Translations under genes and position numbers: made by a program
Shown here: positions 1-64,000 of the stretch, one piece after another
How the letters are laid out: each line of letters begins with the position of its first letter
Position numbering within the stretch: position 1 is the stretch's first letter
Source of the DNA: Methanosphaera stadtmanae
GTDB lineage: Archaea > Methanobacteriota > Methanobacteria > Methanobacteriales > Methanobacteriaceae
Assembly (NCBI GenBank): GCA_015062805.1
Contig: SUTQ01000005.1
Location: forward strand, 1 to 64,000
Length of the DNA stretch: 64,000 nt
Direction of reading: 5' to 3'
The notes under the pieces: model-generated
The model's input: the letters and a program-made list of their open reading frames with translations, nothing else
The model's database searches: none
What the model was told of the DNA's origin: nothing

Positions 1-75
1 GTTTGATGGGGCTGGGATGTAAGCTTCGAGATTTTTTTTCGAGTTGTTAAGTCCGCGGTTTCCAACACCCGATTT
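1..75 (+). rRNA. 23S ribosomal RNA, 3' end (partial)
   Basis: The first 75 bases match the conserved 3' end of archaeal 23S rRNA: a segment like GATGTAAGCTTCGAG, a short hairpin (TTCGAG, T-run, CGAG) and then CCGCGGTTTCCAACACCCGA. A 5S rRNA lies about 200 bases downstream on the same strand, as expected for an rRNA operon. The exact mature 3' end is estimated, and the rest of the gene lies outside the window. Confidence 0.85.
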
Positions 76-281
76 TTCACAATTTCATATGTAAATTATC
101 AAACTAGGCATAAATCTTGTTATAGGTAACTGTTTTATGTTCAATATATTATAATTATCTTGATTAGTATGTTGTGGAATATTATAAAGTTACTTTAGAT
201 TCTTAGTTTTATTCTAGTTAGGTGTATTCAGTATTTGGATTTTATATTTCTTCTGGATTTTTACGTTTATCGATTTATTCT

Positions 282-405
282 GGTACGGCGACCATAGCGA
301 TAGGGTCACATCTGATCTCGTCTCGATCTCAGTAATAAAGTCTATCTACGTTCTGTTTTGTACTATAGGTGGTAAGCTTATGGGAATTTCGGAAAGTTGC
401 CGGCC
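282..405 (+). rRNA. 5S ribosomal RNA
   Basis: About 124 bases show the archaeal 5S pattern: GGTACGGCGACCATAGCGA at the start, then a GGGTCACA/TGATC segment, and a 3' end GTTGCCGGCC. The ends form the terminal stem (GGU/GCC and CGGC/GCCG with one bulged A). It follows the 23S 3' end and is followed by a T-rich stretch that could terminate transcription. No tRNA is seen in the 23S-5S spacer or directly after it. Confidence 0.93.
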
Positions 406-642
406 TTTTATTATTCATTTACCTTTGTGTTATTTTGTTCTATTTTTGTTTTGTTTTTGTGTTGAATTTGTTATGTAGTTTTTGTTCTGTTTTTTGTAAT
501 GAGTTCTTGATTCTACTTTTATTATAATTTTTATTTAAAAAAGTTTTTGTTTATTATTAATGATTTGGAGATTATTTTTTTTTATTTTATAATATTTATA
601 ATACAATTAATTTGTTTAAATAATAATAGGTTATAAAAAAAG

Positions 643-715
643 CTTAATGAATTTTAGGTTAAGAAGAAAGAAACATTACGGAAATTTCTACTTCATAACC
701 TATCTCTTAATGAAT
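643..715. repeat. Hairpin flanked by 10-bp direct repeats
   Basis: An imperfect inverted repeat spans 655-702, with outer arms TAGGTTA/TAACCTA and further pairs GAAG/CTTC and GAAA/TTTC. It is bracketed by two copies of CTTAATGAAT (643-652 and 706-715). The arrangement resembles a very small transposable element with a target-site duplication, or a structured RNA. No coding sequence is inside. Confidence 0.4.
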
Positions 716-739
716 ATATTTTTTGTATTATTATAATAC

Positions 740-761
740 ATGATTAATAAATATTAATCAT
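740..761. promoter_or_regulatory. Inverted repeat ATGATTAAT-N4-ATTAATCAT
   Basis: Perfect 9-bp arms separated by AAAT, 140 bp upstream of the next gene. Looser relatives (TGATTA, 7 bases, TAATCA) occur at about 4134-4155 and 17928-17946. It is a possible operator; base composition alone makes such sites fairly common. Confidence 0.3.
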
Positions 762-904
762 TATAATTTATGTTTTTTGTATATTATATATTTACTTATT
801 TCTATTTGATTTTTAACTTATTTTAATATTCTTTGAATAATTAATATAATTTTAAAATCTATTTTAATTATTAACAATATATTTACTATAAGGATATGAT
901 TTAT

Positions 905-1468
905 ATGGAACGGAAGGATAAAAAGTTAGAGATTTTATTTATTGATGATATCAAATCTTCTAAAAATGATGTGTTATCTACTAAAACTAATCATTACCTT
1001 AGGAATATGTTGTTTTGTTTAAGACTGGTTTTTAGATATAATGCTGTAAATTTAGAGGAACTTATAGATTTTTATTACTATATAGAAGATTTGTTAAATA
1101 ATAAAATTTTAATGGATTTGGAAGAATTAAAAATTTTTATTTATAGAATTACAGATTTAATTGTTAATCTTGATGATTATAATATTCGGGGAGATACTTT
1201 AATCACTGAAGTTGCTGCAAACCTTTTACAATCATTGTATCTGGAATTGGAGACATATAAATTAGTGGATAAGACAGATGAATCTAAACTTTGGAAGAAT
1301 TTATTGTTAATGCAGGTGAAAGATCAGGTTGTCGATTTTAATATATTGATTGATATTTTGAATAATTCTTCAGATGATAAGATTGAATCTTCTATTTTAG
1401 AAATTTTAAATAATAATTATCCAATGGAGTTTGCTATTTATAAGGCACGTAATGGAATTTTGGATTGA
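905..1468 (+). CDS. Hypothetical protein, 187 aa
   Basis: I do not recognise the family. The product is acidic, mostly helical and apparently cytosolic, with no signal peptide, membrane segment or Cys cluster. I chose the ATG at 905 because AAGGAT (890-895) sits 9 bases before it; an in-frame ATG at 896 is too close to that site. The stop overlaps the ribosome binding site of the aldo/keto reductase gene that follows, so the two are probably co-transcribed and translationally coupled. Composition matches neighbouring genes. Confidence 0.75.
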   Translation: MERKDKKLEILFIDDIKSSKNDVLSTKTNHYLRNMLFCLRLVFRYNAVNLEELIDFYYYIEDLLNNKILMDLEELKIFIYRITDLIVNLDDYNIRGDTLITEVAANLLQSLYLELETYKLVDKTDESKLWKNLLLMQVKDQVVDFNILIDILNNSSDDKIESSILEILNNNYPMEFAIYKARNGILD

Positions 1469-1478
1469 GGGTATGTTT

Positions 1479-2699
1479 ATGGAATATAGGGTAGATCTTA
1501 GAAGTGGTAAAAATGTTTCATTGTTAGGATTCGGTGCCATGAGACTTAAAAATAAGGGTAGTACTATTGATATGAATCTTGCAACTGAACAAATAAAGTA
1601 CGCAGTAGATCATGGAGTTAATTATATTGATACAGCTTATTTGTATGGTAATGGTTCAGGTTCTAATGAACGAGCTCTTGGTGAAATCATAGAAAATCTT
1701 AATTTACGGGAAAAAGTATTTATTTCTACAAAGATGAATCGTATGATTATCCATTCCAAGCAGGATATGGAAGAAATGTTTAATAATCAGTTAGATAATC
1801 TTCGTACTTCGTATATAGATTACTACTTCTTACATAATATCATAAGTTACAATGATGTTATTAAATTGATTGATTGTGGTTTGTTAGAGTTTATAGAGGA
1901 TAAAAAAGCTAAGGGTCATATAATTAATATGGGATTTTCTTTTCATGGTTCATTAGATGATTTTAAGAAAATTCTAGATTTGTATGATTGGGACGTTACT
2001 TTACTTCAATATAATTATTTGGATAATAATATGCAGGCCGGTCTTGAGGGTATCAAATTAGCAAATCAAAGGGATATGAGTGTTATTATAATGGAACCGT
2101 TAAAGGGTGGTTTATTGGCAGGTAATATGCCTATGGAAGTGACTAATTTGATTGAAAAATCAGGTACTGAACGTAGTAATGCTGATCTAGCTTTCAGTTG
2201 GCTTTATGATACTCCTGAAATAACTTGTGTATTAAGTGGTATGAATTCTTTGGAGATGGTTAAGGAAAACATTCGCATAGTTGATAATCATCTAATAAAT
2301 CCTCTGAATGCAAAAGAGTTGAATTTAATTAATCAAATTAAAGATGTTCTAATTAGATTAAATGAAATTAATTGTACGGGTTGTAATTATTGCATGCCAT
2401 GTCCTCAACAGATAAATATTCCTGCAATTTTTAAATATTATAATGATAAGCACCTATTTCCTGAAGATAAAACTTTTGGTATACATCATACTTTTGTTCT
2501 TTATTCAGCTAATATTTTGGGAGTTTCAGGTGATGCACATGATGCTTCATTATGTGTAGATTGTGGGTTATGTACGTCCAAATGTCCTCAACAGTTAGAC
2601 ATTCCTTCTTTAATTCGTAAAGTGGATAATGATTATAAAGGAAAATTAGTCAGGCCTTTCATTCCATTTTTGAAAAAGATTATGAGATATGTTTTATAA
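1479..2699 (+). CDS. Aldo/keto reductase with C-terminal 4Fe-4S ferredoxin domain
   Basis: The 406-aa protein has an N-terminal aldo/keto reductase TIM barrel: start LLGFGAMRL, catalytic Asp and Tyr in NYIDTAYLYGNG, Lys in STKMN, and His in YYFLHN. The C-terminus carries two Cys clusters, CTGCNYCMPCP and CVDCGLCTSKCP, typical of the ferredoxin-domain aldo/keto reductases common in anaerobes. It probably reduces a carbonyl with electrons passed through the Fe-S clusters; the substrate cannot be told. The start at 1479 follows TGAGGG with 7-base spacing; an ATG at 1473 and more upstream codons overlap the previous gene and are less likely. Confidence 0.92.
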   Translation: MEYRVDLRSGKNVSLLGFGAMRLKNKGSTIDMNLATEQIKYAVDHGVNYIDTAYLYGNGSGSNERALGEIIENLNLREKVFISTKMNRMIIHSKQDMEEMFNNQLDNLRTSYIDYYFLHNIISYNDVIKLIDCGLLEFIEDKKAKGHIINMGFSFHGSLDDFKKILDLYDWDVTLLQYNYLDNNMQAGLEGIKLANQRDMSVIIMEPLKGGLLAGNMPMEVTNLIEKSGTERSNADLAFSWLYDTPEITCVLSGMNSLEMVKENIRIVDNHLINPLNAKELNLINQIKDVLIRLNEINCTGCNYCMPCPQQINIPAIFKYYNDKHLFPEDKTFGIHHTFVLYSANILGVSGDAHDASLCVDCGLCTSKCPQQLDIPSLIRKVDNDYKGKLVRPFIPFLKKIMRYVL

Positions 2700-2734
2700 A
2701 AAAATAGTTTAAATAAAAAAAAATGTGATGAAGA

Positions 2735-2956
2735 TTATTCTTCTTCATATACTTCTATACATTCGCCTGTACAGTTTTCAGATGCTTGTTCATAGATTTC
2801 AGCGTCTTCTACTTTTAATTCATCCACATCATCGTCTCTGTCTGCACCAATTAATGTTGCTCTGTCATCGTCGTCAAATACGAATTTTGATTCATCTAAT
2901 TCAACGCAGTGTCCACAACTTGTACATTCTTCTCTTTCTAATATTATTTCATACAT
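2735..2956 (-). CDS. Small ferredoxin-like protein, 73 aa
   Basis: A short, very acidic protein with CTSCGHC near residues 12-18 and CTGEC near residues 62-66, which fits a single low-potential [4Fe-4S] cluster. The usual Cys-Pro after the distal cysteine is replaced by Cys-Ile. It should act as a cytosolic electron carrier, possibly for the Fe-S oxidoreductases nearby. GGAGGAC lies upstream of the ATG. It converges with the aldo/keto reductase gene over a 35-base spacer. Confidence 0.87.
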   Translation of the reverse strand: MYEIILEREECTSCGHCVELDESKFVFDDDDRATLIGADRDDDVDELKVEDAEIYEQASENCTGECIEVYEEE

Positions 2957-3068
2957 TTTTTTATGTCCTCCATAGGATATACTTCTATTTTTGATAAATA
3001 ATGGTATATAAATATTTGTTACTATTAAAGTAAAAATTGAAAAAAAGTAGGGGATAATTGAAAATATT

Positions 3069-4085
3069 TTATTGGAGTGTAGGATATAGTCTGATTCTTT
3101 GGATACTGTTTACATTGATGTTATCTATGTTTAAACTCAATGTATCAAAGCCCAGGAATAGTTTTGTATTAATTTTTGTAGATTCTGTACCTATAATCTT
3201 ATTATTTTTATCATAGCATGTTGCAGCTATTTTTATGTTATGGTATTTGTCTGGATTTTCTATTGTTATTTCTCCGACAATTTCTATACTATTTTCAGAT
3301 TTAATAAGTACTGATGTGTTGGTAATGGTCATTCCTATTTTACGTTCAATGTCCACTAATTGTTCTATGAATATGTTGTTTCCTTCTTCAGGAATTGATA
3401 TTTTTTCTTCTTTTATTGTATTATTGTTTAATTCATCATTATCATATCTTATCATTTCTGGTAGGATGATGATGATTGCTGTTTCTGTGATGTCTAAGTC
3501 TAAAGTAATTGTAAATTTTTCAAAGTTTCCATGATCAACTTTGACAATTGTTGAGTTTTTGCTAAGTTGTTTTTTGTGAATATCATATGATACTGCAGAT
3601 AATTGTACTTTCTTATTATCTAATTTGTCGTTTGTTGTGATTTCTCCTAGAATTACTAGAGGACCAGTATAATCATCTAGAATCACATCAATATTTCTTA
3701 TAAGTAAGCCCATTCCAGCTTCTAATTTTTTGTTTCGTCTTAATTTATTCTTCAATTGTTGTTCTAGTTGAATTAATTGTTCATCATTCATTGAAAATGT
3801 TTCATCTTCTGAATCAAAGTCGTATTCTTCAAGATCCATTAAAAAATTATTTTTGTCTTCTTCATTTTCACCAAGTAATTCTTTGGTTACTTCATTTAAT
3901 TCATTATCGAAGACATTTGTATTTGAATCTATAATTTCTCTTGCGATACTGTCAGCATATAAATGATCCATTTTTGGGTTTCTTGAATCGTCGTGGTCAA
4001 TTTCAATATACAACTCTTCACCACAATATGCACAGTAATCTTCATAATCTTCATTGTATTGTCCACAATGTAAACATTGTTGCAT
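3069..4085 (-). CDS. Zinc-ribbon protein with C-terminal beta-rich domain, 338 aa
   Basis: The N-terminus has a zinc ribbon, CLHCGQ near residue 4 and CAYCGEE near residue 18. An acidic middle region follows, then from about residue 110 two related beta-rich segments (LLIRNIDVILDDYTGPLVILGEI and a second copy around TSVLIKSENSIEIVGEI). The repeated part resembles the FxLYD/DUF3426-type domains that occur with zinc ribbons in archaea. No signal peptide or membrane segment is seen. Function is unknown; I infer a structural or protein-binding role. AAGGGGAT precedes the ATG. Confidence 0.75.
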   Translation of the reverse strand: MQQCLHCGQYNEDYEDYCAYCGEELYIEIDHDDSRNPKMDHLYADSIAREIIDSNTNVFDNELNEVTKELLGENEEDKNNFLMDLEEYDFDSEDETFSMNDEQLIQLEQQLKNKLRRNKKLEAGMGLLIRNIDVILDDYTGPLVILGEITTNDKLDNKKVQLSAVSYDIHKKQLSKNSTIVKVDHGNFEKFTITLDLDITETAIIIILPEMIRYDNDELNNNTIKEEKISIPEEGNNIFIEQLVDIERKIGMTITNTSVLIKSENSIEIVGEITIENPDKYHNIKIAATCYDKNNKIIGTESTKINTKLFLGFDTLSLNIDNINVNSIQRIRLYPTLQ

Positions 4086-4230
4086 TTTATTTATCCCCTT
4101 TGAAATTATATCTTATATTATTTTATAAATGAAATGATTAATAAATGTAATCAATTATAAATTCTAAATAAAAACTAAATATTTAATTTAAGAAATATTT
4201 AATCATAGTTATTATAAGGTGGAGATTGTT

Positions 4231-4650
4231 ATGTCAGATAGTAGAGAAAAAGTTTTTGATTTCATGCAAAAGGCGGGTGTATTGTATTTAGCAACTGTAA
4301 AAGGGGATAAACCTAAAAATCGTCCTATCGGTTTTAGAATGTTGATTGATAATCAAATCTATTTTTTAACAGGAGAATCAAAGGAAGTCAACACACAAAT
4401 GATTAAAAATACCAATGTTGAATTTGTAGGTCGAGTTGAAAATCAGTTTATCCGGTATTATGGCAGGGTTGTTTTTGATAAGGATGAAGACAAGACCTTG
4501 TTAAAGAAGGCTTTTGAAGTAATGCCTATGCTTGAAAAATTATATGGTGATTCATCTGAAAATAATGCTGTTATATTCCATGTTGATAAAGCTACTGCAG
4601 AGATCAGAGACATGTTTGGCATTATTGAAGTATATAATTTCTTAAGTTAA
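4231..4650 (+). CDS. Pyridoxamine 5'-phosphate oxidase-like FMN-binding protein
   Basis: A 139-aa protein of the split-barrel PNPOx-like family, with the typical start VLYLATVKGDKPKNRPIGF, then IYFLTGESKEV and IRYYGRVVF. Such proteins bind FMN or F420 and act on small molecules, but this one's substrate is unknown. A close paralog lies at 11159-11566, with the same ...ATAE[IF]R[ND]MF ending. AAGGTGGA is 7-8 bases before the ATG at 4231; an upstream GTG at 4219 overlaps this site and is rejected. Confidence 0.88.
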   Translation: MSDSREKVFDFMQKAGVLYLATVKGDKPKNRPIGFRMLIDNQIYFLTGESKEVNTQMIKNTNVEFVGRVENQFIRYYGRVVFDKDEDKTLLKKAFEVMPMLEKLYGDSSENNAVIFHVDKATAEIRDMFGIIEVYNFLS

Positions 4651-4675
4651 TCAAGTATTTTTTGAAAATTAGTTT

Positions 4676-4702
4676 ATAGTGTAGTATACTTTTCTACACT
4701 AT
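4676..4702. terminator. Bidirectional hairpin terminator
   Basis: Perfect 9-bp arms ATAGTGTAG/CTACACTAT with a 9-base loop, flanked by A/T runs, between two convergent genes ending at 4650 and 4709. Confidence 0.6.
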
Positions 4703-4708
4703 TTATTT

Positions 4709-5059
4709 TTAAAGTAATTTTTCTTCCCATTCTTTTTCTTTGAAACCAGTTAGCACGAATGTGTCTGCTACAATTATAGGTCTTTTTACTAGCATTCCAT
4801 CTGTTGCCAATAAATTAATTTTTTCTTCTTCTGTCATGTCAGGTAGTTTATCTTTTAATTTTTTTTCTCTGTATATTTTTCCACTTGTATTGAAGAATCT
4901 TTTTAAGGGTAATTCAGATTTTTCATACCATTCTTTTAATTCATTGGATTGTGGATTATCTTTTACAATATCTCTGTCTTCATATTCAATATTATGTTCA
5001 TCTAACCATTTTTTAGCTTTTTTACATGTTGTACATCGTGGATATTCTACAAATAACAT
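4709..5059 (-). CDS. ArsC/Spx-family thioredoxin-fold protein
   Basis: A 116-aa protein of the arsenate reductase-like (ArsC/Spx/YffB) family: start FVEYPRCTTCKKAKKWLDEH with a CxxC active site, then RDIVKDNP, LPLKRFFNTSGKIYREKKL and the cis-Pro loop region KRPIIV. It probably works as a glutaredoxin-like thiol reductase; arsenate reduction is possible but no ars genes are nearby. The ATG at 5059 follows GAGGAT; an in-frame ATG four codons upstream contains that site. It is divergent from the AbrB-like gene and shares the repeat-rich spacer. Confidence 0.85.
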   Translation of the reverse strand: MLFVEYPRCTTCKKAKKWLDEHNIEYEDRDIVKDNPQSNELKEWYEKSELPLKRFFNTSGKIYREKKLKDKLPDMTEEEKINLLATDGMLVKRPIIVADTFVLTGFKEKEWEEKLL

Positions 5060-5127
5060 TTTAATCCTCATTTACTTTGATTATTTATCTTTTTGTTTAC
5101 TTTTCCTTTTATTATTATCTTTTTTTA

Positions 5128-5209
5128 ATGTACATTATGTACATAATTTACATAAATAACATAAAAAACATTTAATACATTATGTTATTTATGTACATAG
5201 ATTTAAATA
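5128..5209 (+). promoter_or_regulatory. Operator cluster and leaderless promoter of the AbrB-TIR pair
   Basis: Three copies of the palindrome ATGTACAT occur at 5128-5135, 5137-5144 and 5191-5198. A perfect 16-bp inverted repeat has arms at 5149-5164 and 5180-5195 (core ACATAAATAACATAA and its complement). A TATA-like TTTAAATA (5202-5209) is centred about 27 bp before the ATG at 5233, so the mRNA is likely leaderless. The repeats sit just upstream of the TATA box, where a repressor or activator could bind. The AbrB-like product is the obvious candidate. Confidence 0.6.
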
Positions 5210-5232
5210 TTAGTATCTTTATAAATAATATC

Positions 5233-5427
5233 ATGAAAAATTACACAGTAAAAGCTAGGCAAAGACAAGGGACAAATTCCATTGATTTAACATTACCTGC
5301 CGATATCAGTAAAGAATACTCCATTTCAAGAGGGGATATCTTTAAAATCGATCCTGTGTTAGAAGATGACACTTTAAGATTAGAGTATACATTAATATAT
5401 CAAAGCAAAACTAAAAAAGAGGATTAA
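5233..5427 (+). CDS. AbrB/SpoVT-like DNA-binding protein, 64 aa
   Basis: A small basic-then-acidic protein with a swapped-hairpin AbrB-type pattern: KARQRQGTNSIDLTLPADIS, then SRGDIFKI and a final beta strand. Proteins of this type are often antitoxins or local repressors. I chose the ATG at 5233 because a TATA-like box lies 27 bp upstream and the domain begins there; the 17 extra codons available upstream are hydrophobic and unlike the family. It ends one base before the next ATG, so it forms a tight operon with the TIR-like gene. The upstream inverted repeats suggest autoregulation. Confidence 0.75.
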   Translation: MKNYTVKARQRQGTNSIDLTLPADISKEYSISRGDIFKIDPVLEDDTLRLEYTLIYQSKTKKED

Positions 5428-5428
5428 A

Positions 5429-5899
5429 ATGAATTTAAACAATTTTAACTTATTCATCAGTTATTACCACGTAGATAAATATTTTAGGGACAAACTTAGT
5501 AAAATGATAGGAACTCACTTCAATACAAACTCTTCACCACACAAGTATGAAATTTGCCACAATTTTACTAAATATACTGAAGAATTAAAGAAAATATCCT
5601 CAAAAAATGATATTTTCATAGTTCTTGTTGGAAAAGAAACATATAAATCCGAAAATGTTGATTGGGAAATCGATTTCGGATTACATGAAGATGCCTGTGT
5701 AATGGGGTTATGCTTACCTACAAATGATGATTATTTAAAATCAGATATTAATCCAAAAATAATTCCGGAAAAACTTTTGACCAATTTATATTCTGGTTAT
5801 GCATCCTATTTTGATTGGACGGATAACTATGATGATTTGGAATCATATATTGAAATATCATTAAACAATAAATTGACTAAACATCCGTTATTCATATAA
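5429..5899 (+). CDS. TIR-like domain protein (MTH538/ThsB type), 156 aa
   Basis: The protein has the TIR-like (DUF1863) pattern: NLFISYYHVDKYFRDKL at the start, a central strand DIFIVLVGKETY, and VDWEIDFGL, where Glu80 matches the conserved glutamate of catalytic TIR domains. This family includes MTH538 and the ThsB sensor of the Thoeris anti-phage system, which makes a nucleotide signal from NAD+. No ThsA-like partner is visible. It is soluble, with no membrane segment. The ATG follows AGAGGAT inside the AbrB-like gene's end, so the two are translated together. Defence signalling is an inference; the family assignment is firmer. Confidence 0.72.
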   Translation: MNLNNFNLFISYYHVDKYFRDKLSKMIGTHFNTNSSPHKYEICHNFTKYTEELKKISSKNDIFIVLVGKETYKSENVDWEIDFGLHEDACVMGLCLPTNDDYLKSDINPKIIPEKLLTNLYSGYASYFDWTDNYDDLESYIEISLNNKLTKHPLFI

Positions 5900-5986
5900 T
5901 AATCTAAAAAGTTTAATAGTTAATTAAATAATATTAATTATTATACAAGTTTTATTAAATTATAAAAAAATTATTATGGTGAAAAT

Positions 5987-6514
5987 ATGTCAGATAATAA
6001 TCATCCTCATTTTAAGGTAATAGAGAACATGAAAGATATTTCTCCTATGATTGCATTGATTGAAGATTCAAAATTAACCTATATCAAGGAAAATATCAGT
6101 CAACATTTACATAGCAGCCAGATAAAACTATTAAAAGATGCAAATAAGCATTCTAAACCTCATCATAAGAAAGTTAGAATAGCTCAATATAAAAAATTGC
6201 AGGAAAATCCAGATCAAATGGATAATCTATTCGAGTTACATAAAAAATTATTCATCAAAAAATATAAAAAACTTGAAAATAAAGGTTTAGTTGAAGTGGA
6301 CACAGAATGTGATAATCTTCCATATGATGTAAAACTAACACAAAAAGGTATTGATTTATTGGCTGAAATAAAAGATCTTGAATCACAATGGCAGGAAATA
6401 GTACTTAATGATGTGGAAGATTGTGATAAATTACTTGAAATATTAAAACAGGTAACACATAATGCTCTTCCTATAAATTATAACCACAAAAAACAACAAA
6501 AATTTGTATTCTAA
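5987..6514 (+). CDS. MarR-like winged-helix protein, 175 aa
   Basis: The middle holds a winged-helix signature, KKYKKLENKGLVEVD followed by the wing and PYDVKLTQKGIDLLAEI, as in MarR-type transcription factors. The N-terminal part (about 80 residues, Lys/His-rich) and the short C-terminal helix are not recognised. It probably binds DNA, perhaps locally. GGTGA lies 5 bases before the ATG. It follows the TIR-like gene by 87 bases on the same strand but with its own possible promoter. Confidence 0.6.
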   Translation: MSDNNHPHFKVIENMKDISPMIALIEDSKLTYIKENISQHLHSSQIKLLKDANKHSKPHHKKVRIAQYKKLQENPDQMDNLFELHKKLFIKKYKKLENKGLVEVDTECDNLPYDVKLTQKGIDLLAEIKDLESQWQEIVLNDVEDCDKLLEILKQVTHNALPINYNHKKQQKFVF

Positions 6515-6575
6515 TCTTAACCCTCTTTTTTATTTTTTAAACAATATATCATTTTATCATTCTAGAGGAATTATT

Positions 6576-7145
6576 ATGGATGGCTTTGAAATAACTTGTA
6601 TATTAGAAGAAGTAACTCCCTTAACAGAAAGAACATTAATAATACCATCAAATATAAACTTTAAAAAGTTACATGAAATAATTTCCATAGTATTTAATCT
6701 GAACAGAAATAATAAATACAAATTTATATTCCAAGAAATAAACATGGAAATAACAGATACTGGAAGATTAAGTAGAGATGTTATCGATTCAAGATATGAA
6801 AAGATAGACAAGTATTTTCAGGCATTCAATGAAATTACTTACATTAATGACTTCTGGGAAGTAACTATACAAAGTATGCAAAACGAATATGATAATCAAT
6901 ATCCTGAAATAATTTCAATTAAAGGAATGTATAATCCAGTACCTGAAATTACTTCTACAAACGAGTTTTCAGAATTTATTGAAATGAAAAAAAATAAAGA
7001 TATTGAATTTAAATTCGAATTTAAACGCATAAACAAGTTAAAAATTCAAGAAGATTTGATGATTTTGTTTAAAGTTACTTATGAGATTGTAAATAATAAA
7101 ATTATTGAAGTAAAAACACAAAAAACACTTGATAACTTATTGTAG
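6576..7145 (+). CDS. pRiA4b ORF-3-like protein, 189 aa
   Basis: The N-terminal 60 residues fit the plasmid pRiA4b ORF-3-like family: FEITCILEEVTPLTERTLII, then INFKKLHEIISIVF. In this family the opening segment normally reads as a strand, an Arg-rich turn and an LHxxI helix. Function is unknown; homologs are often plasmid- or transposon-associated. The ATG at 6576 follows AGAGGA at 6-base spacing. The longer reading from 6504 overlaps the previous gene and has no binding site. It is followed after 8 bases by the nitroreductase gene, so these two are likely one operon. Confidence 0.65.
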   Translation: MDGFEITCILEEVTPLTERTLIIPSNINFKKLHEIISIVFNLNRNNKYKFIFQEINMEITDTGRLSRDVIDSRYEKIDKYFQAFNEITYINDFWEVTIQSMQNEYDNQYPEIISIKGMYNPVPEITSTNEFSEFIEMKKNKDIEFKFEFKRINKLKIQEDLMILFKVTYEIVNNKIIEVKTQKTLDNLL

Positions 7146-7153
7146 GGATAATA

Positions 7154-7951
7154 ATGAAACATTTAGAAATTGATGAAAAAAAATGTATAGGCTGTGGACT
7201 TTGTAAACAGGTATGTATAAGGGACAATATAAAAATCGAAGAGATTGCGGTTGAACTTGGAAATGATTGTTTTGACTGTGGTCAATGTAGTACGTTATGT
7301 CCAACAAACGCTATTGAACTCTTGGCTTATGTCGGACAGGAGGACAGAATAGAATCTTATGATATGGATAATATTCCAGTATCATATGAGAACATGTTAC
7401 AATTTTATAAACAAAGACGAACTGTCAGATGGTTTAAGGATGAAAAAATATCAAAGGAAACTTTCCTCAAATTAATGGAAGCCGCTTATTATAGTCCAAA
7501 TAGACAGAATATTCAGGATGTTGAATTTGTTGTTATTGACGAAAAATTAGATGATTTCATAGAATTGGTCTATGATATAATAAGTGTTAAAGAAGATGAA
7601 TTCTTTAGGATAAAACAGTTGGGTGATTATTTAAGGGATGAAAACAGGAATCCTAAACGGCATCCTTTGTTGTGGGAAGGTAGTCAATTGATACTTGCTT
7701 TTTCAGAAAGTAAAACTGATGCTGTTATTGCAATGACTAGGCTAGAATTACTTGCTTATACATTGGGATTGGGTGGTTTTCATTCATTGTTTATAGGCAT
7801 GGCCGAAGAAACCAATCATGAAAAATTGATGAAATTTTTCCCTGATATAAATTCTGAGAAACATATGTTTGCAGCATTTGTTATAGGGGTTCCAAGGGTT
7901 AAATATTTAAGAACTAGACCACATCATGAAATTAACATTTCATTTAAATGA
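7154..7951 (+). CDS. Ferredoxin-nitroreductase fusion protein
   Basis: A 265-aa protein with an N-terminal 2[4Fe-4S] ferredoxin module (CIGCGLCKQVC near residue 11; CFDCGQCSTLCP near residue 40) joined to an FMN-dependent nitroreductase domain from about residue 80 (RRTVRWFKDEKIS, SPNRQNIQDVEF, TLGLGGFHSLFIG). Such fusions are common in anaerobes and probably pass electrons from ferredoxin to FMN to reduce small organic substrates. Length is normal. It follows the pRiA4b-like gene by 8 bases. Confidence 0.92.
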   Translation: MKHLEIDEKKCIGCGLCKQVCIRDNIKIEEIAVELGNDCFDCGQCSTLCPTNAIELLAYVGQEDRIESYDMDNIPVSYENMLQFYKQRRTVRWFKDEKISKETFLKLMEAAYYSPNRQNIQDVEFVVIDEKLDDFIELVYDIISVKEDEFFRIKQLGDYLRDENRNPKRHPLLWEGSQLILAFSESKTDAVIAMTRLELLAYTLGLGGFHSLFIGMAEETNHEKLMKFFPDINSEKHMFAAFVIGVPRVKYLRTRPHHEINISFK

Positions 7952-8304
7952 TTTTTTTTGAATCAAAAATCGTTTTTTAAATCACTTATTTTTTTTATTA
8001 GAATAACATTTTTAATTCAAATACTTTATTTTAGCATTTTAATCTTTTTTTTCAGTGAAATTCTATTGTATATATCTTTATTAACGATTTTTTGTTATTT
8101 AAATTTAAAAATATTATATATTTTATCTTTATTTAATTAAAGATACATTTATATAAGACTTTAAAGTTATAACTAATTATATAAATTAAATAGGTTGTAA
8201 TTAATAAAACTTTTTAAATGTTTTTTAATATTTTAATAAAATAACAGTTATTTTTATATTTTCAAAGATTAAATTGAATATTCTTAACAATATCTAAGGA
8301 AATG
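7952..8304. other. Noncoding AT-rich spacer
   Basis: Extremely T-rich first half, then AT-rich sequence up to the CARF gene. I see a possible promoter region but no credible gene; a hydrophobic open frame here is composition-driven. Confidence 0.6.
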
Positions 8305-8310
8305 ATGGAA

Positions 8311-9501
8311 ATGTCTAGAATAATGTTTGTATTGTCTGATGAATTTCATGTATCTATGGATAAATCAAAAGAACATTTATCAAAAATGATTTATGAGGAA
8401 AAAATTGATTTAGTAGTAATAGTTGCATTTCCTGATATTTTAAACTATATACCTGATTTAAAAACTTATTATAAAGACAATTATGGTGAAGATCTTAATT
8501 TAAATGTTTTAATCATTAAAGATTTAAATAATATGGATTATGTTTTTGAAAGATTTAAATATAAAATTAACGAGTTTCCTAATTCGGATATAACAATAAA
8601 TTACACAAATGGTTCAAATAAATTATCAGCTATTGGTATAATTATTGCCCGATTGTATGGCTTAAAGATTCAAGATAAATTTGAAATAGAGGATACAGCA
8701 AAATTAAGTGAATTTAATGTAGTTGATGAAAGAAATTCTGGAAGTATAATGTATATAATTAAAAAGTTATTTAATAATTATAGTTATAATATAGCAAAAG
8801 AACTACTTGAAGAGAATTACAGTGTTTTAAATGTGGTAGAACAAAGATTTTCTGGAATAATTGATTTGTATTATAGATGGGATTCATTTGATTATATTTT
8901 TAAAGATTATGGTTATTTAATTGATTTCTTCACAAATTTGGAATCTTTACCTGAAAATATAAAAGCTTTAGAAATATTATCTGATAACAATAATAAGTTA
9001 TTTAATTCATATAAAATTGCAGATTTAATAAATAATGCTGGGCGGAGAATTGAAGAAAATAGATATGATGATGCTGTAATCAGATTGTATAAAACATTAG
9101 AGTTGATTTCTGAAGTTGAATTATATGAAAAATATGGTATTAAAAAGAATGATGTTCATATAAATGAACTAAGAGAACTTAATATTGATAAGCAGTCTCT
9201 TAAAACAATTATTGATAGGTTGGATTATAAATATCCTAAATATAACATATCCTTAAAGTCATCTTTCTTTTTACTTCAAAAGTTATATGATGATGTAGGA
9301 AAACATTATTATTACAACAAGGATCAGTATCAACAATTATTCCAAAAAAGGAACATTTCAATATTAGTTCATGGAAGTTATACTTATAATGTTGTAGAAG
9401 TTAATCAAATGTATGAATTGGTAGTTTCAATGGCAAAAAAATACGATAAGGATATGGATAAATATTTGGAAGCTACAAAATTTCCTAAATTTAAAATATA
9501 A
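8311..9501 (+). CDS. CARF-HEPN protein (Csm6/Csx1-like, TIGR02710-like)
   Basis: The 396-aa protein has an N-terminal Rossmann-like CARF domain: strand RIMFVLSDE, strand IDLVVIVAFPD, and a ligand-loop motif TNGSNKLSAIGIII at residues 99-112. The C-terminal half is helical with RRIEENRYDDAVIRLYKTLE and a HEPN ribonuclease motif R-N-x5-H, RNISILVHG, with Arg347 and His354. In this family cyclic oligoadenylate bound by CARF activates RNA cleavage by HEPN. No cas genes or CRISPR array are in the window, so it stands alone. AAGGA supports a start at 8305 or 8311; ATGs are also at 8302 and 8305. Confidence 0.78.
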   Translation: MSRIMFVLSDEFHVSMDKSKEHLSKMIYEEKIDLVVIVAFPDILNYIPDLKTYYKDNYGEDLNLNVLIIKDLNNMDYVFERFKYKINEFPNSDITINYTNGSNKLSAIGIIIARLYGLKIQDKFEIEDTAKLSEFNVVDERNSGSIMYIIKKLFNNYSYNIAKELLEENYSVLNVVEQRFSGIIDLYYRWDSFDYIFKDYGYLIDFFTNLESLPENIKALEILSDNNNKLFNSYKIADLINNAGRRIEENRYDDAVIRLYKTLELISEVELYEKYGIKKNDVHINELRELNIDKQSLKTIIDRLDYKYPKYNISLKSSFFLLQKLYDDVGKHYYYNKDQYQQLFQKRNISILVHGSYTYNVVEVNQMYELVVSMAKKYDKDMDKYLEATKFPKFKI

Positions 9502-9995
9502 ATTAGTCTTTTCTATTTTTTTTTAAGAAATTATTCTATAATTGAAAAATCTATATATTAAAACTATTAAATATAGTAATGTGAGTAATTACTCACAAAT
9601 AAATAAACATATTAAATAATTTAAATTTACAAGTTAAGAATAAATTTAATTAAGTCTATAAAAACCAATTTAAATCATTTATGGTATATGTATTACCATA
9701 TTGTTGGAAATTAATAATTTTATACGTTTTTTAGATTTAATTGAATAAGTAAATACTTGTAAAAATCTTAAACAGATAACTCCAAAATTGTAAATAAAAG
9801 GAATATTGTAATTTTTTTTTACAATGTTTCTTTTTTATGCTTTTTATTAAAAACAAGTACTATTTTTTTTAATAAAACTTTTATTTTATTATAACTAATA
9901 CAATTAATGTTTTTAAATGACTTTTCATTGATTATAAAAAAAAATTTTACTTTAATTAATCTAATATATACTTAACAAAGAAAATGGGTAATATT
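9502..9995. other. Noncoding spacer with an 18-bp palindrome
   Basis: No gene is visible. A perfect palindrome TGTGAGTAATTACTCACA lies at 9580-9597 and a smaller inverted repeat GGTATATGTATTACC near 9681-9696. I looked for CRISPR-type repeats after the CARF-HEPN gene and found none. The last part is the AT-rich promoter of the next gene. Confidence 0.6.
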
Positions 9996-11135
9996 ATGAA
10001 AAAAAAGTTTTTCTTGATAATACTTATGTTAGTGCTGGTTTTATCATTTATTCAGACATCTAGTGCTACAAGTGTTTTTTTGACTTCTGATCATATAGGT
10101 AGTGAAAATAATGACCTTAACATGTTAAATTCCGTGAAGAATTACATAGAAGAAATAAGTAATGGTCAAATAGAAGTTATTGTAGATAGTCAAGCTCCCA
10201 GTCCTGGGGAAGGAACAAGAGCCATAGAAAGTAATGCTGATGTAAGTGTTAATTTCGCAGCAAATTGTGCCGGAAACTTTTTGATTCTTTCTAAAGCAAA
10301 ACAGAATATTGACAAACAGATAATATTTGTCAATGTCGGAAATTTTGATTTAGATGCTGCTGATTTCATTAGGAGAGCATGGGATGATGATTATTCAAGT
10401 GATTACTTCGCAGGAATAAAAAATCCGGGTAAATTTCTAAAAGAATCAGGAATAGACTACATTCAACCATTAAAACAGTATCCAAATGCTGGTGAAATAT
10501 ACGAATCCAGTGATGATGAAATAAACAGGTACATTGCACAAGAGATTGTTGATAAGGTTAATGCTAAAAATTCCAATAATTATTATGATGAAAATTTAAT
10601 TGTTACACACAGTATACATCCATCCGTTATGGCACAAGCAAGTAATGAATTAGTCGAAAGTAATGATTATACTTATCAGGGAACATATGGTTCATACTCT
10701 GCACCTCAGGTTTTATATATGACTAGTTCCTATTTGAATGGTAATGGATTATCCGAGCCTGAAGAATATGGTCAACCAGAAAATCCTTGGGAAAATTCAG
10801 TATTTGCACGAGATTCCTATTCCATATATGAATATATGGAAATGGCAAGTATTGTGAGATCATTTATGGATGAAAATGGTAGAGCACCAAATTATATAAA
10901 TTATGGTGGTTCTTATTTGGCTTATCCTGATTTAGTATATAATTTTGCCAGAATTTCTGAAAATCACACGGATGCTAGTCATATGGACTTTGCTTCAAAT
11001 TATAGATTTGATAAGGTACAAAGTTCACTACTATTGGATTTATTACCAGCTTTAATTGCATTACTTGTAGTTTTAATACTATGTAAATTTTTAAGTTCAT
11101 TTAAAAATAGAAAAACAAGAAATAGAAGAAGATAG
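9996..11135 (+). CDS. Secreted, membrane-anchored pseudomurein-binding protein
   Basis: The 379-aa protein has a signal peptide (MKKKFFLIILMLVLVLSFIQ...SSA), a long extracellular region, a pseudomurein-binding repeat near residues 280-320 (IVRSFMDENGRAPNYI, then a YLAYPDLVYNFARI ending), and a C-terminal membrane helix followed by a basic tail (FKNRKTRNRRR). It is probably held in the membrane and touches the pseudomurein wall. The extracellular part has internal beta-alpha pattern (QIIFVNVGNFDLDAADFIRRAW) of unknown function. Start is at 9996, or 4 codons earlier at 9984. Confidence 0.78.
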   Translation: MKKKFFLIILMLVLVLSFIQTSSATSVFLTSDHIGSENNDLNMLNSVKNYIEEISNGQIEVIVDSQAPSPGEGTRAIESNADVSVNFAANCAGNFLILSKAKQNIDKQIIFVNVGNFDLDAADFIRRAWDDDYSSDYFAGIKNPGKFLKESGIDYIQPLKQYPNAGEIYESSDDEINRYIAQEIVDKVNAKNSNNYYDENLIVTHSIHPSVMAQASNELVESNDYTYQGTYGSYSAPQVLYMTSSYLNGNGLSEPEEYGQPENPWENSVFARDSYSIYEYMEMASIVRSFMDENGRAPNYINYGGSYLAYPDLVYNFARISENHTDASHMDFASNYRFDKVQSSLLLDLLPALIALLVVLILCKFLSSFKNRKTRNRRR

Positions 11136-11158
11136 TTAAATAGTATAGGAGGAATTTA

Positions 11159-11566
11159 ATGTCGGATATAGAAAAAGTAGATAAATATTTATCAGAAGCA
11201 GGAATGTTCTTTTTAGCAACTGTCGATGGGGAACAACCTAAATGTAGACCATTGGGATTACACATATTACATGAAGAAAAAATTTACTTTGGAATAGGTG
11301 ATTTCAAAGAAGTCTATAAACAAATGGAAGTTAATCCAAAAATAGAAATTGTTGCAAGTAAAGGTGAGGACATACTCAGATACTATGGTGTAGCTAAATT
11401 TGAAGATAATCAAGAAGTATTAGATAAGTGTTGGGAAATATTGGGTGATCTTAAAGCATTATATGATGAAAACGGTTGGAATATGAAATTATTCTATGTT
11501 GATGAAGCTACGGCAGAATTCAGAAACATGTTTTCTGTGGAAGAATCATACCATTTTAAATATTAA
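11159..11566 (+). CDS. Pyridoxamine 5'-phosphate oxidase-like FMN-binding protein, second copy
   Basis: A 135-aa split-barrel protein similar throughout to the one at 4231-4650: MFFLATVDGEQPKCRPLG, IYFGIGDFKEVYKQM, ILRYYGVAKF and ATAEFRNMF. FMN or a related flavin is the likely cofactor; the substrate is unknown. AGGAGGA lies 5 bases before the ATG, a stronger site than most here. It follows the pseudomurein-binding protein gene by 23 bases, so the two may share a transcript although their roles look unrelated. Confidence 0.88.
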   Translation: MSDIEKVDKYLSEAGMFFLATVDGEQPKCRPLGLHILHEEKIYFGIGDFKEVYKQMEVNPKIEIVASKGEDILRYYGVAKFEDNQEVLDKCWEILGDLKALYDENGWNMKLFYVDEATAEFRNMFSVEESYHFKY

Positions 11567-11660
11567 ACACCTTTCTTTTTTTTAAATAATATCAATAGAT
11601 TTTTCAACATTAATTATGTAAAAATATATTGGAATATGAAGTAATATAAAGGGAGATTAT

Positions 11661-11909
11661 ATGTTAGAAAAAGATTTAGAGAGCAAAGAAAAAATTACTA
11701 CTGATATTCAAAAATTAGAAAGAAATCTTAAACAAGTAGAGGATATAACTTTTATAGATAAGGAAAAAGAAGTTTATGACAGAGCAGTAGATTATATGAA
11801 CGATTCAAAATATTACTTAGAAAAAGAGGATATGAGAACTGCTTTTGGGTGTATTGAATACAGTCATGGATTACTTGATGCATTACGTATGATTCATGGT
11901 TTAATATAG
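11661..11909 (+). CDS. DUF357-family protein, 82 aa
   Basis: A short all-helical protein matching the archaeal DUF357 family: residues about 40-82 contain YDRAVDYMNDSKYYLEKED and AFGCIEYSHGLLDALRMI, the family's characteristic two-helix pattern. Biochemical function is not known; members are cytosolic and found across euryarchaea. GGGAGAT is 5 bases before the ATG. It stands alone and converges with the gene ending at 11981. Confidence 0.85.
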   Translation: MLEKDLESKEKITTDIQKLERNLKQVEDITFIDKEKEVYDRAVDYMNDSKYYLEKEDMRTAFGCIEYSHGLLDALRMIHGLI

Positions 11910-11938
11910 TTTTTTTACAAAATTATTAAATAAAGATA

Positions 11939-11967
11939 TGTATGGCGAAGATTAACTTCAACATACA
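11939..11967. terminator. Hairpin terminator between convergent genes
   Basis: Arms TGTATG/CATACA enclose a second pair GAAG/CTTC around a short ATTAA loop. A T run follows on the + strand and A/T-rich sequence on the other side. Confidence 0.55.
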
Positions 11968-11980
11968 ATTAAAACTTTTT

Positions 11981-12808
11981 TTATAGCCATAATTTGGATT
12001 TGTTTAATAGCTTTAAAGTCTTTTTAAAGTATTTTCCACTTTTTATCCAGGAATCTTCCTGTCTAGCGTTTACACAATCATATTCTTTATTGTCATCATA
12101 ACGTGAAATGGCCATTAAACAATATTCTTGGTTTTTAAAATCGTCAAGATTATCTAAAGTTATACAGCTTCTATTGACTAATATTGGTGCAGATAATTTA
12201 GTATCATACACTGTTGTCATAGCAATTTTTTCATTACTTTGATCTAGTTCACTGTTATATTCATAAACACCATTTATTGATTCATTCCAAGGTACAATAT
12301 TAAAAATTATTGGTACAGTAGACAAAGCAAAACGGTTAGCGATAGTACTACATATGTCTGTTTTTAAAAGTATTTCCATTAAGGATCTGTTTGGGTTTTT
12401 TAATGCAATAAATCCATCTATATTTTTATTAAAGTAGTCTAATACTTGTAAAAAATTGTTATTTCCTCTAGCTTCTGGAATTACATAAATATGAGTTAAA
12501 CTTAGCAATTCTTCAGATTCTATGTCAAATGTTACAAAACCTACAATATTTTCGTCATTGTCTGGAATAGCAAAATAATAGAAGCATTCATCATTTTCTG
12601 AAATATTGTAATTGTTTTCTTTGACTGATTTGCATATATCTGGGTATTCCTCTTTTAAAATCTTTGAGATGTTGATGTTTTTAATTTCTTTATCTGTTAT
12701 TTCTCCACATTTTAAATATTGGAGAGTATCTGGAAGTAAAATTCGATAGTACGGATTTTCAGTGTCTTTTATGAAATTTATTCCTTCAGTCAATTTTTCA
12801 CTGTTCAT
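11981..12808 (-). CDS. GNAT-like acetyltransferase, 275 aa
   Basis: Residues about 75-130 show a GNAT core: YFAIPDNDENIVGFVTF, then LTHIYVIPEARGNNNFLQVL, the acetyl-CoA binding motif A (Arg/Gly loop). The C-terminal 130 residues, which include an 'IPWNESING' like turn and several short strands, are not recognised and make it longer than a simple GNAT. Substrate is unknown. GGTGA lies 5 bases before the ATG. No operon partner on this strand. Confidence 0.65.
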   Translation of the reverse strand: MNSEKLTEGINFIKDTENPYYRILLPDTLQYLKCGEITDKEIKNINISKILKEEYPDICKSVKENNYNISENDECFYYFAIPDNDENIVGFVTFDIESEELLSLTHIYVIPEARGNNNFLQVLDYFNKNIDGFIALKNPNRSLMEILLKTDICSTIANRFALSTVPIIFNIVPWNESINGVYEYNSELDQSNEKIAMTTVYDTKLSAPILVNRSCITLDNLDDFKNQEYCLMAISRYDDNKEYDCVNARQEDSWIKSGKYFKKTLKLLNKSKLWL

Positions 12809-12974
12809 ATTTTCACCATTTTTTTGGGTTTGTTATTTGAATATATGTACTTCCTATACTATGCTAATTTTTATTGATGATTTTTTTTAAAATTTTAATC
12901 TTATTTTATGTTTTTAAGTATTTTTGATTAATTTTTTTATTTATTTGATTAATTTTGATTTTTTTGTGTTAATC

Positions 12975-13029
12975 TTTATATATTGGTAATAACATATTAT
13001 GTATTATACCCATAGGGGTATAGGTATTA
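12975..13029 (+). promoter_or_regulatory. Promoter with 25-bp element shared with the dnaJ-like gene
   Basis: A TATA box TTTATATA (12975-12982) is followed after 22 bp by a 25-bp element at 13005-13029 that begins TATACCCATAGGGGTATAGG. The core TATACCCATAGGGGTATA is a near-palindrome. The same 25 bases, with a TATA box 20 bp upstream, precede the DnaJ-domain gene on the other strand (46305-46329). The element overlaps the expected transcription start, as an operator would. Confidence 0.65.
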
Positions 13030-13048
13030 TATTTGGGAAGTGGATTAA

Positions 13049-13171
13049 ATGACGTATATGAAAAAGAAAGTTGTTTTAGTAAAAAAATCTAGTGATGTAA
13101 ACTACACATACATAAAACCACATGCAATATATACTACAAACAAGGAAATCAATCATTATAATAATAATTGA
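13049..13171 (+). CDS. Small protein, 40 aa, possible stress-regulon member
   Basis: A short ORF starts MTYMKKKVVLVKKSSD and ends in an Asn/His-rich tail. It is basic, with no membrane segment, and matches no family I know. GGGAAGTGG lies just upstream, and the ORF begins 20 bp after the 25-bp element shared with the DnaJ-domain gene, which is the main reason to believe it is real. It may instead be a leader region for the gene at 13213, which follows after 41 bases. Confidence 0.45.
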   Translation: MTYMKKKVVLVKKSSDVNYTYIKPHAIYTTNKEINHYNNN

Positions 13172-13212
13172 AAATCAGATGGGCAATAATATAATACGAT
13201 TGGGTGATGTGG

Positions 13213-13503
13213 ATGAATACAATAGAAATAGATGATTCTTTAATAGTAAATAATGAAAAACAATACGAAGGTAAATTATATGAATGTAAAAACTTTGAAT
13301 TTCCATTTATAGGGATTTTCAAAAATGAAAAAAGGAATGAATATTATTTAAGTTTCATGAATGAAAATTATATTACGGAAAAATTCATAGTATACAGCGA
13401 AAATATTCCTTGTGATGTATTGAAATTATTTAACTTAAAATGTGAAGAATCATTTAAGGGATTTTTAACAGAAATAACTTGTATTCAATGTATAAATACT
13501 TAA
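13213..13503 (+). CDS. Hypothetical protein, 96 aa
   Basis: I do not recognise it. It reads as mostly beta strands (IEIDDSLIV, KLYECKNFEFPFIGIF, YYLSFMNENY), with four Cys in the C-terminal third (PCDVLKLFNLKCEES, ITCIQCINT), the last two as CxxC. No signal or membrane segment is present. GGGTGAT (13202-13208) sets the ATG at 13213; ATG 13207 and GTG 13204 overlap that site. It may be in the same transcript as the 40-aa ORF and so under the shared 25-bp element. Confidence 0.65.
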   Translation: MNTIEIDDSLIVNNEKQYEGKLYECKNFEFPFIGIFKNEKRNEYYLSFMNENYITEKFIVYSENIPCDVLKLFNLKCEESFKGFLTEITCIQCINT

Positions 13504-13570
13504 ATTATCTATTTAAAGTTTTTTACTCTTTTTTTTAAAAAAATAAATTTATCAGTAATTATTATCTTCT

Positions 13571-13975
13571 TTATGTCCATAAATCTGTTATAAACATGGG
13601 ACTTGCATCATCAGCTTTTTTGAATTCGCAATGTTCATAAAATTCAATTTCATCATTATAAGCAATAACAACAATACGTAAGTAATCTTTATATCGTTGT
13701 TTAATTTTATTAACCAATTCTTTACCGATCCCTTTTCCCTGATATTCAGGTCTTATTAAAAGATAATGAACATAAACAGTCATAATCCCATCATCCATAG
13801 CTGAGATTAAACCTACTAACTTATTATCATCCCAAGCAGTATACACAGTCTCAAAATTTTTCATAGCTATAACAAGTTTATCGGGAAAATGTCCACTAGA
13901 CCAATTAACAGATAAAAATAAATCTTCCATTTCTTTTTCTCTAAATTCATGAGTATCTTTGTAACTAATTTTCAT
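13571..13975 (-). CDS. GNAT family N-acetyltransferase, 134 aa
   Basis: A full-length single-domain GNAT: strand VYTAWDDNKLVGLISAMDDG, then VHYLLIRPEYQGKGIGKELV, which carries the Q-G-K-G-I-G acetyl-CoA pyrophosphate loop (motif A), and IAYNDEIEFYEHCEFKKAD (motif B, Tyr near the usual general acid). The acceptor is unknown; amino acids, amines or protein N-termini are all possible. AGGTGT lies before the ATG. It is a single-gene unit. Confidence 0.88.
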   Translation of the reverse strand: MKISYKDTHEFREKEMEDLFLSVNWSSGHFPDKLVIAMKNFETVYTAWDDNKLVGLISAMDDGIMTVYVHYLLIRPEYQGKGIGKELVNKIKQRYKDYLRIVVIAYNDEIEFYEHCEFKKADDASPMFITDLWT

Positions 13976-14129
13976 ATAAACACCTAAAAATTATAATTTT
14001 ACTATATATACTAATGATATTAGACTTTCTTATAATAATACTTAATCAAATTTAGCTTAGAAAGAGTGGAATTGTAATCTTGAATACCCTATCAAAACAT
14101 TTAATAAAAATAAATTCTAATTAAATATT

Positions 14130-14708
14130 ATGATAGAATTAAAGGATTTATTGGATATTTTTAGTAGTGGCGAATCATTAACAATGGATGAAGAAGCTCT
14201 TGAAACCTGCAATTATTATAGTCAAGAAGCACAAAAATTAACCTCCGAATTAAATAGCAAATATCATGACTTTGAAGAAAGAAGGACAATCTTTTCAGAA
14301 TTAATTGGTTATGAAGTTGATAAGGATTTTAGGGTTTTCACACCATTCTATACAGATTTTGGTAAGAACATACACTTGGGAAAAAACGTATTTATAAACG
14401 CTGATTGTAAATTCCAGGATCAAGGTGGTATCTTTATAGGTGATGATACATTAATAGGCCATAATGTTGTTATGGCTACATTGAATCATGAAGAAGATCC
14501 TAATAAAAGGGGAAATCTGATTGCAGCACCAATAAAAATAGGAAACAAAGTTTGGATTGGATCTAATGCCACTATTTTACCTGGAGTAACTGTAGGTGAT
14601 GGAGCAATTATCGCAGCAGGTGCTGTAGTAACAAAAGATGTTGATGAAATGAGTATTGTTGCAGGTGTTCCAGCTAAATTTGTTAGAAAAGTTAAAGTCG
14701 ATGAATAA
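14130..14708 (+). CDS. Maltose/galactoside O-acetyltransferase-like protein
   Basis: A 192-aa hexapeptide-repeat (left-handed beta-helix) acetyltransferase of the LacA/Maa type. The N-terminal cap is helical, then repeats run from about residue 70 ([21 protein letters not shown]) to the end ([26 protein letters not shown]). The catalytic His is in MATLNHEED. It should transfer acetyl from acetyl-CoA to a sugar hydroxyl. TTTAATAA (14100-14107) is centred about 27 bp before the ATG and no ribosome binding site is seen, so the mRNA is probably leaderless. Confidence 0.92.
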
Positions 14709-14789
14709 TTAATTTTTATTGTTACCATAGATTTTTTTTATAGAACTTATATTATATTATCATTCATTTTTTATTTAGGGATGTTTATA

Positions 14790-15080
14790 ATGTCTAATAG
14801 AGAAACGATAGGGTTTGAAGCTGATGAGGTTGAAGCAGGAAGATTAAGTATATTTGATTGTGAGTATCCTAATGAAGTAGAAGATGAATTAGGTCATTCT
14901 GAATTTGATTCACGGGGATATATAATAAAACCCGAAAGGAACTGGAATAGAAACAATAATCATCATAATAAAAGAAATTCGGGTGAGAATAACAACGAAA
15001 AAACATGTTGTGGAATCTGTTTTTTATTTTTTATAATTTTCTGGATATACTGTGTTATAACATACAATCCTGGAATATAA
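14790..15080 (+). CDS. Small membrane protein, 96 aa
   Basis: The N-terminal 50 residues are acidic, followed by an Asn/His/Arg-rich stretch and a KTCCGIC motif that leads directly into one C-terminal membrane helix (FLFFIIFWIYCVITY). It is probably tail-anchored in the membrane, with the acidic part in the cytoplasm. The cysteines before the helix could be acylated or bind metal. I do not recognise a family. TAGGGA is 8 bases before ATG 14790; ATG 14781 abuts it and is less likely. Confidence 0.65.
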   Translation: MSNRETIGFEADEVEAGRLSIFDCEYPNEVEDELGHSEFDSRGYIIKPERNWNRNNNHHNKRNSGENNNEKTCCGICFLFFIIFWIYCVITYNPGI

Positions 15081-15205
15081 ATAATATTTATTTATTTTAG
15101 TTAAAAAAAATGAATAATTACATTGATTATCATTCAAAAGAAGAATTAAGATTGTTTTGGTGAATTAATTGTTATTAAGGATAAAAAAAATTAGAGGAGT
15201 GGTGA

Positions 15206-17839
15206 TTAAACATTTAATTCTTCATTAGTATTTTGTCTAATCCATGTTGAACCGAAATTGTTATATAGGTTATTTACTCTAGTTTTAGTAGTGGAAGATA
15301 AAGAATATTGTAAAGAAATTAATAGTCCTGCAAATGAATCGCTAGAAAATCTGTTTTTCATTAATGATACGGATACCCATCCATTAGGTATTTTACCGCC
15401 ACCCAAACTATAATTTCCATATGAATTTGAAACTAAAACTTTACTTTTGTCTTTACTTACATCTATAATTGAAACATAATGGTTTACACCATAAAAGACA
15501 AATGTGTATCCACCATTAGCGACTTTTTCCAACGCCTTATCAAAAGTATTTTTATAATAGTAAACTGCAGTCATATTATGTTTTTTTAAAGCAGGGTCAA
15601 TATAACGAGCATAGGTACCAGTATATGTGTAAGTTTTAAACTCTGTTGCTAAAGTATATTCATTAACGTAATTTCTTAAAGATTGTGTACAAACACTGGT
15701 TGCTGTAGGTCCACAAGTATATCCAGTACTTTGTATGGCTCTAGCTTCACTGTAAGTATATGATTTACCTTTTAAGTTAACTGTAATATTATTTGGTATG
15801 GTACCTTTAGCACTTTTTACTCTAATTTTGTTAACTTCTTTCTCAATTACGTTCCATTTTTCACGTTTTAAAACATGATATATATTACTTTCATTTGCTG
15901 TTTTAAATGCAACATATTTAGACATATACCTGTTTAAGTAAAGAGAATAAGAATCTTGTTTGAATACTTCTTCTAATTGATTTTTTGTTAAAGTATATGT
16001 TCCATTTTCATCAGCCCAAACGTAATTTGTCATATAAATTAAATTAGGTATGCCTCCAACTAATGGTATAGTCTCTTGAGTAGGATTTTTATTTCCTAAA
16101 ATTGCAGATTCACTATTTGATATGCTTCCTGAAGTTAATATAATATTTTTTGAATTATGTGAATCCTTTAAATCACAATCACCTTCATAATCAACACTAA
16201 TGAGATAAGTGTCTACTTTACTTGGTAGTTTATATGAAATAATTGCTTTTCCATAGTTAACTCTTGAAGTCAATGTATTATTATTGATTTTAACTATTAC
16301 CCTTCCTTGATTTACCGTTTTTAATAATGATTGATTAGCATATGTAACATAAATTCTTATATCGCTTTGAGAAGCATTTTGAGCCTTTTGAGGAGTATCT
16401 ATGATTATTTTAGTTGGATATTTTTCAGTAAGACTAATTTTATATAGTTGACTAGCACTTGAATTATATGCGTAGGTAGTTCTAAGTTTAAGCTGTAAGT
16501 TGTGAATACCTTTAGGATAATAATCTAAAGGAACTTCTAATTTAATTTGACCATTACTGATTTTATATACTTTAGAAACATTGTTAATTCTCAGTTTATT
16601 ATTATCTACTAGGAAATCTAAATAAGTTGAACCAATAACAGTTTCATCATCTTTATCTTTTATAACTGCATTTACAATACAGTTATTGTTATTATCAATA
16701 TAAAACTTATTAACAGTTATATGAGTATTCATGGGTTTTAATGAAATTTTATTTATGGATTTAACAGTATTATAATTGAATCCATCTGATAAAACAGTAA
16801 TATTTATATGATCATATCTTATACCTTTAGGTATTTGGATAGATGCATTAACCTGATTTCCATTTATTCTATAAACAACAGGATTATTATTTTTATCTTT
16901 AAGAGTTACTCCATTTAATTTAAACAATACTCGACCATTATTAAAATTATTTGTTTCCTTATCTGAAATAGTAATCATAAAAGTTATTTTATCTCCTGCA
17001 TAATATGTTGATTGATCAGTTTTAACATTCATTTTAGGATTAAGTCTTAAATTCATGGTTTTATTCACAAAAGTTCTTGAATTTCTAAATAGATTACTTC
17101 CAGAATATACAGCTTCTTGATTAAATAGTATTCTTCTATAATCAGATATTGGCAATGATAATATAGCAGTAGAATCGGATACATAAACCTTATAAACTGC
17201 ACTATATGAATCTTTTAGAGTAAGTTGATTTAATTTATAAATTACATAACCATTATAAATAGGAATATCCGATTTAACAGTTGCTTTCATAATTACGTGT
17301 GTATCATTGGTATAGGTATTTAATGAGGTTGTTGTGTCGTGTTTTATAAGTTTTGTGTTGTTAATTAATTTTCTTGATTGTGTAAATTCATCGCTTCCAG
17401 AATAAACAACTTCTGAAGTTGAATATAAACCCGTATACTCTGATACAGATAATGCTAATATTGCCTTTGAATTCACAACATTTACTTTAATATTTTCATT
17501 GTTTTCTTTAAGTGTTGCTCCATTTAGTTTATAAATTACGTATCCAGTGTTAACATTAATATCAGATTTCACGGTTGAATTCATAATAATGTGACTACCG
17601 TTAGTATATGTATCTAATGTAGAAGAGGTTGTATGTTTGTTTGCATCACTACTTTTTTCCTCATTCTTTTCAAGTTTTTTATCAATATTTTTTTCTTGAT
17701 ACGCATTACTTTCAATATTATCATTTGTAAACTCATTTTGAATTGTTTCATTCAAATTATCTGAGTTAGCATATGAAATTGAAGTAAATATTAATAAAAG
17801 GAACAAAAATATGAATAAAATACCAAATCGTTTATTAAT
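15206..17839 (-). CDS. Secreted C39-like cysteine peptidase with N-terminal Ig-like repeats
   Basis: 877 aa. A signal peptide (NKRFGILFIFLFLLLIFTSI...YA) is followed by an Asn/Lys-rich linker, about five Ig-like repeats (YVIYKLNGATLK, GRVLFKLNGVTLKDKNNNP), a pseudomurein-binding-like segment (KGTIPNNITVNLKGKSYTY) and a C-terminal papain-like domain with GYTCGPTATSV (Cys709), GVNHYVSI (His787) and VSNSYG. It resembles archaeal wall-acting cysteine peptidases such as pseudomurein endopeptidases. No ATG, GTG or TTG starts the signal peptide; ATT at 17839 lies 7 bases after AAGGAGG and gives a complete one. The first usable TTG, 17806, would remove its basic end. Confidence 0.82.
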   Translation of the reverse strand: MNKRFGILFIFLFLLLIFTSISYANSDNLNETIQNEFTNDNIESNAYQEKNIDKKLEKNEEKSSDANKHTTSSTLDTYTNGSHIIMNSTVKSDINVNTGYVIYKLNGATLKENNENIKVNVVNSKAILALSVSEYTGLYSTSEVVYSGSDEFTQSRKLINNTKLIKHDTTTSLNTYTNDTHVIMKATVKSDIPIYNGYVIYKLNQLTLKDSYSAVYKVYVSDSTAILSLPISDYRRILFNQEAVYSGSNLFRNSRTFVNKTMNLRLNPKMNVKTDQSTYYAGDKITFMITISDKETNNFNNGRVLFKLNGVTLKDKNNNPVVYRINGNQVNASIQIPKGIRYDHINITVLSDGFNYNTVKSINKISLKPMNTHITVNKFYIDNNNNCIVNAVIKDKDDETVIGSTYLDFLVDNNKLRINNVSKVYKISNGQIKLEVPLDYYPKGIHNLQLKLRTTYAYNSSASQLYKISLTEKYPTKIIIDTPQKAQNASQSDIRIYVTYANQSLLKTVNQGRVIVKINNNTLTSRVNYGKAIISYKLPSKVDTYLISVDYEGDCDLKDSHNSKNIILTSGSISNSESAILGNKNPTQETIPLVGGIPNLIYMTNYVWADENGTYTLTKNQLEEVFKQDSYSLYLNRYMSKYVAFKTANESNIYHVLKREKWNVIEKEVNKIRVKSAKGTIPNNITVNLKGKSYTYSEARAIQSTGYTCGPTATSVCTQSLRNYVNEYTLATEFKTYTYTGTYARYIDPALKKHNMTAVYYYKNTFDKALEKVANGGYTFVFYGVNHYVSIIDVSKDKSKVLVSNSYGNYSLGGGKIPNGWVSVSLMKNRFSSDSFAGLLISLQYSLSSTTKTRVNNLYNNFGSTWIRQNTNEELNV

Positions 17840-17853
17840 ATTACTGCCTCCTT

Positions 17854-18788
17854 ATATTTTAAAGAAAATTTTAATAATTTATTTACTATTACTTTAATTT
17901 TTGTTTATAAAAATACTTAAATAAATTGATTATTATTTATAATCATTAGGGTGAGAATTAAATTATATTAATAGATGTTATTAGTGATTTTTAAAAAATT
18001 AATTCAGAATATTATTAATATATAATGGTCTAAAAAAATGATTAGGAATATTAATTTTTTTGGTTTCTACTATTTTTTTTCATTCTATATTAAATTTAAT
18101 AATATAATTAAGTATTACTTTTTATAATTAAATTATTATTTATCCCAATTTGATTAAAACTAGCATTTTGAGTTTATGTCATCTATATGTCATGTATTAT
18201 TTTTGCTATTTTCGTTTGGTTTAATTTTACTCTTATTTTCACTTTTTTAATTTACTTCGTTAAACCTAACTATAACGAAGTAAAAAGGGGGTGGAATATC
18301 CTCTAAACTCTTGTTTTTCATAAAAAATTATACAAAATTACAAACAGTTTTTACATGGAATATTTTTAACATAAATTATATGAATAAAATATTTTTTGAA
18401 CAAAAAAATAAGAAATTATCAAATAAAAAATAGAATAATATAACTTAATATAAGTAAATATTTAATATATTTTTTTAAAAATTAATAAAAGACATAATAT
18501 TTTATTATTTTTATTATTTTCACGTAATTTTTTGTTTTAATATAGAATACGTCTTTTTAAATAATTATTCCAGTTAATTTTTTTCTATTTTTTTTTATTT
18601 AAAACTTTTTTTTAGATTATTTTACTTTTATATACATTAAAATTTCAAAATATATAAAAAAATACCAGATATATTATTATACTTAATATAATAATTTAAA
18701 AAATTCTTAAATAACAAATTATAATTAAAATAAACGATATAATTAATTATTGAAGGTATACTATTAAATAAATAAAGGAGATAAGAAA
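17854..18788. other. Long divergent noncoding region between two surface-protein genes
   Basis: About 930 bp of AT-rich DNA separating divergent secreted-protein genes. It contains an inverted repeat TGATTAT/ATAATCA (17928-17946), a stronger 12-bp hairpin at 18251-18284 with a G-rich stretch after it, and AT-rich promoters for both genes. No ORF is convincing. Confidence 0.6.
18251..18284. repeat. Perfect 12-bp inverted repeat
   Basis: Arms TTTACTTCGTTA and TAACGAAGTAAA around a 10-base loop, followed by AAAGGGGGTGGAATATCC, which is GC-rich for this region. It could be the hairpin of an untranslated RNA, a terminator or an operator. Confidence 0.45.
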
Positions 18789-21221
18789 TTGAATAAAAAA
18801 ACAGTATTATTTTTCTTATCAGTTATGTTTGTTTTATTAGTTATGTCTACTGTTTCTGCTAATGAGACTAATGTAAATTCAGAATTTATTTCACAAAATA
18901 ATGGAATAAACGAAGTCAACTCATTAGAAGATAATTATATTGATGATGAGTCTAAAATTGAATCAGATAGTGTGATTAATACTAATTTAAAAACAAATGA
19001 AGATATTAAGAAAACCGATACAAAAAATTCTACAAAAACTATTAAAGAAGCTAGTTCAACTCAAACAAAATCACTTTTTGTAACGATTAATTCTCAAGTT
19101 TCTAAAACAAATGTCACCATATGGAAAAACACAGGTATTACAGATGTTTATGTTCAAGTAAATCATTTTAGTACAAATGTTTATAATATGAATAATCTTA
19201 AAAATGTTATCACATTAACTAACTCCTCAGGAATAAAAGTTCATGCATGGATTTATTGTTTTGTTGAAAAAAATACATATAAAGTTTCAGATACAAGGGC
19301 AACACTTGTGAAAAATAAAGTGAAGACTTTAATTAATAATTATAACATTGCAGGAGTTTGTTTAGATGCTGTAAGATATAGTGGACTAAAAACTAGCGCA
19401 GTCAATGATAATAAAATAACCAATTTTGTTAAAGATATTCGTACAATTGTTAAAAATAAAAATTCAAAGTTATTAGTAAGTCTATGTGTATTACCTGAGA
19501 AAGAAAATACTAAAAAGTATTATGGTCAGGATTATTCTGCTTTAAGTCCTTATACTGATGTGATGTTAGTATTAGCTTATAAATATGATTATAAATCAAA
19601 TGATGCTTGGATGAAAAGTGCAATTTCCTATGTTAAAAATGAAGCTAAATCTTCTAAGGTAGTAGGTGTTATTCAAACTTTTAAAACCGTTTCTGGAAAA
19701 AATGTAAAATTAAATAGTGCTGAATTAAGTAATGATATTAAAATAATTAATTCAGCAGGATCTGATGGATATTCATTATTTAAATATGGATATATCTCTA
19801 GTTATCCTACGAATGTAAACTATGATCCATATAAAAATAAAATTGTATCATTATTTGTCTTGATTAATTCTGACGTGTCTAAAAAAGATGTATACGATTG
19901 GCAAAAATGTGGAATAACTGATGTTTATGTTCAAGTAAACTATAGAGTATCAGCAAAGTACAATACTACTAATCTGGATAGAATCATATCATTAACTAAA
20001 GGTACAGGTATTAAAGTACATGCTTTAATAATTTGTTTTGTAGAAGGTCATGTTGTAAAAGTTACAGATAAAAAAGCTGAAATTATAAAAAATGAAGTAA
20101 AAAAATTAGTTAACAATCATGACATTGCTGGTATATGTCTAGATTATGTTAGATATAGTGGTTTTAATCTTACTGAAACTAATCCAACAAAGATAACTAA
20201 TTTCGTTAAAGATATTCATACTATTGTTAAATCTAAAGATTCTAAGTTAGAAGTAAGTGCTTGTGTTTTTGCTGAACGTGCAAATACTAAAAGATATTAT
20301 GGTCAGGATTATGTGGCATTAAGTCCTTATGTGGATGTAATGTTAGTAATGTCTTATAAATATAGTTATCACTCCGATGATGAATGGATGAAAAAAGTTG
20401 TAAAATATGTAATGGATGAATCCAAATATTCTAAAGTGGTAGGAGTATTACAAACATATAAGCTCGTTAACAGTAAAGCTGTAAAATTAACTAAAAATGA
20501 CTTGAATAGTGATGTTAAAGTTATTCTTTCCACAGGAGCAGATGGATATGCATTATATAGGTATAAAGTACTTTCAGATTATCCTGATAATATCACACGA
20601 TTAAAAAGCAAATTAAAAGTTAATGTTGAAGTAGAAAATGTTAGTTACAAGTTAGGAACTACTGCAACACTAAAAGCTAAAATAACCGATTGGGCAGGTA
20701 ATCCTGTATCTGATGCTAAAGTAGCCGTTAAAATTAATAACAAAACATTCGGATATACCTATGTGAAAAAAGGTATTGCTACTTATAATCAGTTCTTATC
20801 ACCTGATATATTTGGAGGATATAATTATAAAATCCAATTTGTGTATGGTGCAAATGAAGTATATGAAACCAATCGGGGTAGTGGTGTAATGACAGTCACT
20901 TCCTTCCAGCCAGTATTTACATTTAATGCTTTTACGGTTAATAAGAATAATTCCACAATAAGTGTAAAAGTTAAAATATCTAATGACACTAAGTTTTCTC
21001 ATCTAGCTAGAAGTGGTAATGTTGGTATTAAGATTAATGGTAACACGTTTAAGGTTAATTCAAAGTCAATAATATTTAAACCAGTTAATGGAATGGTGGA
21101 ATTCATTGTTCCACAGAATTGGTTCAAAATAGGTTTTAATAATTTAACAATTACCTATAGTGGAAATAGTCAATTCAATGGTGGAAGAACTACAATTTCT
21201 AATGCTATTAGGATGGTTTAA
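18789..21221 (+). CDS. Secreted protein with two TIM-barrel glycosidase-like domains and Ig repeats
   Basis: 810 aa. The signal peptide (NKKTVLFFLSVMFVLLVM...VSA) is followed by an Asn/Lys/Thr-rich linker. Two tandem related domains of about 260 residues start near 95 (SLFVTINSQVSKTNVT) and 354 (SLFVLINSDVSKKDVY). Each has GITDVYVQVN, GVCLDAVRYSG or GICLDYVRYSG with a conserved Asp, RYYGQDYxALSPY and DVMLVxxYKY, the pattern of putative glycoside hydrolase barrels. Two Ig-like domains finish the protein. It probably acts on wall or host polysaccharide. The start is TTG at 18789, after AAAGGAGAT. Confidence 0.8.
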   Translation: MNKKTVLFFLSVMFVLLVMSTVSANETNVNSEFISQNNGINEVNSLEDNYIDDESKIESDSVINTNLKTNEDIKKTDTKNSTKTIKEASSTQTKSLFVTINSQVSKTNVTIWKNTGITDVYVQVNHFSTNVYNMNNLKNVITLTNSSGIKVHAWIYCFVEKNTYKVSDTRATLVKNKVKTLINNYNIAGVCLDAVRYSGLKTSAVNDNKITNFVKDIRTIVKNKNSKLLVSLCVLPEKENTKKYYGQDYSALSPYTDVMLVLAYKYDYKSNDAWMKSAISYVKNEAKSSKVVGVIQTFKTVSGKNVKLNSAELSNDIKIINSAGSDGYSLFKYGYISSYPTNVNYDPYKNKIVSLFVLINSDVSKKDVYDWQKCGITDVYVQVNYRVSAKYNTTNLDRIISLTKGTGIKVHALIICFVEGHVVKVTDKKAEIIKNEVKKLVNNHDIAGICLDYVRYSGFNLTETNPTKITNFVKDIHTIVKSKDSKLEVSACVFAERANTKRYYGQDYVALSPYVDVMLVMSYKYSYHSDDEWMKKVVKYVMDESKYSKVVGVLQTYKLVNSKAVKLTKNDLNSDVKVILSTGADGYALYRYKVLSDYPDNITRLKSKLKVNVEVENVSYKLGTTATLKAKITDWAGNPVSDAKVAVKINNKTFGYTYVKKGIATYNQFLSPDIFGGYNYKIQFVYGANEVYETNRGSGVMTVTSFQPVFTFNAFTVNKNNSTISVKVKISNDTKFSHLARSGNVGIKINGNTFKVNSKSIIFKPVNGMVEFIVPQNWFKIGFNNLTITYSGNSQFNGGRTTISNAIRMV

Positions 21222-21512
21222 TTTCCATTCATTTCATCTTTTTTTATTTATCACATTAATGTAGAGCTTAATCTTTAGACCTTTTTTTATAAAGTGTTGT
21301 TTTCAAAAAATAATTTTTATTTTTCCTGTTTTTGAATATACTTTTTTTATTTACAAAAATTAAAAAACAAACCTTTTCTTTTTGAAAGTACATTGAATAG
21401 TATCCTAGATAACTATAATAATTTCTAAAAACATAACTTATAATGATATAAACAAATAAATATCAATAAAACAAATAATTAATATAATTTGAAAAATTAT
21501 GGGAGTGATTAC

Positions 21513-22739
21513 ATGAAAGCAGATTCAGTAAAAATAGCAGATGGGGTGTACTGGGTAGGTGCACTTGATTGGGATGCTCGTGATTTCCACGGTTTTGCAG
21601 TACCTGGTATGACTTACAATGCATACTTAGTATTCGGTGATGAAAAAGTAGCACTTATAGACAACGTATATGATGGATTTTATCCAGAAATGTGGGCAAG
21701 AATAGAAGATGCATTTGCCAAAGAAGAAAAAGAAATAAAAATAGATGCATTTGTAATTAACCACATTGAAAACGATCATATCGGTTCCATACCAGAGTTC
21801 CTAGAACAATGTCCTGATGTAGAATGTTACTGTACACAAGCAGCAAGTATGGGAATTAAAAGACAACATCACTGTTTAGCTGACCAAGAATTCAATGTAA
21901 TTACCACGGGAGATACCCTAGATTTAGGTGGAAAAACATTCACATTCATAAATGCTCCAATGTTACACTGGCCTGACAGTAACTTCACATTATACAATGA
22001 AGAAGGTATTTTATTCTCCAATGATGCATTTGGACAACACATATGTGAAAGTAAAAGATATGATGTGGATGTAGATCCTGCTTACTTGGCATTACATGCA
22101 AAAAAATTCTATGCTAACCTAGTTCAATTATCCGCATCAATGGTACTTAATAAAGTAACAGAAATGACAGAAGCAGGTTACTTAGATAATTTAACAATGA
22201 TTGCACCATGTCATGGTCAAATCTGGACACAACCTGGTACAGTTGTGGATTTGTATGCTAAATGGGCTAAAGGAGAAGCAGATGAAAAAATAACAGTTAT
22301 ATATGAAACTATGCATCATTCAACCCAAAAAATGGCTCATCAAATTGTTGAAGGAATAATGTCTGAAGGTGTGGAAGCTAAAATGCATTTCATCAGATAT
22401 GATCCTGAATCAGACATACTTGCAGATATTTTAGATAGTAAAGCAATAGTATTGGGTGTACCTACTATGATGAACAACCCATATCCAAAAATAGGTAATC
22501 TATTGGCATACTTAAGTTGTGTAAGTCCTGCAAATACTGGTGTACGTAAAACAGCCGCCGTATTTTCATCTAAAGGATGGGCTGGGGGAGCAATTCCTAA
22601 ACTTACGGAAAGTTTAACTGTAGCAGGATTCGATGTATTGGAAGATGAAGCTATAGAAGAAATATATGTACCTGATGAAAACGATTTGGATAAATGTTAT
22701 GAGTTAGGTAAGAAACTAGCTCAAATGGTTAAAGAATAG
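21513..22739 (+). CDS. fprA: F420H2 oxidase (FprA-type A flavoprotein)
   Basis: A 408-aa flavodiiron protein. Residues 1-250 are a metallo-beta-lactamase-like domain with the diiron ligands HIENDH, then LHWPDS, SNDAFGQH and APCHGQIW; residues 250-408 are a flavodoxin domain (VIYETMHHSTQKMAHQI, GVPTMMNNPYPKIG). In methanogens this enzyme reduces O2 to water with F420H2 and protects against oxygen. Length and motifs are normal. GGGAGTGAT precedes the ATG at 21513. It is monocistronic, with 290 bp of AT-rich upstream DNA. Confidence 0.93.
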   Translation: MKADSVKIADGVYWVGALDWDARDFHGFAVPGMTYNAYLVFGDEKVALIDNVYDGFYPEMWARIEDAFAKEEKEIKIDAFVINHIENDHIGSIPEFLEQCPDVECYCTQAASMGIKRQHHCLADQEFNVITTGDTLDLGGKTFTFINAPMLHWPDSNFTLYNEEGILFSNDAFGQHICESKRYDVDVDPAYLALHAKKFYANLVQLSASMVLNKVTEMTEAGYLDNLTMIAPCHGQIWTQPGTVVDLYAKWAKGEADEKITVIYETMHHSTQKMAHQIVEGIMSEGVEAKMHFIRYDPESDILADILDSKAIVLGVPTMMNNPYPKIGNLLAYLSCVSPANTGVRKTAAVFSSKGWAGGAIPKLTESLTVAGFDVLEDEAIEEIYVPDENDLDKCYELGKKLAQMVKE

Positions 22740-23338
22740 TTAAAATCTTTGAAAATACGTATTATTTATTTTTTGATAAAGAAATTATATTTTCTTTATT
22801 TTTCTCTTATTTTTTTTATTAATATTTGAAAAAAACTTTTTTTTGTATAAAATATATTTTAACTTAACAGTTGATATGATATAGTTTATAAATCTATTTT
22901 TTAGGATAATAAATTATATAAAAATAGTTTAAGAGAGGAGATGGTGGTGTTAGGTGGTCACCACCATGAGATTATGGATTTGAATCCATTATTATGTTTA
23001 AATTTGTTTTTAAGAGGAGTTTATCTTTATTTGTGGTAGAATTTTTTTTAGTCCTTTAAAGGGTGATTAAATTTAAAAATTATTAGGAAATATTTATCTT
23101 TGGTAATTATATGTCACTTTTTTCTTTTTACCTCCATAGGTTTAAAATGATTTAAATTATTTTTTTTATAACATTGTTATTTTTTTCTTCACAATATTCT
23201 ATTAATTAACAATGTTATATAAAGGTTTCGGTTAAAATTAAAAAAAGTTAATGAATGGATTTTTACAAAAAGTAATAAAATTATATTTACATATATCTCC
23301 ATTAACAAAGATAATAGTAGATATTTAAAGGGGAGATT
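22740..23338. other. Intergenic region with GC-rich hairpins
   Basis: About 600 bp. The stretch 22935-22998 is GC-rich for this DNA: arms ATGGTGGTG/CACCACCAT (22941-22949 and 22959-22967) and then ATGGATT/AATCCAT (22974-22990). A possible small ORF overlaps this. The rest is AT-rich and contains the promoter of the MATE gene. Confidence 0.55.
22941..23039 (+). CDS. Possible small protein with Gly-Gly-His-His-His motif, 32 aa
   Basis: After GAGAGGAG there is a short frame reading MVVLGGHHHEIMDLNPLLC and continuing with hydrophobic residues to a TAG at 23037. GTG at 22947 would give better spacing (6 bases) from the ribosome binding site. The HHH could bind a metal. The same bases form a strong hairpin, so a structured RNA is an equal alternative. 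I know no family. Confidence 0.3.
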   Translation: MVVLGGHHHEIMDLNPLLCLNLFLRGVYLYLW

Positions 23339-24703
23339 ATGTCTAATAAAAATGTTGAGTTAATGAGAGGAGATCCTAAGATAGCTGTAAGAACATTGGC
23401 TATTCCAATAATGATATCGATGTTACTGACTGCATCATACAATATTATCGATGGGATATGGGTAGCAGGATTAGGTCAAGCAGCTATTGCAGGGATAGGA
23501 TTTGTAACACCAATATTTATGATATTAAATGGTGTAAGTGTAGGTCTGGGAAATGGAGCTACAAGTAGTATAAGTCGGGCTGTAGGTGCTAAAAATCATG
23601 AAAAGGCAAACCAGGCTGCAACACATTCGTTGCTCATATTTCTTGTAGCATCCATTCTATTAACAATTATATTCCTGATTATTCAAGAACCATTGCTTGT
23701 TAGTTATGGTGCTGCAGGTCAAGCTTTGGAAGAAGCAATTAAATATGGAACACCACTTTTTTCAGGTCTTTTCGGTTTTATGTTTGCTAATGGAGCAAGT
23801 GGTATTCTTCGTGGTGAAGGTGATATGAAAAGGGCAATGTATGCAGTGATAGTATCTGTAATATTTAATGCAATTCTAGATCCAATATTTATCTATGTGT
23901 TGGGATTAGGTTCTGCGGGGGCATCACTGGCAACAATATTCAGTTCCATAGCTTCAGCAATAGTAATAATGTACTGGATACTAATAAAAAAGGATACCTA
24001 TGTTGAAGTAAACCTAAAGGATTTCAAATTTGATTCAAAAATTGCAATGGACATACTTAAAGTTGGTATTCCGGCAAGTTTGGATATGTTTGTAATGAGT
24101 ATAGCAATGAGTTTATATCTTGTATTCATTTCAACAATTAGTGGTGAATTTGGTATTGCTGCATTTACTTCAGGTCAAAGGTTATATTTGTTTGCAATAA
24201 TGCCATTAACTGCCATAGCCAGTGCAGTTGCAGCTGTAACTGGAAGTTCGTATGGAGCACGAAATGGTGAAAATCTATCAGTAGCCCATATGTATGGAGT
24301 AAAATTTGGAATTGCATTTGGAACTGCAGTTACAATTATATTAATTGGATTGGCTCCACAATTGGCAACATTATTTGCTTATACTCCAGAAACAGCAGTT
24401 CTTGTTCCTGAAATAACAAGGTTTTTACAAATTGCATGTTTATGTCTACCATTAACTGCTGCAGGAATGGTTTCAAGTTTCTTCTATCAAGGAATCGGAA
24501 AAGGAGCAATAAGTTTGGGGTGGACAATCGTTAGGGAAGTAATATTTACTGTATCGTTTACTTATTTGTTTGGCATATATCTTGGTTGGGGTTTAATAGG
24601 AATTTGGACTGGTTTAGCTTTAGGTAGAGTTATTTCAAGTATTTTAAATTTCATATTTGCAAGATATACCATAAAAATTATTAGAAAAAGATTGGAAATA
24701 TAA
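23339..24703 (+). CDS. MATE family efflux transporter
   Basis: A 454-aa protein with about 12 membrane segments in two halves, each with the MATE arrangement: MISMLLTASYNIIDGIWVAG and GLGNGATSSISRAVGA in the first half, PASLDMFVMSIAMSLYLVF and AVAAVTGSSYGARNGEN in the second. It should export cationic or amphipathic compounds in exchange for Na+ or H+. Length is typical. GGGAGATT is just before the ATG. No regulator is next to it. Confidence 0.92.
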   Translation: MSNKNVELMRGDPKIAVRTLAIPIMISMLLTASYNIIDGIWVAGLGQAAIAGIGFVTPIFMILNGVSVGLGNGATSSISRAVGAKNHEKANQAATHSLLIFLVASILLTIIFLIIQEPLLVSYGAAGQALEEAIKYGTPLFSGLFGFMFANGASGILRGEGDMKRAMYAVIVSVIFNAILDPIFIYVLGLGSAGASLATIFSSIASAIVIMYWILIKKDTYVEVNLKDFKFDSKIAMDILKVGIPASLDMFVMSIAMSLYLVFISTISGEFGIAAFTSGQRLYLFAIMPLTAIASAVAAVTGSSYGARNGENLSVAHMYGVKFGIAFGTAVTIILIGLAPQLATLFAYTPETAVLVPEITRFLQIACLCLPLTAAGMVSSFFYQGIGKGAISLGWTIVREVIFTVSFTYLFGIYLGWGLIGIWTGLALGRVISSILNFIFARYTIKIIRKRLEI

Positions 24704-24735
24704 TCCAATTTTACTTTTTTTTGTTAAAACTATTT

Positions 24736-25650
24736 TTATAACCATTTTTTTCTTCTGAAGAACCATAAAACCAGTAAACTGATTAAAATACATGAAGTGA
24801 AAACCAATGGGTAACTCATCTTGTATTCCAGCTCGGGCATGTACTTGAAGTTCATTCCATACCATCCGACAACCAACATCAATGGTGTAAATACTGTAGT
24901 AACCATAGTTAGAAGTGTAATGATATGGTTTTGTTTAATGTCCAGGTGAGTTTTATATACATCACGAAGCTGTATGGTATAATCTCTTATACTGTTGGAA
25001 AGATCTCTTAAACGTTCTACTCTATTAATGAACATTCTGAAATATCTTAAGTTCTCCTCTCTAAAGAACCTATTTTCATTTTCTTCGAACACTTCTCCTA
25101 AATCTAATAATTGTTCGTAATGTTTTTTCAAATCTCTGATATCTATACGAATATCGTTAACTCTTTGGGAAATAAGTTCGTCATCATTTATGATTTCATC
25201 TTCCATTTCATCCAATTCTTGTTCATATTTTTCCATCATTCGAAAGTCATCTTTGATTATTTCATTTAAAAAATCATATATGAAACGTTCCAGACTAGGT
25301 AATCTCCATTTTTTGCGTTTCTTGATTCTTCTAACAATCTTTCGTGATGAATTGCTGTCATCAATAAATACTATTCCCTTTTCATCCAAAGCAAATGCAA
25401 ATTTAATTTCTTCAGATTGAACATTTTTCCTGTTTGGAATGAAAAAAGTTCCGGTAATTGAGTCAAAGTTTTCTTCAGCTTTTGTTACGTGAATATTTGT
25501 TGTTTTTGGTTCAAAATCTATTCCCATTTTGAACGTATTTTTTTCTTTTTCCCAGTCGTCCGACGAAAGAAGTGCAACATATTGTTTTTGAGATTCCATC
25601 ATTTCCTCTTTTGTGCATTCAAGTAATTTTTCACTAATAATATAATACAT
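24736..25650 (-). CDS. CorA-like magnesium transporter
   Basis: 304 aa. A large N-terminal cytosolic domain, including long charged helices around residues 130-235 (MEDEIINDDELISQRVNDIR), is followed by two C-terminal membrane helices. The signature Gly-Met-Asn is present in VVGWYGMNFKYMPEL after the first helix. Members form pentameric Mg2+ (or Co2+/Ni2+) channels. The C-terminus ends in basic residues (RRKKWL) as is usual. AAGTGAT lies before the ATG. Confidence 0.92.
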   Translation of the reverse strand: MYYIISEKLLECTKEEMMESQKQYVALLSSDDWEKEKNTFKMGIDFEPKTTNIHVTKAEENFDSITGTFFIPNRKNVQSEEIKFAFALDEKGIVFIDDSNSSRKIVRRIKKRKKWRLPSLERFIYDFLNEIIKDDFRMMEKYEQELDEMEDEIINDDELISQRVNDIRIDIRDLKKHYEQLLDLGEVFEENENRFFREENLRYFRMFINRVERLRDLSNSIRDYTIQLRDVYKTHLDIKQNHIITLLTMVTTVFTPLMLVVGWYGMNFKYMPELEYKMSYPLVFTSCILISLLVLWFFRRKKWL

Positions 25651-25814
25651 ATGCTATCACTTCTAATGAGTTATAATTTAATATATGTTTTTAAAACTTT
25701 AAATTTTTATCTATTTTCCTGTTCTAAAATATCTCTTTGAGTATACGGAATGTAATACTTAAACCTAAATAGTATAAATAATATAATATTATTATTATCG
25801 GATTTTTGATTTTT

Positions 25815-26663
25815 ATGTTTAAAGTGTATATTGATGATGAAACTAGACATTTGGCTTATGAATTAAAGAATGTTATTCTCTTAATTCTTACAGTTATAGA
25901 TTTGGTATTTATATTTTTATCAATAATATATTCTTTTGATTTTAAAGTTGAAATTCTATTTGCGGATTATGATTTTTTAGTATGTTTATTATTGTTTATT
26001 GACTTGTCATATGAATATTATACTTATGAAGGTTCTCTTAAAGACTTTTTAATTAAGGATAAGAATTTGTTGGCTATTATTTCGATTCTTCCATTTGATC
26101 TGTTGTTTAGATATTTTTCTGTATTCAGATTATTCCGTTTTGTAAAAGTATTTAAAATTGTACGTATTTATAATGTGAAACGGGATATGGGATCATTAAT
26201 CTTTTTTATACAGAATCACTTGTTTAAGTTATTGTTTGTAATATTAACGGTATATGTTGCAGTCTCATCTGTTTTACTTATTATATTGGATGATGCGATT
26301 GATACTGTAGGTGATGCAATATGGTTTATGGTTGTTACTGCTTCAACTGTGGGATATGGTGATATTACTCCTGCAACTACTGTGGGTAAAGCGTTGACAA
26401 TTCTGACGATTATTATTGGAATTATATTTGTTGCAATATTAACTGCATATCTGTCTGCTATTTATAATGAAAAACAGGAAAGGGAAACAAGAGAAACAGT
26501 TTTTAAGTATGTTAAAAAAATTGAAAAAACTAATAAGATATATAAGGGTGAACTTCTTTTGTTGATTTCAAAAGTGGAAGAACTGGAAAAAGACAATAAA
26601 GAATTAAATGAAAAATTATCTAAAATCGATGAAAAGTTAGATGAAATCTCTAAAAAAATTTAA
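25815..26663 (+). CDS. Voltage-gated-type potassium channel
   Basis: 282 aa. Six hydrophobic segments fit a Kv-type subunit: S1-S3 near residues 20-95, an S4-like helix with spaced basic residues (RLFRFVKVFKIVRIYNVKR), and a pore with selectivity filter TVGYGD (residues about 178-183) before S6. The C-terminal 50 residues are a Lys/Glu-rich coiled coil (KVEELEKDNKELNEKLSKID) that may hold the tetramer together. ATG 25815 is preferred to TTG 25806. A TATAAATA at 25773-25780 would give a very short leader. Confidence 0.9.
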   Translation: MFKVYIDDETRHLAYELKNVILLILTVIDLVFIFLSIIYSFDFKVEILFADYDFLVCLLLFIDLSYEYYTYEGSLKDFLIKDKNLLAIISILPFDLLFRYFSVFRLFRFVKVFKIVRIYNVKRDMGSLIFFIQNHLFKLLFVILTVYVAVSSVLLIILDDAIDTVGDAIWFMVVTASTVGYGDITPATTVGKALTILTIIIGIIFVAILTAYLSAIYNEKQERETRETVFKYVKKIEKTNKIYKGELLLLISKVEELEKDNKELNEKLSKIDEKLDEISKKI

Positions 26664-26787
26664 CCTCCTTTTTTCTTATTTTTACTATTATTTTTCTATA
26701 AATTATTCCCATAAAAAAGAAAAACATTATTTATGCTTCTAAATATAGATATTATCATTCATTAATATAATAAAAAAAAGTGATAAT

Positions 26788-27249
26788 ATGGGTATTATAA
26801 TCAATACTAACAGTAGGGAGGAGTATAACGATAAAATCAATTATTATAAGATGAATGGGTTTAAAGTTAAATCTGCATCAAGTATGAATCTTCAAACACA
26901 TCTTGAAAAGAAAAATATAGGTCCTTCATGGGTTCCTATTCTATTAATAACTTCATTAATAGGATCTTTTGTTTATTTAACGGATTTGGTCTTGTATCCA
27001 TTAGCTATAAGTGATTTTTTCATTAAATTAAATTTTTTCAGTCTTGTCCTTGCTGTAAAGTATTTGCAGGATATGGGTTTAATATTGCTAATAATATTTA
27101 TTGCAATGATTCTGATTGCAGTATATTACTATATGTATAAGCCTTATGAGGTAATAGTTAAAGTTAATAAACAAAACAATAATCAATACATCAAAAACAA
27201 CAGTAATGTAAATGATTATAATCCGAATAGGGGTAATTTCAATGGATGA
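26788..27249 (+). CDS. Membrane protein with two helices, 153 aa
   Basis: A soluble N-terminal region of about 45 residues (REEYNDKINYYKMNGFKVKS) is followed by two membrane helices near residues 50-68 and 97-118 and an Asn-rich C-terminal tail. I do not recognise a family. AGTGAT is before the ATG. Its last 8 bases overlap the start of the next gene, so the two products are probably made together and may interact. Confidence 0.7.
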   Translation: MGIIINTNSREEYNDKINYYKMNGFKVKSASSMNLQTHLEKKNIGPSWVPILLITSLIGSFVYLTDLVLYPLAISDFFIKLNFFSLVLAVKYLQDMGLILLIIFIAMILIAVYYYMYKPYEVIVKVNKQNNNQYIKNNSNVNDYNPNRGNFNG

Positions 27250-27844
27250 TTATGGAATAGATGATAGGTATATGGAAAAAATTGTTGCAGGTGTAGTCCT
27301 TGGATTGATACTTCTATTTTTGGTAGTGCCATTGATGGCTAATGCTGTTGCAACTCAATCCGTTGCCAATGTAGCAAATCAAACTTTAGAAGAAGTAAAT
27401 GCTTCCAGTTCTTTACCCGATACAACAAGCAGCGTATTACCTACTGCTTCTCAGAAACAGCCAACTACTTCCAGTAATAATATGTCTAATGATGCAACTG
27501 ATAAAAAAACAAATTCACCTGAGGGTATGCAGATTTTATCAGGTACTATTACAACTGGCAGTTCTTTATCTTCAAAAAGTGAGTGTACAATATATGTTGG
27601 AAAAGAATATGCTGGTACAGATATTAAAATAAGTACATTATACAGTCGTGACGGTACCGATCTTAATGCAGGCAGGTTGGTGGCAAAAACAGTTAATTCT
27701 AATGGATATGTCACTTTAAAAGCTGCAGATAGTTATGAACTTTATCCTGATGAATGTCTTATAACTATTTTCGATTCAAATGGACACCAACTTGATTATA
27801 GAATTGTATATTTGGAAACTGTAAGTGGTACACAAAGTTTCTAA
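27242..27844 (+). CDS. Membrane-anchored extracellular protein, 200 aa
   Basis: A short cytosolic N-terminus (MDDYGIDDRYMEKI) precedes one hydrophobic helix (VAGVVLGLILLFLVVPLM), a Ser/Thr/Asn-rich linker of about 70 residues that is probably O- or N-glycosylated, and a small beta-rich domain (GTITTGSSLSSKSECTIYVG, then TIFDSNGHQLDYRIVYLE). The last part may be an Ig- or jelly-roll-like fold. Function is unknown. ATG 27242 is read after GGGG and overlaps the previous gene's stop, suggesting coupling. Confidence 0.7.
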   Translation: MDDYGIDDRYMEKIVAGVVLGLILLFLVVPLMANAVATQSVANVANQTLEEVNASSSLPDTTSSVLPTASQKQPTTSSNNMSNDATDKKTNSPEGMQILSGTITTGSSLSSKSECTIYVGKEYAGTDIKISTLYSRDGTDLNAGRLVAKTVNSNGYVTLKAADSYELYPDECLITIFDSNGHQLDYRIVYLETVSGTQSF

Positions 27845-27862
27845 ACTTCTTTTTTTCTTTAT

Positions 27863-28519
27863 TTATAAATTTTTTTTAATTGATTTTAGTAATTCATCCT
27901 TATTTTCAACGATTGCTATTGGATATTCATTTTCATAAACATCATCTACACCATAACCCCAAGTGACTAATATGCAATCGATTCCAGCATTCTTGGCGGT
28001 TTGAATATCTGTTATTGAATCTCCAATATATAATGTTTCTTCTTTTGTTACATTAGCTTTCTCAATGATTATATTGACACCATAGGGGTCAGGTTTTGAT
28101 GTTTTTGTAGGTATAGGTCCTTGTATATCTATGAAATTGATATTGCTGGCATATTTATCTACAAAATATCTTATTGAATCTGAACTTCTGTTTGAATTGA
28201 TGGCCAAGAGCATACCTTCTTCCTGTAGTTGTTCCAGAACATCCAACATTCCATCGAATAGGTGCGTATTCTCCTTTAAATCTTCATGATAGATTTTTTC
28301 ATATGTATTTTTAACAGATTCTATGTTTTCGGGAGTACTTTTATCTTTTAATATGAGTTTTGTGATTTCATAGATATTGCCTCCTACTGATTTTATATAG
28401 GAATCCAAATCTAATTGTTCAAATCCCAAGATTTCTAATGTTTTATTAAAACATTTAGCTACATCAGTTAATGAGTCAAATAATGTTCCATCAAAGTCAA
28501 AAATACATAGTTTCTTCAT
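27863..28519 (-). CDS. HAD-family phosphatase (phosphoglycolate phosphatase-like)
   Basis: 218 aa with all four HAD motifs: CIFDFDGTLFDS (nucleophile and acid Asp), AINSNRSSDS (motif II Ser/Asn), a Lys in KTSKPDP (motif III) and YIGDSITDIQTAKNAG (motif IV). A helical cap lies between motifs I and II, as in phosphoglycolate and pyrophosphate phosphatases. The substrate is not certain. The start at 28519 follows GGAGAT; 4 more codons upstream lack a binding site. It is divergent from the SDR gene. Confidence 0.9.
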   Translation of the reverse strand: MKKLCIFDFDGTLFDSLTDVAKCFNKTLEILGFEQLDLDSYIKSVGGNIYEITKLILKDKSTPENIESVKNTYEKIYHEDLKENTHLFDGMLDVLEQLQEEGMLLAINSNRSSDSIRYFVDKYASNINFIDIQGPIPTKTSKPDPYGVNIIIEKANVTKEETLYIGDSITDIQTAKNAGIDCILVTWGYGVDDVYENEYPIAIVENKDELLKSIKKNL

Positions 28520-28711
28520 AAAAATCTCCAATTTTTGTTTATTATAAGTATTTATGTTTATTTTTTCTAAAATATTTGCTTATTTTTTTCTTTTTGATTT
28601 ATTTATCATTATTAATCATTATAATTAATCGAAAATTTTATATTATAGGATTTTAAACATAATAATATAAACTCATAAAAATAATTTTTTTTGATAATGG
28701 AGGAAAAAAAT

Positions 28712-29452
28712 ATGGCAAAAAACGCAATCATAACTGGTGGTTCAAGAGGAATCGGTAAAGCAATGGCATTAAAATTAGGTGAATTAGGTTACAACGTAGC
28801 AATTAACTACCGTAGTGATTCATCAAAACAATTAACCGAAGATCTTATTGAAGAAATCAAAAAAGAATATGGTGTAGAAGCAATAGCAGTACAAGCTGAT
28901 GTAAGTAAATTCGAGGACTGTAAAAAATTAGTAGAAACAACTGTTGAAACATTTGGTGACAACATCGATGCACTTGTAAACAATGCGGGAATTACAAACA
29001 ACTGTAACTTCATTGACTTACAACCTGAAGATTATGAAAGAGTGATTAACACAAACCTTGTAAGTATGATGCATATGTCACACTTAGCATTACCATATAT
29101 GGTAGATAGAGAAACATCAATAGTATGTACAGCTTCTGTTGGTGGATTAACTGGTGTAATTAACCAAGCAGATTATTGTGCAGCAAAAACAGGTGTAATT
29201 GGATTGGTTCGTGCATTAGCTCTTGAATTCGCACCAAGAAAAGTAAGAGTAAATGCTATCGCACCAGGTATGATTATGACTGACATGTTACGTGGAGTAA
29301 ACCAGGATGAACTTAATGCATTAGCAGCAACAATACCTATTGGTCGTATTGGTGACGTATCTGATATTGCAGGAGCATTAGGATACATCTTGGAAGCACC
29401 ATACCTTACAGGACAAGTAATTTCTCCTAACGGTGGATTTGTATTACAATAA
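28712..29452 (+). CDS. SDR-family 3-oxoacyl-ACP reductase-like protein (FabG-like)
   Basis: 246 aa, a classical short-chain dehydrogenase: NAD(P)-binding TGGSRGIGKA at residues 8-17, NNAG at about 92, catalytic Ser in CTASVGG and Tyr/Lys in YCAAK, and an ending GQVISPNGGFVLQ close to FabG. Archaea have no standard fatty-acid pathway, so its substrate may be another 3-ketoacyl or sugar-like compound. Codon use is more biased than in neighbours (frequent aac, gca), suggesting high expression. GGAGGA lies 7 bases before the ATG. Confidence 0.88.
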   Translation: MAKNAIITGGSRGIGKAMALKLGELGYNVAINYRSDSSKQLTEDLIEEIKKEYGVEAIAVQADVSKFEDCKKLVETTVETFGDNIDALVNNAGITNNCNFIDLQPEDYERVINTNLVSMMHMSHLALPYMVDRETSIVCTASVGGLTGVINQADYCAAKTGVIGLVRALALEFAPRKVRVNAIAPGMIMTDMLRGVNQDELNALAATIPIGRIGDVSDIAGALGYILEAPYLTGQVISPNGGFVLQ

Positions 29453-29484
29453 GGTTAATAATCTAACCTTAATCTTTTTTTTTT
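29451..29484 (+). terminator. Hairpin and T-run after the SDR gene
   Basis: Arms AAGGTTA/TAACCTT with a 6-base loop start at the stop codon and are followed by AATC and a run of 10 T. It looks like a bacterial intrinsic terminator; in archaea the T-run alone often suffices. Confidence 0.6.
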
Positions 29485-29493
29485 AAACAATAA

Positions 29494-30006
29494 TTAATAT
29501 AATCTTATTTTATAAACATACACTTCTTTATCCAGATAATTAAAGCTTCGAGTATATTTTCCCTGATTTTTTTCTATAATTCTAATGGAAGCGATATTGT
29601 CTTTTTCTGAAGATAATTGTAATTCGTTTAGACCATAATTTTTAGCAATTTCTAAAACTTCTTTAAGCATTGCTGTTGCAAATCCGTTACATCTGCAGGA
29701 AGGTCTAACGCTATAGCCAATGTGCCCAAAATCTTTAAGAAAATCATTTAGTTCATGACGTAATGATATTATTCCGACAAGCATGTTATGATTTATTGCA
29801 AGTAGTGTATCAGTTACAACCCAATCCTTGGAAACTGTATCTGGAGAATTATTTTTACAAACATAATTTAACCATTCATCAAATGTATCAATTTTGTCTA
29901 ATAATTCACTTCCAGGAATAGTATTTTCATCATTTTTTATAAATTCTTTCTTAAAATCAATTATTTCATTTTTTAACTCATAGGATGGTTTAACAAGTTT
30001 TATCAT
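29494..30006 (-). CDS. GNAT family N-acetyltransferase, 170 aa
   Basis: A complete GNAT domain: LLAINHNMLVGIISLRHELND, then FGHIGYSVRPSCRCNGFATAMLKEVLEIAKNYG, with the R-C-N-G-F-A pyrophosphate loop, and IASIRIIEKNQGKYTRSF. The N-terminal 50 residues carry an acidic helix. It resembles RimJ/YjdJ-type acyltransferases often annotated only by fold; the acceptor is unknown. GGTGA lies 5 bases before the ATG. It is 11 bases downstream of the 797-aa gene on the same strand, so they may be co-transcribed. Confidence 0.87.
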   Translation of the reverse strand: MIKLVKPSYELKNEIIDFKKEFIKNDENTIPGSELLDKIDTFDEWLNYVCKNNSPDTVSKDWVVTDTLLAINHNMLVGIISLRHELNDFLKDFGHIGYSVRPSCRCNGFATAMLKEVLEIAKNYGLNELQLSSEKDNIASIRIIEKNQGKYTRSFNYLDKEVYVYKIRLY

Positions 30007-30017
30007 CTTTTCACCAT

Positions 30018-32411
30018 TTATTTTATAAATTTCTTTTTAACTATTGTTGATTTTGTTGAACTTGTTTCTAGTATAAATACTTCAAACAAATGTTCTCCAT
30101 TATTTAAGTTTTTTATGTCTATTTTTTCATGAACTTTTCCATCTTTTGTGCTGATTGTTGAATTTTCTTGGTTATCAATAGATATTCTGCATATAGTATT
30201 TACCTTCAGAGTCTTTAGGTCATAAACAGAGATATTAACATTTAAATAATCGTTATCAACAGTTAAATCATCAAATTGTACGATAATAGGTACTTTAACG
30301 TCATCCCTAATTGAAACAATTTGACAAATGGGATTTTCAAACTTACATTCTTCCCTGATTTCAACTACGACATCTGGATTAAACCATCCAATTAAATCCT
30401 TATTGAAATACCATTCATCATAATAAAAGAAGCTTTCATTAAAGCTGGCTACTATCGATGGAATGAATGGTATAATTGAAGTATCTGTCAATATTAATGC
30501 TTTTTTATCGGATATTGGATTATCATTTATAAAATATTGTGATTTTCTATTGGAAAATTCTTTAAATTCTTGTGGAATATCCGAATCATCTACTTTCAAA
30601 TAGCTTTTCACAGTTACGTCGCTAATTATAATTGTATAATATTTTTTATGAAGTTCATCTTTTTCGTATGACCATGCCTTATTGGTAAATAGTGAACCGT
30701 TATGTTTCTTTTCAGATATATTTACACGTTTTATGATTTCCTTTTCATAATTCTTATTTTCAGGAAGGATTTTATTTAGGATGTGTGCAGTCGCTTTGAT
30801 GGCTGATTTCATTTCTACATAAAAGTCATTTTTAATAAAGTCTTCTTCAGAAAACAATTTTCTCAAATCATTTACATTATTCAACTTTTCTATCAATCGT
30901 ATAGGTTTTGATTCATTGAATGGAATATACTTACTTAAAACCACACTTTTATCAGGTATGGCAAAAAGATTATATTTGATATTCTGTTCATTTAAAAACA
31001 TTTTTTTAGATGAAATGCTTTCTTCAAATAAGGGGATGTCTATTCTGGTTTTATACATTCTGTCGAAATGTTGTTTCAGTTCGTTGTTTTTATCGTTTAC
31101 TTTGAAGAATGTATCATCTTTTCCTTTATAGCAACTTTTCAGTTCTTTAAATTCATCATCTAAACTTTTATAAAATGGGAACTTTTTGTTTAGGATGTAC
31201 TCTTTGTCATTTTTATCCCTGATTTCTATTTTCAACTCATAATCTTTATATTCATAATCATCCAGTGAAATTATGGTTGAATAATTTCCGTTAGTTATGG
31301 AATCGTCTTTAACATTATTCTCATCGATAAATATTTTGATGCTTGCTTCTTGTCCAATTTTTCTAATGTCTTCTATTCTTATCTTAAGATGTATTTGTGT
31401 TTGATCTACTTGGAACTTCTCTAAATATACATTATTGGGGTAATTTGGATAGTAATTTTCATTTATTATTGGAGTTAAAGCATTTTCAAGGAATCGTTCT
31501 GTTCTGATTTCTATAACGTCATCAGGATTAAACCAGTTAATTAGGTCTTTGTTAAAATACCAGTGATCCCAGTAAAAGAATACTTCCCTATATGTGGCTA
31601 TAAACGTTTTCATTAGTTTTTCAGTTGCCGAATCATGTAATATTATTGCCTTTTTATTCAATATTGGATTTTCATTAATATAATAATGTGATGTCCTTTG
31701 TGATACGTGTCTGAATTCCTGTGGTATATCCTTTTGTGCAATTGATTTGTATTTATTATTCAGTTCAACTTTGGAACTTTTGATGAATTTGTTTTCATAA
31801 TATAAACTGTCCTTATCATACGACCAATTTTGGTAGTTAAATAAGTCTCCTTCATGTTCATAGGGAATTAAAGAAATTTTTGTGTCTAATACAGTTTTAA
31901 AGTATGAACATGGTTTGTTGTACATTTTTGACAGGATATATGAAACTATTTTCGGGGAGGATTTTTCTGAAAGGTGTGTGTCATTTGAGAGAGTATCCTC
32001 TTTTGTAACAATTTCATTTAAGTCATATAAATATCCTTTTAAATTTTCTGTATGTCTTGTGGGGGTTGTGGTTTCAAAGGGCAAATACTCTCTTAAAGTT
32101 ATGCTTTTATCAGGAATTATAAATAAATTGTAGTTTATATTCGATTTCATTAGGAATTCTTTTTTAGATTTTATGCTTTTAATAAAAATTTCATATTCTA
32201 GTTTTGTTTTATAAGTATTATCGTAGTGTTGTGGGATTTCCTGATTGCTGTCATTAATTAAGAAAAATATGTTGTTTTTTCCTCTTAATGTCTTTTTTAA
32301 TCCTTGAAAATTTGAACGAATATTATTCTTGTTTTCATTCTTTTTAAAGAATTTTTGCAATTGTTTGTTAATATTGGTCATTTTATTTTTATTTCTTTTT
32401 TCTTTTAGCAT
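30018..32411 (-). CDS. Duplicated AlgX/AlgJ-like (SGNH-fold) protein, 797 aa
   Basis: Two related halves, residues about 35-420 and 425-797. Each has a start like GKNNIFFLINDSNQEI or GKDDTFFKVNDKNNEL, then NLFIIPDKSITLREYLPF or NLFAIPDKSVVLSKYIPF, later SHYYINENPILNKKAIILHDS or SQYFINDNPISDKKALILTDT, and YFNKDLINWFNPDDVIEIR, ending with an immunoglobulin-like segment. The pattern resembles AlgX/AlgJ-type SGNH acetyltransferases of exopolysaccharide systems; the Asp of the GDS motif is present but the Gly is not. No signal peptide is seen. ATG 32411 follows AAGTGG. Confidence 0.5.
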   Translation of the reverse strand: MLKEKRNKNKMTNINKQLQKFFKKNENKNNIRSNFQGLKKTLRGKNNIFFLINDSNQEIPQHYDNTYKTKLEYEIFIKSIKSKKEFLMKSNINYNLFIIPDKSITLREYLPFETTTPTRHTENLKGYLYDLNEIVTKEDTLSNDTHLSEKSSPKIVSYILSKMYNKPCSYFKTVLDTKISLIPYEHEGDLFNYQNWSYDKDSLYYENKFIKSSKVELNNKYKSIAQKDIPQEFRHVSQRTSHYYINENPILNKKAIILHDSATEKLMKTFIATYREVFFYWDHWYFNKDLINWFNPDDVIEIRTERFLENALTPIINENYYPNYPNNVYLEKFQVDQTQIHLKIRIEDIRKIGQEASIKIFIDENNVKDDSITNGNYSTIISLDDYEYKDYELKIEIRDKNDKEYILNKKFPFYKSLDDEFKELKSCYKGKDDTFFKVNDKNNELKQHFDRMYKTRIDIPLFEESISSKKMFLNEQNIKYNLFAIPDKSVVLSKYIPFNESKPIRLIEKLNNVNDLRKLFSEEDFIKNDFYVEMKSAIKATAHILNKILPENKNYEKEIIKRVNISEKKHNGSLFTNKAWSYEKDELHKKYYTIIISDVTVKSYLKVDDSDIPQEFKEFSNRKSQYFINDNPISDKKALILTDTSIIPFIPSIVASFNESFFYYDEWYFNKDLIGWFNPDVVVEIREECKFENPICQIVSIRDDVKVPIIVQFDDLTVDNDYLNVNISVYDLKTLKVNTICRISIDNQENSTISTKDGKVHEKIDIKNLNNGEHLFEVFILETSSTKSTIVKKKFIK

Positions 32412-32852
32412 AAAAACCACTTAGGATATTTAGAATGATTTTATATTTGTTTATTATATTTAATTAATTTTTATAAATTTTTATGTATCTGTTTGTTTGT
32501 TGCTATGTTGTAATAATCTTTATTTATTATAAAGGCTATTTATTTAAAAATTGTTTATTGTTTTAATCTTTGTTTTTTCTTTATTATATGTTAAAATAAT
32601 TTATAACGATTTTTATATCAAAATAATTTGTAATGATTAATCATAATGTTTATATAATATAAAAAAATATCTATATGTATAGGAATAATGATTGAAATTT
32701 TTCAATTATAACACTACATTTTAATTATTTTATAATTAAATGCAAAAAGTTGTATAACATTGTAAAAGTATTATGAATCTTTTTTTTTAATTTATATTGC
32801 ATAATATGTTATAGTTTAAATAAGAATATAATTCTCTGTAGGTGAAAAAGAT
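32412..32852. other. Divergent noncoding spacer upstream of the FdhA-like operon
   Basis: About 440 bp, very AT-rich. It contains a palindrome ATGATTAATCAT at about 32633-32644, a T run near 32780 and a TATA-like region (TATATTGCATAATATG) about 50 bp before the FdhA-like ATG. No gene is seen. Confidence 0.55.
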
Positions 32853-33881
32853 ATGTTAACAATCAATCACACAATATGCCCTGAATGTAGCATAGGCTGT
32901 GGTTTAAACGTAATTAGTAAGGATGGAATTATTGTAGGAATAAATCCATTTAAGAATCATGAAATTAATGAAGGAAAGAATTGTAAAAATTGTACGGATT
33001 ACATAAATAAAATTTCTGCATTAGAAAATAAGACTTTCAATTATGAAGAAGTAATAAGTGATATTAAAGGCATGTTAAATAATACAGATGCTGATAAAAT
33101 TACGATTCTAACATCAGGTAATACAGATAACAATGATTTAGACAATTTAATTAAATTTGCAGACGAAAAAGGATTTGATTTGATTTCCTATGAATATGAA
33201 TTTACTAAAATTAATCCTGAAATAATTGCAAGTTATGATGAAGTTGAAAAAGCTGATCAAATAATTACAATTGGGGATATATTCAGAAAAAATTCTTTGA
33301 TAGGAAGAAGAATTATCCATGCCCAACAAAACGGTGCAAAAACTATTAATATATACACTGAAACAAATTTAACTGGTTTTAATAGTGATGAATTTAGGCA
33401 GATAGATTCATGTGATCAATTAGATGAAATTGTTAATTCAATTGATTTAACAGATAATACAATCATAATAATTAATGAAATCTCTTCAAAACAAAACTAT
33501 GAAAATCTAATAAAGTTTGTTGAAGAAAAAGGTATTAAAGTTTTACCTTTACTTAAACATCCAAATAGTTACTCTATTTTAGAAAAAACAGAATCTTTAT
33601 CAAAAGATGAATTAGCAAATAAGATTCAAGATTCTGAATTGCTTTTATTAGTTAATGAAGATCCACGAGAATATTTGGAAAATGATATTTTTGAAGGTAA
33701 AGAAGTTGTGTCATTAACACAAAATTGTACGGATATTGGTATAAAAGTTCCTTTAAAAGTATGGTGTCAAAAGGATACATCATTCACAAATTCTGCAGGC
33801 TTGACACAAGAATATTCTGATGCAATAAATGATGACGATAACACATTAAAAACACTATCAGAAGTTTTAAAATTATTATAA
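32853..33881 (+). CDS. Shortened FdhA-like molybdopterin-oxidoreductase protein
   Basis: 342 aa, about half of a normal FdhA. The N-terminus keeps the [4Fe-4S] site (CPECSIGCGLN; Cys9, 12, 16, then Cys44 or 47) and a Rossmann-like central part (ITILTSGNTDNNDLDNL, KADQIITIGDI, GAKTINIYT). The usual active-site Cys/Sec near residue 140 and the C-terminal molybdopterin-binding domain are missing. It is probably an electron-carrying subunit, not a formate dehydrogenase; it may correspond to the flp (Fdh-like) proteins of Methanothermobacter. AGGTGA is before the ATG. It starts an operon with FdhB- and MvhD-like genes. Confidence 0.75.
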   Translation: MLTINHTICPECSIGCGLNVISKDGIIVGINPFKNHEINEGKNCKNCTDYINKISALENKTFNYEEVISDIKGMLNNTDADKITILTSGNTDNNDLDNLIKFADEKGFDLISYEYEFTKINPEIIASYDEVEKADQIITIGDIFRKNSLIGRRIIHAQQNGAKTINIYTETNLTGFNSDEFRQIDSCDQLDEIVNSIDLTDNTIIIINEISSKQNYENLIKFVEEKGIKVLPLLKHPNSYSILEKTESLSKDELANKIQDSELLLLVNEDPREYLENDIFEGKEVVSLTQNCTDIGIKVPLKVWCQKDTSFTNSAGLTQEYSDAINDDDNTLKTLSEVLKLL

Positions 33882-33893
33882 TTGGTGGTATTT

Positions 33894-35048
33894 ATGAAAT
33901 ATTTACAGATTAAATCTACAAATGAAGATATATTACAGAATTGTGAAAATGGTGGTGCAGTAACTTCTTTACTATTGTCATTATTGGATGATGGTAAAGT
34001 TGATGGAGTTTTAAACCTTAAGAAACAGGATAATGTTTATGATGGGATTCCAACATTTGTAACTACTAAGGAAGAACTTTTGGAAACATCAGGTTCATTG
34101 CACTGTGCTCCACTTATGACTTCTGACATCATTGCTAAGTTCTTAAAGGATGATAAGGTAGCTGTCACAACAAAACCATGTGATGCGATGGCCATAGATG
34201 AAATAATAAAAAGAAACGGTATAAATAGGGATAACATCTACATGATAGGTTTAAATTGTGGGGGAACAGTTAGTCCAGTAACTGCAGAGAAAATGATAAA
34301 ACTTTTCTATGATGTGGATCCGGAAGATGTAGTCAAAGAAGAAATTAACAAGGGACAATTTATCATTGAACTCAAAAACGGTGAGGAAAAATCCGTTAAA
34401 ATAGATGACCTTGAAGATGAAGGATATGGTAGAAGAAACAACTGTCAAAGATGTGAATTAAAAATCCCGAGAAAGGCTGATGTAGCTTGTGGTAACTGGG
34501 GTTCTAGTAAAGGATACACGTTTGTAGAAATAAACACGCCTAAAGGTGAAGAACTCATACAAAATGCTATTGACAAAGGATATATTGAAGTTAAGGAGCC
34601 ATCTGAAAAACAAATTACAATAAGAGGTAAAGTTGAAAACGTAATGAAAAAGATGGCTAAGAAAGCACAGAAAAAACAACTGGAAAAGGAATATCCTACT
34701 CCTGAAGAATTTAATGAAATCTTAACTAGATGTATAAAATGTTACAGATGTCGTGATGTTTGTCCTGTATGTAACTGTAAAGTATGTTCATTGGAAAAAG
34801 AATATTTCCAGGAAAATCCTACAGAAAAACCAGATCCATTATTAATGCATGGAATCAGGTTAGGACATATGTCATTTAGCTGTATTAATTGTGGTCAATG
34901 TGAAGATGTTTGTCCAATGGAAATACCATTAGCTAAGATGTATCAAAAAGTCCAATTAAAGTATAAAGAAGAAACTGGGTATGTATCAGGTGTAACAGAA
35001 GACAAACCTCCAATGTATAGTGGTATGAAAGAGGAAATTGCAGAATAA
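33894..35048 (+). CDS. FdhB-like F420-binding iron-sulfur subunit
   Basis: 384 aa of the F420 hydrogenase/dehydrogenase beta-subunit family. The N-terminal half has [21 protein letters not shown] and [12 protein letters not shown] and [10 protein letters not shown], the FAD/F420-binding region with extra cluster Cys ([19 protein letters not shown]). The C-terminal third has a ferredoxin pair ([19 protein letters not shown] and [16 protein letters not shown]). It should move electrons between F420 and Fe-S clusters. The ATG at 33894 follows GGTGGT, 12 bases after the FdhA-like stop, so they are one operon. Confidence 0.9.
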
Positions 35049-35066
35049 TTTAGGAGGATTAAAAAA

Positions 35067-35465
35067 ATGAATGATGATAAAGAGATTAAAATAGTAGGAT
35101 TCTGCTGTAATTGGTGTTGTTATGGTGGAGCAGATAATGCAGGAACAAGTAGAATGGCTTATCCTCCAAATATTCGTATAATTAGGGTAATGTGTTCGGG
35201 CAGAATAAATCCTGAAATGGTATTCAAGGCTTTCCATGATGGGGCAGATGGTGTATTTGTTGGTGGATGTCACATAGGTGATTGCCACTACGATGCAGGT
35301 AATTACAAATGGAGAAGAAGAGCACATTTAATTAGACATATCCTTGATGAAATGAATATTGATCAAAGAAGATTCAAGCATGACTGGGTATCTGCATCAG
35401 AAGGTGCTAAATTCCAAAGATTGATGAATGAATTCTATGAAGAATTATCTGAAATGGAAGAATAA
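35067..35465 (+). CDS. mvhD: MvhD-like [2Fe-2S] hydrogenase/Hdr linker subunit
   Basis: 132 aa matching Mvh[56 protein letters not shown] and an Arg-rich segment [11 protein letters not shown]. In methanogens MvhD carries electrons from hydrogenase or formate dehydrogenase to HdrA of heterodisulfide reductase. Here it is next to FdhA-like and FdhB-like genes, so it probably connects that module to Hdr. All expected Cys are present. TAGGAGG lies 10 bases before the ATG. This copy may be one of several in the genome. Confidence 0.9.
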
Positions 35466-36191
35466 TTAACTTTTTTTCTTTTATTTTTTTTATTTTTAAT
35501 TCGTTTTTAATAAAATGGTTTTTTTAGAATATTATTATATCATATTAAAATAATTATATTCCAAATGTTATTATTATATTTTTTCTTTATTTTGTTTAAA
35601 TCTTTATTAAAATTATTTTTTTAATTTTTATTTAATTAATACATGATATTTTTTTATATTTTTAAATAATCATATTATATATTTTAAATAATTTTGGAAT
35701 ATTATAATAGTTAAATATATATATTAGTTATTCCAAAACTATACTATGGAAATATAGAAAAAAACATATTTCTAAAAAAAGGGCGTTCCACAGAATATCT
35801 AAATTAGCTCCTTAAACTAAACAGGATATGTGGTGGGAACTATTAATATGTTAATAGTTAATTATAGAATGATTAAAAATTCAAATATATCCCTAAAAAT
35901 ATTGTCATATTAATAGTTGAGGGTAAATTTTAAAAAATATAATTAATGATTCATTTTAATCAACTCTTAAACGGAACAACAAAATTTTCACACTAACATG
36001 AAATTTTGTTTATTATTATTTTTTTATCTTTTCAAAATACATTTTCATAATCAAACTACTTTTAAAGATATTTTAAACAATCCTTCTTTTTAGTTTACAA
36101 TTACATATTTTCTAAATGTATTAAGTAATAATAAAACTATTTTTAAATATAATAAATTAAAAATATATTAACAATAATAATGGTGATTTAA
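35466..36191. other. Noncoding spacer with inverted repeats
   Basis: About 725 bp. It holds a T-rich terminator after mvhD, an inverted repeat TTTTGGAATA/TATTCCAAAA (35692-35701 and 35729-35738) and the RNA-like segment 35785-35857. The last 150 bp are the AT-rich promoter of the iron-sulfur flavoprotein gene. Confidence 0.6.
35785..35857 (+). ncRNA. Candidate structured RNA
   Basis: A GC-rich island in AT-rich DNA: GTTCC-CCAC-ATATC on the 5' side pairs with GATAT-GTGG-GGAAC on the 3' side (35785-35799 with 35825-35840) around a 25-base loop, followed by a perfect hairpin CTATTAA-TATG-TTAATAG (35840-35857). A TATA-like run lies about 70 bp upstream. No ORF covers it. Strand is inferred from the downstream gene direction only. 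Confidence 0.35.
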
Positions 36192-36797
36192 ATGAAAGTA
36201 TTATTAGTAAATGGGAGTCCCAGACCTGAGGGATGTACATACACAGCTCTCACAGAAGTAGAAAAAATACTCAACGAAGAGGGTGTAGAAACAGAAATAT
36301 TTCAGATAGGAACTGATGCGGTTTATGGTTGCAGTGCATGTAGGGCATGTATTGAATTAGGTAAATGTGTATATGATGATGTTTCAAACAAATTAGCAGA
36401 AAAAATGCAGCAAGCTGATGGAATCGTTTTAGGAAGTCCAGTATACTATGCAAATATCAATGGATCATTTGGTGCAGCACTGGATAAAGCTTTTTACCAA
36501 AACTCCAAAGCATATGAAAATAAGATTGGTGCAGCAGTAGTAAGCTGTAGAAGGGGTGGAGCAGGTTCTTCATTTGACAGGTTAAATAAATATTTCACAA
36601 TATTGAGAATGCCTATTGCTTCAGGTCAATATTGGAATGCAGTACATGGAAATACTCCTGAAGAGGTTAAACAGGATATAGAAGGAATGCAACAAATGAG
36701 GGATTTAGCAAGAAGTATGGCTTGGATGCTTAAAAATCTTACAGATACAGAAACACCAGAAAGAGAAGAGAAGACATTTTTCAATTTCATTCATTAA
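36192..36797 (+). CDS. Iron-sulfur flavoprotein (NADPH-dependent FMN reductase-like)
   Basis: 201 aa. A flavodoxin-like fold starts with VLLVNGSPRPEGCTYTAL, the FMN phosphate loop. A compact cluster CSACRACIELGKC around residues 47-59 binds a [4Fe-4S] cluster, as in methanogen iron-sulfur flavoproteins, and GSPVYYANINGSFGA follows. These reduce O2, H2O2 or quinone-like compounds. GGTGAT is 4 bases before the ATG. It is followed after 17 bases by a related flavoprotein gene, so they are probably one operon. Confidence 0.9.
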   Translation: MKVLLVNGSPRPEGCTYTALTEVEKILNEEGVETEIFQIGTDAVYGCSACRACIELGKCVYDDVSNKLAEKMQQADGIVLGSPVYYANINGSFGAALDKAFYQNSKAYENKIGAAVVSCRRGGAGSSFDRLNKYFTILRMPIASGQYWNAVHGNTPEEVKQDIEGMQQMRDLARSMAWMLKNLTDTETPEREEKTFFNFIH

Positions 36798-36814
36798 ATT
36801 CTAAGAGGGGTATT

Positions 36815-37480
36815 ATGAAGTTTTATTTAATTAACGGTAGTAACAGAAAAAAATATAATACAGCTAAACTATTGGATGCTGTAGCCGAAGGAATTACGGA
36901 TGAATTGGAACAACAAGATAAAACTGCTAAAGTAGAAATCATAGATTTATACACGTATGAATATAATGGATGTAAATCATGTTTTCACTGTAAGAAAAAA
37001 GAAGGAAAATACTATGGAACTTGCCCAATAAAAGATGATTTGTATGAATTACTTCCAAAATTATGGGGTTCAGATGCATTAATATTTGCAAGTCCAATAT
37101 ATTTCAGAGATATTTCAGGCCAAATGAGATGTTTTCTGGAAAGATTGCTATTTCCGAATTACGTTTATGGAGGAGAATCATTATCCAAACCAAAACACAC
37201 AGCATTTATATTTAATATGAATGTTTCAGAAGAGATAAGTAATGAAAAATACAGTCACATCTACAATAATATTGAAGATTTTTTAGAATATACTTTCAAA
37301 ATCAAACCATATACATTAAAGGTCTACGATACATATCAATTCAAAGATTATTCTTTTTACCAACATAACTTTGATGAAAAGGCGAAAAGGAAACAATTAG
37401 AAGAACAATTCCCAAATGACTTGGAAACAGCATATGATATGGGTGTTCAATTAGTTAAAGACGTAATTAACAATAAATAA
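36815..37480 (+). CDS. Flavodoxin-family NAD(P)H oxidoreductase, 221 aa
   Basis: The N-terminus FYLINGSNRKKYNTAKLLD is an FMN-binding loop; a Cys set (GCKSCFHCKKKEGKYYGTC) near residues 51-69 and ASPIYFRDISGQM follow, so it is related to the gene just upstream but with different Cys spacing. It probably binds FMN and perhaps an Fe-S cluster. The C-terminal 80 residues have an aromatic-rich segment. AGAGGGGTATT precedes the ATG; the two genes look co-transcribed. Confidence 0.82.
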   Translation: MKFYLINGSNRKKYNTAKLLDAVAEGITDELEQQDKTAKVEIIDLYTYEYNGCKSCFHCKKKEGKYYGTCPIKDDLYELLPKLWGSDALIFASPIYFRDISGQMRCFLERLLFPNYVYGGESLSKPKHTAFIFNMNVSEEISNEKYSHIYNNIEDFLEYTFKIKPYTLKVYDTYQFKDYSFYQHNFDEKAKRKQLEEQFPNDLETAYDMGVQLVKDVINNK

Positions 37481-37613
37481 TTTTCTCTCATTCCTTTTAG
37501 AATATTTTTTTTTATTTTTTTAAAGAGATTTTATTCTTTAATAATATTTAAATTATATTTTTAAACAATAGAACTATGTGTAATGTAAATAATTTCAATA
37601 AAAGAGTGTTATT

Positions 37614-40031
37614 ATGGTAAAAAATAAAAAAATTTCTTTTCTCGTTGTCGTATTGTTATTACTGATGGCCAGTATTACTATAGTATCAGCAAATGATAAC
37701 AATACTCAAAATCAATATGAAAATTATATTTCAAATGTTGATTATAATCAACAAGAAATAGGTAATTCCAATGAGTATCAAGAAACAAATCATAAATCAG
37801 ATACATTAACCAAAAACTCTAAAAATGAATCCAAAGCAGGCAGTAATTCAATAAGTTCAAATCAAATGACATTAAATACAAGTGTGGAAAATAAAACTGT
37901 CACCTTGGTTTATGATACAGGTAAAGAAGTTGCAATTACTAAAAATATCTCAACAGTTAATGGAAAACCAGACGTTACAAAATTAGGTTCTGATTATGCA
38001 TATGCTGATGAAAATGGAGTTTACACAATTCTTGGTTCAGAAATTCGTCGTGTAATGAAATTGGATAGTTATTGCCAGCAGATATATGGTTTTGTTCCTA
38101 AATACACGTTTTTCAGAAAGGAAGGAAGTAATGTTAAATATGTTATTAGTCGTGAGAAATGGAATGTAATAGCCCGGTCGTTAAATGCATATCATGTAAA
38201 GAAAGGATATGAAAGTGTTCCGACACCATATTCCATAACTGTTAATTTAGCTGATCAAAAATATTTCTATAGTGTATATTATGATGCTCAGGAATGGATT
38301 AATGGACAACAATATACTTGTGGACCAACAGCAATGAGTATGATTAGTCAAGCCTTGAACTGTTTTAGTAGTGAAAGAAAATTAGTGGGAACATATTCAA
38401 CTACTGTTGCAGACGGTACTAGTGAAAGTAAAATAATCAAATACTCTCCTCTGGTACATATGAAATTAACAGACATTAAAGATGATAAAACTTCTGTAAA
38501 AAATGCTTTATTAAATGGAAAAATGATTTTTTGGCATATTTCAGGTCATTATATGTGTATAATTGGATATAATTCAGACAAGGATAAGTTCCTGTGCTTA
38601 AATCCGAGTGGTCCAAGTCATAATATCAATGCTGTACAATGGGCTACATGGAGTCAAATAACAAATACAGATCGTTCTTTAAAAGAACATGGATTTATGC
38701 AGGTTCAACCCAATTGGAATTTGACTACACTGGATAAAACACACGTTAAATATTATTATTATAATATGGGTGGAAAATATGCTATTCCAAACAACTTGGA
38801 ATATCCTAATAATAATATTCTTAAATATAGTGTAGTTGCAAGTTCTAGCAATGTAATAACTATCACTAATCAGACAATATTACATATCAAAACAGAAGTA
38901 GAATTAAATTCACGTCCTGCTGATGGTGGAAAAGTTGAAATATATTTAAATAATATTATTATTGGAACTAAAACTATCAGTAAGGGTGTTGTTAATTTGA
39001 ATTATACATTACCAGCATATATCTCAGATAAAATAGAGGTTAAGGCAAAATATATTTCTTTATTAAATTTTACTTCAACAAAGGATGTTAAAACTATATT
39101 TAATAAATTTAGTGCTGGAAAAACATTTATTAATTCAACTAATTTGGGTAACTTGGAAAATATAAAAATATTGGATATTATAGGTAAAAAAGATGATGTA
39201 ATATTATTTAAAGCTATAGTTCAGGATTATTCAGGACGTCCTGTAAACGACGGTAAAGTTGTGTTTAAAATCAATGGAAATACTATTAAAAAAGATGGAA
39301 CATCTTATAAAATCAAGGTAACAAGTGGTATTGCAACATATAATTATCTTGTTCCCGCATATTCGGCTAAAAATTATCGTTTGACTGCAGTATTCGGAAT
39401 CGACACTACTAGGTTGGAAGATAATGCTACAATGACTCTTCAGAGATTAAGTACAAAAATAAATTTGTTAAAGGGAGATAACAAAGGGAATACTTTGGAA
39501 CTCAAAGCAAGAATTATTGATGAAAATGAAAGGTATGTGGTTAGGGATACTAAGATATCCATTAAAATTAATGGAAAAACTATAATTAATAAAGAAAAAG
39601 TACAAAATGGAGTAATAAGTTATCTCTTTGATGTTTCATCTTATAAAAAAGGACTTAACATTACAATAATAGCTGGTGAAAATGGACTTTATAAATCATC
39701 TTCATTAATTTTTACTTTAAATTCGCAGGGTACTTTAGAAAGAAGAAACCTAAAAATCACAAACTTTAAAAACATTCCTTCAAATAATAATTTGAGATTT
39801 TTAGCTAAAGTGGTTGATACTGATGGAAAAGAGATTAATAATGATTTAAAGGCATCATTAAAAGTCAATGGAAAGACATTGCTCAATAAAGTTTTAATTC
39901 AAAATGGAAATGTTGACTGGAATGTGGATCTTTCGGCATATCAAAGTGGAACCCATAACCTTACGTTAATTATTGGTGAATCCACGTTCTATAAGAGTAC
40001 TTATTTAAATACCACATTTGTAAAATCTTAA
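37614..40031 (+). CDS. Secreted C39-like cysteine peptidase with C-terminal Ig-like repeats
   Basis: 805 aa. A signal peptide (KKISFLVVVLLLLMASITI...SA) precedes an Asn/Gln/Ser-rich linker, a region like the one before the peptidase of 15206-17839 (KYVISREKWNVIARSLNAY), and a cysteine peptidase domain with QQYTCGPTAMSMI (Cys233), SGHYMCIIGYN (His about 311) and LNPSGPSHN. Four Ig-like modules follow from residue 440 (GRPVNDGKVVFKINGNTIK). It is a paralog of the 15206 gene with the domain order reversed. It is probably exported and acts on the wall or its peptides. Confidence 0.82.
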   Translation: MVKNKKISFLVVVLLLLMASITIVSANDNNTQNQYENYISNVDYNQQEIGNSNEYQETNHKSDTLTKNSKNESKAGSNSISSNQMTLNTSVENKTVTLVYDTGKEVAITKNISTVNGKPDVTKLGSDYAYADENGVYTILGSEIRRVMKLDSYCQQIYGFVPKYTFFRKEGSNVKYVISREKWNVIARSLNAYHVKKGYESVPTPYSITVNLADQKYFYSVYYDAQEWINGQQYTCGPTAMSMISQALNCFSSERKLVGTYSTTVADGTSESKIIKYSPLVHMKLTDIKDDKTSVKNALLNGKMIFWHISGHYMCIIGYNSDKDKFLCLNPSGPSHNINAVQWATWSQITNTDRSLKEHGFMQVQPNWNLTTLDKTHVKYYYYNMGGKYAIPNNLEYPNNNILKYSVVASSSNVITITNQTILHIKTEVELNSRPADGGKVEIYLNNIIIGTKTISKGVVNLNYTLPAYISDKIEVKAKYISLLNFTSTKDVKTIFNKFSAGKTFINSTNLGNLENIKILDIIGKKDDVILFKAIVQDYSGRPVNDGKVVFKINGNTIKKDGTSYKIKVTSGIATYNYLVPAYSAKNYRLTAVFGIDTTRLEDNATMTLQRLSTKINLLKGDNKGNTLELKARIIDENERYVVRDTKISIKINGKTIINKEKVQNGVISYLFDVSSYKKGLNITIIAGENGLYKSSSLIFTLNSQGTLERRNLKITNFKNIPSNNNLRFLAKVVDTDGKEINNDLKASLKVNGKTLLNKVLIQNGNVDWNVDLSAYQSGTHNLTLIIGESTFYKSTYLNTTFVKS

Positions 40032-40042
40032 ACTCCTGTTTC

Positions 40043-40633
40043 TTATTTTTTTTCAACATATTTTAAACCAGTGTTAAATGCATCAGCTATCTTTGAACCT
40101 ACCTTAAAATAGTCATATAACACATCATCATATACTATTGGTTCCAGTAATTCTAAAGAAATTTTACCTTCTTCATTTAAAACACTTTTGTCTGCAATTA
40201 TATTAACTATTTCTCCACTAATTTGTATATGACTACCCACTTCTATAATATTTATTACTTTACATTCGACTGATACTTTCAGTTCATTGATTATAGGTGC
40301 ATGAACTTTATCTCCACAAGTAGTGGTCCAAGATATTTTATCCAGTTTATCTTCATCATACCCCGATATAATTCCCAGATAATCTGTTTCATCAACTTGA
40401 TTAATACATGGAAAACCCACTACAAATTCTTTCCTTTCAAGAATATCATTCAACGTTTTTCTTTTAGCCGTTGAATTGATTGCAATCATTATACATGGTG
40501 GGAAATGGCTACACATGGTAGCAAATGCCAAAGTACAGGCATTTGCTTTATCATTTTCATCATATGCTGAAGCAATAACTGCTGGTGCAGGATACATTAA
40601 TGCTCTTGGTTTTAAGCTTATTTTATCATTCAT
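40043..40633 (-). CDS. Flavin reductase family protein (FMN-binding split barrel)
   Basis: 196 aa with the family's start LKPRALMYPAPAVIASAYD, then NACTLAFATMCSHFPPCIMIAINS and RKTLNDILERKEFVVGFPC, and GEIVNIIADKSVL. Members bind FMN and pass electrons to other redox proteins; many methanogen members are of unknown partner. The ATG at 40633 is the family start; ten more upstream codons overlap the broken gene at 40648. It reads convergently with the peptidase gene. Confidence 0.88.
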   Translation of the reverse strand: MNDKISLKPRALMYPAPAVIASAYDENDKANACTLAFATMCSHFPPCIMIAINSTAKRKTLNDILERKEFVVGFPCINQVDETDYLGIISGYDEDKLDKISWTTTCGDKVHAPIINELKVSVECKVINIIEVGSHIQISGEIVNIIADKSVLNEEGKISLELLEPIVYDDVLYDYFKVGSKIADAFNTGLKYVEKK

Positions 40634-40647
40634 TTTTAAACACACTT

Positions 40648-41120
40648 TTATTCTCTTGTACATTTTTCCGCGTCGATTGCAATTACAAACAGCAACACGG
40701 CTAATGCATCATATGGATTAACTACATCTATTGAATAAGTATCCGTCAGATTAAACAATTCTTTGGATATTTTTGCAATTAGATTGTTATTTGAGTCTTT
40801 AATAGTATAATTCCACTCTGTAATGTTACCTTTAACTGTCCAACCTTTAAAATCTATATCGTAGGACGGACCAAAAAAGGATATCATCTTTCTTCTAATG
40901 GATCCTATTTTTTTCCATTTGAGGATATTGTGAATGTTGGAGTTAATGATATTTTCTGTTCATTAATTTTTCCAACTTCTTTACCGTTTTGATCATATAT
41001 TTTCTGGCAATGACCCCATGATAATTGTCCTTTTACCTCAAATACCTTTTTTCTGTTTTCATCATAGACATCATAACTGTCTAACCATGAGAATACTCTT
41101 TGTTTAAATATTAATTTCAT
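40648..41120 (-). pseudogene. LURP-one-like gene interrupted by a frameshift in an A7 run
   Basis: Two pieces together make one LURP-one-related (tubby-like) protein of about 160 aa. The first starts LIFKQRVFSWLDSYDVYDEN and stops soon after FTISSNGKK (41120 to 40905). The second carries GPSYDIDFKGWTVKGNITEW and ends AVLLFVIAIDAEKC. The stop is in AATGGAAAAAAATAGG; one added A (A8) would join them through GKKIGSIRRKM. It may be a dead gene, a sequencing error, or reversible slippage. ATG 41120 follows AAGGTGA. Confidence 0.75.
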
Positions 41121-41265
41121 TTTCTTCACCTTTCTTTATTATTTTTTAATAGTATTATTAAATATATTTTTTCTGTAAATAAAAAATTTGCAGGCTATTT
41201 AGAAAATAGTTATAAGTAATTTAAAACATAAATAGTATTATAAAATAGTTTTTCAAGTGATATTT

Positions 41266-41880
41266 ATGGATTTTTTTAATAAAATTGAAATAGATACAAA
41301 ATTAAGAAAAGCCATTGATGATGGATTGGCTATTGGGGTAGTTAAAGTAGATAAAACGGGTAAATCATCAGTTGAGTTATTACATAAGGATATGTTAATA
41401 AAATCTTATAAAAATGGAGATACTTTTAAAATTTCTGTTGACAACATTGATTTTGTAAGTTATTCAAAAGGAAATTTTCTTGAAGGAGATAAAATTCATA
41501 TGGGCGTATCTGGTAATCAGTTAACAATCACCAGTATCGGTGATAATGAAAATGAATTAAGAAATTTCTATAATAATCTTATTAAAGTGCGAAATGATGA
41601 GAAAATGGGTGTAAACTACATCGAAGATAATGAAAAATCAAATACAAACATAGAATCATCTAAAGACATTTCGTTAATTCTTGAAAAACGCATTACTTCA
41701 CAAAGTGCCAATGTCTCAAAGCAAGAAAAATCTACAAAATCATCAAATATTAAACATAATAATGATTTTGATCCAACAGAAGAAATTCGTAAATATTATA
41801 ATCTTATGGAAGATGGAATCATTTCTAAAGAAGAATTTGAAGAAAAGAAAAATGAATTACTTAATTATAAATATTATTAG
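41266..41880 (+). CDS. SHOCT-domain protein, 204 aa
   Basis: The N-terminal 110 residues are beta-rich and PH-like (VELLHKDMLIKSYKNGDTFKI). A Ser/Lys/Asn-rich linker follows, and the C-terminus is a SHOCT domain (EEIRKYYNLMEDGIISKEEF, ending in a KKNELL helix), a short oligomerisation-like motif. It has no membrane segment. Function unknown. AAGTGAT supports ATG 41266. It is followed after 12 bases by a membrane protein gene. Confidence 0.72.
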   Translation: MDFFNKIEIDTKLRKAIDDGLAIGVVKVDKTGKSSVELLHKDMLIKSYKNGDTFKISVDNIDFVSYSKGNFLEGDKIHMGVSGNQLTITSIGDNENELRNFYNNLIKVRNDEKMGVNYIEDNEKSNTNIESSKDISLILEKRITSQSANVSKQEKSTKSSNIKHNNDFDPTEEIRKYYNLMEDGIISKEEFEEKKNELLNYKYY

Positions 41881-41892
41881 GGGAGAATTATA

Positions 41893-42711
41893 ATGAAAAT
41901 TAATCCGATATTGGCAGTCATTGCTTGTATACTTGGGTTAGGGGGAGTGTTTGTTGCTTTTTCATCATCAGTTTTAACTTCAGATTTAGTAATAAATATT
42001 TCAATAGCACTTTTATCAAGTATTCTTGCTTTAGCGGGAATATTGTTGTTTGAGAAAGATTATAAAATATCTATTGTTCAATATGTTATTTGTGCTTTTG
42101 GAGTATTATTGGGCTTATTGGTATATGGTATTCCATCTTTTGTATTATTTATAATTGCAGCGGCTATTACCTTTTTTGAAAAAGAAAAAAGTCAAAATTA
42201 TACTGAAAAAAATATTCTAGATGCTCATTTTTTCGGAGATGAAAGTGAAATAAGGGAAAGATATAATAATTTCCCAAAAAACACTACAAACAGCACTATT
42301 TACTGGATAATACCTTTGATAACAATAATTTTATTATTATTGGTGGGGGTTGTTGGTGGATTAATATATGATAATGATCTGGAAAGTAAAATGGATGCCA
42401 TAGAAATCAGCAATTTATCTAGTGATATCAAAAGATCTTACCAAAATTATACTGGAGGAGTTCATGGGGTTCTCTCATCTGATAGAGATTTTGATAATAT
42501 TCAAATTAAAGGAAAATGGTATTCGGCAAACGGAACATTGATTGAAGAAAATTATGATTTAAACATTACAAGCATTAAACAGAGTCAAAAATATCCAATC
42601 AATCTTCCATATGATAAACCAACTAGTGAAAAACCAGCAAAGATAGAAATAGAAGTAACTGAATCTGATGAAAACATGGTTTTATACTCAAGAAATGTAA
42701 CATTTAACTAA
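41893..42711 (+). CDS. Multi-pass membrane protein with extracellular C-terminal domain
   Basis: 272 aa. Four hydrophobic segments lie in the first 105 residues, then a short cytosolic part and a fifth helix near 135-155 (IYWIIPLITIILLLLVGVVGG). The C-terminal 110 residues are beta-rich and contain several N-x-S/T sites. No family is recognised. AGGGGAG lies before the ATG. It is probably in one operon with the SHOCT gene and may act with the zinc-ribbon surface protein downstream. Confidence 0.7.
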   Translation: MKINPILAVIACILGLGGVFVAFSSSVLTSDLVINISIALLSSILALAGILLFEKDYKISIVQYVICAFGVLLGLLVYGIPSFVLFIIAAAITFFEKEKSQNYTEKNILDAHFFGDESEIRERYNNFPKNTTNSTIYWIIPLITIILLLLVGVVGGLIYDNDLESKMDAIEISNLSSDIKRSYQNYTGGVHGVLSSDRDFDNIQIKGKWYSANGTLIEENYDLNITSIKQSQKYPINLPYDKPTSEKPAKIEIEVTESDENMVLYSRNVTFN

Positions 42712-42950
42712 ATTTATTTAGTTATTTCATTACATTAATCACTATTTTTTTTTATTTTTTATTCAATCATTTAAAGTATAACTATTTATATAACAATTAT
42801 CTACAATATAAATAATACTTATTAAAAATACTATAGAATTTGTTGTAAATTGCTTTAACTATTTAAGCATTACAAAGATTATTTTATTCAATAAATACTT
42901 GTTGATAAGGATGTTTTATGCATAATAAATGATTTTTGAGGTATAAATGT

Positions 42951-44741
42951 ATGAAATGTGAAAATTGTGGATACTATAATAAAAGTGATAATGAAAAATG
43001 TGAACAGTGTGGTAGTCCACTAAACAAAAATCCTATATTAAAATACAAAGAAAAAGCAACCAACACGATTCCTAATGGAAAAACTTTTAATAATTCAGAA
43101 AAATTAATTATAGCTTTATTTGCTATAGGAGTGTTAATGTTAATTGCTTCGGCAGTAATACCTTCAGATTTTGATGTTTCAAGTGTATGGGGTCCTGAAA
43201 GCAATATTTCTGATGATGCTCCAATAGTTATGAACGATACAAAAATACGTATCGATACTTGGATACAAGTTGTTTCTTCGGGATTTAGTGGGGAGGATCA
43301 TATAATCGTAAATGCCAATGTAAATGATATTAATAATTATCCAGTTAATGGTGGAACTGCAAGTATTACAATTAATGGGGTGAAATATTCGGGAAATGTT
43401 GAAAATGGTAATGTAAATATATTAATTCCTAAGATTGATAATAACAAACGTCAAATAACAGTTGTGTATGAAGGAAATGACGAATATAATCCATCAGAAA
43501 TCATAACAACAATTGAAATAACAAAAATAAGTACAAAAATAGATGTTGAAGAAGTAAATGGTAGTTTAGTAGCTACTCTTAAAACGGTTAATGATGAAAT
43601 TATTAAAGATTCTACAATAAATGTAATGTATTCTGACAATATAACAGTAGATAAAAAAACTGATGGGAATGGAAGAATAACAATTGATGCAAATTTAACT
43701 CCAGGACTTAATAAGATTAAAGTAGCTTATGCAGGAAATGAAAAATATAATCCATGTGAAAAAATTATAGAAATAGAAAATAATAAAATGGATACAAAAA
43801 TGGATGTTGAAGAACAAAATGATATTATTAAAGCTTCTCTTAAAACAGTAAATGGTGAGGCAATAAAAGATTCTACGATAAACATTTTGTATTCGGATAA
43901 CACATCAATAGATAAAAAAACGGGTGCAGATGGAAGTATCACAATAGATTCAAAATTAAATCAAGGAATAAAAAGGATAAAATTTTCATATAATGGCAGT
44001 GACCAGTATAATCCATGTGAAAAAATATTTGAAATTGAAAGTAAAAAATCAGATACTCATATAGATGCTCAATTTAATCAACAAGAGAAATCTATCTCTG
44101 TCAAACTGACAGATAATACTAACATGCCAATTTCGAATGTTAATCTAAAAATAATAGATAATGGTAATCAAAAAATGGAATCTACAGATAATTATGGAAT
44201 TACAAATATAAAAATAGATGAAGGATCTCATAATGTATCAATAAAATATGAAGGAAATAACACATTCAATCCATCAGAAACTACAATAAATGTTATTGTT
44301 GAAGAAAACGATATTAATGACACTGTAGATAATCATACAAATGATACAATGGACAATGGTACTGTTAACAATACAGAAAGTATGCTAAACAATACAGAAA
44401 ATAAGAACATTTCTGAAAATACTTCCAAAAATAACATAAATAATACAGAAAATAACATCAATCTAAGTGATATTGACACTAAAATTAACACTTCAATAAA
44501 ATCACAAGTAGTAAAAGAAAACTCAACTATAGAAATATACTTAACTACAGAAGACAATAAAGCGATTTCCAATGAATACATTAAAATCAAACTGGATAAT
44601 GGTACAGAGATTACTAAAAAAACAGATAGTAATGGAATGATTATATTGGATTTGGATGATTATTCTTCAATTGACAAAATGGAATTTGAATTTTTAGGTG
44701 ATGACGATTATTCTTCTTCAGATGATTATATTACAATATAG
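42951..44741 (+). CDS. Zinc-ribbon membrane protein with extracellular Ig-like repeats
   Basis: 596 aa. The N-terminus is a zinc ribbon (CENCGYYNKSDNEKCEQCGS), then one membrane helix near residue 50 (LIIALFAIGVLMLIASAVI), and then five or so Ig/carboxypeptidase-regulatory-like repeats; two adjacent ones (STKIDVEEVNGSLVATLKTV and DTKMDVEEQNDIIKASLKTV) are close copies of about 86 aa. An Asn/Thr-rich region with many N-x-T/S sites precedes the last repeat. It should span the membrane with the zinc ribbon inside. Start chosen at ATG 42951, 8 bases after TGAGGT. Confidence 0.75.
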   Translation: MKCENCGYYNKSDNEKCEQCGSPLNKNPILKYKEKATNTIPNGKTFNNSEKLIIALFAIGVLMLIASAVIPSDFDVSSVWGPESNISDDAPIVMNDTKIRIDTWIQVVSSGFSGEDHIIVNANVNDINNYPVNGGTASITINGVKYSGNVENGNVNILIPKIDNNKRQITVVYEGNDEYNPSEIITTIEITKISTKIDVEEVNGSLVATLKTVNDEIIKDSTINVMYSDNITVDKKTDGNGRITIDANLTPGLNKIKVAYAGNEKYNPCEKIIEIENNKMDTKMDVEEQNDIIKASLKTVNGEAIKDSTINILYSDNTSIDKKTGADGSITIDSKLNQGIKRIKFSYNGSDQYNPCEKIFEIESKKSDTHIDAQFNQQEKSISVKLTDNTNMPISNVNLKIIDNGNQKMESTDNYGITNIKIDEGSHNVSIKYEGNNTFNPSETTINVIVEENDINDTVDNHTNDTMDNGTVNNTESMLNNTENKNISENTSKNNINNTENNINLSDIDTKINTSIKSQVVKENSTIEIYLTTEDNKAISNEYIKIKLDNGTEITKKTDSNGMIILDLDDYSSIDKMEFEFLGDDDYSSSDDYITI

Positions 44742-44828
44742 AAAAAATGCTTTTATTGATTAACTGACAAAAAAAATTCAAACTAACGAGTAAAAAAATG
44801 AAAAGTATGTAATAAATAGGTGGATGAA

Positions 44829-45212
44829 TTAAGCTGCACGTAAAGAATCCCATACCATATCCTTTACATCATGATCAGCAGCACTAACAACCACCCATTT
44901 ACCCTCTATTTTGGTCATCTGATTAACACCATCTATCTGATTATACTGTTCCTTTTCACTGTAACCAATAGGCTTACTATCACTCACATAAACACTTAAT
45001 TTATGTTCATAATCTTCATAATCCCATATTACACCAGTATCTGTCTTTGTGAAATTTGTTGTATTGTTAATGGTTGTAGGAGCATCAAATTTGACACCGT
45101 ACATCTCAACAGTTACATTGTCTTTCGGATCTATTGCATTAATTGTTCCTATGCAGTAGATGATGGTAAATATGAATAATAATGTTATTGTTAGTTTTTT
45201 GTAGTTTATCAT
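44829..45212 (-). CDS. Small secreted protein, 127 aa
   Basis: A signal peptide (INYKKLTITLLFIFTIIYCIG...INA) precedes an about 100-aa beta-rich extracellular domain with two Trp (GVIWDYEDYEH, KWVVVSAADHDVKDMVWD). Several N-x-T sites are present in TTINNTTNFTKT. I do not recognise a family, but small proteins of this shape recur in methanogen genomes. The ATG at 45212 follows GAGGTGA at 9 bases; the GTG at 45224 lies in that site. It converges with the zinc-ribbon surface gene. Confidence 0.7.
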   Translation of the reverse strand: MINYKKLTITLLFIFTIIYCIGTINAIDPKDNVTVEMYGVKFDAPTTINNTTNFTKTDTGVIWDYEDYEHKLSVYVSDSKPIGYSEKEQYNQIDGVNQMTKIEGKWVVVSAADHDVKDMVWDSLRAA

Positions 45213-45483
45213 GCTATCTTTCACCTCTTCTTTTTTTTGAATATTTATTTAATTTTAATCCTTATAATTATTACTTTTTTTTTAAATTAAAATTATTATG
45301 TTCATGTTGGTTTATTAACATTAGCGTATTTTTCCATATTTTTTGATTTTAAATAAAAAATAAATTATTAATTCACATATATTTTAAATACTTCTTATTT
45401 TATATTATTAATTAGAAAATTTTAATTTATTAAGATATCAAATCTATAAATTTAAATTAATTCATTAAATGGAGATAAGATTT

Positions 45484-45666
45484 ATGGTTAAAGATGATAA
45501 AATAGTTATTAAAAGTACTAATGAAAATGACATGACTTCCAGTATTAAAATAGATCACCTTAATAAAACTAGTGTAAAATTCGGTTTTAAACCAGAAGAT
45601 GTAGAATACATTGGTGAAGTAAACATAAAAGATTTGGAAGAGGAAGAAGAAAAAGAAGATGAATAA
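45484..45666 (+). CDS. Small acidic protein, 60 aa
   Basis: The first 45 residues are beta-like (KIVIKSTNENDMTSSIKIDHLN), and the end is a Glu/Asp run (EEEEEKEDE). No family is recognised; it may be a small cytosolic binding protein. GGAGAT lies 7 bases before ATG 45484; a start at 45469 would remove it. The upstream 250 bp is AT-rich with no other gene. Confidence 0.6.
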   Translation: MVKDDKIVIKSTNENDMTSSIKIDHLNKTSVKFGFKPEDVEYIGEVNIKDLEEEEEKEDE

Positions 45667-45725
45667 CTTTATTTAGTTATTTTTTTAATTCTTTTTTACT
45701 TTTTTTTGAATATTATTGTTTTTTT

Positions 45726-46190
45726 TTATTTGAATCTTTTTCCACGATTTTTAAGATATTTCCTACCTCTATTTACTCCTATACCTGCAGCTGCACCACC
45801 CAATAATAATTTTGTTCCAGATAATAAAGGTTGAGATTTTAAGGAACCGAATAATAAGTTTGCACCTTTGTTTGCTATTCCAAAGTTGTCTTCTATATCC
45901 TTAAGTAAATTAATTGTATTATTTTCCTGATAATTTTTGCCTTTTTTTCCACTTTTATTATAAGATATTGCTTTATCATATAATTCATCATATTTAATCC
46001 TTTTATCAGCATCTGACAATACGGTGTATGCTTCCTGGATGGATAAATATTTTTTCTGATCTTCTTTGTTATCATTTACATCAGGATGATATTTAAGTGT
46101 TAATTTTTTATAAGATTCTTTAATTGTTTTTTGGTTTGCATATCTATCTACTTTAAGAATTTTATAATAATTTTTAATGTATTTGGTCAT
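45726..46190 (-). CDS. DnaJ-domain protein with C-terminal membrane-associated tail
   Basis: 154 aa. A J domain spans residues about 5-70 with the Hsp70-stimulating motif in KYHPDVNDNKED. The rest lacks the Gly/Phe and zinc-finger parts of DnaJ. The C-terminal 60 residues include a small hydrophobic stretch (TKLLLGGAAAGIGV) and a basic end (KNRGKRFK). It is probably an Hsp70 co-chaperone with special targeting. AGGAG is 6 bases before ATG 46190; the longer frame to 46304 overlaps the 25-bp element and is rejected. The same element occurs upstream of 13049. Confidence 0.85.
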   Translation of the reverse strand: MTKYIKNYYKILKVDRYANQKTIKESYKKLTLKYHPDVNDNKEDQKKYLSIQEAYTVLSDADKRIKYDELYDKAISYNKSGKKGKNYQENNTINLLKDIEDNFGIANKGANLLFGSLKSQPLLSGTKLLLGGAAAGIGVNRGRKYLKNRGKRFK

Positions 46191-46304
46191 TCTAATCTCC
46201 TCTTTTTGGTTGTTAAGGGTTTGTATTAATATTTCCTTTGTTGCTCTATTTTTTCTTGAATATCTGGTTAATCTTTTTATTATTTTTGAATTTACATTAA
46301 CCAT

Positions 46305-46357
46305 TAATACCTATACCCCTATGGGTATATAATAATATAATCTTCTTAGTATATAAA
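46305..46357 (-). promoter_or_regulatory. Promoter with 25-bp shared element upstream of the DnaJ-domain gene
   Basis: On the minus strand a TATA box TTTATATA (46357-46350) is followed after 20 bp by the 25-bp element (46329-46305), identical to 13005-13029. It contains CCCATAGGGG, which resembles a small palindromic operator. The gene's ATG at 46190 lies about 115 bp further on, leaving a long leader. Confidence 0.65.
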
Positions 46358-46538
46358 CTTTTAAAGAAAATATTATTCAAAAATCAAATTCATATAATTT
46401 AATTTAATATAAATTTTCATCATTATCCTCAGTTTTATTTTGCTCTAATAATAAAAATGTATATTCTTAACTAAATCCACATAAATGTATTTAAAGCATC
46501 AAATAAAGAATTCTTATTATAATGATATGGTGTATAAC

Positions 46539-47171
46539 ATGAATGATAAGCAAAATTCCTGTGTTGACTGTGGCTTAATCAATTGTCAAAATCAGAATAG
46601 TGAATATCCAGAATTCTGTCCTACAAAAGAACTAACACAAGAGGATATCTACGAAATTGTCAAATTATACGATGAAGGAAACAATAAGGATGTTTCACGA
46701 ATATCTGCCGAGATAGAATCTGACTTCTACTGTCAATACACAAGAGTTGAAGAAATAATAGAATTTGCTAAAAGATTACATTTTAAGAAAATAGGAATAG
46801 CAACCTGTGTTGGTCTGTTGAATGAGAGCCGAATTTTTGCAAAAATACTTAGAAAAGAGGGTTTTGAAGTATACACCAGTGCTTGTAAAGTTGGAGCAAT
46901 GAAAAAAACAACAGTAACTGGATTGGATGAAGAAAAAACAAAAGTTATAGGAAATATTATGTGTAATCCAATATTACAAGCAACAATCCTAAACAATGAA
47001 AAAACTGATTTAAATGTTGTAATTGGATTATGTGTAGGTCATGACAGTTTATTCTATAAATACTCCAATGCCCTAACAACAACACTCGTCACAAAAGATC
47101 GTGTATTGGCCCATAATCCCGCAGGTGCATTGTATCAGATAAATTCTTATTACAAAAAATTATTAGAGTAG
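46539..47171 (+). CDS. DUF1847 metal-binding protein
   Basis: 210 aa. The N-terminus has CVDCGLINC and later FCPTKEL, then IGIATCVGLLNESRIFAKILR, CKVGAMKKT and MCNPILQATILN and LCVGHDSLFYKYS. This is the DUF1847 pattern, with conserved Cys and His that probably bind a metal. Function is unknown. GGTG before ATG 46539 supports this start; frames from 46485 would add 18 codons. It ends in the binding site of the next gene, suggesting coupled translation. Confidence 0.85.
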   Translation: MNDKQNSCVDCGLINCQNQNSEYPEFCPTKELTQEDIYEIVKLYDEGNNKDVSRISAEIESDFYCQYTRVEEIIEFAKRLHFKKIGIATCVGLLNESRIFAKILRKEGFEVYTSACKVGAMKKTTVTGLDEEKTKVIGNIMCNPILQATILNNEKTDLNVVIGLCVGHDSLFYKYSNALTTTLVTKDRVLAHNPAGALYQINSYYKKLLE

Positions 47172-47182
47172 GATGTGATAGT

Positions 47183-47854
47183 ATTTTTAAATTAGATTAC
47201 CCAGAAGAACCAACAGATGCAGCAAAGATTAATTCAGAAGAATATAATGGACTCTTGTTAGGAAAAAACAAAATGGGAACTGTCCATTTGCATGGGCCCT
47301 ATGGTAACAAGAAATCCAAAGTGAAAATAGCATATAACATTGGGATGCATCCATTAGAAAGCAAATCACACAGAGCACTATTTGATACATTAATCTCCAA
47401 AAATGATGAATTGAGTTATCAATATTACATTTACAACATAAACGTCATAGGCAAACTTGACGAAAAGACGGAAGGTCGAATGGATGGACAATTGTTGGCA
47501 CAGGAATTTGTAGCACCACATATTATAGGAAACGACTACGACTTCTTTGTTGACATTCATTCTAATAAAGGCCAACAAGGTCCTGGAAAATATGAAAAAA
47601 CTAACTTCATTTTCGCTCCAGGATTTGATGAGGAATCTACAAAATATATGAATATTTTATTATCTCAGATAAGTGAAATATCTTATTACGCTCCAGAATA
47701 TCGTACAAGCCCAGAGTATATTACAATTCCTGTAGTAAATAGTGGTGTTCCAACAATAGTATATGAAACATTTTCATATGAAGCAATGAGCAAAACATAC
47801 AAATTAGCATATCTATTAGTTGACTTAGTAGATAAATTAGATTTTAATAAATAA
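47183..47854 (+). CDS. M14-like zinc peptidase/deacylase (AstE/AspA-like)
   Basis: 223 aa if started at ATT 47183. The sequence has YNIGMHPLESKSH (His-x-x-Glu zinc ligands), then FFVDIHSNKG, where the His would be the third ligand, and near the end VPTIVYETFSYE, a Glu that may be catalytic, as in M14 carboxypeptidases and succinylglutamate desuccinylase. Reading upstream of TTG 47255 stays open and protein-like (FKLDYPEEPTDAAKIN) but has no ATG, GTG or TTG. An ATT at 47183 lies 7 bases after GGATG in GGATGTGAT (8 of 9 matches to GGAGGTGAT). Starting at TTG 47255 would remove this part. Confidence 0.6.
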   Translation: MFKLDYPEEPTDAAKINSEEYNGLLLGKNKMGTVHLHGPYGNKKSKVKIAYNIGMHPLESKSHRALFDTLISKNDELSYQYYIYNINVIGKLDEKTEGRMDGQLLAQEFVAPHIIGNDYDFFVDIHSNKGQQGPGKYEKTNFIFAPGFDEESTKYMNILLSQISEISYYAPEYRTSPEYITIPVVNSGVPTIVYETFSYEAMSKTYKLAYLLVDLVDKLDFNK

Positions 47855-47908
47855 AACAGAACTTATCTTTGTGTTTTATTATTAAAAAAAATGTAATGAG
47901 AGATAAAT

Positions 47909-48787
47909 ATGCATTTTGCAAGTCAAATACTTAGACCACCATATGAGGCAAGAAGTAAATTTTTACAGGTAACAACAGGATGCAGTCATAATAAGTGCAG
48001 ATTCTGCAATTATTTTAAAGATGTTTCATTTTCAATTTCACCAACAGATGAAATAATTGAAGACCTGGAAGAACTGAAAGAAAACAATAATACATTCAAA
48101 CGTATATGGTTACAGGGGGCAGATCCATTTTCATTAAGTTTTAACAGATTATATGAAATTGCATTAATGATACATGAATATTTGCCATTTGTACAAACTA
48201 TTGGTAGTTATGCACGGGTGGACAGTCTGAAAAATAAGTCCATCGAAGAACTGAGGATTTTAAAAGATGTTGGATATAACTCCATAGTTTTTGGCATTGA
48301 ATCAGGGGATAGTTGTTTGCTGAAGTATATGAATAAAGGTTTTAACGCCTCAGATATTGTAGAGGAATTATCAAAAATGGATGAATCTGATTTTGATTAC
48401 ACGGTAATATTCTTAAATGGACTTGGTGGACATGGTTATGGCTTAAATCATGCTATTAAAACGGCAGAAATAATCAATCAACTACATCCCAAGAGAGTAA
48501 TGGTAACTGGATTGACAGTATTTGAAGATACTCCGTTGATGAATGACATTAACTGCGATGATTTCATAGAAGCAGATGAAAAAGAGAGAATTGAGGAACT
48601 GATAGTATTTTTAGACAAATTGGAAATAGAAACATTTATTGATGCAACAAATGCTTCAAATAGTGTTCCGATATTTGGCAAATTTCCGGAAAATGATGAA
48701 GCTATGATAAGGCATTTGAAAGAAATTTATGAAAAATATGGAGAAAAAACTTTAAGAAATAAAAGAGAAAATCTTAATAAAGTATAA
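47909..48787 (+). CDS. Radical SAM protein, 292 aa
   Basis: A radical SAM enzyme with the cluster motif TTGCSHNKCRFCNYF near residues 25-38, then IWLQGADPFSLSFNRL, a SAM-binding-like SIVFGIESGDSCLLKYMNKG and VTGLTVFEDTPLMND. It resembles the HemN/Elp3-like group often given no specific role. It binds one [4Fe-4S] cluster and should cleave SAM; the substrate is unknown. The ATG at 47909 is preceded by GAGA only weakly. It lies 54 bases after the M14-like gene. Confidence 0.87.
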   Translation: MHFASQILRPPYEARSKFLQVTTGCSHNKCRFCNYFKDVSFSISPTDEIIEDLEELKENNNTFKRIWLQGADPFSLSFNRLYEIALMIHEYLPFVQTIGSYARVDSLKNKSIEELRILKDVGYNSIVFGIESGDSCLLKYMNKGFNASDIVEELSKMDESDFDYTVIFLNGLGGHGYGLNHAIKTAEIINQLHPKRVMVTGLTVFEDTPLMNDINCDDFIEADEKERIEELIVFLDKLEIETFIDATNASNSVPIFGKFPENDEAMIRHLKEIYEKYGEKTLRNKRENLNKV

Positions 48788-48816
48788 AAATTTTAATAAA
48801 TAAAGGAGGGGTAAAT

Positions 48817-49281
48817 ATGACGGATTTAGTAATTTATTATTCCAGAACAAATAACACGGAATTGGTAGCACAGACAATTCAGGAAGAAACAGGTGCTGAT
48901 TTATTAAAGATTAATGATAAAAAAAATAGGTCTGGACCGTTAGGTTATCTTAAGGGAGGTTTTGATGCATTTAGAGAAAAAACTACTGAAATAGAATATG
49001 ATAAGGTTAATCTTAAAAATTATGATACAGTTTACCTTGGAACACCAGTATGGGCATCTAAACCAACACCAGCAATACTTCAATTTATAAGAGAAAACGA
49101 TTTTGGTGGAGTAAAAGTAATCACATTTTGTACAACAGGTTCAAGTGGTGATGAAACTACAATCAACTATATGAATCATCTTATTGTAAGTGGTGGTGGA
49201 AAAGTTAAGATGTCATTTGCTATAATTGTTAGTCAGGATGATATAAAAGAATCAACCATAGCTGCTTTAAGAGATGAATAA
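48817..49281 (+). CDS. Flavodoxin
   Basis: 154 aa. The start DLVIYYSRTNNTELVAQTIQ carries the FMN phosphate-binding loop (S-R-T-N-N-T), and GTPVWASKPTPAI and FCTTGSSGDETT provide the two flavin-flanking loops. It is a single-domain electron carrier for cytosolic reductases. GGAGGGG lies 6 bases before the ATG, one of the strongest sites in the window, suggesting good expression. It follows the radical SAM gene by 29 bases and may supply it with electrons. Confidence 0.93.
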   Translation: MTDLVIYYSRTNNTELVAQTIQEETGADLLKINDKKNRSGPLGYLKGGFDAFREKTTEIEYDKVNLKNYDTVYLGTPVWASKPTPAILQFIRENDFGGVKVITFCTTGSSGDETTINYMNHLIVSGGGKVKMSFAIIVSQDDIKESTIAALRDE

Positions 49282-49307
49282 TTAATCAATAAATTGGGAT
49301 AAGTATT

Positions 49308-49685
49308 ATGGACGTATTTGATAGATTTTTAATAGGTGATACTGGAACTATAGAATGGAACTTTGATAATACACATTTTATTCAAAGATTGAATAAGTAC
49401 AGAATTTCCAGAGATTACATAGTGGATACTATTCTATATGAAGAACCGCTTAGGTATGACACAAGTGGTTCTGGAGAATATGAGGTAGTATTTCAGGCAC
49501 CAAAAAACAAGGATTACAAAGAAATTAGGGTAATATTTGCCTGTCATAACAATACAATTGACTTACTAACAGTTATTCCTGAAGGAAAAACGAACAGACA
49601 AAAAAACAAGTATGCTGATGACGATTATAAAAAATTAGAGAAAAAGAGATTGCAAGCATATTCAAAGAGAAAGAAATTATACTGA
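49308..49685 (+). CDS. Small basic protein, DUF4258/RelE-like fold possible
   Basis: 125 aa. The middle part (FDNTHFIQRLNKYRISRDYI, then EYEVVFQAPKNKDYKEIRVI and DLLTVIPEG) fits a short helix-strand fold like DUF4258 or a RelE-type toxin, with a conserved His. The C-terminus is a Lys-rich helix. No antitoxin gene is visible next to it, so the toxin idea is weak. Function is unknown. It lies 26 bases after the flavodoxin gene and is probably part of the same operon. Confidence 0.55.
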   Translation: MDVFDRFLIGDTGTIEWNFDNTHFIQRLNKYRISRDYIVDTILYEEPLRYDTSGSGEYEVVFQAPKNKDYKEIRVIFACHNNTIDLLTVIPEGKTNRQKNKYADDDYKKLEKKRLQAYSKRKKLY

Positions 49686-49702
49686 TGAATGATTTTAGTA
49701 TT

Positions 49703-50572
49703 TTAAAATAATGTCATCTGTTTGCTTTTTCTTTTTTTAGGAAATTCATGAAGATACTTGAATATTTCATCGGGTTGGTTCATAATCTTATTTTTATTGG
49801 TTTTTTCTAGGAATAATTCCATCAATTCTTTATTTTTGGGACTAACAATACTGTAACGGTTTCTAAAACTATTTTTGTATACTTCTTTTAGTCCAGGGAA
49901 GTGTTCATCAAGTTTTTTGTAGAAATATTCTCTGTTTCCATCTCTAAGTGTCATTCCCATACCAAAACATATTATTCCTTTTACGTTAGCTTTGATTGAT
50001 GCATCAATTATTGAAGAGATATTTTCTTCACTATCGGTTATGTATGGTAGAATTGGGCAAAGCCAAACGACTGTAGGTATATTCTCTTTTTTCAATGTTT
50101 CAAGAACTTCTATTCGTCTTGAGGTTGGACAAACATTAGGTTCAATCTTTTGGCTAATTTCATCATCCATGCATGTCAGGGTCATTTGTAGAACAACTTT
50201 TGAGTCCTTGTTGATTTTCGTGAGAATATCAAGATCATTCAGTACCAAATCTGATTTAGTTATGCATGTAAAACCGTGACCATAACGGCGTATAAGTTCC
50301 AATGTTTTTCTAATATATTGTAGTTCTGATTCTAATGGGATGTAAGGATCAGTCATTGAACCGGTACCAATCATACATTTTTCTTTCTTTCTTTGCAGAG
50401 CTTTTTTAAGTAATTCAAGACCGTTTTCCTTTACTTCTATGTCTTCAAAATCATGTTGCATATTGTAAACGTTACTTCTTGAATCACAATATATACATCC
50501 ATGAGTGCATCCTCTATACAGGTTCATTCCATTATTCTTCGATAATATGCTCTTGGTGTTCACATAGTGCAT
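49703..50572 (-). CDS. Radical SAM protein, spore photoproduct lyase-like group
   Basis: 289 aa. The cluster motif is GCTHGCIYCDSRS near residues 21-33, preceded by NLYRG. GTGSMTDPYIPLESEL, FTCITKSDLVL and VVLQMTLTCMDDEISQKIEP match the SplB-related family of radical SAM proteins found in many archaea (often called 'Rad SAM domain protein' without a proven substrate). It is not a true SplB, since the typical C-terminal part is missing. GAAGTGA lies before the ATG. It converges with the small basic protein gene. Confidence 0.87.
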   Translation of the reverse strand: MHYVNTKSILSKNNGMNLYRGCTHGCIYCDSRSNVYNMQHDFEDIEVKENGLELLKKALQRKKEKCMIGTGSMTDPYIPLESELQYIRKTLELIRRYGHGFTCITKSDLVLNDLDILTKINKDSKVVLQMTLTCMDDEISQKIEPNVCPTSRRIEVLETLKKENIPTVVWLCPILPYITDSEENISSIIDASIKANVKGIICFGMGMTLRDGNREYFYKKLDEHFPGLKEVYKNSFRNRYSIVSPKNKELMELFLEKTNKNKIMNQPDEIFKYLHEFPKKRKSKQMTLF

Positions 50573-50700
50573 TTTTTTTCACTTCTTGAATTTGATGGTT
50601 ACATTAGTTATGCTCTTTAATCTAGTTATATTTATAGTCAATAAAGCTTTTAAAATATTCAATTTTTAAGTATAATAATATAGAAAAACTAATTATATAT

Positions 50701-51651
50701 ATGAATAAATTTTTAAGTTATTTTGAAAAGTATTTTTTTCTGGTAATATTACTTTTTGTTGTTGTAGCGTTACTCTCTCCAACAACTTTTGCATGGGTTT
50801 TAGATGATATTTCGGGTATTTCAGTAATTAACATACTTTTAAGTATCATACTTTTTGGAATGGGTACAACCTTAAAATTGGATAATTTCTTGGAAGTTTT
50901 TAAAAACCCTAAAGAAATATTGTTAGGTATATCCGCACAATATTTAATCATGCCCTTATTGGCATTATCTCTGGCTAAAATATTCTCTCTGGATACTGCA
51001 TTGACTGTTGGTTTAATACTTGTTGGAACAGTTCCAGGTGGAACGGCTTCTGATGTCATAACATTTCTGGCAAAGGGTGACTTGGCATTATCAGTGTCTT
51101 TAACCGCAGTTTCAACAGTAATCTCTCCTATTTTAACTCCGGTGATATCGTTATTGTTGATAGGTAATCATATTCTATTTGATCCTGTAGACATGTTTAT
51201 TTCAATTGTTCAAATAGTGATTATTCCTATATTTTTAGGTTTGTTTGTAAATTACAAGTTTCCAAAAGTTGCAAAAAGTTTAAAAGATTATCTGCCGACA
51301 GTTTCCGCTATTGCTATATGTTTAATAATTGGTGGAGTGCTTGGTGCAAATAAGGAGGCAATAATAACATCTTCTTGGATAATTATACTGGTTGTAATAT
51401 TGCAGTACTGTTTAGGTATTTTATTGGGTTTTGCAGTTGGATACCTGTCAGGTATGAAATGGAAACAGATTATAACCATTGCAATAGAATTGGCTTTCCA
51501 AAATTCAGGTTTATCAACAAGCCTTGCAAAAACACATTTTCCGGATTTAAGTATGGCTACCGTTCCGGGAGCATTATATTCAGTTTGGCAAAATTTTGCA
51601 GGATCTGTTCTTGCTCATATCTTCAGAACGTATTTTAATCTAGAAGATTAA
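50701..51651 (+). CDS. BASS-family sodium-dependent transporter
   Basis: 316 aa with about nine to ten membrane segments. The bile-acid:Na+ symporter signatures are present: LFGMGTTLKLDNFLEVFKNP, VPGGTASDVITFLAKGD in one crossover helix and AFQNSGLSTSLAKTHFP in the other. Family members carry organic anions such as pantoate or 2-keto acids. TATAATAA (50671-50678) is centred 26 bp before the ATG and no ribosome binding site is seen, so the mRNA is probably leaderless. It is divergent from the radical SAM gene. Confidence 0.9.
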   Translation: MNKFLSYFEKYFFLVILLFVVVALLSPTTFAWVLDDISGISVINILLSIILFGMGTTLKLDNFLEVFKNPKEILLGISAQYLIMPLLALSLAKIFSLDTALTVGLILVGTVPGGTASDVITFLAKGDLALSVSLTAVSTVISPILTPVISLLLIGNHILFDPVDMFISIVQIVIIPIFLGLFVNYKFPKVAKSLKDYLPTVSAIAICLIIGGVLGANKEAIITSSWIIILVVILQYCLGILLGFAVGYLSGMKWKQIITIAIELAFQNSGLSTSLAKTHFPDLSMATVPGALYSVWQNFAGSVLAHIFRTYFNLED

Positions 51652-51730
51652 ATATTAAAAACACTTATTTTTTTATTTTTTTTTTTAAATCTCAAAAATA
51701 GTTATTTAAAAGGGAGTTTATAAGGTAAAT

Positions 51731-52255
51731 TCATAATATTTTTTCGTATACTTTAAATGAGAGTAATCCTCTGTATTTATTGTTTACTTCTATCGTATCA
51801 ACATATTTGAATCCAAATTTGGTGTAGACGGGTTCTATGCCTAAGTTATTCATGTGGATGCTTAGTCTAATGCTTTTGATTGAATTCTCTTTTGCTAAAT
51901 CAAATGCATAATTTAACATTTTCTTGGCAAATCCTTGTTTTCTAAATCTCTGATTTACTGCTACAAGGTGAATGTAATAAACATATTCATCATCTACATC
52001 GAGATTCCATTTAACATTTTCGTAACCTTCGTTGGATTTATTATTAATGACTATTGCCGATGCAATTTCTTCTTCTTTTACTCCAACATATAGTTCTCCG
52101 GAATTTATTGCAGTGCATATGTCTTCTTTTCTAGGGTATATTCCATGTTCCCAGTTGGGGTTGCTTTCATTGTATCTGATTTGGTCAATAACTTCACTGT
52201 AAAGTTTCAAAACATTTTTAATATCATTTTTATTTGCTTTTCTAATTGTAATCAC
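51731..52255 (-). CDS. GNAT family N-acetyltransferase, 174 aa
   Basis: The protein has a full GNAT core: LYVGVKEEEIASAIVINNK, then YYIHLVAVNQRFRKQGFAKKMLNYAFDLAKEN with the R-K-Q-G-F-A loop, and NNLGIEPVYTKFGFKYVDTIE. The start is read from GTG at 52255, 5 bases after AAGGTGA; the GTG at 52264 lies in that site. It has a longer N-terminal helix (EVIDQIRYNESNPNWEHGIY) like other GNATs of methanogens. The acceptor is unknown. Confidence 0.87.
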   Translation of the reverse strand: MITIRKANKNDIKNVLKLYSEVIDQIRYNESNPNWEHGIYPRKEDICTAINSGELYVGVKEEEIASAIVINNKSNEGYENVKWNLDVDDEYVYYIHLVAVNQRFRKQGFAKKMLNYAFDLAKENSIKSIRLSIHMNNLGIEPVYTKFGFKYVDTIEVNNKYRGLLSFKVYEKIL

Positions 52256-52264
52256 TTTATTCAC

Positions 52265-52567
52265 CTTTATATGTTCTGAAATAGTATATATGTTGTTTTA
52301 TTGTAAATATAACTGATTATGTAAAAAAAAGTTAATCATATTAGGTAATTATGTCTTTTTTTAAATATTTAAATATTTTTATTGAATATTATTTTTTTGA
52401 TATATCTATCTTAAAACTATTCTTTAATCATTGTTTTTAAATTCTTTAAATATTAAAAAATTTCATAAATTATTTTATTTAAAACAAATAAATAAACTAT
52501 CATATTATTAAAATCTAATTTATTTGAATAATTTTGAATATAAAAATTAAATATAGGAGTAAAAAAG
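52265..52567. other. Divergent noncoding spacer before the large adhesin
   Basis: About 300 bp of AT-rich DNA. TGATTA and TAATCA occur 13 bases apart near 52315-52340. AGGAG lies 9 bases before the adhesin ATG. No gene is seen. Confidence 0.55.
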
Positions 52568-55500
52568 ATGAAAACCACAAGTAAATTCTTTTTACTAATT
52601 ATTGTATTACTAGTGGTTGCTTTAGGAACAGTATCTGCTTCAGAAAATGTATCTGATGTATCAAAAACTTCAGAACTTTCTGTTGTAGATGATTTTACTG
52701 ATGACAATATTCTATCAAAAGTTAATTCAGAAAACGATGTTCAAGGTAGCTCGGTAAACAAAACTATTAAAAAGAATATAGAAAATGATGATTGTGAATT
52801 TGAAAAATCATCTTCAAATCTTATCACAGTTACAAGTAGCAATTACGATTATTTTTTTAGCCCAGTAACTGATACAGAATTTGTTAAAACTACTGATTTA
52901 ATACAAAGTGGGGACACAATCAACTTACAGGGAACGTTTAACAACGTTAAATTTGCAGTTGATAAATCAATCACATTTACTAGTATAAATAAAAATGCTA
53001 AATTATATAATTGTACTGTGTATGTTCTTGGACAAAATTCTTCAGGTTCAAAAATATCAAACTTAACAATATATAATGATGGGACTCTGCTCAAAGGAAT
53101 ACAGGTTAAAAATTCTTCAAATTTATTAATAGAAGATAATCATATTACAACATACGGATTACGTGCTTATGGATTTGTAGCAGATTATATGAATAACAGT
53201 ACAATTTGTTCCAATTACTTTGTAAGAGCGGGTGATGATTGGAGATACATCACATTTGTAATAGGTAGATGTTTCTACAATAATATTGCAAACAATACAA
53301 TTCATTCAGGTGGAGCAAACGGTATATATCTAAGTATTTATGATAGTCTTGATGCAAACTTTGATGGTGGTGAATCAGACTATAATAATATTACAGGAAA
53401 TACAATCGTTGCTACTGGAAATATTTCCTCTTGGTGTTATACAATTCAAGTAATGGGAGCACATAATATTGTTTCATACAATAATGTTACTGGTGGATTT
53501 AGAGGAATTTCAACAGAAGGTTATGAAAGTAATATTGTAACAAATAATGAAGTTCATGCAATTGCTGAAGGGATATTTGCTTGTGAAAATGCAATAGTAT
53601 CAAATAATTTGGTGGATGTATCTGGAACTTCTCGTGGTATAAAGATAGGTGGTAATGGTGTCAGAGTTGTTAACAATACAATTTCATCTATCGATGGACA
53701 AGCAATAGAAATTTCGGGTAATAATGAGTTTATATCAAATAATACGATAGTTTCATCAAATAGTTATGGAATTTACTTAAAAGGTCAATATACAACAATA
53801 AACATTGATAATAACAAAATCAATTCACAAAAAGAAGGAATAATATTTAAACAACAATCAAGATATAAAAAAACTAATAATGTTGTAGTTACTAGGAACA
53901 TCATTACTTCACAAGATGATTATGCTATAAACTTTGAAGAAGTAGAAAATGAAACTGGAGTTTCTAATATTACAGTATCAAGTTCTAATGTTCTTACATC
54001 AAGTAGAGGTATTGGATTAAGTGTAGCATATAAAAAACCGTTTAATGCAATTGTTAGTGAAGAGGAAACAGATACAAATGATGTTAATCATATTAATATG
54101 ACTAATTATAATAGTTTCTTTGAAAATGGTGTAGCGACTCCTTTAATTCGTCAAAATGCTACTGTTTACCTTGAAGGAGTATTCGAAAATTGCAATTTCA
54201 CTTTTAATAAAAAAGTTCACGTGATTGGGAACAATTGTGAGATTCGTTCAGGTACTATTGTTTTAGCTGGAGATTCACATTCTTCTACTATAACTAATGT
54301 TACATTTAAAAACTTATTGAAAGATTCCACTAGACATGCTATAGAACTTGTTGAGGTAAATAATTGTAGAATAACTAATGTCGTCATAAGTAATGTTGCT
54401 GAATATGAGTCAATAGGTATATTTTTGTTTGGTTCAAATGGAAATAGAATTTTTGATTGTTATATAACCACTAATAGTGATTACATTAATAATGGTATAT
54501 TGACCTATTCTTCTGACTCCAATATATTTAAAAATAACATTATTCAGGTTAATCAATCGGGGGTTCAGGTACCATATGCTGATACCATAATGTTTGATGA
54601 AAGAATTGGTATTATTCAAGAAGTTTTACATAATCATGGAATAATATTGTTATATTCTTCTGATAACTCAATTGATAATAACATCATTAATGTAAAATCA
54701 GGATTTACTCAATATACATTCCCAACAAATGATTGTAAGAATAGTATAGTTGGTATTGATATTTACTTTGATAGTCATAGAAATTCAGTAATAAATAATA
54801 ATATAAACTTTAAAAGTTATTGTCCTTTTGTATATGGTATGGGAGTACTCGGTGGTTACTGGGGCTCATCTATAACTGCTATGAATGCAACAGACAATGT
54901 ATTTAAATTTAACAAAGTAAGGGTTGATGGTGGTTATTTCGCTACTGGTTTTATTGCTGGTCGAAATAGTGTTAATACTCTCATAGATTCTAATAACTTT
55001 AGTGTTTATACTTATAGAAATTCAACAAATCGTGGAGATTATGTGCATGGTATTACATTAGAGAATAGTACAACATCAACTATCAAAAACAATAACATTG
55101 GTATTGTAGGTACTTCAGTATATTCTATAGAATTGTTTGATTCTAATTTGAATACTGTCTTCAATAATAGTATAACTGCAAAAGGTACAAACCCATATGG
55201 ATTAGCAGGATATAGAAGTTCAAATAACAATATTACTAATAATTCATTCACTTTAAGACAATTTGATTATGGTACAAGTGGTTCTGCTATGCATAGTGAT
55301 GTAATTTCTGCTGGTGATGAAGGTATAATGTTTATGTCTTCAAGTAGTAAAAATAACATTACCTTTAATAAGGTTGACACTAACACAACGTGTGCAGTTA
55401 TGTTAAGTGAACAGACCAGGAATAATTATGTTGTTGAGAATTCTTTAAAATCTAAAGGAAAAGTTGGTGATGCTAGCGTATTTAATGAACATACTTCCAA

Positions 55501-57820
55501 TGTTGTATCAAACAATTTCTTACACTTTGTGAACGTTACGGCTGATTCGGTTACTGCTAAATTGGGAGATACTGTTGATTTTGTTGCCCATATTGAGACT
55601 ACAGGTATTGATTTGAATAATTTAAGGGTAACCTTCAAATTAGGATCAACAGATATTGGTACTGTTGGAGTTGTAAATAATGTTGCTACTTTGAGTTATC
55701 AACTTAATTCTACATTTTGGAGAGATACTACATATCCTATAATGGTTTCAGTTAAAGGAACTAATTTCCAGAATGCAAGTGTCCAGTCACAAGCAACTTT
55801 TAGCAAAGATCCTGAGGCTACAGTAGTTAAAGTTGCAAATGTTTCTCAGACTCAGGGTAAAAACGTAACTCTTATAGCAAACATTACCTCTGTATCTGGT
55901 GCTAAAGTAGGTACTGGTTATGTTCAATTCTATCTCGACGGCACTTTATTAGGTACTGTTTTTCCTCAAATTGGAGTTGCAAGAATGAACTATACTATTG
56001 CTTCAAACGCACCTAATGTGATGCATTTTATTAAGGTGGACTATCATGGAAGTAGCATTTATCTAAATTCTACAGGAACAGGTTATTTAGGTGTGCAAAC
56101 AACATCAGCTATAACAGCAACCACACATACCGGAACTATCGGTCAATCTGTAAAATTTAATGCAACAGTTAAATCAGGAGGTAAAGCAGTTACTTCGGGT
56201 AAAATAAATATTTACATCGATGATACATTCATAAACTCTAAGAATATTGTTAATGGATCAGTTCTGTATACATACAATATTCCTTACACATTCAATAAAG
56301 GAAACCATAACTTGAAATTTATTTATTATGGAAACAATACAATGTCTCCTGCCAATAAGACTGTTATTCTTAAACTTAATCCGGTTAATCCACACTTCAG
56401 CTATGTTAAAACTACTGTAGATGTTGGTCAAACAGCAAATATAATGTTGAGAATAGATAATGGTGAAAGTGGAAGTAACTATTGTGGAGCAGATGGTGGA
56501 AACGTATCAATAAAACTCAACGGTAAAGAATTAAAAGATTCTTCAGGTAAAGCGATAATTGGAATCATACACAATGGTACTATAACTTTCAAATTTATAG
56601 TTCCTAAAGAATTAATTGGAAGTAACAATATTAGCTTTAATTACAGTGGTGACAACATATTTAACACAGGTAATAAAAACTACAACAATGCATTGATTGT
56701 AAACAACTTAACTCATACCAATATTGAATTATACAACCTTAATCCAGCCACTAAAGGTTCAACGGTTAAACTCAGTGGTAAACTATTGAGTAATGGAGTG
56801 GGTGTGAAAAATATGTCTGTTACAGTTAGTGTTGATGGTAAAAACTTTACTGCATCTACATATAGTAGTGGTTATTTCACTGTAAATTATACCGTGACAA
56901 GCTATGATTCCCAGAAAGTAGATTTCAAATTTGCTGGAAATGCTAATTATGCATCATGTAGTAATTCTACTACGCTTCAAGTAAAACAGCCTACAACCAT
57001 AGAAATATACAAACTGTCCACAGCCTCAAAAGGTTCTACAGTTAAATTAAGTGGTAAACTATTGAGTAATGGAGTGGGTGTGAAAAATATGTCTGTTACA
57101 GTTAGTGTTGATGGTAAAAACTTTACTGCATCTACATATAGTAGTGGTTATTTCACTGTAAATTATACCGTGACAAGCTATGATTCCCAGAAAGTAGATT
57201 TCAAATTTGCTGGAAATGCTAATTATGCATCATGTAGTAATTCTACTACGCTTCAAGTAAAACAGCCTACAACCATAGAAATATACAAACTGTCCACAGC
57301 CTCAAAAGGTTCTACAGTTAAACTCAGTGGTAAACTCTTAAGTAATGGTGCAGCCGTAAAAGGAGTAACTGTTACTGTCACAGTTGGTGGAAATAACTAT
57401 ACTGCAACTACTTACAGCAGTGGATACTTCACTGTAAATTACACTGTAACAAGTTATGATCCACAAACTGTTAAATTTACGTTTGCAGGAAACAGCAATT
57501 ATGAATCTAAAACCAACTCAACTACACTTAAAGTAAAACAGCCTACAACCATAGAATTATACAGTATGAGTACGGTAAAGGTTGGTTCAACCATTAAAGT
57601 TAGTGGTAAACTCTTAAGTAATGGTGCAGGTGTGAAAAATCAGAAAGTAGTTATAAAAATAAACAGTAACAGCTTTACTGCAACTACATACAGTAGTGGT
57701 TATTTCACAATAAACTATACCGTAACTGCACTTGGTACTAACAACATAACATTCACTTATGCAGGAGCAGACGGATATCTCCCTATCCAAACAACACAAA
57801 AATTCACAGCTACAACATAG
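52568..57820 (+). CDS. Large secreted adhesin-like protein with beta-helix and Ig-like repeats, 1750 aa
   Basis: A signal peptide (KTTSKFFLLIIVLLVVALGTV...SA) and an acidic linker precede right-handed beta-helix repeats over residues about 90-980 (NLLIEDNHITTYG, NSIVGIDIYFDSHRNSVINN and many N-N-x-I/F turns). Ig-like modules (Big_3 type) follow to the end. The last four, about 92 aa each, contain AxKGSTVKLSGKLLSNG and TYSSGYFTVNYTVTSYD; two of them are identical. No wall anchor or final membrane helix is seen. Such proteins are attributed to cell adhesion in gut Methanobacteriales. AGGAG precedes the ATG. Confidence 0.88.
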   Translation: MKTTSKFFLLIIVLLVVALGTVSASENVSDVSKTSELSVVDDFTDDNILSKVNSENDVQGSSVNKTIKKNIENDDCEFEKSSSNLITVTSSNYDYFFSPVTDTEFVKTTDLIQSGDTINLQGTFNNVKFAVDKSITFTSINKNAKLYNCTVYVLGQNSSGSKISNLTIYNDGTLLKGIQVKNSSNLLIEDNHITTYGLRAYGFVADYMNNSTICSNYFVRAGDDWRYITFVIGRCFYNNIANNTIHSGGANGIYLSIYDSLDANFDGGESDYNNITGNTIVATGNISSWCYTIQVMGAHNIVSYNNVTGGFRGISTEGYESNIVTNNEVHAIAEGIFACENAIVSNNLVDVSGTSRGIKIGGNGVRVVNNTISSIDGQAIEISGNNEFISNNTIVSSNSYGIYLKGQYTTINIDNNKINSQKEGIIFKQQSRYKKTNNVVVTRNIITSQDDYAINFEEVENETGVSNITVSSSNVLTSSRGIGLSVAYKKPFNAIVSEEETDTNDVNHINMTNYNSFFENGVATPLIRQNATVYLEGVFENCNFTFNKKVHVIGNNCEIRSGTIVLAGDSHSSTITNVTFKNLLKDSTRHAIELVEVNNCRITNVVISNVAEYESIGIFLFGSNGNRIFDCYITTNSDYINNGILTYSSDSNIFKNNIIQVNQSGVQVPYADTIMFDERIGIIQEVLHNHGIILLYSSDNSIDNNIINVKSGFTQYTFPTNDCKNSIVGIDIYFDSHRNSVINNNINFKSYCPFVYGMGVLGGYWGSSITAMNATDNVFKFNKVRVDGGYFATGFIAGRNSVNTLIDSNNFSVYTYRNSTNRGDYVHGITLENSTTSTIKNNNIGIVGTSVYSIELFDSNLNTVFNNSITAKGTNPYGLAGYRSSNNNITNNSFTLRQFDYGTSGSAMHSDVISAGDEGIMFMSSSSKNNITFNKVDTNTTCAVMLSEQTRNNYVVENSLKSKGKVGDASVFNEHTSNVVSNNFLHFVNVTADSVTAKLGDTVDFVAHIETTGIDLNNLRVTFKLGSTDIGTVGVVNNVATLSYQLNSTFWRDTTYPIMVSVKGTNFQNASVQSQATFSKDPEATVVKVANVSQTQGKNVTLIANITSVSGAKVGTGYVQFYLDGTLLGTVFPQIGVARMNYTIASNAPNVMHFIKVDYHGSSIYLNSTGTGYLGVQTTSAITATTHTGTIGQSVKFNATVKSGGKAVTSGKINIYIDDTFINSKNIVNGSVLYTYNIPYTFNKGNHNLKFIYYGNNTMSPANKTVILKLNPVNPHFSYVKTTVDVGQTANIMLRIDNGESGSNYCGADGGNVSIKLNGKELKDSSGKAIIGIIHNGTITFKFIVPKELIGSNNISFNYSGDNIFNTGNKNYNNALIVNNLTHTNIELYNLNPATKGSTVKLSGKLLSNGVGVKNMSVTVSVDGKNFTASTYSSGYFTVNYTVTSYDSQKVDFKFAGNANYASCSNSTTLQVKQPTTIEIYKLSTASKGSTVKLSGKLLSNGVGVKNMSVTVSVDGKNFTASTYSSGYFTVNYTVTSYDSQKVDFKFAGNANYASCSNSTTLQVKQPTTIEIYKLSTASKGSTVKLSGKLLSNGAAVKGVTVTVTVGGNNYTATTYSSGYFTVNYTVTSYDPQTVKFTFAGNSNYESKTNSTTLKVKQPTTIELYSMSTVKVGSTIKVSGKLLSNGAGVKNQKVVIKINSNSFTATTYSSGYFTINYTVTALGTNNITFTYAGADGYLPIQTTQKFTATT
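56774..57322 (+). repeat. Exact 273-bp tandem repeat inside the adhesin gene
   Basis: Bases 56774-57046 and 57050-57322 match without any difference I can see (period 276 bp, 92 codons). The next module (57320 onward) is clearly diverged, so this pair is a recent duplication by slippage or unequal exchange. Copy number may vary between strains and may be collapsed in assemblies. Confidence 0.9.
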
Positions 57821-58235
57821 AGAATAAACATATTCTCATTCTTATTTTTTTACCCTTTTAAATTCAATTTATTTTTAATAGTTTTATGGACTGATGTTAC
57901 TAGTTTTATCTAATGAAAAAATATTTTTTTTTATTTAGTTTTTTTTTATTTTTTAGTTCTTTCTATTTAGTTTACAGTTTAAACAAATAGGTTGTTATTT
58001 TTTAATTTTTTGGAAAAGATACTTCTTTTATTCTTAGTAAAAGTTCTAAAATTTATTTTAATTAAAAAATAGTAAAATTTATTTAAATTCTAATTAAAAA
58101 AATAATAAAATATATTTTAATTAAATTAAAATATGCATAACTATATTATTAATAAAAAACTATAATATATTAGTGTATCTTTTCTAATTTTAGAGTGATA
58201 CACAATTGTAAATATTTAATAAAGGAGCATATGTG
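57821..58235. other. Noncoding spacer between two surface-protein genes
   Basis: About 415 bp. A T-rich terminator zone follows the adhesin; later AT-rich repeats (TTTTAATTAAAAAATA-type) and the promoter and AAAGGAG site of the CobN-like gene are present. No ORF. Confidence 0.6.
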
Positions 58236-61200
58236 ATGAATAAAAGGATAATTTCATTATGTATGATACTCTTTATTTTGATAATATGTGCAACTGTGAA
58301 TGCTCAAGATAATACAGTTAAGAACGATACAAACATAATAACTAACGAAACTACAATTATAACTAGTGATATTAACACAGATACTATTGATATACAACAG
58401 AATACAAAATTAGATGCAATTAAGGAATCTGATGTTACATCAGATAAATCAATGTCGAAAAATATAAATAAACGTGAATCATCGATAAATTCACAGAATG
58501 TACAATCAGCAGATGAAAATCTGAAAATAGTAAAACAAAATCGATTAAATAATCAGGACATAGAAAAAGTTAAAGAAATCCCTTCAATAGATAACCTGAA
58601 TATTTCAGGTATAGTAACAACAGCATATGACAAATTAAATAATACTTATGCTGGTGGTGATGAAGACGGATTTGTAGTTAGTGGAGTAAATATTACTTTA
58701 TCTGATGAAAATGGAATTCTTTATAATACTACAAGTAATGTTGATGGAGAATATTTATTTTCTAATTTAAATCCAGGTAAGTATACTGTAAACTTTAATT
58801 ATGGAACTTATGCAACTGGATCAGAATCAGTTACTTTAGTAAATGAATCCCGTTCAATAAATCACATATTTGTACCAGATATAACTATCATTACTTTCTC
58901 TGGAGATACTAGTAGTATTGGTCAAGCCGATAAAATTAGATTATTAAAAGAAATCAGTGATAGATTTTTATTCTTAGAAAGTTATGAATTAAATAATTCA
59001 TATGATAATTCAAATCAATGGATGCTAAACTATGCCCAATTTATATTAGTTGATATGTTTTCTATTGGAAATGGATTTGGTATTGACACAGACTTAATTG
59101 CCTATTCACCTGCATCTCAAAAAGAAAAAATAGCATATACTTTCGGTATTTTTGATGGTGCAATGATACAGGGAACACTAGCAAATTGGGGATTTTTAGG
59201 TGGTAATCCACATTCCATAGAGAATACCTATGCTGGTTCCTATTGGCAAACAGGGTCTGAATCAAATTCAACAGTATTAAAAACTAATATGCAAAACTTC
59301 TATAATTACATACGATATTTATTAGGAGAAACTGAAGAAAATCCTACAACTAACGGTAATGGTCCATTGTTACTTTCAAATTCATGGGGTATATATTATC
59401 CAGGTTTTACAGGTAATGTAAAAACTCCTACTGAAGAACAAATTAATACATGGATTTTGTCTGACCCAGGTTACAATGATGATGGGGCCGGAAGTTTAAA
59501 TTGGATGACAAATGAATATTCCAAATGGAATCTAGAAAACAACGACCCTCAATTAATATTAAGAAACTTTGAAGATTGGTATACCACCAATAAAAAAGAG
59601 TTTAATGGATCATTTATTGTAATATCCACTTATTATGAAGGTGGAGAAGTTGTGGATGCATTGATAAAAGAATATGAAAAATTAGGAAGAGCTACCTTTA
59701 GTATTTATAAAAGTACTTCTGAAACTCCAGATATGACTTACTTATTAGAAATGGCAGGAAATAAATCTGTTATTCATAGAGGTGTATCTGCAGTAAGTTA
59801 CATGTATTGGTGGACAACAGGATATGCTCAAAGAGGTGGAAATTACACCATAAACGCATATAAGAATCTAAATGTATCTTTAATAAATGCATTAAAAGAT
59901 ATAAGTCAATTCAGTTATGAGAGCGAATATGGTCCTCAAAATGAATGGACTGCTGCCGTTACCATGCCTGAATTTGAAGGTGTATTTGGTGCAATACCTA
60001 TTTCCTATATTGATGAAAATAAAACAACAGTTATTATCAAGGAAGGAATTGCCAAACATGCTCAATTAACTAATGGATGGGCAAATCTTCATGATTTAAA
60101 TAATTCTGATAAGAAAGTCTCAATATTGGTTTATGGTTATCCACCTGGAAAAGCTAATATAGGTGCATCATATTTGGATGTTTTCCAAAGTATACATGAT
60201 TTGTTAGAAATATTGTATGATGAAGGTTATGACATAGGAATGAACAAATCTGAAATCCCAACAACTGAAGAATTAAACAGTATTATTACTGATTTTGGTA
60301 ATAAAGGATTGTGGGCTGAAGGGTTATTAGATTTTTATGTTATTCAACATTATGATGAATTAACTAAAAATAATCAATTAGTTAATGAAGAACTATTCCA
60401 GAAATGGTATGATGAACTTCCTAAAAAACTTCAACAAGATTTAACAGATTATTGGGGTGCTGGCTTAGGTAACGGATCTATGGTTTATCGTGAAAAAGTT
60501 GTGGTAAATTTCAAGGAATTGGAGGATTGGTTAAATTCACTGCCTGAAGATGATCACATTCTATTTGATCATTACTGGAATCTTTCAAAAGAGAATATAA
60601 TTATATCCGAAGATTCTGAAGGCATGCTTTTAAATAAAACCAGATTCTATCAATGGTATTTTGATTTACCTTCAAACTTACAAAAAGTATTTAATCAAAC
60701 AATAGGATTCAAATTACTTAATGAAACCAAGTATAAAAATGAAGGATACTTCCTTATTCCTGGGAAATTCTTTGGAAACATCTTTTTAAGTATTCAACCA
60801 TTAAGAGGTTGGGAATCACAGATTGATTTCCATAATTCATATTTACCTCCACCACATCAATATATTGCATATTACAAATATCTTAGTCAAATATTCCAGA
60901 CAAATGCAATTATTCATATGGGTACACACGGAACTTTAGAATGGTTACCTGGACGTAATTTGGGATTACAATCACTTGACTGGCCATTCCAGTTAATTGA
61001 TACTCCAATCATATATCCATACATAGTTTCTAACCCTGGTGAAGGTATGGTTGCTAAGGAAAGAAGTTTTGCAGAGGTTATTACTCATTTAACACCGGTT
61101 ACTTCATCAACATCTTTATACGGTAATTATGTTGAATTAAATGATTTGATATCTAGGTATGATAATAACAAAAATTCTGGTGTAGAAACTAATATTATCA

Positions 61201-64000
61201 ATTATCAAAATGAAATATTACGTTTAGCCGAAGATTTAGGTTATGATGATCCAGATTATATTACTGTTAAAAAGGCTATAACTGATTATGAGATTGCTTT
61301 AAGTAATGAAGATGTAAATGGAACTATCGAAGCTAAGAATAATTTAATAGAAAAAGCAAAATTATTAAGATATGATACTCCAGCTGAAGAAAACTTTGAA
61401 GAATGGTTAAATGATGTTCAAACGTTTGTAAATAGTAATCAGGCATTTGATCAATGGTTGGCAGTTATTCACGAAAACCTTGAAGATATGTCTGCTGATA
61501 AAATTAACACAGGTATGCATACGCTTGGAGAAATATGGAACGACACTGATTTAATAACAGGAGTGGGAACTATAGTATCCTCAAGAACAATGATTCTTGA
61601 TGATTTAATGCACTTGTATTATCCTGATATTAAAGAAAGTTACTATGATAAACTTAAAGACAGAACCTTTAATGATAAAAGGGATATGCTTACAACTATA
61701 TTAAATTCAATAGTAACTAATTTGGTAGAAGGAAGCAGTGTTTATGATATAGCAACAAGTTATGGTATATTTGACTATACTCATCCATTATTTGAAGATA
61801 TTGTAGAAATCAATGAAACAATTGACAATATCCGAAATAATAAGGAGTGGTATAGTATTATTACAGCATTAAGTGGTGGTTATGTAGAACCTGGTTTAGC
61901 TGCAGATCCATTATATTCTGATGTATTACCTACGGGTAGATCAATGTATGTAAGTGATACAACTAAAATTCCAAGTAGAAGTGCTTGGCAATCAGCAGTT
62001 AATTCTGTGGATGATTTATTAGAGAAATACATGGTAAATCTTGGTGAAGAATCATTCCCAGAAGTTGTTGGTGAAGTTATATGGGGTACTGAAGCTCTTC
62101 GTACAGAAGGTATTAGTTTAGCCCAATTTATGTATTTATTGGGTGTAAAACCTGTATGGGATAAAACCGGAAAAGTTACAGGAATAGAAGTAATTCCATT
62201 AGATGAATTAACAATTACTATCGATTCAACGATTTATAGTAGACCTAGAATCGACGTATTTGCTACTATTGTATGTAATAATCCGGATTGGCTTAGTTTA
62301 CTAACCCAGTCAGTTGAAGTTGTAAATGCATTAAATGAATCAACAACTGATAACTACGTTAAAAAACATTTTAACGAAACTGGTTCATTAGAAAGATTAT
62401 TTGGATTGCCTGGAGCTATACTTGAAGGTACTGGGGTATCTGATTATTTGAATAATGCAGGTACTTCTTTAAATGAATCATCAGATATAGCAGTTGAATT
62501 GGCAAGTGTTTATGAATCTAGGATAGGACATTCATGGAATGTTGACGATGAGGGAAATGTTATAGTAAAAGATGATGGCGAAGCATTCGCTTATTTACTT
62601 GAACATGTTGATCTTATCATTCAAAACCTCGACAGTACATGGAGATATCTTGATTCAGATGATTATCTTGATTGGTTTGGTGGTCTATTAAATGCAGCAA
62701 CTGTACATGGTACAATAGTTAATACTGTGTTACTGGATATACGTGATAAAAATACAGTAGTAACAAGTACATTAGGTGAAGAAGTTAAAAAAGAAACAAG
62801 AACAACAATGTTAAACCCTCAATGGTTATCTGAGATGACAGATGAAATCGGTGGATGGAACCAAATGTCCCAGAATTTCGAAAATTTAATGAAAACAATG
62901 TTAACAACTCAGAATTATAAAGAAAACCAAGCAGGAAAAGCAGTTCTTGATACAAGTAAAGGTAACAATGCAGGTATTATTGGTAATGGGTTATTAAGAG
63001 AACTTGCAAGAACAGTTACATATAGTGAATATTTCACTATAGATGCTCAGTATAAATCTTATGCATTCCAATCTATGGCTGGATGGTTATTAACCAGTGA
63101 TATGGCCGGTTATTGGAAAACAGAGGATAATGCACTTCGTAAAGATTTGTTACAAAAATATGTAAATAATGCAAATAGATATGGAGTTGCATGTTGTCAC
63201 CACACTTGTGGTAACATTAATTTCCATGAGTGGATTATAAAAACAGGAACTTCTCTTGGTGTAAAAGGACTTTCTGAATATTCAATTAACTATGCATCAG
63301 CAACTAAAAATCCGGATGCAGCACATGTTGAAAATCCAGAAAGTGGTTCAACAGCTAGTACTGATGGTACTGGTACTGTAGACATATCAGAAGGTATAAG
63401 TGAATACTTGAATGATGGTGCAACTGGTGAAGCAAATGCAATGGCAATGGCTGGTCAAAATGCCAAAGGATTTGCTGATTCCTCAAGCAGTATTGGTATG
63501 GCAGCTAGTATGACAAAAACATATAATACAGGAACCGGTGCTGGAGAATCTGGAAATAATACAGGAACCGGTGATGTTGGAGAAGGTAATGGTACTGGAA
63601 CAGGTACTGGTTCTGGTGATGGTGATGATTCAGAAAACTCTGGATCAGGTTCTGGAAATGGAACTGATGACAATCCATCTGAAAGTGGAGAAGGTACAGA
63701 ACAAAATCCTTCTGACATAGATGGAAATAAAAATGATACAAATACTGAAACTTCAAATAATACTGCAGAAGAAACAAAACCTGATGAAAATACAAACACA
63801 ACTGTAGAAGATATAACAAACGCTACTACAGAAGTGGTTACTAACAATACAGTTGAGAATATTACTAACACTACAGAAGAGGTTACTCCTCCAACGGAAG
63901 AGGTTACTAACACTACTGTAGATGATGATACCAATACTACAGTTGATGATAACACTAATACTACGGTTGATGATAATACTAACACTACTGTAGATGATGT
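58236..64000 (+). CDS. Secreted CobN-like protein, runs off the window (partial)
   Basis: At least 1921 codons, no stop before 64000. The signal peptide is NKRIISLCMILFILIICA...VNA; an Asn/Ser-rich linker and a CnaB-like domain (about residues 130-205, SGVNITLSDENGILYNTT) follow. The main part is a CobN-type chelatase large subunit: IHMGTHGTLEWLPGRNLGLQ near residue 895, DTPIIYPYIVSNPGEG, VIWGTEALRTEGISLAQF and YSRPRIDVFATIV. The C-terminus is a Gly/Ser-rich then Asn-Thr-Val-Asp-Asp-rich tail. Cytosolic CobN inserts cobalt into a corrin; an exported copy is unusual. ATG 58236 follows AAAGGAG. Confidence 0.85.
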   Translation, partial: MNKRIISLCMILFILIICATVNAQDNTVKNDTNIITNETTIITSDINTDTIDIQQNTKLDAIKESDVTSDKSMSKNINKRESSINSQNVQSADENLKIVKQNRLNNQDIEKVKEIPSIDNLNISGIVTTAYDKLNNTYAGGDEDGFVVSGVNITLSDENGILYNTTSNVDGEYLFSNLNPGKYTVNFNYGTYATGSESVTLVNESRSINHIFVPDITIITFSGDTSSIGQADKIRLLKEISDRFLFLESYELNNSYDNSNQWMLNYAQFILVDMFSIGNGFGIDTDLIAYSPASQKEKIAYTFGIFDGAMIQGTLANWGFLGGNPHSIENTYAGSYWQTGSESNSTVLKTNMQNFYNYIRYLLGETEENPTTNGNGPLLLSNSWGIYYPGFTGNVKTPTEEQINTWILSDPGYNDDGAGSLNWMTNEYSKWNLENNDPQLILRNFEDWYTTNKKEFNGSFIVISTYYEGGEVVDALIKEYEKLGRATFSIYKSTSETPDMTYLLEMAGNKSVIHRGVSAVSYMYWWTTGYAQRGGNYTINAYKNLNVSLINALKDISQFSYESEYGPQNEWTAAVTMPEFEGVFGAIPISYIDENKTTVIIKEGIAKHAQLTNGWANLHDLNNSDKKVSILVYGYPPGKANIGASYLDVFQSIHDLLEILYDEGYDIGMNKSEIPTTEELNSIITDFGNKGLWAEGLLDFYVIQHYDELTKNNQLVNEELFQKWYDELPKKLQQDLTDYWGAGLGNGSMVYREKVVVNFKELEDWLNSLPEDDHILFDHYWNLSKENIIISEDSEGMLLNKTRFYQWYFDLPSNLQKVFNQTIGFKLLNETKYKNEGYFLIPGKFFGNIFLSIQPLRGWESQIDFHNSYLPPPHQYIAYYKYLSQIFQTNAIIHMGTHGTLEWLPGRNLGLQSLDWPFQLIDTPIIYPYIVSNPGEGMVAKERSFAEVITHLTPVTSSTSLYGNYVELNDLISRYDNNKNSGVETNIINYQNEILRLAEDLGYDDPDYITVKKAITDYEIALSNEDVNGTIEAKNNLIEKAKLLRYDTPAEENFEEWLNDVQTFVNSNQAFDQWLAVIHENLEDMSADKINTGMHTLGEIWNDTDLITGVGTIVSSRTMILDDLMHLYYPDIKESYYDKLKDRTFNDKRDMLTTILNSIVTNLVEGSSVYDIATSYGIFDYTHPLFEDIVEINETIDNIRNNKEWYSIITALSGGYVEPGLAADPLYSDVLPTGRSMYVSDTTKIPSRSAWQSAVNSVDDLLEKYMVNLGEESFPEVVGEVIWGTEALRTEGISLAQFMYLLGVKPVWDKTGKVTGIEVIPLDELTITIDSTIYSRPRIDVFATIVCNNPDWLSLLTQSVEVVNALNESTTDNYVKKHFNETGSLERLFGLPGAILEGTGVSDYLNNAGTSLNESSDIAVELASVYESRIGHSWNVDDEGNVIVKDDGEAFAYLLEHVDLIIQNLDSTWRYLDSDDYLDWFGGLLNAATVHGTIVNTVLLDIRDKNTVVTSTLGEEVKKETRTTMLNPQWLSEMTDEIGGWNQMSQNFENLMKTMLTTQNYKENQAGKAVLDTSKGNNAGIIGNGLLRELARTVTYSEYFTIDAQYKSYAFQSMAGWLLTSDMAGYWKTEDNALRKDLLQKYVNNANRYGVACCHHTCGNINFHEWIIKTGTSLGVKGLSEYSINYASATKNPDAAHVENPESGSTASTDGTGTVDISEGISEYLNDGATGEANAMAMAGQNAKGFADSSSSIGMAASMTKTYNTGTGAGESGNNTGTGDVGEGNGTGTGTGSGDGDDSENSGSGSGNGTDDNPSESGEGTEQNPSDIDGNKNDTNTETSNNTAEETKPDENTNTTVEDITNATTEVVTNNTVENITNTTEEVTPPTEEVTNTTVDDDTNTTVDDNTNTTVDDNTNTTVDD
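63880..64000 (+). repeat. 24-bp tandem repeat coding NTNTTVDD
   Basis: Near-exact units encode Asn-Thr-Asn-Thr-Thr-Val-Asp-Asp in the tail of the CobN-like protein and continue past the window edge. Only synonymous differences are seen between the last units, which suggests recent expansion. The Asn-x-Thr sites could be glycosylated. Confidence 0.65.

Follow-up and report, generated by a model that had tools for sequence, protein, structure and literature searches.

What does a 64-aa AbrB-like protein control when its gene lies directly ahead of a TIR-domain gene and behind a run of regularly spaced palindromes? The question is raised by a locus in the window, the whole 64,000-nucleotide stretch of Methanosphaera stadtmanae DNA that was analysed (contig SUTQ01000005.1, positions 1 to 64,000). 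A sequence-only reading had taken the locus for a repressed operon of two overlapping genes, with a role in defence or as a toxin-antitoxin pair. The operon, the operator and the TIR assignment stood, whereas the toxin-antitoxin part did not, and both the 9-bp register of the operator and the link to restriction-modification had been missed. We consider it probable that the locus is a two-gene chromosomal defence unit in which an autogenous AbrB-fold controller, an analogue of the C-proteins, controls a TIR enzyme. The features on which the argument is built are the following.

5128..5199, no strand assigned: operator of eight 9-bp units, from the sequence and from register counts on homologs
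5149-5164 / 5180-5195, no strand assigned: perfect 16-bp inverted repeat, the core of a 19-nt arm pair at 95%
5202-5209, plus strand: TATA-like element TTTAAATA, ending 24 nt before the ATG
5233..5427 including stop (coding 5233-5424), plus strand: AbrB-like (SpoVT-AbrB / putative swapped-hairpin) regulator, 64 aa, probably leaderless
5429..5899 including stop (coding 5429-5896), plus strand: ThsB-type TIR protein, 156 aa, PF08937

The AbrB-like reading frame starts with the ATG at 5233. The two genes do not overlap as had been read but are separated by 1 nt, and a GAGGA-type ribosome site for the TIR gene lies within the 3' end of the AbrB gene. A search of 61 genomes for TIR orthologs gave close matches in 11 of the 20 Methanosphaera genomes, at 12 loci in total. 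The AbrB gene is immediately 5' of the TIR gene at every one of these loci (AbrB identity 67-95%), and the operator boxes are present at all of them. The distances of the two proteins correlate across loci (r 0.82).

The second gene encodes a protein of the ThsB family, as the sequence-only reading had held. It matches ThsB_TIR (PF08937) with 1.1e-10 and 42.2 bits, above the curated cut-off of 21.2, and the PADLOC ThsB model with 6.4e-6. The PDB entries that best match its AlphaFold2 model (pLDDT 81) are 8fz9, a TIR of B. cereus, and 8wcf, the ThsB of E. coli, the structural comparison with ThsB that had been proposed; the model also shows a weak structural likeness to N-glycosidases. Sequence similarity to the solved ThsB proteins (BcThsB 6LHY, EcThsB 8WCF) is weak, with E values of 0.0044-0.029. 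Glu80 in VDWEI, which had been picked out as the conserved glutamate, is aligned with the glutamate in the WVRYEI motif of BcThsB, by position Glu85, which is catalytic (PMC10022894). A catalytic-type glutamate is present at 11 of the 12 loci, with Asp instead in G007, and the gene is under strong purifying selection (dN/dS 0.04-0.08). From its family membership, the protein most likely works on NAD+ in the manner of ThsB, either as an NADase or as a cyclic-ADPR-isomer synthase.

Although the TIR-like fold, the aligned catalytic glutamate and the size are common to this protein and Thoeris ThsB, there is no adjacent ThsA here and the partner is an AbrB-type regulator. No ThsA-like neighbour was seen at any of the 12 loci. 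None of the 13 Methanosphaera genomes searched encodes SIR2_2, while the control genomes were matched; a STALD search for ThsA was silent in the control genomes too. Thoeris type I was rejected on the SIR2_2 result, and the locus is distinct from Thoeris as first read, as far as SIR2-type ThsA in these genomes is concerned. The absence of SIR2_2 would also fit a regulated Thoeris-like signalling system with an unlinked effector, in which the nucleotide signal of the TIR enzyme is read elsewhere, possibly by an orphan ribonuclease encoded in the window:

8302-9501, plus strand: orphan CARF-HEPN (Csx1-like) gene, PADLOC 1.4e-62, 2.4 kb downstream of AbrB-TIR

A homolog of this gene is present in 9 of the 11 TIR-positive and in 0 of the 9 TIR-negative Methanosphaera genomes, and no Csm1-type Cas10 was found above cut-off in the 13 Methanosphaera genomes searched, this one included. 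However, the co-occurrence is confounded by relatedness and may reflect relatedness only. The CARF-HEPN proteins of G003 and G014 are only 31-33% identical and unlinked, while G009 and G019 carry the TIR gene and no CARF-HEPN gene. CARF domains are known to bind cyclic oligoadenylates, not ADP-ribose isomers. We regard such a relay as unlikely, and the co-occurrence makes a TIR-to-CARF signal testable.

The first gene is harder to place by sequence. The AbrB-like protein in the window matches Pfam MazE_antitoxin (PF04014) with 0.069 and 13.5 bits, which is weak alone, and the family call is supported by the AbrB matches of its homologs and, more tentatively, by the predicted fold. One relative matches PF04014 with 2.6e-4 and 21.3 bits and the AbrB model TIGR01439 with 3.3e-5. 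The AlphaFold2 model (pLDDT 83) has C56, MazE and C68 as top PDB matches, each with E of at least 0.02 and all of them AbrB-like. The protein would be expected to form swapped-hairpin dimers, and its gene is under purifying selection (dN/dS 0.05-0.18).

The operator gives a clearer picture. The three ATGTACAT palindromes described earlier were found at 5128, 5137 and 5191, where they form units 1, 2 and 8 of a ladder that reads, in order, ATGTACATT ATGTACATA ATTTACATA AATAACATA AAAAACATT TAATACATT ATGTTATTT ATGTACATA, then GA, then the TATA-like element. Units 3-6 contain the half-site ACAT and unit 7 contains ATGT. The 16-bp inverted repeat near the TATA box is perfect, as first noted, but it is better described as part of the 9-bp ladder, of which it is a by-product, and it is not conserved as such. 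The ladder ends 2 bp before the TATA box, and the last ATGTACAT box overlaps the BRE region (5196-5201). The distance from the ATG to the start of the last box is the same, at -42, in 12 of 12 loci (the box reads AAGTACAT in G009/G019), and a TATA-like element sits at one and the same place in all 12. These fixed distances agree with the leaderless mRNA inferred earlier, and the abrB-tir transcript is probably leaderless. Going upstream from the last box, an outer box is reached after 45, 54 or 63 bp. Between the outer boxes of the homologs, ACAT half-sites fall 28 times on the grid and 5 times off it and ATGT half-sites 9 times on and 0 off, which combined gives 37 on and 5 off.

A run of four ACAT spaced by 9 bp and free of mismatches is found once in the 2.1-Mb genome, in this operator. 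No second 9-bp grid and no other in-register close ATGTACAT pair was found in the genome; one other close pair (C37:25910) has an 11-bp spacing. A global AbrB regulon was ruled out on these grounds, and since the grid has no second copy in this genome, the regulator appears to serve its own operon alone.

The same protein family and the same operator occur in other settings. The AbrB profile recovered relatives of about 40-50% identity in Methanobrevibacter and one Methanosphaera, and a scan of GTDB genomes found others in Methanomicrobiales, Methanothrix, Woesearchaeota, Asgard archaea and Micrarchaeota. A survey of another archaeal phylum, centred on G053, yielded nothing and was uninformative. 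The relatives were collected by protein sequence alone. Type II restriction-modification genes adjoin the AbrB gene in 15 of 21 non-TIR homolog loci (a raw count, with haloarchaeal plasmids included), and in 10 of those 15 the operator region separates the AbrB gene from an endonuclease gene that diverges from it. The neighbours are as follows, with the calls for G152, G111, G125, G127 and G088 taken from near-identity of protein starts to scanned relatives.

G108, G127, G111, G018: MvaI/BcnI endonuclease and C5 methylase
G152: MvaI/BcnI endonuclease, where the contig ends
G128, G125: REase_II, C5 methylases and Vsr
G088: Vsr-like gene
G063: ResIII/Mrr
L080: MunI and MT-A70 methylase
L081: two TdeIII enzymes and a methylase
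L084: REase_II with N6/N4 and D12 methylase
L086: N6/N4 methylase
L088: C5 methylase and HNH endonuclease
L097: SacI-family endonuclease and C5 methyltransferase, beside a haloarchaeal AbrB homolog (Haladaptatus, plasmid)

Two loci, L082 and L096, lack a clear restriction-modification neighbour and show one full box each, which counts against the controller reading; L096 is the second plasmid homolog, with a single box and no restriction genes. At three Methanomicrobiales loci (L077, L079, L083) the AbrB homolog adjoins an uncharacterised TIM-barrel (AP_endonuc_2-like) gene, accompanied at L077 by a GIY-YIG nuclease gene; the TIM-barrel gene may be a partner in restriction or repair that has so far gone unrecognised.

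Upstream of the AbrB relatives the usual boxes are ATGTACATT - AGATACATA - AAATATTAA - ATGTACATT, and those of Methanomicrobiales are ATGCACATA ATGTGCATT AAGCGCTAA ATGTGCATT. Boxes were called when at least 7 of the 8 letters of ATGYRCAT were present, and letter shuffles served as control. Box-to-box distances were multiples of 9 in 61 of 63 cases over 30 AbrB upstream regions, a count in which many sequences are related and which does not represent independent events; the shuffles are expected to give about 0.5 pairs at multiples of 9 in total. Box pairs in the 9-bp register occur in 26 of the 30 regions and the remaining 4 have a single box. Distant relatives mostly share the grid, and the register is kept even where the AbrB proteins of two groups are only about 40% identical. 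The Haladaptatus locus, found by a plasmid search after the 9-bp rule had been set, has ATGTACATA ATGTACACA AATCACATT in register.

The restriction loci bear directly on the toxin-antitoxin idea, in which the TIR protein would inhibit growth as an NADase, while the AbrB-like protein would both neutralise it as an antitoxin and autoregulate the operon. The layout of a small two-gene operon with an AbrB/MazE-fold gene first, as in the autoregulated MazEF and VapBC, would suit a type II system of this kind, as would the perfect co-occurrence of the two genes at 12 loci and the correlation of their distances. However, MazE and VapB have long toxin-wrapping tails, whereas the AbrB-like protein has only about 8 variable residues past its predicted DNA-binding fold and its relatives have a tail that is shorter still. 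The same family and operator are paired with unrelated endonucleases (MvaI/BcnI, MunI, TdeIII and SacI families), and three more distant TIR homologs (L025, L063, L064) occur without AbrB. We therefore judge a toxin-antitoxin pair unlikely and rank it below a controller. One family and one operator code serving unrelated effectors means that the common role should be transcriptional control, not the neutralising of one toxin.

A further alternative is a housekeeping or metabolic TIR or deoxyribosyltransferase-like enzyme with an autoregulator and no part in defence. The low dN/dS of the TIR gene, a neighbourhood shared by several species and the likeness to N-glycosidases would be in line with this. 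Most AbrB-TIR loci share ArsC-like, zinc-ribbon and PRiA4_ORF3-like genes as neighbours, and with this partly conserved setting and its strong purifying selection the TIR gene is less mobile than typical defence genes, a point against our own reading, as is the Asp of G007. Against a metabolic role, the TIR gene was not found in 9 of the 20 genomes of the genus, and the unit changes its genomic site (L019 and, in G009/G019, L021; G003 holds a second copy). The nearest relatives of the controller serve restriction-modification, and bacterial TIR relatives sit in plasmid multi-TIR clusters. We hold a housekeeping function to be very improbable. A clean empty-site comparison was tried and set aside: G012 keeps part of the neighbourhood and lacks the pair but carries other insertions, and in G001 the ArsC-like gene alone is left on the stretch compared. 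Carriage of the pair by a virus or plasmid was likewise rejected, with AbrB unmatched in viral contigs and phages and TIR unmatched in phages.

Returning to the controller reading, there is a functional likeness to the C-proteins of type II restriction-modification. Those are very small DNA-binding proteins encoded beside the effector gene, with a spaced-box operator overlapping their own promoter, and the AbrB-like protein, a presumed DNA binder, has the same arrangement. C-proteins have a helix-turn-helix and GACT/AGTC C-boxes, while here we find a putative AbrB swapped hairpin, an ATGYRCAT 9-bp grid and a TIR effector; by analogy, the AbrB-like controller would work like a C-protein, but it is not a member of that group. 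C68 and C56 of Sulfolobus pSSVx and pSSVi are short archaeal AbrB-fold proteins, as the protein here would be. The binding sites of C68 include a region separating divergent genes and the BRE of its own promoter (PMC5569661). However, their motif is TATG(C/GG)TTTTC, with no 9-bp ladder reported and no tie to restriction or TIR. MraZ and HsdC of Mollicutes autoregulate by binding direct repeats, short and evenly spaced, in the promoters of their own genes, and HsdC controls restriction-modification (PMC5282649). Their periods are 10 and 11 bp and their motifs differ, whereas the boxes of the AbrB family here are palindromic and spaced by 9 bp.

We propose that swapped-hairpin dimers of the AbrB-like protein would occupy neighbouring ATGYRCAT palindromes along the 9-bp grid. 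As the last box abuts the BRE and TATA elements, a filled ladder would block TBP/TFB and repress the leaderless abrB-tir mRNA, and the negative feedback would keep the amount of TIR enzyme low and constant. The TIR level would rise only once the controller is diluted, upon entry into a new cell, or lost, and the enzyme itself may be switched on post-translationally by infection. At restriction loci the controller would hold back the endonuclease during DNA methylation, as C-proteins do. The family would play for type II restriction-modification in archaea the role that helix-turn-helix C-proteins play in bacteria.

Archaea carry many restriction-modification systems, and we know of no description of a controller family dedicated to them. 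The AbrB relatives and their ladder beside restriction enzymes across archaea point to a previously unnoticed master switch for defence genes. If this is true, one small family with the operator code ATGYRCAT/9 bp would explain the control of archaeal restriction and of at least one TIR gene, and an immune-type TIR enzyme would be under control of the same kind as a restriction enzyme. The code would also be a search pattern for more defence genes, and the ladder a simple system in which to study how the AbrB fold reads DNA. The most far-reaching form, with pan-archaeal AbrB-fold controllers on a 9-bp ladder, swappable effectors and, in addition, a TIR signal to the orphan CARF-HEPN protein as a pair undescribed before, seems distinctly improbable to us. 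Literature searches for AbrB with Thoeris, AbrB with restriction control and Methanosphaera TIR found nothing relevant, in a coverage with most subscription journals outside it.

A few minor observations may be added. In every pair compared, the AbrB gene has diverged less at synonymous sites than the TIR gene beside it (pS against G006 is 0.24 for AbrB and 0.54 for TIR), a hint that the first gene is constrained at the nucleotide level or has undergone conversion. L063 and L064 come from two other genera of the family, and after the AbrB-less TIR gene both encode a conserved protein that has a membrane segment at its N terminus and matches nothing in Pfam or PADLOC. This protein may be a membrane effector linked to the TIR; at L063 two TIR_2 genes are also present alongside. 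In G009/G019 (L021 6199-7936) the AbrB-TIR unit lies directly 3' of a NAMPT-like gene (NAD salvage), as read from sequence only. The TIR relatives on bacterial plasmids (L098, L099, L100) occur in clusters of at least three TIR genes, which adjoin genes for patatin-like phospholipase, TPR or deoxyribosyltransferase-domain proteins.
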